Source: Methanobacteriota archaeon (GTDB lineage Archaea; Thermoplasmatota; Thermoplasmata; Methanomassiliicoccales; UBA472). Taken from it: DNA of 34,244 nt. Every line of letters begins with the position of its first letter. Position 1 is the stretch's first letter. A program made the position numbers and the translations under genes. Under the pieces are notes generated by a model. It saw only the letters and a program-made list of their open reading frames with translations, did no database searches and was not told the origin of the DNA. The stretch lies in NCBI GenBank assembly GCA_029560215.1, contig JAKPZB010000150.1:1-34244 (forward strand), given 5' to 3'. Positions 1 through 34,244 of this stretch are shown one piece after another.

Positions 1-1
1 G

Positions 2-955
2 GTGCAGCACGTTTCGCTCATGGGCGACGTGAAGGAAAAAACGGACCTTCTTCTAATCGCTCCGTCCACGGCCAACACCATCTCCAAGATCGCCTACGGC
101 ATAGACGATACTACGGTGACGACAATGGCCACGGTGGCCCTCGGTTCCGGAGTTCCGGTATTGATCGCACCGGCCATGCATGGCGCGATGTTCAACAATC
201 CTATGGTCGCGGAGAACATCGAGAAGCTCAAGAAGGTCGGCGTGGAGTTCATCGGACCGCGCATGGAAGGGAAGAAAGCAAAGATAGCGGTGAAGGAGGA
301 GATCGTCCACGCCGTCATCCGCAAGCTTTCCGCGGGTAAGATGAAAGGACGCCGTCTTCTGATCATCGGCGGCTCGTCCGCGGAGAGCATGGACGACATG
401 CGCATCGTCACCAACAAGGGGACCGGCGAGACGGCTGTCGAGCTGGCCAAGGCCGCCTATCACGAAGGGGCGGACGTCGAACTGTGGATGGGGCGCTGCA
501 CCGCGCCGCTGCCCTCGTTCGTTCCTATCAAGCGCTTCGAGAGCCTGGCGGACCTGGAGAAGATGATCGACGATATCGATCACGACATGGTCATCGTGCC
601 GGCGGCGTTATCGGACTTCACCTTCGATAGGAAGCGTGGCAAGCTGCCCTCCGAGGCCAAGGCGACCAAGCTGCAGCTGAAGAGCGTGCCGAAGATGCTG
701 CCCCTCATCGTCCGCAAGTGCGACAAGGTGGTCGGCTTCAAGGCCGAGTCCGGAGTTATAAAGGAAGAGCTGGTGAAGGAAGGGATCGAATCCCTGAACC
801 GCAACCTCCTGTCGGCGGTGGTCGCTAACGACCTTAAGGACGTCAAGGCCGGCAGCACCAAGGTGATATTCGTTCGCGCAAGACATCAGGCCGAGATCGA
901 GGGCACCAAGCCAGAGGTCGCGCGCCGGCTCATCGAGGAGATGTCCCAGATATGA
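2..955 (+). CDS. coaBC: Phosphopantothenoylcysteine decarboxylase / phosphopantothenate-cysteine ligase (CoaBC), 5' truncated by window edge
   Basis: Flavoprotein motif APSTANTISKIAYGIDD and C-terminal CoaB-like domain; the reading frame probably continues upstream of the window. Confidence 0.9.
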   Translation: MQHVSLMGDVKEKTDLLLIAPSTANTISKIAYGIDDTTVTTMATVALGSGVPVLIAPAMHGAMFNNPMVAENIEKLKKVGVEFIGPRMEGKKAKIAVKEEIVHAVIRKLSAGKMKGRRLLIIGGSSAESMDDMRIVTNKGTGETAVELAKAAYHEGADVELWMGRCTAPLPSFVPIKRFESLADLEKMIDDIDHDMVIVPAALSDFTFDRKRGKLPSEAKATKLQLKSVPKMLPLIVRKCDKVVGFKAESGVIKEELVKEGIESLNRNLLSAVVANDLKDVKAGSTKVIFVRARHQAEIEGTKPEVARRLIEEMSQI

Positions 956-1812
956 GAGCCAAGGCCTTCTGCCCCGGACACATCACCGGACTGTTCCAGG
1001 TCTGCCAGCACGAGGACGTCATGACCTGCGGCTCCCGCGGGGCCGGGCTCAGCATTTCGTTAGGTGTCATAAGCGACGTCGAGGTTTCGGACGGAACGGG
1101 AAAGATAGACATCTGGCTGAACGGTCTGAAGGCGGACGCGCCTGTGACGGAAAGGGCCGTAAGAAACATCCTGGGCGACCGGCCGTACGACGTCAGGGTG
1201 CGCAACGAGCTGCAATTGCCTGTGGCGCAAGGCTTCGGGACCAGCGCCGCCGGCTCCCTTTCCGCCGCCTGGGCCCTGGCGCATCTGTTGAGATTGCCGG
1301 AGAAGGACGCCTACGCTGCCGCCCACTCGGCGGAGATAGTCAACCGCACCGGCATGGGCGATGTTTCCGGAATAATGCGCAGCGGCATCGAACTGCGCAA
1401 GAAGCCGGGGCTGCCGCCGATCGGCCACGTGGACCGCATGATCGGGCATATGGACATGGTGCTGGCTGTCGTCGGCCCGTCCATACCGACGGCAGAGATG
1501 CTTTCCAAGAAAGAAGTGAATGAGAAGATCAACTCCACAGGTTCCCGGTGCGTGGACGAGCTGATGAAGGAACCGACCCTGGAGAACTTCTTCCGCTTGT
1601 CGAACGAGTTCATGGAGGGCTCCGGACTGGCCACGCCCGAGATACGGAGAGCGGTCTGGGAAGTCAAGAAATGGGGCTGGGCCAGCCAGGCCATGATCGG
1701 CAACTCCGTCTTCGCCACCGGACCGGACCTGGACCTTTTGACCGAGACGCTGTCGCAGTTCGGCGAGGTGTACCGCTGCTCCGTGGACACCAAGGGGCCG
1801 AGGCTGCTCTGA
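952..1812 (+). CDS. Pantoate kinase (GHMP kinase family, archaeal CoA pathway)
   Basis: N-terminus MRAKAFCPGHITGLFQ, GHMP motif QGFGTSAAGSLSAAWAL; ATGA overlap with coaBC. Confidence 0.85.
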   Translation: MRAKAFCPGHITGLFQVCQHEDVMTCGSRGAGLSISLGVISDVEVSDGTGKIDIWLNGLKADAPVTERAVRNILGDRPYDVRVRNELQLPVAQGFGTSAAGSLSAAWALAHLLRLPEKDAYAAAHSAEIVNRTGMGDVSGIMRSGIELRKKPGLPPIGHVDRMIGHMDMVLAVVGPSIPTAEMLSKKEVNEKINSTGSRCVDELMKEPTLENFFRLSNEFMEGSGLATPEIRRAVWEVKKWGWASQAMIGNSVFATGPDLDLLTETLSQFGEVYRCSVDTKGPRLL

Positions 1813-1813
1813 T

Positions 1814-2107
1814 TCACTCGTACAACGTGAACAGTTGATCGTCCTGACCCACGTCGAAGAGCCCGACGCGCGCGCCGCAATCCAGCCAGCCGTGCGCGTA
1901 GTTGACCGAAGCGAAGGCGTTAACGTAATCGCCCTGCTCGGCGAAGTGCTTGGCGTCGGAATAGTACGTCCTGGCCATCTCCAAGAAGGAGTCTGCGAGC
2001 TTTCTGTTGAAGGAGCGTTCCGGCGCGGATATGACGACCTTATCCAAAGCGCGCTTGGTTATCGCCAGGTACCGATCCAGATGATCCTTGGATATGGTGT
2101 CCCTCAT
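1814..2107 (-). CDS. DUF357 family protein
   Basis: MRDTISKDHLDRYLAITKRALDKV...FASVNYAHGWLDCGARVGLFDV; start placed at the internal ATG (2107), just after the herA stop, rather than at the ORF-track start. Confidence 0.75.
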   Translation of the reverse strand: MRDTISKDHLDRYLAITKRALDKVVISAPERSFNRKLADSFLEMARTYYSDAKHFAEQGDYVNAFASVNYAHGWLDCGARVGLFDVGQDDQLFTLYE

Positions 2108-2108
2108 C

Positions 2109-3758
2109 TCACAGCCTCTTGGAGGGGATGATCTCCACCGATTCGCCGCCGTGCCTGCTCTGCCGTGGACGGACCTCAACGAACAGCGGCATCTGGATGT
2201 TCCCGCCCATGATCAAGGCGACGCCTATCGGAAGCCGCTGGATCTCCTGGTCCATTCCCTCCTGCAGGCCCTCCACGGACGCCACTATGGCCTTCAGATC
2301 GTTCGGGTTGGTGACCTTTAGGATCATCTGGGTGTTGCACTGCGACAGCACGTTCTTATCGATCTTGGCCGCCCTCTGCGATATTATCGTAAGACCAAGG
2401 CCGAACTTGCGGCCCTCGGCGGCGATCGTCCTGAATATCTTGGAGCAGGACGTCACGCCCTGCTGGGGGCAGAAGTTGTGCGCCTCCTCGGCGATCATCA
2501 TCATCGGCGGCACCTTGCCGAGCTTGCGCAGCTCGAACATGGCCGTCGCTAGACGAGTAACTATGAGCTCCTGGATGTCCGGGGGCGTTCCCTTCAGATT
2601 GATGATGGTGGTCTTGCCCTGGGCGATGAGCTCGTCGATCTTGGTGCCCTGCGGTGCGAAGATGTTGACCTCGTTAAGATAAGCCAGCTCCGCGATCAGC
2701 GTCGGATTGTTGGCGTCCTCGTCGGACTCCAGCATGGCGATTATTTCCTTCAGCCCGTAATCCTTCTTGACCGCCTTCAGGCCGTCGATGGCCTTGCGCA
2801 GAGCGTTCAGGTACACCTTGCCGTTCTTGATGGTGGTCAGAGCTAAAAGGTCGCGAGCATCGATGTTGGCCAGGGTGAACTTCAGGGGCCTGGCCTCCTT
2901 GTTTATCGTGGTGTCGGTAGCGTACTCCATTATCTTGTCCTTGAAGCCGGTGGGCTGGATGCCGAAGTCGCGCTTCCCGGGCATCACCGAGCCCACGTCG
3001 CGCATGGCGCCGTACTCGCCGTGCGGGTCGAGGATGAGCACGGTGACATCGTGCTTCATCAGCTCCTCGACCAGATCGCCGCACAGGAAGCTCTTGCCGC
3101 CGCCGGTCTTGGCCAGGATGCTCACGTGCTTCTGGACCATGGCGTTGATGTCCACCTCGACGTTGATGTCGTAGCCGAACAGCTTGCCGAGGTAGGCGCC
3201 GGTGGGCGTTCCCTCCTTTAGACCGATGACCTCCTTGATGAGCTGGTCCTTGGCCCGGTAGACCATGTCCCCGGCCTTGAACGGGGAGCGTGGAACTTGA
3301 AGCAACTTCCTCTCGTCGCGGTAGCCGAGGATGGATATCTGGGCGATGACGATCTCGTCGATCTCCACGTCCATGCCCTCGCTGAGCTTCTTGGCCCGCT
3401 CGAGCGTAAGGTCGGTCTTGCGCTCCATATCCGATACCTGACCGAGCACCCAGCCGTGCGATTGGTGAACGACCTGAACGTAATCCATCTTCTGCAAGTC
3501 ACCGAGCACTCGCAGGTGGAAGGAGGTGGCGCCCACGTTGCCGTAGATGATGCCCACTCCGTCCAGATGACCGTACTTCTCATCCTCCAAGGTATGTTGG
3601 GAGGGCTTGCGCTCCCGGTGAACCACAACCTCGTCCGGAGTTCCGGCGTCCTCGACGTCGTCGTCCAGTACCTCTTCCTCGACGACCTCCTCCTCTTCCT
3701 CGGAAGGAAGGACGGCCTTACCGCTGGACTCTGAAATAGAATTGGTTTGCATTCCCAT
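2109..3758 (-). CDS. herA: HerA-type ATPase/helicase (DUF87), acidic N-terminal extension
   Basis: Walker A HVSILAKTGGGKSFL, Walker B VLILDPHGEYG, IAEEAHNFCP; HAS-barrel-like N-terminal region. Confidence 0.85.
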   Translation of the reverse strand: MGMQTNSISESSGKAVLPSEEEEEVVEEEVLDDDVEDAGTPDEVVVHRERKPSQHTLEDEKYGHLDGVGIIYGNVGATSFHLRVLGDLQKMDYVQVVHQSHGWVLGQVSDMERKTDLTLERAKKLSEGMDVEIDEIVIAQISILGYRDERKLLQVPRSPFKAGDMVYRAKDQLIKEVIGLKEGTPTGAYLGKLFGYDINVEVDINAMVQKHVSILAKTGGGKSFLCGDLVEELMKHDVTVLILDPHGEYGAMRDVGSVMPGKRDFGIQPTGFKDKIMEYATDTTINKEARPLKFTLANIDARDLLALTTIKNGKVYLNALRKAIDGLKAVKKDYGLKEIIAMLESDEDANNPTLIAELAYLNEVNIFAPQGTKIDELIAQGKTTIINLKGTPPDIQELIVTRLATAMFELRKLGKVPPMMMIAEEAHNFCPQQGVTSCSKIFRTIAAEGRKFGLGLTIISQRAAKIDKNVLSQCNTQMILKVTNPNDLKAIVASVEGLQEGMDQEIQRLPIGVALIMGGNIQMPLFVEVRPRQSRHGGESVEIIPSKRL

Positions 3759-3889
3759 CCGGCTTAGATATAAGGCGCGGACGATAAATAAGTTGGGGAG
3801 GTGCTGAAGGGTCCCGGTTCAGAGGGACCGCGACGTCAGATATGACCAGCCGGGCAGAATCTCTTATTTATCGGTAACCTAATCTCCGG

Positions 3890-4747
3890 GTGATGATAGT
3901 GATCGGCGGCTCCGCCTCCTCGAACCTGGCCAGGGACCTGGCCAAGCAGCTGAACGCTGAATACGTGCAGGCCGTCAACAAGACCTTCCCCGACGGCGAG
4001 ACCTACGCCCGCATAGAGCGCGAGGCGCTGCGCGGCGAGGTCGTGATCGTTCAGAACTCCTATCCCAACGACAAGCTCATCGAGCTGCTCCTTCTGCAGG
4101 ACGCCGCCTGGGGTTTGGGCGCCGAGAAGGTAACCTGCGTCATCCCCTACTTCGGCTACGCCCGGCAGGACGAGCGCTTCAACCGCGGCGAGCCTCTCTC
4201 CGCCCGGGTCATGGTCGAGCATATCCAGATGAAGGCGGACAAGGTGGTCCTGGTCGACATACACAACCCGGAGATCATGGACTGGTTCACCAAGGCCAAG
4301 GTGAGGGACGTTCACGCCGCGCCTTGCGTCGGGGACTTCTTCAAGGAGTACGGGGTGGACCTGGTCCTGGCCCCGGACGAGGGTGCGCTGAAGCGGGCCG
4401 GCTGGACCGCCGAGAGGCTGGGCGTGGACTGGGATTACCTCGTCAAGACCAGGCTGTCCGGCACGCACGTGCACATGACCCCCAAGAACATCGACGCCAA
4501 GGACCGCAAGGTGCTCATCGTGGACGATATAATCTCCACCGGCGGCACCATCGTGGCGGCCACCGAGGAGCTGAAGAGGCGGGGGGCAAGGACCGTAATG
4601 GCCGCCTGCACGCACGGTCTTTTCGTAGGCAACGCCCTGGACAACCTCAAGAAGCACGTGGACAAGCTGGCCTGCGCCAACACCCTGGAATCGGAGGTCT
4701 CGCAGATCTCCGTGGCGCCGGAAGTGGCCAAGGCCATCCTGGATTGA
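3890..4747 (+). CDS. prs: Ribose-phosphate pyrophosphokinase
   Basis: FPDGETYARI, YFGYARQDERF, VLIVDDIISTGGTI (PRPP loop); TATA-like cttatttatc about 27 nt upstream suggests a leaderless GTG/ATG start. Confidence 0.93.
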   Translation: MMIVIGGSASSNLARDLAKQLNAEYVQAVNKTFPDGETYARIEREALRGEVVIVQNSYPNDKLIELLLLQDAAWGLGAEKVTCVIPYFGYARQDERFNRGEPLSARVMVEHIQMKADKVVLVDIHNPEIMDWFTKAKVRDVHAAPCVGDFFKEYGVDLVLAPDEGALKRAGWTAERLGVDWDYLVKTRLSGTHVHMTPKNIDAKDRKVLIVDDIISTGGTIVAATEELKRRGARTVMAACTHGLFVGNALDNLKKHVDKLACANTLESEVSQISVAPEVAKAILD

Positions 4748-4808
4748 GGGCGGCAAAGCCTTAAAACGATACTGCTCATTCCGAATCATTCCGCAGCAGG
4801 GTGCTAAC

Positions 4809-6206
4809 ATGAGGAAGCAAGAGGATTTCAGCGAGTGGTACAACGAGATCGTCGAGCTGGCGAATCTCACCGACAAGCGCTACCCGATCAAGGGCATGAA
4901 CGTCTGGACGCCCTACGGCTGGAAGATCATGCGCTTCATCGACACCTACATCCGCGAGGAGTGCGACGCCACCGGGCACGATGAGGTCTGCTTCCCCCTG
5001 CTCATCCCGGAGACGGAGTTCAAGAAGGAGAAGGACCACATCAAGGGGTTCGACGCCGAGGTGTACTGGGTAACCCACGCCGGATTGAACGAGCTGGACG
5101 TTCGCCTCCTCTTGCGCCCGACCAGCGAGACGGCCATGTACCCGATATTCGCGCTATGGGTGCGCTCGCACACCGACCTTCCCCTGAAGACCTACCAGCT
5201 GGTCAATACGTTCCGGTACGAAACGAAGCAGACCCGGGCCTTCATCCGGGTGCGGGAGATACACTTCTTCGAATCGCACACCTGTCACGTGGACGAGGAG
5301 GACGCGCAGCGCCAGGTGGAGGAGGACTTCGTCATCCTGGAGAATATTATGAAGCATCTCTGCCTGCCTTATTTCCTCTTGCGCCGCACGGAATGGGACA
5401 AGTTCCCCGGGGCCTACTACACCGTGGGAGTGGACACCCTGCTTCCGGACGGACGGAGCTTGCAACTGGGTTCCATCCACCATTACCGGGAGAACTTCTC
5501 CCGTCCCTTCAACATCACCTACGAGGATGAGAAAGGCGAGCACAAGTTCGCCCACCAGACCACCTTCGGCATGTCCGAGCGTCTCGTCGGCGCGGTCGTC
5601 GCCGTTCACGGTGACGATAAGGGACTGGTGCTCCCGCCGGACATCTCCCCGTTCCAGGTGGTCATCATCCCGATACTCGCCAAGGGCAACGTCGAAAAGG
5701 TCGCCGAGGAGTGCCAGAAGCTCCGTCAGGAGCTGACCGCCGCCGGCCTCCGCGTCAAGCTCGACGACAGCGACGAGCGCCCGGGCAGCAAGTTCCATAA
5801 CTGGGAGATCCGCGGCGTGCCGCTACGCCTGGAGATGGGGATGCGCGATATCGAAGGGGGCAAGGTCGCCTACGCCCGCCGGGACACCGGCGCCAAGGGT
5901 TCCCTGGACCGCTCGAACATCGTTCCGCAGGTCAGGGAGAAGCTCGACCAGATCTCCGCGGACATGCGCGCCAAGGCGTTGGCCGCATCCAACGACGCCA
6001 TCCAGGACCTGGATTCGTTGGACAAGGTGCCGGAGAAGGTCGTGCGCTTCGGATGGTGCGGCGAGGAGGAGTGCGGCCGCAAGTTCGAGGAGAGGACCGG
6101 CCTTAAGATGCTCGGCTCGCCTTACAACAAGGAAGAGTACCACGGCAGGTGCATCGTCTGCGGCAAGCCCGTGGAGAAGCCCACCTACGCCGCCCGCTCG
6201 ATGTGA
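4809..6206 (+). CDS. proS: Prolyl-tRNA synthetase (archaeal/eukaryal type)
   Basis: LLRPTSETAMYPIFALWVRSHTDLP, QTTFGMSERLVGAV, C-terminal Cys-rich zinc domain. Confidence 0.95.
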   Translation: MRKQEDFSEWYNEIVELANLTDKRYPIKGMNVWTPYGWKIMRFIDTYIREECDATGHDEVCFPLLIPETEFKKEKDHIKGFDAEVYWVTHAGLNELDVRLLLRPTSETAMYPIFALWVRSHTDLPLKTYQLVNTFRYETKQTRAFIRVREIHFFESHTCHVDEEDAQRQVEEDFVILENIMKHLCLPYFLLRRTEWDKFPGAYYTVGVDTLLPDGRSLQLGSIHHYRENFSRPFNITYEDEKGEHKFAHQTTFGMSERLVGAVVAVHGDDKGLVLPPDISPFQVVIIPILAKGNVEKVAEECQKLRQELTAAGLRVKLDDSDERPGSKFHNWEIRGVPLRLEMGMRDIEGGKVAYARRDTGAKGSLDRSNIVPQVREKLDQISADMRAKALAASNDAIQDLDSLDKVPEKVVRFGWCGEEECGRKFEERTGLKMLGSPYNKEEYHGRCIVCGKPVEKPTYAARSM

Positions 6207-7118
6207 TCAGAAGGCCAGGGCGAACGGTACGGCCATCAGCAGGATGATCGTGCTGATCAGCCCGATGTCCATGTTCCAGCCCTCGCGTCCGGCCACCACC
6301 GTCTGCGTGTAGTTCAGCAGCGGGGCCAGAATGGCCAGTGTCATGCTGGCGATGAGCAGCCAGTAGTAGCTGTATATCCTACCGTCCATGGTCATGGAGG
6401 TGGTAATGGTCAGACCGAACAGGCCGATCGCGCCGATGGCGAGGCTGACGATGATCCCGGCCCAGTCCATCATCTCCAAGGCCTTTTCCGATTCGCCCTC
6501 CCGGCGGCGGTTGAATATCACCATCTCGAATATGCCGAGAGCTACGAGCACCACGCCGATGACTATCATAAGTATCGGCCCAGTCACCACCAGCTCACCG
6601 TGCACGTTGAGCTTGTCCTGCACGCGCAGTCCGAACACGGTCACGCCCTCGGTGATCACCAGGCAGGCTGCGAACATTCCCAGCCACTCCAGCCAGGCCA
6701 GGCGGCGGTTGGCCAGCGGCTCGTAGTACAGGAACACGAAGGCCAGTATCCCCAGCAGGAACAGCTGGGCGGCGGCCAGCACCACCCAGTTCTTGCCGAT
6801 GCCGCCTATGCCCTCCACGTTGGCGGGGGCGGCGATGAGCAGGAACACCAGGGATATCACCAGGACGGCCACCGCGGCGATCACCTGCATGCGTTTCATG
6901 AGGGATTCGCTCAACCTCTGAAGCTGCGGGAAAAGTGGAACGAACAATAACAGTCCGAGGACGATGAGCACCACGGCCAGGACAAGCGTCATCATCTGGT
7001 CCATGACCAGCACGTCCACCAGCTCGATCTCCCGAGCCAGGACCGCCAGGGCCACCCCCTCGAACATGATCAGGAGACCCATCAGGTACGGCACGAACCA
7101 GCTGCCCAACTTCTTCAA
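6207..7118 (-). CDS. Multi-spanning integral membrane protein, unknown function
   Basis: Several hydrophobic segments; the N-terminal ~110 aa of the ORF-track product are not membrane-like. TTG start at 7118 (LKKLGSWFVPYLMGLL) fits a TATA-like CTATTATATC on the - strand at ~7149-7160. Confidence 0.6.
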   Translation of the reverse strand: MKKLGSWFVPYLMGLLIMFEGVALAVLAREIELVDVLVMDQMMTLVLAVVLIVLGLLLFVPLFPQLQRLSESLMKRMQVIAAVAVLVISLVFLLIAAPANVEGIGGIGKNWVVLAAAQLFLLGILAFVFLYYEPLANRRLAWLEWLGMFAACLVITEGVTVFGLRVQDKLNVHGELVVTGPILMIVIGVVLVALGIFEMVIFNRRREGESEKALEMMDWAGIIVSLAIGAIGLFGLTITTSMTMDGRIYSYYWLLIASMTLAILAPLLNYTQTVVAGREGWNMDIGLISTIILLMAVPFALAF

Positions 7119-7171
7119 ATATCCCGCCTCTGGACAATATTCAGCGGGACCAGATATAATAGTTCCGCCAC

Positions 7172-7378
7172 TTATTGCTTGTACTTGGCGAGCAGCAGGC
7201 CGAAGACGCCCAGCCCGAGCAGTATGATGAAGATGGAATAGACGCCCATGTTCTCGGCGGCGAAGATGTTCCAGCTCCCGTAGGAGACGCCCCACACCCA
7301 GTAGAACAGCACCGCTGCCACCAGCAGCAGCAGGGAGAATATCGCTACGGTCCTCTTGGGGTAGGCTTGCTCGGCCAT
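7172..7378 (-). CDS. Small two-TM membrane protein
   Basis: 68 aa with two hydrophobic segments; - strand TATA-like TTTTAATA at 7401-7408 at leaderless spacing from the ATG. Confidence 0.65.
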   Translation of the reverse strand: MAEQAYPKRTVAIFSLLLLVAAVLFYWVWGVSYGSWNIFAAENMGVYSIFIILLGLGVFGLLLAKYKQ

Positions 7379-7411
7379 AGGGCGTCAAACGTGGTGGGCC
7401 TATTAAAATCT

Positions 7412-7535
7412 TGTTCCCAGGTGGATCTGATACGTTCCAGGCTTCCATCGTACTGGTAGGGAAAACGGGTAGCAGATGCCACCGCTCCCGCTGTAAGCAG
7501 CGGGACCGGAAGGAACATGGATGGGACCTGGGAGC
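7412..7535 (+). ncRNA. Candidate structured RNA (strand uncertain) between divergent genes
   Basis: Outer pairing TCCCAGGT/ACCTGGGA; hairpin CCGCTCCCGCTG-TAAG-CAGCGGGACCGG (11 bp plus one mismatch); inner TCCATC/GATGGG. No convincing CDS. Confidence 0.3.
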
Positions 7536-7629
7536 TCATGATGATCGTTCGGATCCTCCTTCCTCGTTATTCCTGCCTCGGTGAAAAATCAAGATATAGG
7601 CATAAACCAATCTTGCCGGACAGGAAGGG

Positions 7630-8040
7630 ATGGAACTGGACCTTTGGATACCGATATTGATATGGCTGGCGATAGGGGCGGTGATAGCTGTCTACCTCTA
7701 TCAGCTCATGAACAAGGAGGGCAAGGTGGAGGTGATCTGGGTGGTCATCGGCTTCCTGCTCTCGGTGCTCGGCCTGATGGCCTTCATCGGCGTCCGTTCG
7801 ATGAAGGAGAAGGACCGCGACAAGGCGGTGGATCCGAAGAGCTACCAGCCCCCGGAGTACAAGCTGAAGAGCGAGGAGAAGAAGGAGAAGCCCAAGGAGG
7901 AGCCGAAGGCGGAACCGGCCCCCGAGCCCAGGAAGGAGGTCAAGCAGATCGAGGGCATCCCGCGCTGCCCCGAGTGCGGGTCGGCCATATCCTCCTCGGA
8001 CAAGCGCTGCCGGGACTGCGGGGCCAAGCTCAAGGACTGA
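7630..8040 (+). CDS. Membrane protein with C-terminal zinc ribbon
   Basis: Two N-terminal hydrophobic segments, charged linker, CPECG...CRDCG. Confidence 0.75.
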   Translation: MELDLWIPILIWLAIGAVIAVYLYQLMNKEGKVEVIWVVIGFLLSVLGLMAFIGVRSMKEKDRDKAVDPKSYQPPEYKLKSEEKKEKPKEEPKAEPAPEPRKEVKQIEGIPRCPECGSAISSSDKRCRDCGAKLKD

Positions 8041-8077
8041 GGAAACCCTTTTTATCCCCGGGCAGGATGCCCTAGGC

Positions 8078-8839
8078 ATGCTTCCCGAGGGCTCCCTGGT
8101 TTATCTTCTGGACGAGAAGGGCAAGAGGACCTGGCTGGTCCTCAGCAAGGGAATGCTGAAGCTGGGCGCCATGGGCGTGGTGGACGGCGACAAGCTGCTG
8201 GCGGCCGAGGACGGCTCGGAGATATCCATCGCCGGCAAGAGGTTCTGGATACTGGTCCCCGGCGCTTCCGAGATGATGTCCTCGGTGGACCGGGGGGCGC
8301 AGGTCATCACCCCCAAGGACGCGGCGACGATACTGATGGAGCTGAACGTCAAGTCCGGCGACACCGTGCTGGAGGCCGGCGTGGGCTCGGCAGCGTTGAC
8401 CATAGCGCTGCTGAACCAGGTGCGGCCGTGGGGCAAGGTGGTCTCCATGGAGATACGCCCGGAGTTCGCGGAAAAGGGCCGGAAGAACGTGGAGAAGGCC
8501 GGTCTATCGGAGACCTGGCGGCTGGAAATGGGGGACATCCGCAAGGACCGCCTGGACATCCTGGCCGACGCGGTAGTCCTGGACATGCCGGACCCCTGGG
8601 ACGCTGTCGATAACGTATCGTCCATGCTCCGCAACGGCGGGCGCTTCTGCTCGTACGTGCCGAACACCAACCAGCTGGAGGAGGTCGTGCGCCAGCTGCG
8701 GAAGAAGGGCTTCGTGGAGATCCGCAGCTACGAGAACATGCAGCGGGAGATGGTGGTGCACGAGATGGGCGTTCGCCCGTCCTACGAGACGCTCGGCCAC
8801 ACCGGTTATCTGGTGTTCGCCCGCAAGGTCTCGGTTTGA
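8078..8839 (+). CDS. trmI: tRNA (adenine-N1)-methyltransferase, TrmI family
   Basis: SAM-binding VLEAGVGSAALTIALL, VLDMPDPWD; TATA-like ctttttatcc ~25 nt upstream. Confidence 0.88.
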   Translation: MLPEGSLVYLLDEKGKRTWLVLSKGMLKLGAMGVVDGDKLLAAEDGSEISIAGKRFWILVPGASEMMSSVDRGAQVITPKDAATILMELNVKSGDTVLEAGVGSAALTIALLNQVRPWGKVVSMEIRPEFAEKGRKNVEKAGLSETWRLEMGDIRKDRLDILADAVVLDMPDPWDAVDNVSSMLRNGGRFCSYVPNTNQLEEVVRQLRKKGFVEIRSYENMQREMVVHEMGVRPSYETLGHTGYLVFARKVSV

Positions 8840-8884
8840 CCGGGTCTCTTAACTCTTATATAGCCCTAGACATCTCGCCGTCCT

Positions 8885-9532
8885 ATGGACCTGGCCTTCG
8901 CCATAACCGCCTTCGCCTCCATATTCGCCATCATGAACCCGGTGGGCAACATCCCGGTGTTCGTGGCAATAACCGAAGGTTACACCCCGGAGCTGAAGCG
9001 CAAGGTCCGCAACAAGGTATGCGTGGTGGCCGGCGGCGTCCTGGTGGTCTTCGCCCTTTTCGGCAACTACATCTTCGACATCTACGGCATCACCATCCCC
9101 GCCTTCAAGATAGCCGGAGGCGCTCTGCTGTTCTCCATCGCCTTCACCATGACCAGGGGGCAGATCACCAAGGCCAAGATGACCGACGAGGAAGCCAAGG
9201 AGGCGTCCGAGAAGGAGGAGGTCGGGGTGGTCCCGTTGGGCATCCCGCTCTTCGCCGGTCCGGGCGCCATAACCACGGTCATGATCTACGTGTCCTACGC
9301 TCTACACTCCCCATCGCCCACCGTGAACATCCTGTTCATATTCCTGGGGATCTTCGCCACTGTGGTGATCACGTTCTTCCTGCTGAAGTACGCCGATCCC
9401 CTCTTCTCGCGCATGGGCAAGAGCGGCGCCATGGCCTTCACCAGGATCATGGGTCTTCTGCTCGCCGCCATGGCCGTGGAGTTCATTCTCTCCGGGACGT
9501 TCGAGGCGGTATCCAACTATTGGGGCATCTGA
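8885..9532 (+). CDS. MarC family integral membrane protein
   Basis: AIMNPVGNIPVFVAITE, VPLGIPLFAGPGAITTVM; TATA cttatatagc ~27 nt upstream (leaderless). Confidence 0.88.
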   Translation: MDLAFAITAFASIFAIMNPVGNIPVFVAITEGYTPELKRKVRNKVCVVAGGVLVVFALFGNYIFDIYGITIPAFKIAGGALLFSIAFTMTRGQITKAKMTDEEAKEASEKEEVGVVPLGIPLFAGPGAITTVMIYVSYALHSPSPTVNILFIFLGIFATVVITFFLLKYADPLFSRMGKSGAMAFTRIMGLLLAAMAVEFILSGTFEAVSNYWGI

Positions 9533-9581
9533 GTATAAGGCAGAACATTAATTACTGGAGGGCGATTCCTCAAGAGGTGCA

Positions 9582-9824
9582 ATGATGGTTGTGGCAGAGA
9601 TAAGGATCGAGCTCAAACCGGGAGTGGCTGACCCGGAGGGCAAGAACACCAAGAAGGCCCTGGAACTGCTTGGTTTCAATGATATCAAAGGGGTACGCTC
9701 CATCAAGATGTTCGAGATCGAGATGGACGCCGACCCGGCCGTCGCCCGCAAGGAGTGCGAGGAGATGTGCCGCAAGCTGCTTGCCAATCCAGTTATACAG
9801 AAGTTCAGGGTCGACCTCAGGTGA
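9582..9824 (+). CDS. purS: Phosphoribosylformylglycinamidine synthase subunit PurS
   Basis: AEIRIELKPGVADPEGKNTKKALELLGF...VRSIKMFEIEMD; adjacent to purL and purQ. Confidence 0.92.
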   Translation: MMVVAEIRIELKPGVADPEGKNTKKALELLGFNDIKGVRSIKMFEIEMDADPAVARKECEEMCRKLLANPVIQKFRVDLR

Positions 9825-9829
9825 AGGTC

Positions 9830-12142
9830 ATGGCCCTCGACCATCTGTTCTTCAAGCGCGACGTGCCCTTCCCCCTGGTCGATATCGACCTGGCCAAGGC
9901 CACGGACGCCGAGCTCAAGGTCCTGAGCAAGGACATGGGGCTCTCCCTATCGTTGGACGAGATGAGGCGCATCCGCGATCATTTCGTTTCCCTCAAACGC
10001 CGGCCGACGGACGTGGAGCTGGAGTCGATCGCCCAAGCCTGGAGCGAGCATTGCTGCTACAAGTCCTCCAAGGTCATCCTCCGAGAGCATATCTTCGGCA
10101 TAGACAACGGCAAGGTGCTTTCCCGCGGGGACGCCGGGGTGATGGAGTTCGACGACGAGTACGGATACGCGCTGCGGATCGAAAGCCACAATCATCCCTC
10201 CGCGATAGAGCCGTACGGCGGCGCCGCCACCGGCATCGGCGGCATCGTCCGTGACGTGCTGTGCATGGGCGCGCAGCCGATAGCGCTCGTGGACCCCCTG
10301 TTCTTCGGTCCCTTGGATCACAAGGGAGAACTTCCGGCCGGCGCGAAAACGCCGAAATACCTGGTGTCCGGCGTGGTCGCCGGAATTCGAGATTACGGCA
10401 ACCGCATCGGCATACCGACCGTCTGCGGCGGCCTTTACTTCGACGAGTCATACCTGGGCAACTGCCTGGTGAACGTGGGCTGCGTCGGCATCGTCAAGAA
10501 GAAGGACCTGCGCAACAACGCCGTGGGCGGCGTGGGCGACTACCTCATATTGTGCGGCGGACGCACCGGCCGGGACGGCATCCACGGCGTGACGTTCGCC
10601 TCGGCCGAGCTGAGCTCCAAGTCCGAGGACGAGAGCCGCGGAGCCGTTCAGCTGGGTGATCCGATAACCAAGGAGCCGCTCATACACGCCTGCCTGGAAG
10701 TGAACTCGCTCGGCCTCATCAATGGAATGAAGGATCTGGGCGGCGGCGGGCTGTCCTGCGTCGTGGGCGAGATGGCGCTGTCCGGCGGATGCGGGGCGGA
10801 GGTCGATCTGGACAAGGTTCCGCTCAAGGAGAGCGGATTGGCGCCTTGGGAGGTCTGGGTCTCCGAATCCCAGGAGCGCATGATGCTGGCCGCGTCCGAA
10901 AAGAACGTGAAACGGATCCTTGACCTCTTCGCCATGTGGGACGTGGACGCCACCGTGATCGGAAAGGTGGTCCCGGGTAAGCATGTGACGCTGAGATGGC
11001 AGGGCGTGCAGGTGTTCCAGGTGGACCTGGACTTCCTGACCAAGGGCCCGGAATATTGCAGACCTTGCAAGATCGAGACCCCTTCCAAGACCATCAAGGA
11101 GGTGAGGCCGCTCTTGCCTGACACCAAGACCGTCCTGCTCGACCTTCTGGCCGATCCGAACATCGCCAGCAAGGAATGGGTGTTCCGCATGTACGATCAC
11201 GAGGTGCGGGGCGGCACCGTCGTGAAGCCCGCCTCGGGCATGATGAACCTTGGAGGTCCGTCCGACGCCACGGTCATCAAACCGCTCCCGGACAGGGAGA
11301 GAGGTCTGGCATTAGCGTTGGGCGTCAATCCCTGGTTCTGCGGACTGGACGCCTACCGCGGAGGCATGGCCTCGATAGACGAGGCGTGCCGCAACATCAT
11401 CGCCGTGGGCGGTTACCCTGATTCTTTCACGGATTGCCTGAACTTCGGAAACCCGGAGAAGCCCGAACGGCTTGGGGAACTCAAACAGGCGGTGGCCGGC
11501 ATGGGCGATCTGGCTCGTTTCCTGAACCTGCCGGTGCCCTCCGGAAACGTCTCATTGTACAACGAGACCGCCAAGGGCTCGGTGCTTCCGACGCCGACCG
11601 TGCTTGGGTTAGGGATAGTTGAAGACGTGCGCAGGTGCATCACCACCGACCTGAAGAAGGAGGGCAACCTGCTCTTCCTGGTCGGAGAGACCAAGGAGGA
11701 GTTCGGCGGTTCCGCCGTATACCGCCGGTACGGCGCCAAGGGCGGCGTCGTTCCAGAGGTCATCCCGGAACGCTTGAAGAGATCCATGGACGAGATGCAC
11801 GCGGCCATGAAGAAGGGGCTCATACGCTCGTGCCACGACGTCTCCGACGGAGGCATAGCGATCGCCGTAGCGGAAATGTGCCTGGGCGGGGACATCGGGG
11901 CGGAGATCAAGACAAACTACGAGAGTTGGTACCTGTTCTCGGAGAGCAACACCCGCTGGATCGTGGAGGTCGAACCGTCCAAGGAGAAGGAGTTCCTGGG
12001 CTGCCTGACCATCCCGGTCACCAAATTGGGTAAGATAGGAGGCCGGTCCCTCCGAATAAAAACGGAAGTGGATAGGACTAGGATCCCATTGAAGGAAATG
12101 CGAAAGGCCTGGAGCGGCGCGCTCCCGAAGCTGATGGGGTGA
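9830..12142 (+). CDS. purL: Phosphoribosylformylglycinamidine synthase subunit PurL
   Basis: AQAWSEHCCYKSSK, ESHNHPSAIEPYGGAATGIGGIVRDVLCMGA; start set at ATG 9830 (GTG 9821 possible), downstream of the ORF-track start. Confidence 0.95.
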   Translation: MALDHLFFKRDVPFPLVDIDLAKATDAELKVLSKDMGLSLSLDEMRRIRDHFVSLKRRPTDVELESIAQAWSEHCCYKSSKVILREHIFGIDNGKVLSRGDAGVMEFDDEYGYALRIESHNHPSAIEPYGGAATGIGGIVRDVLCMGAQPIALVDPLFFGPLDHKGELPAGAKTPKYLVSGVVAGIRDYGNRIGIPTVCGGLYFDESYLGNCLVNVGCVGIVKKKDLRNNAVGGVGDYLILCGGRTGRDGIHGVTFASAELSSKSEDESRGAVQLGDPITKEPLIHACLEVNSLGLINGMKDLGGGGLSCVVGEMALSGGCGAEVDLDKVPLKESGLAPWEVWVSESQERMMLAASEKNVKRILDLFAMWDVDATVIGKVVPGKHVTLRWQGVQVFQVDLDFLTKGPEYCRPCKIETPSKTIKEVRPLLPDTKTVLLDLLADPNIASKEWVFRMYDHEVRGGTVVKPASGMMNLGGPSDATVIKPLPDRERGLALALGVNPWFCGLDAYRGGMASIDEACRNIIAVGGYPDSFTDCLNFGNPEKPERLGELKQAVAGMGDLARFLNLPVPSGNVSLYNETAKGSVLPTPTVLGLGIVEDVRRCITTDLKKEGNLLFLVGETKEEFGGSAVYRRYGAKGGVVPEVIPERLKRSMDEMHAAMKKGLIRSCHDVSDGGIAIAVAEMCLGGDIGAEIKTNYESWYLFSESNTRWIVEVEPSKEKEFLGCLTIPVTKLGKIGGRSLRIKTEVDRTRIPLKEMRKAWSGALPKLMG

Positions 12143-12146
12143 GCTC

Positions 12147-12962
12147 ATGAAACACGTCAAGGTCTGCGTGCTTAGGATAGAGGGTACGAACTGCGAGGAC
12201 GAGGCTGCCACGGCCTTCGCCTCCGTCGGCGTGTCCCCGGAGAAGGTTCACCTGAAGCAGCTGCTCGGCCAATGCCCTTCCGACCTCAAGCGGGATCTGG
12301 GCAGCTATGACATCCTGATGCTGCCGGGCGGTTTCTCCGCCGGCGACTATGTTCGCGCCGGTGCTATCTTCGCCGCGCGCATGAAGAGCGGGCTGAAGAA
12401 GGACATCGTCCGCTTCGTGGAGGACGGGAAACCGGTCATAGGAGTGTGCAACGGGTTCCAGATACTGGTCGAGCTGGGATTGCTACCGGCCATGGACGGC
12501 ACCATGTCCGAGGCGCCCGAAGCGGCGCTTTACACCAACGATTCCGGCCGCTTCGAATGCCGGCCGACGTTGCTGAAGCAGGAGAAGAGGGGGAAGAGCG
12601 TCTTCACCTCCCAGATCCCGAAAGGTTCCGTGGTCATGTATCCCTCCGCCCACGCCGAGGGCAAGCTGATGTTCCCCCGCGCCCAGCAGAAGAAGATGCT
12701 TGAGCGGTTATTGGAAAATGATCAGGTGGTGTTCCGCTACGTCGATCCGGACGGAGAGCACGCCGGTTATCCCTGGTGCCCCAACGGCTCGCTGCACAAC
12801 ATCGCCGGCATCTGCAACCCCGCCGGGAACGTGCTGGGCATGATGCCCCATCCCGAACGCGTTCTGAAAAGAGAGACGCATCCGGACTGGACCAGGGTGA
12901 AGTGGAAGGAGGACGGCGACGGGCTGTCCATCTTCCGTTCGGCGGTACAGAGCGTGCGTTGA
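12147..12962 (+). CDS. purQ: Phosphoribosylformylglycinamidine synthase subunit PurQ (glutaminase)
   Basis: GFSAGDYVRAGAIFAA, GVCNGFQILVELGLLP, MMPHPER. Confidence 0.95.
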   Translation: MKHVKVCVLRIEGTNCEDEAATAFASVGVSPEKVHLKQLLGQCPSDLKRDLGSYDILMLPGGFSAGDYVRAGAIFAARMKSGLKKDIVRFVEDGKPVIGVCNGFQILVELGLLPAMDGTMSEAPEAALYTNDSGRFECRPTLLKQEKRGKSVFTSQIPKGSVVMYPSAHAEGKLMFPRAQQKKMLERLLENDQVVFRYVDPDGEHAGYPWCPNGSLHNIAGICNPAGNVLGMMPHPERVLKRETHPDWTRVKWKEDGDGLSIFRSAVQSVR

Positions 12963-12963
12963 A

Positions 12964-13647
12964 TCAGAAGTTCAGGCGGATGCGGACCTCGATCTGGTCC
13001 CCGTCCTCCAGGCCGAGCGTCCGGCGCAGGTGGAACTTGCAGACCACTTCCAGCACGTCCTCGTAGTGCGAGCGGCGCGGAAGAACCACAGCGCACTCCA
13101 CGTTCTGGATGCTGGCCGGGATGCAGTGCACGTCCCCGAACGTCCGACCGTTGCGCTCGAAGCCCTTGATATCGATGGTCCGCCCGTTCCTGAGGGTGTC
13201 CAGCTTGTGGTGCTCTGTGGACAGCAGCTTGACGTTGAGCGTTCCCTCGTAGGGCTTGAAACCCAGCTTCTCCACGAACTGCTCCATGTAGCCGGGCTGT
13301 GTGACGTAGTACTGCCCCTCGCCCATTCCCTCCACGATGGTGCCCTTGATCACCAGCTCGTCCTTCATCTCGAAGATCTTCTGGTACTCGATGTACTCCT
13401 TGCGGAGCATGTCCGCCCCTTTGGAGGTGATGCGTATGCGCTGCCTGCGGGCGCCCAGGTCGCGCTCGATCAATTTTCCGTCCAGAAGCTCCAGGATGCG
13501 TTTCGACGCCGACTGCTGGGACATGTCCAGCATATCGCCGAGCTCGCGTGACGAAAGGGCGACGTAATCGTGCAATCCGCCCATCAGCGCGATGCGCCGG
13601 AGGGCGGTAACGAACTTCTCGTCGTTCTCTGGCTCCAAAGGTAACAA
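12964..13647 (-). CDS. ribK: CTP-dependent riboflavin kinase with N-terminal HTH domain (RbkR-type bifunctional regulator)
   Basis: N-terminal winged-HTH-like region (SSRELGDMLDMSQQSASKRILELL), C-terminal archaeal riboflavin kinase (GEGQYYVTQPGYMEQFVEKLGFKPYEGTLNVKL). Confidence 0.85.
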   Translation of the reverse strand: MLPLEPENDEKFVTALRRIALMGGLHDYVALSSRELGDMLDMSQQSASKRILELLDGKLIERDLGARRQRIRITSKGADMLRKEYIEYQKIFEMKDELVIKGTIVEGMGEGQYYVTQPGYMEQFVEKLGFKPYEGTLNVKLLSTEHHKLDTLRNGRTIDIKGFERNGRTFGDVHCIPASIQNVECAVVLPRRSHYEDVLEVVCKFHLRRTLGLEDGDQIEVRIRLNF

Positions 13648-13666
13648 CTCCCCGATCTGCTACTCC

Positions 13667-13685
13667 GTAATCCGTAATGGATTAC
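13667..13685. promoter_or_regulatory. Palindrome GTAATCC-GTAAT-GGATTAC, candidate operator
   Basis: Perfect 7-bp inverted repeat 20-38 bp upstream of the HTH-riboflavin kinase start, in the divergent intergenic region. Confidence 0.45.
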
Positions 13686-13764
13686 TTTCCTGGTTATCCG
13701 TTATCTCCATTAATAGATTGCTAGGGACGCAGGATTGATATTGCCCCCTGCCTTTCAGGGTCCG

Positions 13765-14589
13765 ATGACGAAAGACCATCATGTGATGGAGGTCCTGGGG
13801 CTCTCCAGGGTAGTGGTGGAGAACGGCGTTGTGGTCGATGTCAGCGAACCGCGCGTGGAGTTCTGCCCCCTCTTTTACAAGCACCGTGGCATCGAGAAGC
13901 TCACCAAGGAGAGCATACGCGAGAACGTGGAGTTCCGCATCCGGGACTTCGGCATCTTCACCGAACGCCGGGAAATGCGCATGAAGGACTTCCTGAGCTT
14001 CGGCATATCCGAGATCATGAGCATGTGCGTGACCAAGGGGATAATCGACTGCGCGGTCTGCGTGTGCGACGGCTCCGGGACGGCCATCGTGGACGATCCG
14101 GAGCTCATCCAGGGCATCGGCGGACGCATCTCCGGCATGGTGGAGACCACCCCGCTGCAGAACGTCATCAACGCTATCGGCCGCGACCGGGTGCTCGATC
14201 CGGAGACGGCGCGCATAGACCAGGTGGCCGGCGCCCGAAAGGCCTGGGACATGGGCTACCGCCGGATCGGGGTCACCGTGGTCCGGGGGAATGAAGCGGC
14301 TTTGCTGAGAAAGGAGTTCGGAGATCGCGTTGTGCTGTTCGCCGTGCACACCTCAGGAGTTTCGGAAGAGGATGCCCGGAGGCTCTACGAGAACTGCGAC
14401 GTGGCTACCGCCTGTGCCTCCAAGCACATGTGGCACATGGGCCAGAAGATGGGAGCGACGCAGATAGGCAACAAGGTGCCGGTGTTCGCCATCACCGCCC
14501 TGGGAAAGGAGATCTGCGACATCCGTCTCAAGCAGATCAATAAGGAAGCCAAGAGCGGCCCGGACGATCCCGCCCGACCGCTGATATGA
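13765..14589 (+). CDS. DUF2099 family / putative methanogenesis marker protein 8
   Basis: HHVMEVLGLSRVVVENGVVVDVSEPRVEFCPLF..., DCAVCVCDGSGTAI; start at ATG 13765. Confidence 0.75.
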   Translation: MTKDHHVMEVLGLSRVVVENGVVVDVSEPRVEFCPLFYKHRGIEKLTKESIRENVEFRIRDFGIFTERREMRMKDFLSFGISEIMSMCVTKGIIDCAVCVCDGSGTAIVDDPELIQGIGGRISGMVETTPLQNVINAIGRDRVLDPETARIDQVAGARKAWDMGYRRIGVTVVRGNEAALLRKEFGDRVVLFAVHTSGVSEEDARRLYENCDVATACASKHMWHMGQKMGATQIGNKVPVFAITALGKEICDIRLKQINKEAKSGPDDPARPLI

Positions 14590-14943
14590 TCATTCCTCGA
14601 TGACCAGGCGCTTGCGCGAACGCAGGAATACCGCACGCACGCCGGCCGCCCTCATCTTGCGCCGCAGGATGAAATCGTTCGTCACCACCATGGCGTCCAA
14701 GGCCTTGGCGACCTCTAACACGCCGGCGTCCCCCTGGGTGGACGTCTCGTAACGCTTGTACTTCCCGGCCAGCATCAACGCCGCCTTGGCGTGCTTGCTG
14801 TCGGAACGCTTCAACTCGCCGATGACCGGCCCCGGAACATAGGCCTCGAACTCCCCGAAAAGGTTCGCCAATTCGAGGTCCAGATTCATCTTGAACTCGA
14901 AGGGCATCAGAAGCGCGTTGGTGTCCAGGACCACCTTCTGCAT
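14590..14943 (-). CDS. PIN-domain protein, FCF1-like (COG1412 type)
   Basis: VVLDTNALLMPFEF...VPGPVIGELKR...VVTNDFILRRKMRAAGV; next to aIF2-gamma. Confidence 0.8.
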   Translation of the reverse strand: MQKVVLDTNALLMPFEFKMNLDLELANLFGEFEAYVPGPVIGELKRSDSKHAKAALMLAGKYKRYETSTQGDAGVLEVAKALDAMVVTNDFILRRKMRAAGVRAVFLRSRKRLVIEE

Positions 14944-14949
14944 GAAGCC

Positions 14950-16179
14950 TCACTCTACGATGCCGTAGCCGATGAGGCGCCACTTGTTGGCGATCTTGCG
15001 AGAAATTGCCACGCGCTGGCCTTCCTCGGCGCAGACCGGGATCTTCAGAGCGACCTCGGACTGGTCGCCGCGGGCGCTGGTGACCAATCCTACCGTCGTC
15101 GCCGTGCCGATGCTCAGCATCAACGGTTCATTGGTCTTGATGTTCTCGACGACCAGGTCATCGCTGGTGCCGACCACGCGCTCCAAGAGGTGCGTGTTCA
15201 TCTTGAACTTGAAGTGAACCTGCGGAAGCGTTCCCGGCTTGCCGACCACGCGGCCGGTGAGCCCGTCGGATTTGGTAAGGGACGGGTCCAGCTTGGTGCC
15301 TATGGCCACCAGTCCGCCGGGGCGGATCTTGTTGACCGGCCCTCCGCCGGTGTGCAATGATTCGACCGTAGTGGTAATGGTCTCCCAGGTGAACTTGCCG
15401 CCGGGCTGCTCGACCTTACGCCCGGGGGATATCTCTATCTCGTCGCCGACCTTCAGGACACCCTGCATCAACGTACCGCCGAGCACGCCGCCCTTGAGCT
15501 CGTCAATGGACATGCCTGGCTGGTTGATGTCGAAGGAACGGGCCACGAACATCTTGGCCGCCTTCTTCTCGTCGTGCTTCCTGGTCGGGATGTACTTTTG
15601 GATAGCGTCAATCAGCTTGTCGATGTTGACGTCGTGATGCGCGGAAACCGGGATGATCGGCGCGTTCTCGGCGATGGTGCCCTTGACGAACTTCTTGATC
15701 TGGTTGTAGTTCTCAAGCGCCTCCTCGCGGGTGACGATGTCGATCTTGTTCTGCACGATGATGATGTTCTCCACCCCGATGATGGAGAGCGCCATGAGAT
15801 GCTCCTTGGTCTGCGGCTGCGGGCATTCCTCGTTGGCGGCGACGAGCAGTAACGCGCCGTCCATCATGGCCGCCCCGGAAAGCATGGTGGCCATGAGCGT
15901 CTCGTGCCCGGGAGCGTCGACGAAGGAGACGGAGCGGACGAATTCCGCTTCCCCTCCGCAGGCCTTGCAGGAAGGGCTGTTGGAGTAGGTCTCCACGCAC
16001 TTCTTGCACTTGTAGAAGGATACGTCCGCGTAGCCCAGCCTGATGGAGATGCCCCTCTTGATCTCCTCGGAGTGGCGGTCGGTCCAGTCACCGGACAATG
16101 CTTTGGTCAGCGTGGTCTTGCCGTGGTCCACGTGGCCGATCATCCCGATGTTGACCTCAGGCTGGCGGGACACCTTCAT
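14950..16179 (-). CDS. eif2g: Translation initiation factor aIF2 gamma subunit
   Basis: [50 protein letters not shown]. Confidence 0.96.
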
Positions 16180-16574
16180 TATTTCTTCTCCTCTTTCCTC
16201 GGGATCAGTTCCTCGACCGGCTTGGGGCCCTGAGAAATGATCTTCATGTTGATCTGGACGGTGTCGGTGGCGACGGCCTGGCCGCGCACGGACTTCCTCT
16301 TTCTCAGGCCGCCCTCGGTGGTGTAGAAGCCGGTGCTGGTGGTCAGCAGGAGCTTCTTCCGGCGCGGTCCGGGCAGGTCCTTCCTCATGGCGAAACCGTC
16401 CTTGTCGCTTCCGCCAGTGATCGTTAGCTTGTAGCCAGGCAGTCCGACGAATATGCCATCTATGGTGTCGCCGATCTTCTTACCGATCAGGGAGTTGGCG
16501 TGATGTCCAGACACCGGGACATTGTAGGACTTGCCGGATTTCATATCGTTAACAACGGCCTTGAATTCAACCAT
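16179..16574 (-). CDS. rps6e: Ribosomal protein S6e
   Basis: [23 protein letters not shown]...LVGKKIGD-like, KRKSVRGQ; adjacent to aIF2-gamma. Confidence 0.92.
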
Positions 16575-16601
16575 TACAAACACCTTTTGAGCGTTATGAG
16601 T

Positions 16602-16652
16602 ACTCCGCCCTAATGTAGTACCGCTTAAATAATTATTGGTGGAGGGCGGAGT
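16602..16652. promoter_or_regulatory. 10-bp inverted repeat flanking the rps6e-eif2g promoter
   Basis: ACTCCGCCCT (16602-16611) and AGGGCGGAGT (16643-16652) flank a - strand AT-rich core aataattatttaag. Confidence 0.45.
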
Positions 16653-16665
16653 GTGTGGCGTCCCC

Positions 16666-17865
16666 TCAGCAGCGCTTGACCTTGATGGTCCTTCGGCTGT
16701 CTTTGACGAGCCCCTTGAACGCGCTCAACGGGTCCTTGACAAGGGCGTTCAGGTGATGCATCATGTCGTCCGGGGAGACCAGCTCGTTCATCACCGCGCC
16801 GGAGAGCAGCGACCTCGTCCGCCCGTCCCAGCCGTCCGAGGACCACAGCTCCACGAGCGTGTCCCTGAGCGCAGCGCCCATCATCAGCTGGTCGGCCATG
16901 TGCTCCACCAGGTCCTCCTCGTACCTTTGTTCCTTCCCCTGCGAGAGCAGGGCGGCGTGCTTTCCCGCCAGCCCTCCGCAGATGTAGGACGGCATGATGC
17001 CCTCGCCAACGAAGGCCAGGGTCTGGCCGGCGGCGTCGCCGCAGAAGAGCACGTTGCCGCGCACCGGCCCGCCGAGGAAGCCGGGCACCGGGGCGTCGCC
17101 GAGCTTGACCTCCAGGACCTTGTCCACGTCGAAATAGCGGGAAACGACCGGATGACCGGCGATCCAATCCTCCAGGAAGGAGCGGCGGGAGGCGTTCACC
17201 CCCACCAGGCCGACGCCCACGTTCGCCCTCCTCTTGCCCTTGGGGATTATCCAGCCGTAGCCCAGGCCGATCTCCGGCTCGATGAATATCTGCATGCACT
17301 GCGGGATGTCCTTCTTCGCCACCAGCTCGAACTCCACCCCGCGGGCGACGTCCTTGGGCGAGAAGAACTCCGCCTTGAGCTCCTTGGACAGCGTGGAGTG
17401 CACGCCATCCGCGGCCACGATAGCCTTCGGCGACAGCTCCACCTCGTCCCCCTGGTGGCTCAGCAGGCAGCTTTTCACGATATCGCCGTCCGTCTTGACC
17501 GAGAGCAGCCTGGTGTCCGCCTGGACGGCCGCTCCGGCGGACGCCGCGCGGAACGCCAGATGCTTGTCGAATATCTTGCGCTCCACGGTGACCCCGCGCC
17601 AGTAGGGCTCGGAGTTGTCTATGGTGACCTCCCGCCCGAGAACGAAGCGGGTGAAGCCCTGCCTGGAAACGATGGCGTTCGCCGGGATGCGCATCCCGGA
17701 GCGCTTCACCAGGTCCAGCCCGATTACCTCTCCGCATTGCACGGGCGTTCCGATCTCCTTCTTCTTGTCCACCATCAGGGTCTTTACGCCCGCAAGCGCC
17801 GAAGCGCGGGCCGCCCCGCTGCCGGCCGGGCCGGCGCCTACCACCAGAACGTCGCATTCCATCAT
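16666..17865 (-). CDS. Geranylgeranyl reductase family FAD-dependent oxidoreductase
   Basis: MMECDVLVVGAGPAGSGAARASALAG, CGEVIG, GDAAGQTLAFVGEGI. Confidence 0.85.
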   Translation of the reverse strand: MMECDVLVVGAGPAGSGAARASALAGVKTLMVDKKKEIGTPVQCGEVIGLDLVKRSGMRIPANAIVSRQGFTRFVLGREVTIDNSEPYWRGVTVERKIFDKHLAFRAASAGAAVQADTRLLSVKTDGDIVKSCLLSHQGDEVELSPKAIVAADGVHSTLSKELKAEFFSPKDVARGVEFELVAKKDIPQCMQIFIEPEIGLGYGWIIPKGKRRANVGVGLVGVNASRRSFLEDWIAGHPVVSRYFDVDKVLEVKLGDAPVPGFLGGPVRGNVLFCGDAAGQTLAFVGEGIMPSYICGGLAGKHAALLSQGKEQRYEEDLVEHMADQLMMGAALRDTLVELWSSDGWDGRTRSLLSGAVMNELVSPDDMMHHLNALVKDPLSAFKGLVKDSRRTIKVKRC

Positions 17866-17866
17866 G

Positions 17867-18895
17867 TCACCATCCCCATTTCGCGCCAAGGTCATAAGCT
17901 CGATAGAGTTCCCGGTATTTCTTTCCGTTCAGCAAAGCCCGGAGCCCGGACAGCTTTCCGTAACCGTTGCGGAACGGGCGCACCGAGCGGTACAGCTCCC
18001 CATTGTCCATCCTCTTCAGGGAATCGAACGCCCTGACATACAGGGGCGAGGCGTAGGGGGAGCGCGGCCATTTGCGGGCGTATTCCTCCAGGCTCCCGTT
18101 CACGATGGCTTCGGCGGCCACCCTGGCCGCGGCCATTCCGATGCGGATGCCCCCGAAGGTTATCGGGTTGGCCTGTCCGGCGGCGTCCCCGATCAGGCAG
18201 GCGTCGCCGCAGACGACCTGGTCGTAACCGTAAGGTATCGGCCGCCCCTGCCTTTCCAGGTGGGCCGGCCTTTCGTCCGCTCCGCGGGTGAAGCCGACCC
18301 GCTTCCCGGCGGGATGCGGGAACTCCCAGCGGTAGCCGCCCCGGTACCTCTGGTCGTAATAGAAGTGCATGGCGTCCTGATCGGCCTTGGCGGCAGTGAT
18401 GAACTGTTCGGCCCACAGTAAACTGGGGCCGCCCTGGAACAGGGTCCGCCGGACCAGCGAGTTCCAGCCGTCCGCCCCCACCAGGTACTTGGCCGAGTAT
18501 TCGCGGCCTTCCCGGGTCCTCACCAGATAGCCGTTCGGCCCCCGGGAGATCTCCACGACCGCCCCGACCTCTGAGTGGCAGCCCTCCTTCTTCGCCCTGC
18601 CCAGGACGTGACGGAGGAACTCCGGACGGTCGATGATGCAGCCGTCCGCCTCCGTCTCGATGACCACATTGCCAGGCCAGTGTTCCACCGCCCGGCGTAT
18701 CCGGAACCGCACCGCGTGCGGCTCCAGCGGTTGCAGGTCCTCGAAGGCCTTTTCGCTCAGGGCCTCCCCGCACATGTGGTGATACCTATCGAAGTTCTTA
18801 TCCAGCTTCTCCAGGGAGAGCACGCTGAGCTTCCCCTCGCTCAGGCGGGATATGAAGAACGCCGCGGCGGCCCCGGCCGGGCCGGCGCCTATCAC
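17867..18895 (-). CDS. Second geranylgeranyl-reductase-family FAD-dependent oxidoreductase (start uncertain)
   Basis: VIGAGPAGAAAAFFISR, HHMCGEALSEKAF, VGADGWNSLVRR, LIGDAAGQANPITFGGIRIGMAAARVAAEAI; true N-terminus probably upstream of 18895. Confidence 0.8.
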   Translation of the reverse strand: MIGAGPAGAAAAFFISRLSEGKLSVLSLEKLDKNFDRYHHMCGEALSEKAFEDLQPLEPHAVRFRIRRAVEHWPGNVVIETEADGCIIDRPEFLRHVLGRAKKEGCHSEVGAVVEISRGPNGYLVRTREGREYSAKYLVGADGWNSLVRRTLFQGGPSLLWAEQFITAAKADQDAMHFYYDQRYRGGYRWEFPHPAGKRVGFTRGADERPAHLERQGRPIPYGYDQVVCGDACLIGDAAGQANPITFGGIRIGMAAARVAAEAIVNGSLEEYARKWPRSPYASPLYVRAFDSLKRMDNGELYRSVRPFRNGYGKLSGLRALLNGKKYRELYRAYDLGAKWGW

Positions 18896-18902
18896 CAGCG
18901 CG

Positions 18903-19568
18903 TCATGCCTCTCGATGGCCTATCCCTCCTGAAAGGCTGATCTGTTCCACGAAAGAGTATCCGGTGTCGAAGCCTAAGAAGGCTATGAAGTACAGCAGGG
19001 TCGGCAGCGCCCCTACCAGGCATAGGACCAGCACGGCCACCTTGAGCACCGGCCTCTCCTTCAGCACCAAAGACATCGTCCCGCCGTCCATGCGGTCCCC
19101 CCGGTCGCTGAGCACCTCGTCGGCGAAGGCGGCGACCATGACCACCAGCGCACCGATGAGATGGAAGGGGTTGCCGTTCAGCACCGACAGCACGGCGATG
19201 GAGCCGGCCACCACGAAACCGAGCTTGAAGGCGATGTTGTCATATTTTGAGGCTATCAGCAGGGCCAGGAGCAGACCGATGAAGATGGTCGCCGAGCCCT
19301 CGTCCAGGAATATGAGCGCGCCCATGAGCAGCCCCATCGGAACCGAGAGCAGGATGGCCTTGCGCTTGCTCCCGATGTTCAGATCGAAAACCTGATCGCC
19401 GTACTTGATGGTCATGCCCAGGGTGACGAAGGCGAAGGGTATCAGGAGCTGGTGGTGCAGAGGGACCTCGCGGGAGAACCAGGTATAGGTCCAGGCCACC
19501 AGGATGAGGATGATGGTCAGGGTGAAGTAGATCTTCGCCCTGCGGTTCCAGCCCCTGCTCCTCATCAT
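18903..19568 (-). CDS. Integral membrane protein, possibly UbiA-like prenyltransferase
   Basis: Hydrophobic segments; Asp-containing GDQVFDLNIGSKRKA and ADEVLSDRGDRMDGGTMSLVLKERP resemble degenerate UbiA motifs; adjacent to GGR genes. Confidence 0.5.
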   Translation of the reverse strand: MMRSRGWNRRAKIYFTLTIILILVAWTYTWFSREVPLHHQLLIPFAFVTLGMTIKYGDQVFDLNIGSKRKAILLSVPMGLLMGALIFLDEGSATIFIGLLLALLIASKYDNIAFKLGFVVAGSIAVLSVLNGNPFHLIGALVVMVAAFADEVLSDRGDRMDGGTMSLVLKERPVLKVAVLVLCLVGALPTLLYFIAFLGFDTGYSFVEQISLSGGIGHREA

Positions 19569-19622
19569 GTTCCACCGTGCCCTTTCTCGAACGCCGCCAG
19601 GCTATAATAAACATCGGTTCCC

Positions 19623-21182
19623 CTAGCGGCGCATCAGGCGCCTGGCCTTCAGCAGCTTCTGCAGGAGGCCGTCCCTCTCCCCGTTGAACGCCAGACCGGT
19701 GAAGTCGTGCATCGCTTCCAGTCCCTCCTTCCCGTAGGGAGGCCACCAGATCTCCGAGGAGAACTTGCCCCGGTCCAGATGCACGTGCTGCCTCTCGATC
19801 AGTTCCTCGAACCCACCGTCGCCGTGGGTGCGGCCGAAGCCGCTGTCGCCGCGCCCGCCCCAGGGTGTGGCTCCCAGACCGTAGGTGTAGGCCACGTTGT
19901 TGACGGTGATGGTTCCCGAACGGAGCCTGGTGGCGATCTCCCGGCCCTTTTCCATATCGGACGTCCACACGCTCCCGTTTAGGGCGAAGGGACTGTCGTT
20001 GGCCAGGGCCACCGCCTCCTCCTCGGACCTGAAGCTCATCAGCGAGACGATGGGGCCGAAGGTCTCCTTGCGCGCGATGTCCATGTGCTGCTCCGCCCTG
20101 AGCACCGTGGGCTGGAAGAAGTATCCTTTGAGCTGCGGCCGTTTCCCGCCGGCGAGCACCTTGGCCCCTTGCTCCACTGCATTGGCGAGCTGGGCCTCCA
20201 TATCGATGACCGCCCTCTCGGATATCATTGAGCCCAGAGAGATGGTCGGATCGTTCAGGTCGAAGCCCTGCTTCAGTGTCGACACCTCCTTGAGCAGATA
20301 CGATGTGAACTTGCTTTCCACGGCCTCATCGACGTAGATGCGCTTCACGGCCACGCAGGTCTGCCCGCTGTTCACGAACGCCCCCCAGCAGGCCGCCCTG
20401 GCCGCCCGCCTCAGGTCGGCGTCCTTGAGGATGATCATGGCGTCCTTCCCGCCCAGCTCGAGGGTGATGGGTATCAGCCTCTGCGACGCCAAGGTCATGA
20501 TGCGCCGCCCCACTTCGGCGTGGCCGGTGAAGATGATGCGGTCCACGTCCGAGGTGGCCAGGGCCTCCCCGACCTTGGAACCGGAGCCGACCGCCAACTG
20601 CAGAAGCCCGTCCGGAAGCCCGGCCTCCTTGAACAGTCCGGCCATTTGGACGGCGGTGAGTGGGGTGTGAGAGGAAGGTTTCAGCACCACCCCGTTCCCG
20701 GCGGCCAAGGCCATCATGACCTGGGAGTAGGGAATGGCCAGAGGATAGTTCCAGGGGGCGATTATTCCGATGACCCCCAGGGGACGGGGGATGAGATGCG
20801 AGGAACGTCCCATATAACGCATCATCGACGAAAGAGGACCGAAGTCCACCTTAGACTCGCGAAAGACGTGCTCCACCCGGCTGGCGGCGAAGTCCCCCAC
20901 GCTCAGGGCGTTCATCACGTCCGTGGCCAGGGATTCCATGAAAGGTTTGCCGGTCTCCCTTGACACCAGCTCGGCGAACTCGTCGGTGCGATCGGCCAGT
21001 CCGCTCTGCACCTTCCGCAGCAACTGGGACCTCTTGACCGGCGGCTCGCCGCCCCAGGCAGCCTGGGCCTGGCGGGCCGAATCCACCATCTGGGGGACCT
21101 CCTCAGGGAGGACGCACTCCACCTCTCCCAACGATTCCAAGGTGGCCGGGTTCGACTTGTGGATGACCGGTCTTCGGCTCAT
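19623..21182 (-). CDS. NAD(P)-dependent aldehyde dehydrogenase
   Basis: GIIAPWNYPLAIPYSQVMMALAAGN, FTGHAEVGRRI, LELGGKDAMIIL, FVNSGQTCVAVKRIYV, ETFGPIV. Confidence 0.9.
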   Translation of the reverse strand: MSRRPVIHKSNPATLESLGEVECVLPEEVPQMVDSARQAQAAWGGEPPVKRSQLLRKVQSGLADRTDEFAELVSRETGKPFMESLATDVMNALSVGDFAASRVEHVFRESKVDFGPLSSMMRYMGRSSHLIPRPLGVIGIIAPWNYPLAIPYSQVMMALAAGNGVVLKPSSHTPLTAVQMAGLFKEAGLPDGLLQLAVGSGSKVGEALATSDVDRIIFTGHAEVGRRIMTLASQRLIPITLELGGKDAMIILKDADLRRAARAACWGAFVNSGQTCVAVKRIYVDEAVESKFTSYLLKEVSTLKQGFDLNDPTISLGSMISERAVIDMEAQLANAVEQGAKVLAGGKRPQLKGYFFQPTVLRAEQHMDIARKETFGPIVSLMSFRSEEEAVALANDSPFALNGSVWTSDMEKGREIATRLRSGTITVNNVAYTYGLGATPWGGRGDSGFGRTHGDGGFEELIERQHVHLDRGKFSSEIWWPPYGKEGLEAMHDFTGLAFNGERDGLLQKLLKARRLMRR

Positions 21183-21204
21183 CGCTCCCACGGAACGTCG
21201 TAAG

Positions 21205-21235
21205 CGTAGATGAACCTGACCATGGTTTATCTACG
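21205..21235. promoter_or_regulatory. 12-bp dyad in divergent ALDH / membrane-protein promoter region
   Basis: CGTAGATGAACC-TGACCAT-GGTTTATCTACG, 11 WC pairs and one G/T. Confidence 0.5.
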
Positions 21236-21255
21236 TAAAAGAGGATATTTCGGGC

Positions 21256-21924
21256 ATGCCCAAATCCGTCGTCCTGCTCATGGCCCTGGTGGTGCTCATG
21301 GCCGCCCTGATACCGGCTCCCGCCGTGGCCGAGTCCGGGGACGGGACGGCGACCATAGCAGCCGATGGACATCTGGTGCTTCTGAACTTCACCGTCACGG
21401 CCGATCATTTCGACGACCCGGCGAACGCCGGCAACGTGCGTTGGCTGGTGTATCTGGACGATGTCTCTGCGCAGGACTCCTTCGACGTCTTCGTGATGAC
21501 CGCCGATGATTACCAGCAATACATCTCCGGCGGGATCTACCAGCTGGTCATCGGCTGGGGGGGTAAGAACGTCGGTCCGGACCCGTCCTACAATCTGGTC
21601 TATCTGTTCGCGGAGGGGGATTACGTGCTGCTCATCGACAACTCGGACGTCGGTGACATCATCTACATCCCGGCCGAGCTGAAGGTCCATTACCAGTACG
21701 ACGCGCAGAACGTGGAGGTGCCGAAGGAGACCCGCTGGGACCTGTTCATCGCCCTCATGGTGCTGATCACGCTGCTGGGAGCGGCGTTCCTTCTGCTTCT
21801 CAACATGTGGGCCAAGCACCGCATGGACCGGGTGGACGAGGAGCGGAAGAAGAGATGCGCCAACTGCGGCAAGGTGTCCATCCAGGACGGTATCTATTGT
21901 CCTTACTGCGGGAAGGAAAGATGA
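21256..21924 (+). CDS. Secreted/membrane-anchored protein with C-terminal zinc ribbon
   Basis: N-terminal signal-like segment, extracellular-type middle domain, TM LFIALMVLITLLGAAFLLLLNMW, CANCGK...CPYCGKER. Confidence 0.7.
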   Translation: MPKSVVLLMALVVLMAALIPAPAVAESGDGTATIAADGHLVLLNFTVTADHFDDPANAGNVRWLVYLDDVSAQDSFDVFVMTADDYQQYISGGIYQLVIGWGGKNVGPDPSYNLVYLFAEGDYVLLIDNSDVGDIIYIPAELKVHYQYDAQNVEVPKETRWDLFIALMVLITLLGAAFLLLLNMWAKHRMDRVDEERKKRCANCGKVSIQDGIYCPYCGKER

Positions 21925-22230
21925 ACGCAACTTTCGATGGACGATCGTACATAAGTTCGGATATAATGTAATCCCGATCCGCTTGGTTGATGGTCGCTCT
22001 GCAATTATTCTTAAGATCCCATCGGAATGTTATTTGGTTAACAAATAATTGAATTAACGTTTCTGAATTTTTTTATTGAATACTGCATACGAATTCAATC
22101 TACCATCATTGAAGATTTGCGATGTTGTTCTTCAACATTACTGGATATCAGAATTTATTTCATCGTGGCGCATTGGTTAATCGACGGATTGTTCAAATGA
22201 ACTTTAATCAGAAGGTAATGACTGTCCTCT

Positions 22231-22275
22231 TTTTTGGGTAATTTGTTTCGTTTTTTGTCTAAATTTTTTTCTTGA
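22231..22275 (+). terminator. Multi-tract oligo-T region (archaeal-type intrinsic terminator candidate)
   Basis: ctcttttttgggtaatttgtttcgttttttgtctaaatttttttcttgag in an AT-rich spacer between convergent genes. Confidence 0.35.
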
Positions 22276-22309
22276 GAAGAACATAACCAAAAAATGTGGC
22301 CAATAGATA

Positions 22310-23998
22310 CTAATGAAGCTTGATCGTCCATTTAGCCCCTTTCCGGTGACCAATCTTCTCGATCAATCCTTCTCGTTTCATCTTTTGAATGAGGTTTTTC
22401 ACTTTGTCCCTTTTCTGCTCTGAAGTCAGAATGTCTGGTAATTTATTCTCCAGGAGTTCCTCGATCTCCCTGCGATTCGCATTGCCAGATTTATTTATCA
22501 TTTTAAGTATCAAATCCTGATAATACCCATCTTCAAAAGCCTTATTTTTTATATAACTGGCCTTGCCCCCGGTCTTGAATGCGACCTTGGAAGAAATGAA
22601 GACGTTTGGATACCTTCCCTCGATGACACCCATTCTTTTTAATTGGTCAGACTCTTGATGGGTGATCCTCATCTTCTTTTGTACTTTATCCAGTAATATC
22701 ACTGTTGCTAGAGGTAGAGAAGTGCTTTCCAGCAACAATTTGGTATAATTTTCGTTGAGAATACTTCCGTAAATTGTGACCTTGACCCGGCCTGGCTCGG
22801 TCAAATCATAATCGGGAAGAGGGAACAGTCTTTTGCGTTGACTTTCAAAAACCCGGACAATCCCACTGGTTATTGTTTCGATCATGTTCAGATTAACCAT
22901 TGCACTTGCCAAATGGTGATTTCGATAGTATGGAGGCATGTAAGCATTATCGAGTACATTCTCGATACTTCCTGGGATAAAATGCCCATTGTTGATGAAT
23001 ATCAACTTATCGTCTTGTTCGATTAGAACTATCCTGCCCATCATCCTGTAATCGGAGTGGGCAATGCAATTGTGAAGTAGTTCTCTGATCGCGATCTGAT
23101 CGTATTTTTGTATCTCATGAGGAAAGAGGGTTCCTGGCTGGCTGTATACATATCGTGGATTCTGAATCTTTGAGTTTATCTCATCGACTGACAGGATGAA
23201 TGGAGGACCGTAATGACCGTAATCCACCTTATCACCGGTTTTATTTTCCTTGACCCAAGTTAATTCACAAATCGCGGGAGAGATGAGATGCCCTGATTCC
23301 CTCTTCCCTAGAAGCAGGATGGCGGTTCGAGTGATCCTACCGTCGATTAGTATCCTGGCCTTGTTTAGGAATGTTCTATCGTCCCAAATCGGGATATCGT
23401 TTGCTAGATTGGGATTCCTTTTTGCGAATTCCACTCGCGCCTTGGCTATGGCTATGGGATCGAGATCGCTAATGGATGCTCCATCACATATCTGTGCAGA
23501 CCAGTCTTGACTTACCTGGTCCCGTATCTGTTCTAATTCGTGAATATTAAGGGGACCTAACGAACTGGCAGCCCTTCCATAATAATGACCTTTCCAAGAG
23601 GTCGGTAGCCCAGGTCTAGATGCAGGGATCTGGAACATTAGTACCCGACCCTGGTTCGTCTGTATCTCGTAAATCTCTTCGAACGATATGTGCTCAGTCA
23701 CATTTCGGGAGATCTCGGCCTTGAGATCTTCCAGGCTCCGTCGACTTTGTCGCCAAGCAGTACCGACAATGTTGGCATTGTCATTAACACCTAGAATCAA
23801 CCATCCATATCGTTGGCCTTTGATATTCGCTTCATTGCTTAAAGCGGAAAAATATTTACCAAGGTCGTCCAGATCCATTTGAGCCTTGGCTTCTTTAAAT
23901 TCGAACCACTCATTTTCCCCGGCAGTTTTGCCTAATGTTAATAGACGCTCCAATTGAGTTATTGCGTCCTTATCCGATAGTGACAAGACAAACGACAA
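22310..23998 (-). CDS. COG2865-type protein: AlbA_2 (Schlafen-like) domain plus HATPase_c_4-like domain, C-terminal winged-helix region
   Basis: ENEWFEFKEAKAQ...LSNEANIKGQRYGWLILGVND; ELLHNCIAHSDYRMMGRIVLIEQDDKLIFINNGHFIPGSIENVL. Start likely TTG at 23998 or 23986 given the - strand TATA-like AAATATTTATC. Confidence 0.75.
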   Translation of the reverse strand: MSFVLSLSDKDAITQLERLLTLGKTAGENEWFEFKEAKAQMDLDDLGKYFSALSNEANIKGQRYGWLILGVNDNANIVGTAWRQSRRSLEDLKAEISRNVTEHISFEEIYEIQTNQGRVLMFQIPASRPGLPTSWKGHYYGRAASSLGPLNIHELEQIRDQVSQDWSAQICDGASISDLDPIAIAKARVEFAKRNPNLANDIPIWDDRTFLNKARILIDGRITRTAILLLGKRESGHLISPAICELTWVKENKTGDKVDYGHYGPPFILSVDEINSKIQNPRYVYSQPGTLFPHEIQKYDQIAIRELLHNCIAHSDYRMMGRIVLIEQDDKLIFINNGHFIPGSIENVLDNAYMPPYYRNHHLASAMVNLNMIETITSGIVRVFESQRKRLFPLPDYDLTEPGRVKVTIYGSILNENYTKLLLESTSLPLATVILLDKVQKKMRITHQESDQLKRMGVIEGRYPNVFISSKVAFKTGGKASYIKNKAFEDGYYQDLILKMINKSGNANRREIEELLENKLPDILTSEQKRDKVKNLIQKMKREGLIEKIGHRKGAKWTIKLH

Positions 23999-24117
23999 TA
24001 TATGGTGTGTGTGATAAATATTTGACCTACACAATCAATAATGATCTCAGATTGCTGGTTCTCGACGCCAACCTAGAAAAATTCGGATACTGAGGTGGGC
24101 TGGCGCATCGATATCGT

Positions 24118-25872
<1,755 letters not shown>

Positions 25873-25975
25873 CGGATTTGAGAATGCCTATTAGTATCTT
25901 TCTCGCGACGGAAGAGAGCCAAGGATACTACTGGAATGAGAAAAATGAAAAGTGGGTTTCAGGAAGGCGTTTTAT

Positions 25976-26425
25976 CTACTCGAACAGCCAGACCTTGTTG
26001 CAGGCCTCGTAGCTCAGGAGCTCGTAGTCGTTGAAGAACAGCTCGATCTCCCTCTTCGCGGACTCCGGGGAATCGGAGCCGTGGATGATGTTGCGGCCGG
26101 TCTGCTGGGCGAAGTCGCCGCGGATGGTGCCGGGAGCGGCCTCCACCGGGTTGGTCTTGCCCATCATGCCCCGCATCACGGAGATGATGTTGTCCCCTTC
26201 CCAGACCATGACGAGCACCGGGCCGGAGGTCATGTAGCTGATGAGCCCGGGGAAGAACCCCTTGCCCTTGTGCTCACCGTAGTGCCTCTCGGCCAGCTCG
26301 CGCGGTATGCGCATGAACTTCATGGCCACCGGGCGGAAGCCCTTGGCCTCCAGCCGAGCGACTATCTGGCCCATGAGCCCGCGCTGCACGGCGTCCGGCT
26401 TCAGCATGACGAAGGTGCGCTCCAT
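25976..26425 (-). CDS. ndk: Nucleoside diphosphate kinase
   Basis: [35 protein letters not shown]. Confidence 0.95.
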
Positions 26426-26433
26426 CACGGGGC

Positions 26434-26778
26434 TCACTCCTTCGCTGCCTCGGCCTTCTTGGCGGCCCTGGCCTTCTTCCTGCTAACGGTCTTCACCTTG
26501 GGCTCGGCCTTCTTCTCGGCCTTGGCCTCGGCGGGGGCCTCCACCTTCTCCTCGACCTTGGCCTCGGACTTCTCCTTGGCCGCCATGGTTATGCCCTTCT
26601 TGGTGGCGTAGGCCTTGGTCCAGGTGACGTTCCTGGGCACCCTCTTCAGCTCGATCATGTTCTTGTAGCACTTGTTGGTGCAGAAGAGCAGGGTCGTGCC
26701 GTCCTTCCTGACGTACATCTTGCCGGTTCCAGGCTCGATCTGCTCCCCGCAGAACGAGCATAAGTGTTGCTCAACCAT
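26434..26778 (-). CDS. rpl24e: Ribosomal protein L24e with long Lys/Ala/Glu-rich C-terminal tail
   Basis: [35 protein letters not shown]...RNVTWT, then KA/KE-rich tail. Confidence 0.9.
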
Positions 26779-26791
26779 GTGAATGACCTCC

Positions 26792-27004
26792 TTACCTCAG
26801 GGAGAGCTTCCTCGCCTCTCTGGACGTCTCTCTGAGCATCAGGATGTCGCCCATGCGGACCGGACCCATGATGTTCCTGGTGATGATCCTTCCCTTGTCG
26901 CGGCCGTCCAGCACGCGGACCTTGACCTGGGTGGCTTCCCCGGTCATGCCCGTCCTGCCGATTATCTCCACAACCTCTGAAGGAATGCTATCTTCGTCTG
27001 CCAT
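26792..27004 (-). CDS. rps28e: Ribosomal protein S28e
   Basis: [49 protein letters not shown]. Confidence 0.95.
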
Positions 27005-27016
27005 CTATGACACCCT

Positions 27017-27388
27017 TTAGCCCTTTATCTTCTTGACCTGGTCGACCAAGGCCTCCAGGATGGGCTTGCCCTTTCCAGCGTCGAGCACAGCGATGGAAGC
27101 GGTGGGCTTCTCCAATCCGCAGGAGGCGCCCAGCTGGGCCTTGCTGTCAACGTAGGCGTACGGAATGTTCCTCTCCTCGCAGAGCATGGGCATGTGCGCC
27201 AGTATCTCCGGCGGCTGAACGTCCTCGGCCAGTACGACCAGGACGGCCTCTCCGCGCTCCACGATCTTGGTGACCTCGTTGGTGCCCTTCTTCAGCTTGC
27301 CGGTGTCCCGGGCCAGCTCGACGACCTCATAGGCCTTGTCCTTGAGTTCCTTGGGCATCTCGAATCTAACGAACACTGCTTTTGCCAA
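27017..27388 (-). CDS. rpl7ae: Ribosomal protein L7Ae (TTG start)
   Basis: FEMPKELKDKAYEVVELARDTGKLKKGTNEVTKIVERGEAVLVVLAEDVQPPEILAHMPMLCEERNIPYAYV; SD GGAGG with proper spacing before TTG GCA AAA GCA; the ORF-track start gives a 14-aa spurious extension. Confidence 0.93.
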   Translation of the reverse strand: MAKAVFVRFEMPKELKDKAYEVVELARDTGKLKKGTNEVTKIVERGEAVLVVLAEDVQPPEILAHMPMLCEERNIPYAYVDSKAQLGASCGLEKPTASIAVLDAGKGKPILEALVDQVKKIKG

Positions 27389-27604
27389 ACTTATACCTCC
27401 TTCCGATGTGTAAACATCCTCATTATTCACGGGCTCATAAGAGCAGGAACGCTCAAAGGAGTGGTTCTATAAAAGGCTTATCTACCGAGGGTGAGGTCGA
27501 CAATATCGAACCCGCCGGGATAGCTGGTCAGGTCATTTTCCTCTAAGGGAAAATCTGCGTAAACGGTTAATACGGCGGGGCCTTTCTCAAGGTCGGTGCG
27601 ATCC

Positions 27605-27829
27605 ATGAAGATGCCCATATCCAAGAAGATACTTGCGGCGGCCGGAGCGGCCATGGCGATAGTCGGCGACAGCCTCGCGTACTACTTCAACACCGCCACC
27701 CACGAGGAGACGGTCGGGTTCCTCACCTACGAGGTGCTGACCTACGACGCGGACTACGTCACTGGCGCTCTGGCCCTGGCCATCATCGGGGCGGTGGTCC
27801 TGCTGATGGCCGCCCTGGTGGAGAGCTGA
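27605..27829 (+). CDS. Small membrane protein, unknown
   Basis: Two hydrophobic segments (ILAAAGAAMAIVGDSLAYYF; GALALAIIGAVVLLMAALVES). Confidence 0.6.
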   Translation: MKMPISKKILAAAGAAMAIVGDSLAYYFNTATHEETVGFLTYEVLTYDADYVTGALALAIIGAVVLLMAALVES

Positions 27830-27832
27830 GCC

Positions 27833-28801
27833 TCAGATGAAGTGCAGCTGCTCCTCGTGGGGGTGGCGCACCCTCTTCATCTTCTCGAAGGTGGCGCATA
27901 CGGGTTGCTCCATGTCGTTGCCGTAGTGCAGGTACCATTTGGCGCACAGCCATTCCTGCAGCTTGGCCACATCCCCGTTCTCCATGTGCCGGAAGCGCCC
28001 CTGCAGCTTCAGGTAATCAGTGACGGGCAGCATGGTCTGTGGCTTGTACGTCGTCCGTGCCTCGCCATCCTCTATCTCGTACAGCGTCCACATCCCGGTC
28101 TCCACCGCCATGCGGGCTATCTCCACCGTCATCGAGGGATCGGAGCGCCAGCCGGGGACGCAGGGCGTCATCACGTGCAGGAAGCGGAAGCCCTTCTTGG
28201 CCTTGGCCTTCTCCACCTTCTTGATGAAGTCGTTGAAGTGGGCGATGGACAGCGAAGCGGCGTACGGGGGATCGTGCGCGGCGATGATGGCCATGATGTC
28301 CTTCTTGAACTCCCTTTTTCCTTCCACCTTGGTGCCGACGGGCGTGGTCGTCGTCCAGGCCCCGAAAGGTGTCGCCCCCGACCTCTGGATGCCGGTGTTC
28401 ATGTAGCCCTCGTTGTCCAGACACACGTACAGGATGTCCTCGTTGCGCTCGGCCGCTCCAGATAATGCTTGAAGCCCGATGTCGAACGTTCCTCCGTCAC
28501 CGGCCAGCCCGACCACGGTCGAGCTCAGTCCGCGGCGCCTCTGCGCGGCGCGAATTCCGGTGGTGACCGCGCCGGTGTTCTCGAAGGCGGTGAAGAGATA
28601 AGGCGTCCGGAAATTGCTGGTGGGATACATGGCGCTGATGACGACCAGGCAGCTGGCCGGGACGTACACCGTGGTGTCCGCCCCCAGGATGCGCATTATG
28701 TTCTTCACGGCCACGGCCATGCCGCAGCCGGCGCAGGCCCCGTGCCCGCTGACGAACATGTCGTTCACCGGCATGTCCTTGATGGTCCGCATCTCGCTCA
28801 T
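27833..28801 (-). CDS. porB: Pyruvate/2-oxoacid:ferredoxin oxidoreductase beta subunit
   Basis: HGACAGCGMAVAVKNIMRILG, GLAGDGGTFDIGLQALSGAAERNEDILYVCLDNEGYMNTGIQRSG (TPP motif); start ATG 28801 overlaps the porA stop. Confidence 0.92.
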   Translation of the reverse strand: MSEMRTIKDMPVNDMFVSGHGACAGCGMAVAVKNIMRILGADTTVYVPASCLVVISAMYPTSNFRTPYLFTAFENTGAVTTGIRAAQRRRGLSSTVVGLAGDGGTFDIGLQALSGAAERNEDILYVCLDNEGYMNTGIQRSGATPFGAWTTTTPVGTKVEGKREFKKDIMAIIAAHDPPYAASLSIAHFNDFIKKVEKAKAKKGFRFLHVMTPCVPGWRSDPSMTVEIARMAVETGMWTLYEIEDGEARTTYKPQTMLPVTDYLKLQGRFRHMENGDVAKLQEWLCAKWYLHYGNDMEQPVCATFEKMKRVRHPHEEQLHFI

Positions 28802-29973
28802 TCCATATCCCCCCTGAGACCGTGCCAGGTGACCGGCCGCACCTTCTCCCCCCGGGACGCCTTCTCCACGATGTCGTACATCTCCCTCATGTGCTCGGGA
28901 GTGATGTCCCGGCCGCCGATGCCGGCGACGTGGCCGGTGACCGTGGTAGGGACGTTGCAGAGCGCGGCGGCCACTTCCGTGTACACCGGGCCCCCTCCGT
29001 TGAAGGAGGCCGAACGGTCGAACACGCCCAGCGCCTTCAGGTCGCGGCAGGCGGCGCAGAGCTCTTTGAAGGGGAACGGACGCATGAAGCGCAGCTTGAT
29101 CAGGCCGGCCTTCTTGCCCTCGGAGCGCAGCTCGTCCACCACCTGGCGGGCCAGCCCGGTGGCGGTGCCGAGCGTGAGCATGGCGTACTCGGCGTCCTCC
29201 AGACGGTAGGTGTCGATCAGCCCCCCGTACGAACGCCCGAACTCCCTGGCGAACAGCTCGTCCACCTCGGCGATCACCTCGCGGGAGTGCTCCACCGCCC
29301 TGTCCAGCTGGTAGCGCATCTCCATGGCGTACTCCGGCGGCACGATGGGGTTCATGAGCTTGGGGTCGGAGGGGTCCAGCATGTTGTACGGGACGAACTT
29401 GGGAAGGAAGCGGTCCACCTCCTCCTGCTCCGGGAGGTCCACCCTTTCCACCGTATGAGATAGAATGAATCCGTCCAGGCAGACCATTACCGGGAGCAGC
29501 ACCCGGCGGTCCTCGGCCAGGCGGAAGGCCATCAGCGTGGCGTCCAGGGCCTCCTGGTTGTCCTCGACATAAACTTGAAGCCACCCGGAATCGCGCTCCG
29601 CCATGGAATCGTTATATTCGACCCAGATGCCCGACGCCGCGCCCAACGAGCGGTTCACGTTGGCCATGACGATCGGCAGACGGCTCTGCGGTACGGCGTA
29701 CAGCATCTCGTGCATGAGCGCCAATCCCTGCGAGGAGGTGGCGGTGAAGACGCGCACGCCTCCGGCGCTGGCCCCCACGGCCATGCTCATGACCGAATGC
29801 TCGCTGTCCGCCGGGATGAAATCGGCGTCCAGCTCCCCGTCGTTGATGAACTCCGCCAGCTGCTCCACGATCAGCGTCTGCGGGGTGATGGGGAAGGATG
29901 GAACTACCTCCGTCCGAGCCAGCTTGGCCGCGTAGGCCACGGCGTGATCGGCGCTTATGACCATGACCTTCAT
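28798..29973 (-). CDS. porA: Pyruvate/2-oxoacid:ferredoxin oxidoreductase alpha subunit
   Basis: PSFPITPQTLIVEQLAEF, ADSEHSVMSMAVGASAGGVRVFTATSSQGLALMHEMLY; start ATG 29973. Confidence 0.92.
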   Translation of the reverse strand: MKVMVISADHAVAYAAKLARTEVVPSFPITPQTLIVEQLAEFINDGELDADFIPADSEHSVMSMAVGASAGGVRVFTATSSQGLALMHEMLYAVPQSRLPIVMANVNRSLGAASGIWVEYNDSMAERDSGWLQVYVEDNQEALDATLMAFRLAEDRRVLLPVMVCLDGFILSHTVERVDLPEQEEVDRFLPKFVPYNMLDPSDPKLMNPIVPPEYAMEMRYQLDRAVEHSREVIAEVDELFAREFGRSYGGLIDTYRLEDAEYAMLTLGTATGLARQVVDELRSEGKKAGLIKLRFMRPFPFKELCAACRDLKALGVFDRSASFNGGGPVYTEVAAALCNVPTTVTGHVAGIGGRDITPEHMREMYDIVEKASRGEKVRPVTWHGLRGDME

Positions 29974-30869
29974 CTGGATCCCCCCTTGATCATGTCTATG
30001 GCTTTCACAGGACACACCTGGGCGCAGATGCCGCAGCCCTTGCAGTAGTTGAGGTCCCAGCGGACGTATTCGTCCTCCTCTCTCTTTATGCATCCCTCCG
30101 GGCAGGAGAACCAGCAGCGCTGGCATCTCACGCATTTCTCCTTGTCGTAACGGGGGGTCTGCACCCTCCAGCTGCCGGTGAGGTTCTGGCGGGCGCCGCC
30201 CGGCCCCACCGTCACCCCGTCCACGATCCTCTCGTCGAGGGTGGTGCCGATGGGTATCTCGTTCCAGGCGGGAAGCCATTCCTTCTTTTGAGCCAGGGGC
30301 CTTCTGCCCTTGCATCTGCCGATCGCCGCCTGGGCGTGCGCGGCGGCCGCCGCGGCCGCGTTGGCTTTAGCGGCCGTCTCGCCGAACTTCTCCCCGAAGC
30401 GGTTGGCGATGGCCTGCTGCATGGACTCCATGCTGACCAGGTCGCACATGCGGACCACCGCGCCCAGTATCGCCGTGTTCACTATCGGCGCCTTGAGGAA
30501 CTCCATGGCTATCGACGTCGCCGGAACGGTGGCGCACTCCACCTCCACCCCCAGATCGATCTCCGTGGGCAGCTTCCGGGTGTTGATGACCGCCTTTCCG
30601 TCCTTCTTCAGACCGCGAGCCACCGGCTCGATGTCCAGCAACGATTCGTCAAGCACCACCAGCAGGTCCGGCTCGTACACCTGCGATTTGATGCTGATCT
30701 TCCGGTCGTCGATGCGGGCGAAGGCCATCACCGGAGCCCCGCGCCGTTCCGCCCCGAAGTACGGGAAGGCCTGCGCGTGCCTTCCCTCGATGACCGCCGC
30801 CTCCGCCAGGGCCTGGGCGGCCATGACGGCCCCCTGCCCCCCGCGACCGTGGAACCGGACCTCGTACAT
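29970..30869 (-). CDS. 2-oxoacid:ferredoxin oxidoreductase gamma-delta fusion (PorG plus 2x[4Fe-4S] PorD)
   Basis: MYEVRFHGRGGQGAVMAAQALAEAA... fused to CVRCQRCWFSCPEGCI...CKGCGICAQVCPVKAIDM. Confidence 0.9.
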   Translation of the reverse strand: MYEVRFHGRGGQGAVMAAQALAEAAVIEGRHAQAFPYFGAERRGAPVMAFARIDDRKISIKSQVYEPDLLVVLDESLLDIEPVARGLKKDGKAVINTRKLPTEIDLGVEVECATVPATSIAMEFLKAPIVNTAILGAVVRMCDLVSMESMQQAIANRFGEKFGETAAKANAAAAAAAHAQAAIGRCKGRRPLAQKKEWLPAWNEIPIGTTLDERIVDGVTVGPGGARQNLTGSWRVQTPRYDKEKCVRCQRCWFSCPEGCIKREEDEYVRWDLNYCKGCGICAQVCPVKAIDMIKGGSR

Positions 30870-30889
30870 AGAGCACCGGTCCATAATCT

Positions 30890-30911
30890 GAGCGTGGCTT
30901 ATATAACGCTC
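30890..30911 (-). promoter_or_regulatory. por operon promoter: TATA box within a 6-bp inverted repeat
   Basis: - strand GAGCGT-TATATAAGCC-ACGCTC, TATA at ~30898-30906, upstream of the PorGD start. Confidence 0.5.
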
Positions 30912-30950
30912 CGCATCAGAAAAGGGAAAAAGAAGGAGGTTGGAAGGGGT

Positions 30951-31874
30951 TTAGACCTTCACCAGGTCGGACCAGGCCGCGTAACGGGCGTCTTCGCCCA
31001 TGGCCGCCTTGTGGAACACCTCGCCCAGCCGCTTGGTCATCGGCCCGATCTTTCCATCGGCGATGAGCCGGTTGTCTATGGAGCGTATGGGGGATATCTC
31101 GGCGGCGGTCCCGGTCAGGAACACCTCGTCGGCCATGTACAGCTCGGAGCGGGTGAGGTCCTTCTCAACCACCTCGATCCCCAGGTCGCGGCCGAGGGTC
31201 ATCATGCAGTCGCGGGTTATGCCCTCCAGGATACCGGCGGACACCGGCGGGGTGAACAGCTTCCCGTTCTTGACCATGAACACGTTCTCCCCGGTTCCCT
31301 CCGCAACGTTGCCGTTGGGGTTAAGCATCAGCGCCTCGTCGCAGCCGTTCTGGATCGCCTCCAACTTGGCCATCACCGAACTGACGTAGTGACCGCTGAC
31401 CTTGGCGTTCAGCGCCGCGGCGCGGTTGGAGTACTTCTCCCATGACGACGTGATTATGTTCGCGCCCTGCTCCACCTGGTCCTCGCCCATGTACACGCCC
31501 ATGTGGGTGCACATGATGCTGACGTTGGTGCCCAGCTTGCTGGGGTTTAGCCCGATCTTGAACTCGGGGTGCACGCCGTAGTATGCGAGCGGGCGCAGGT
31601 AATCGCCCTTCGGATCCGCTTCCCTAACGACCTCTCGGCATGCTTCGCACAGCTCGTCCAAGGAATACGGCACCTTCATCTGCAGGACCTTGGCCGAGTT
31701 CAAGAAGCGGACCATGTGGTCCCGCAGCCGGAAGATGTTCCTTCCCTTGTCGGTGTGGTAAACGCGTATCCCCTCGAACACCCCGGTCCCGTAATGGAAC
31801 CCATGCGCCAGCACGTGCACCTTGGCGTCCTCGAACTCCACCAAACGCCCGTCCATCCAGATCTTTCCTTTCAT
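30951..31874 (-). CDS. ilvE: Branched-chain amino acid aminotransferase
   Basis: IWMDGRLVEFEDAKVHVLAHGFHYGTGVFEGIRVY, ALMLNPNGNVAEGTGENVFMVKNG. Confidence 0.93.
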   Translation of the reverse strand: MKGKIWMDGRLVEFEDAKVHVLAHGFHYGTGVFEGIRVYHTDKGRNIFRLRDHMVRFLNSAKVLQMKVPYSLDELCEACREVVREADPKGDYLRPLAYYGVHPEFKIGLNPSKLGTNVSIMCTHMGVYMGEDQVEQGANIITSSWEKYSNRAAALNAKVSGHYVSSVMAKLEAIQNGCDEALMLNPNGNVAEGTGENVFMVKNGKLFTPPVSAGILEGITRDCMMTLGRDLGIEVVEKDLTRSELYMADEVFLTGTAAEISPIRSIDNRLIADGKIGPMTKRLGEVFHKAAMGEDARYAAWSDLVKV

Positions 31875-31883
31875 CATATCACC

Positions 31884-32264
31884 TCAGATGGCGTTGACCG
31901 CCCTTATGTAGCGGTCCGGATTGGTCGCCTGGAGCATCTTCTCCACTTCCTCTATGGAACCGATCAGACGAGCCTTCCCGAAGCTGTTGCCCACCAGGGC
32001 GTAGGCTTCCTGGCGGCTCTCGTCCACCAGCTCCACCTGGATTATGTCGTGAAGCCTCTGCAAGCTGTCCACTGCCCATTCCGCCTGCTTGCGGTCGGAG
32101 ACGGTGAGGACCACCCGGGACTTGCCGGGCATCTCGCATTTCCCGACGACGATGGTGTCCACGTTGATTTTACGGCGGGTGAACTCGCCCATGATCCTCT
32201 GCATGACCCCGAACTCGTCGTTCACGACCATCGATATGACCTCCATGTCGATCCCTGTCCTCAC
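31884..32264 (-). CDS. ACT-domain protein, acetolactate synthase small-subunit-like (IlvN/IlvH-like)
   Basis: ISMVVNDEFGVMQRIMGEFTRRKINVDTIVVGKCEMPGKSRVVLTVS...; directly upstream of ilvE. Confidence 0.75.
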   Translation of the reverse strand: MRTGIDMEVISMVVNDEFGVMQRIMGEFTRRKINVDTIVVGKCEMPGKSRVVLTVSDRKQAEWAVDSLQRLHDIIQVELVDESRQEAYALVGNSFGKARLIGSIEEVEKMLQATNPDRYIRAVNAI

Positions 32265-32482
32265 TTCTTTCCTTTTATCGGCATCTGATAGTTACGCACG
32301 CTGTGGTTCTTCTTTATCGGCTGGTAATAGCCGTCGTCGTTGCGGCCATTGTCCGGGCCGCACGGATACTTCGGCGTGGATAACCAAGGCAGCTGATGGC
32401 TGTCGCTGCCCTCGATCACCTTGGGGCGACGCCCCCCGCCTCTGACCAAGCCAAGCACCAGCACGAGCGATAACATTCTCAT
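32261..32482 (-). CDS. Small ORF (73 aa), Leu/Val-rich N-terminus, overlapping the IlvN-like start; unknown/leader-like
   Basis: MRMLSLVLVLGLVRGGGRRPKVIEGSDSHQLPWLSTPKYPCGPDNGRNDDGYYQPIKKNHSVRNYQMPIKGKK; stop overlaps the GTG of the IlvN-like gene; GAGGT upstream. Confidence 0.5.
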   Translation of the reverse strand: MRMLSLVLVLGLVRGGGRRPKVIEGSDSHQLPWLSTPKYPCGPDNGRNDDGYYQPIKKNHSVRNYQMPIKGKK

Positions 32483-32528
32483 TGACAGACCAACCTCACA
32501 ATGAACGGGAAAGCCGACGGCCCCCCTT

Positions 32529-32588
32529 TCAGATACCCAAGACGCGCTGGACCAGAACAATGTCGGTGCGAATGCTCAGCGCGCCCAT
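32529..32588 (-). CDS. Candidate BCAA-rich leader peptide MGALSIRTDIVLVQRVLGI*
   Basis: ATG lies ~27 nt downstream of the centre of a TTAAATAT TATA box (leaderless); 9 of 19 residues are I/L/V; upstream of the ilv operon. Confidence 0.4.
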   Translation of the reverse strand: MGALSIRTDIVLVQRVLGI

Positions 32589-32611
32589 GGTCCGTTTGTA
32601 TTTCTGACAGC

Positions 32612-32619
32612 ATATTTAA
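32612..32619 (-). promoter_or_regulatory. TATA box of the ilv leader/operon, overlapping the ABC ATPase stop codon
   Basis: - strand CTTAAATATG; spacing to ATG 32588 fits an archaeal +1 at the ATG. Confidence 0.5.
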
Positions 32620-33425
32620 GGGTTGTCTTGGACCCCGTTGCCGGTCGGCAGGAAATCAGCGGGGATGCCAGGGTCCATGGCGTTCACCTCTTTCAGTATC
32701 CTTCTCAGGAACACCTTGGTGCGGGGGTTCTGCGGGTTGACGAAGATCTCCTCGGCGGTGCCCTGTTCCGCTATCACGCCCTGGTCCATGAAGATGACCT
32801 TGTCGGCCATCTCCCGGGCGAAGCCCATCTCGTGGGTCACCACCACCATGGTCATGCCGGACAACGCCAGCTTCTTCATGACGTCCAGGACCTCCCCGAT
32901 CAGCTCCGGGTCCAGGGCGGACGTCGGCTCGTCGAAGAGAATGACCTTGGGGTCCATGGCCATGGCCCGGGCGATGGCCACCCTCTGCTGCTGTCCCCCG
33001 GACAGCTCTCCGGGGTAGGCGTCGGCCTTGTCCTTCAGGCCGACCTTCTCCAGGGCGATCATCGCCCTCTCCTCGGCCTCGGCCTTGGTCATCCTCTTGA
33101 CCTTCATCAGGGCCAAGGCGATGTTGCGCTTGGCGGTGAGGTGCATGAAGAGGTTGAAGGACTGGAAGACCATGTTCATCTGGGTTCTAACCGCGTTTAT
33201 ATCGATGTCGCCAGCGCTGATGTCCTGCCCCTGGAATATGATCTTGCCGCTGTCCGGCGTGTTCAGGTGGTTCAGGCAGCGCAGCAGGGTGCTCTTGCCG
33301 CTTCCGGAGGGGCCGATGATGGTCACCACCTCCTGGGGCATGACCTTCATGGTTATGCCTTTGAGCACGTGGTTGTCGCCGAAGGACTTCTTGAGGTCGA
33401 TCACTTCGAGTATCGGCTGGGTCAT
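32616..33425 (-). CDS. Polar amino acid ABC transporter ATP-binding protein
   Basis: [51 protein letters not shown]. Confidence 0.94.
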
Positions 33426-34108
33426 TTCTGATCACTCCCCATCATGCCCGGTATGGCGAACCGCTTCTCTACGTACCTCAGGATGCGGGAGGTGCTGAAG
33501 GTAAGCACGAAGTACAGAACCGCCACGAATAGCAGCACCGGTATGGACTGACCGGTGGTGGCGCTGATGAGCTTGCCCCGCAGGGTCAGCTCCAGGACAC
33601 CTATGGTCATCACCAGGGAGGAGTCCTTGATCATGGTTATGAACTCGTTGGTGTAGGGCGGAAGGGCGTTCCGCAAGGCCTGGGGGATGACCACGTTGAA
33701 CAACGCCTGGTTGTAGGTCATTCCCAGCGAACGGGCGGCCTCGATCTGCCCGACGGAGATGGACTGCACGCCGCCCCGGAATATCTCGGACTGGTACGCG
33801 GCGCTGTTTAGCGAAAGAGCGATGAGGCCGGCCACCAGGGGGCTGTCGATGTAGATGCCCAGCTGGGGAAGGCCCAGGTAGATTAGGAATATCTGGATGA
33901 GGAGAGGCGTGCCGCGGAAAGCTTCCACGTACACGGTGGAGGCGCCGTAGACAAGCGGGTTGCGCGATATGCGGCACATGCCGATCAGGATGCCGCCGAT
34001 GAACCCCAGGGAGATGGAGACGATCGATATGAGGAGGGTCGTCTGCAACCCTTTCATGAATATCGGGAAGTACTCGGGTATTATCGTCCAATCAATGGTC
34101 ATTACCAT
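33422..34108 (-). CDS. Polar amino acid ABC transporter permease
   Basis: HisM/GlnP-type: [74 protein letters not shown]. Confidence 0.93.
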
Positions 34109-34168
34109 TTTGCGGCACCTGTTCCCTCGGTTGAAGAAAGTTTAAGGAAAGGGGTTTGGTCGGCACTC

Positions 34169-34244
34169 TCAGATCAGCCACTTGTTCAGGATCTCGTCCA
34201 GGGTCCCGTCGGAGATCATCTCGGCGACGGCCGCGTCGATGGCC
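34169..34244 (-). CDS. Amino acid ABC transporter substrate-binding protein, C-terminal end only (runs off the window)
   Basis: - strand translation ...AIDAAVAEMISDGTLDEILNKWLI*, typical SBP_bac_3 C-terminus, in operon position. Confidence 0.75.
   Translation of the reverse strand, partial: AIDAAVAEMISDGTLDEILNKWLI

Follow-up and report, generated by a model that had tools for sequence, protein, structure and literature searches.

Ribosome-mediated attenuation is a textbook mechanism of gene regulation for which we know of no archaeal case. The ilvGMEDA, ilvBN and leuABCD operons of E. coli carry leader peptides in which end-product codons match the pathway, including rare Leu codons in the leu leader. 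These E. coli leaders are longer than the archaeal leaders described here, and differ from them in being led by a Shine-Dalgarno site and in carrying 1:2, 2:3 and 3:4 hairpins and an intrinsic terminator. Before ilvB, the ilvBNC attenuator of C. glutamicum has a short leader peptide (MTIIRLVVVTARRLP) that contains I/V/L codons, and its transcription starts one nucleotide from the leader start codon, so that the transcript is nearly leaderless (PMC11857589). Its hairpins overlap and follow the uORF, and they form a proven three-hairpin terminator/antiterminator switch within a leader of 292 nt (PMC11857589). The archaeal leaders resemble this system in their I/V/L codons before ilvB and their predicted leaderless layout, but differ in the short distance from uORF stop to ilvB (44-66 nt), in having a TATA box and, at the stop codon, a single strong hairpin, and in lacking a U-run terminator.

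Actinobacteria also have an I/V/L-rich uORF at ilvB and a Leu-rich uORF at leuA (PMC1262725), as the archaea do, and the uORF of the M. tuberculosis ilvB1 attenuator has LVVI control codons (PMC13236596). Unlike the archaeal leaders, the actinobacterial and M. tuberculosis ilvB leaders carry poly-U terminators (PMC1262725, PMC13236596). The actinobacterial LEU element is different again: it has a pseudoknot in which Leu codons base-pair with the Shine-Dalgarno site of leuA (PMC1262725). Mycobacterial Cys uORFs share the C-terminal cluster of pathway codons, leaderless transcripts are common there and attenuation has been proposed, but they concern another amino acid in another domain of life (PMC4633059). 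Our search of the open-access literature for attenuation in archaea, and for leader peptides and uORFs on leaderless transcripts, returned only bacterial cases.

The archaeal locus lies on the minus strand of a 34,244-nucleotide stretch of DNA, analysed as a whole and called the window here. A predicted leaderless uORF encoding MGALSIRTDIVLVQRVLGI occupies 32529-32588 (ATG at 32588, TGA at 32531-32529, 19 codons). Its TATA box, TTAAATAT (32612-32619), was read from the sequence and overlaps the stop codon of a gene for an amino-acid ABC-transporter ATPase. A preliminary description of this DNA had counted 9 I/L/V residues among the 19 and placed the TATA centre about 27 nt from the ATG; both values agree with the sequence on re-reading. 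Just past the uORF stop, at a distance of 2 nt, is a hairpin absent from that description, H2 (GGGGGGCC-GTC-GGCTTTCC, 32508-32526), which is predicted by folding and by covariation among nine same-genus sequences. A possible second hairpin, H1, would pair 5' with 3' codons inside the uORF (32537-32583, predicted fold). H2 is followed by a candidate Shine-Dalgarno sequence, GTGAGGTTGG (32490-32499), for ORF2 (32261-32482), then by a gene for an ilvN-like ACT-domain protein (31884-32246, ATG at 32246; PF22629, E 9e-16, with a score under the cut-off of TIGR00119) and by ilvE, encoding a branched-chain aminotransferase (30951-31877; TIGR01122, E 6e-115, over the cut-off). The ilvN-like gene and ilvE, which had been named as the next genes, are thus both present, but the unannotated ORF2 comes first. 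ORF2 encodes 73 aa, is conserved on sequence comparison in the window's genus as well as in three further ones, and has a hydrophobic start and the conserved pattern STPKYP..DNGR.D.GYY.PIKK; it belongs to no known family, with no match in Pfam or NCBIfam.

Searches with the ACT protein took in 61 genomes of the order at first and 148 afterwards, besides a collection of named genomes, in which the nearest record is that of a Methanomassiliicoccaceae archaeon, UBA472, at 98% identity. In the window's family, each of the 20 genomes that have upstream DNA carries the uORF before ilvN, with peptides such as MRAAALPGVIVQVLRALGV, MRSTAACKIIVLLVSERYVVI, MCSAAPRSVIVVYVSGQLVI, MLSVAQTPVLIVVVEQLVLGI and MSSLAVSPGGNSVLVSLRILVI. 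Other families have the gene order ilvB-ilvN, and the uORF stands 5' of ilvB (e.g. MNAALIFVNSSLLVSVQVLVV, MEQTALTAGSVSSIVSGQLLVVLVVR and MKESYLSPSFLAVGSVGSVVL), as it does in Thermoplasmata beyond the order (MARSAYSKELAILGLLLGVLVVLRIESP, MCEPAGRCVNVVILLILVVLLDLRILSP and MLESAGQGKLVPILVVLGVLVDLRILRP). The leader-bearing ilvB upstream regions number 33 and come from several families and orders (two, L054 and L149, are identical in sequence). A second ilvB, with ilvC after it, has its own leader, which in the window's genome is the GTG-started MSNNNTGERTSLLLPSLTAVVIL (L138). A third leader type, a uORF ending in Leu codons, precedes leuA in 16 of the 16 genomes listed and reads MSIIIVAGHGLLRA in the window's genome, which accordingly has leaders at three branched-chain operons (ilvN, ilvB and leuA).

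The leader peptides, 13-29 aa long and 19-29 aa at ilvN and ilvB, drift in sequence; ATG and GTG starts and TGA, TAG and TAA stops interchange while the I/L/V tail is kept. Across genera they have almost nothing in common except I/L/V near the end, and within the window's genus the last 11 codons are nearly invariant. The preliminary description had set its idea against relatives, asking for a short ORF, an I/L/V tail and a TATA-start spacing that outlast sequence drift and taking loss of the ORF as grounds for giving the idea up; all three are kept across genera and families, and on this count the idea stands. No leader of this kind was found upstream of hisG, pheA or trpE; among the genes compared, it is confined to ilv and leu. 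Among the families sampled, ilvB lacks a uORF of this kind in most Methanomethylophilaceae and in several Thermoplasmatales-like genomes (L120-L122, L136, L140-L145, L150, L151). In most Methanomethylophilaceae (L056-L110), ilvN stands alone, apart from ilvB; its start codon is near a TATA box, but it lacks a uORF, and there the leader of ilvN seems to have been lost.

A fixed rule captures the layout: a TATA-like 8-mer 26-35 nt before an ATG or GTG, an ORF of 11-37 codons, and at least five I/L/V among the last 10 residues. On both strands of the window, its single match is the leader uORF. Within 400 nt upstream, the rule finds 15 of 20 ilvN regions (20 of 20 when the TATA demand is dropped) and 29 of 52 ilvB regions, against about 0.15 per 20 and 1.0 per 52 in dinucleotide shuffles. 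Control regions upstream of hisG, pheA, trpE and leuA paralogs from the same genomes gave one match in 57. In 46 of 53 ilv leaders, 30-34 nt separate the start codon from the first base of the best TATA 8-mer. This spacing points to a transcription start that would put the ilv leader start codon at leaderless distance. In leuA leaders the same distance is 41-52 nt, and there is a short 5' UTR in which GAGG often stands 5' of the start. The signs that the uORF may be translated are indirect: its frame is kept, the TATA spacing fits leaderless initiation, and start and stop codons interchange.

The residues at the end of the leaders follow the pathway. V, L and I make up 34.5, 20.1 and 9.8% of the last 8 residues before ilvB, 26.9, 21.9 and 12.5% before ilvN, and 2.3, 38.3 and 7.0% before leuA, where the peptides are polar in their body and contain a few Leu. 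Together, I/L/V account for 61-64% of these positions in ilv leaders, and ilvB and leuA leaders differ in V versus L (Fisher p 1e-13). A leader ORF with clustered end-product codons, as in described attenuators, is thus present (Val/Leu/Ile at ilv, Leu at leuA), which is what codon sensing predicts. Codon choice is also skewed. The rare codon TTG supplies 54% of Leu codons in the leaders of ilvB and 53% in those of leuA, but its share falls to 7% within the ilvC and leuA genes of these genomes (p about 1e-16); ATT supplies 73% of Ile codons in ilvB leaders versus 12% in the comparison. Overuse of rare codons is a known attenuator hallmark, and the T-rich leader codons may also serve RNA pairing.

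H2 starts 0-5 nt (mostly 0-3 nt) past the uORF stop in 53 of 53 ilv leaders. Its arms vary widely (GGGGAGCC/GGCTTTCC, GGGAAAACC/GGTTTTCCC, GGCCGCC/GGCGGTC, GAGGACG/CGTCCTC, AGGACATCC/GGATGTCCT); the sequence is almost freely variable and has no conserved loop. Among the nine sequences from the window's genus, pairing holds in 87.7% of cells, both sides have changed in three pairs, and the covariation score was reached by 0 of 500 shuffles. Across 13 ilvB leaders, aligned like the first set with MAFFT but partly misaligned, 85.6% pair (matched by 12 of 500 shuffles) and the covariation score is weaker (45 of 500). The folding z-score of the H2 region averages only -1.6. Sequence comparison shows the uORF and the position of its start, as well as the I/L/V tail and H2.

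No U-run generally follows H2 across the 53 ilv leaders (T reaches at most 56% at any position; L022, with TTTTTG, and L094, with a seven-T run after the uORF stop, come near to being exceptions), so H2 does not qualify as a bacterial intrinsic terminator. We also considered Shine-Dalgarno sequestration by H2, as in an ermC-type translational attenuator, and rejected it: with the 5' arm of H2 blocked, fold prediction gave no consistent effect, Shine-Dalgarno accessibility going up in 12 and down in 8 of 33 leaders (p 0.33). By eye, we identified no conserved pairing between H2 and the uORF. H1-type complementarity between the 5' and 3' parts of the uORF exceeds letter shuffles set-wide (z 4.7 and 6.0); because this is suggestive yet comes with no H1 covariation within the window's genus, we do not rely on H1. 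Rfam 15 gave no match in the window region at E-values up to 1 and none in 12 loci at the gathering score, and we found no sequence relation between the archaeal leaders and the actinobacterial ilvB and leuA leaders. Many leuA leaders (L169-L184) have a layout unlike that of ilv leaders, in which the region around the start codon (GCAATGAG or similar) is complementary to sequence past the stop (CTCATTGC; z 5.6 versus letter shuffles).

Our data make it probable, and we hold this with good confidence, that the uORF is the leader peptide of a ribosome-mediated attenuator for archaeal branched-chain amino acid genes. The sensing half of this reading is strongly supported. Judging by the TATA spacing, transcription would begin no more than a few bases from the first base of the uORF, which would let ribosomes load straight onto the 5' end. 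With ample charged Val, Leu and Ile tRNAs, the ribosome would reach the stop codon and leave, H2 would fold behind it, and downstream expression would drop. When charged tRNA is scarce, the ribosome would stall at the terminal I/L/V codons with its leading edge over the 5' arm of H2; H2 would then fail to fold and the biosynthetic genes would be expressed. The contact between ribosome and hairpin comes from geometry, since the terminal I/L/V codons are within a ribosome's reach of H2 and a ribosome held there would cover the 5' arm; that ribosomes stall, that H2 lowers expression and that control runs in this direction are inferences.

A leaderless uORF that senses branched-chain amino acids had been proposed in the preliminary description, and the conserved uORF, tail and spacing, with residues that follow the pathway, bear this out. 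The carrying over of bacterial attenuation holds only in part: the pathway codons are present, but we found no U-run terminator and no clear antiterminator. The system works like attenuation, and the missing U-run sets it apart from the bacterial terminator type. H2 could act through termination by FttA on untranslated RNA, through pausing of RNA polymerase, or through blocked ribosome loading. Polarity in archaea has been ascribed to FttA, a termination factor that acts on untranslated RNA (PMC12548453), and our preferred guess is that H2 together with ribosome release would expose the untranslated transcript to FttA. It is possible, though we would stop short of calling it probable, that attenuation of this kind is conserved among Thermoplasmata, with a ribosome on a leaderless leader controlling a hairpin right at the stop codon, and that its output is an archaeal step such as FttA-dependent termination of untranslated RNA, in place of the U-run terminator of bacteria or the sequestration of a Shine-Dalgarno site.

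Several other explanations deserve weighing. A leaderless uORF could merely deliver ribosomes, its coding content being irrelevant, with downstream translation by coupling or reinitiation. The leaderless start and the short distance from uORF stop to ilvB suit this role, which has been discussed for such short ORFs (PMC12548453, PMC4633059). However, coupling in E. coli and Haloferax volcanii is weak past a distance of 30 nt (PMC12548453), which is less than the gap of 44-66 nt seen here, and this gap contains a stable hairpin. Ribosome delivery would also leave unexplained why Val codons prevail at ilv and Leu codons at leuA, and why TTG is overused, and we consider it improbable. Alternatively, the uORF might not be a codon sensor and might instead encode a small hydrophobic peptide with a function of its own, or an arrest peptide that depends on its specific sequence, as the hydrophobic I/L/V-rich tails and the near-invariant last 11 codons in the window's genus might suggest. 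Yet likeness across genera is almost limited to I/L/V near the end, the leuA leaders are polar-bodied, and at 13-29 aa most leaders are too short to span a membrane, which makes this reading decidedly improbable.

It is very improbable that the ORF is incidental to a conserved RNA structure bound by a protein or small molecule, as has been proposed for the actinobacterial LEU element: the frame, start position and stop are kept through changes in length and switches of start and stop codon. H2 is indeed conserved, as are some nucleotides (e.g. AGC[GT]NGCAG) in the leaders of several families, but the sequence of H2 is nearly free and lacks a conserved loop. Short ORFs are common, and a chance intergenic ORF might be suspected. 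The rate of such matches in controls (1/57) and shuffles (about 1/52), and the recurrence of the uORF across families and at three operons of its own genome, leave this next to no probability; conservation already refutes it.

The AGC[GT]NGCAG motif codes for S-x-Q, lies 5' of the last I/L/V run, and is common to the ilvN leaders of the window's family and the ilvBN leaders of two other families. An ABC ATPase gene stands 5' of the leader in both the ilvN and ilvBN settings (L130). On the simplest reading of these sequences, the window's operon would have lost ilvB and kept the leader. Two further observations concern ilvB loci. In one Methanomethylophilaceae group (L049, L052, L053, L054, L081), ilvB has a strong GGAGGTG site and no in-frame ATG, GTG or TTG at the expected place; ATT or ATC right before AGAGGATC seems to be its start codon. 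Before ilvB in genome G322 (L134), a 34-aa hydrophobic ORF ends in LLLSVLVILLIIIVQ, with a GC-rich hairpin and TTCTTTTTT nearby. It could be either a leader of the terminator type or the gene for a small membrane protein; because of its different layout and the second possibility, we left it out of the leader count.

What was a finding about one ORF has grown into a system that takes in three branched-chain operons and a class of archaea. If our reading is correct, archaea either independently evolved or share charged-tRNA sensing via leader peptides, which ribosomes would enter through leaderless initiation. The system would offer a direct handle on archaeal transcription-translation coupling, and it would explain how methanogens of this order may control their branched-chain amino acid genes.
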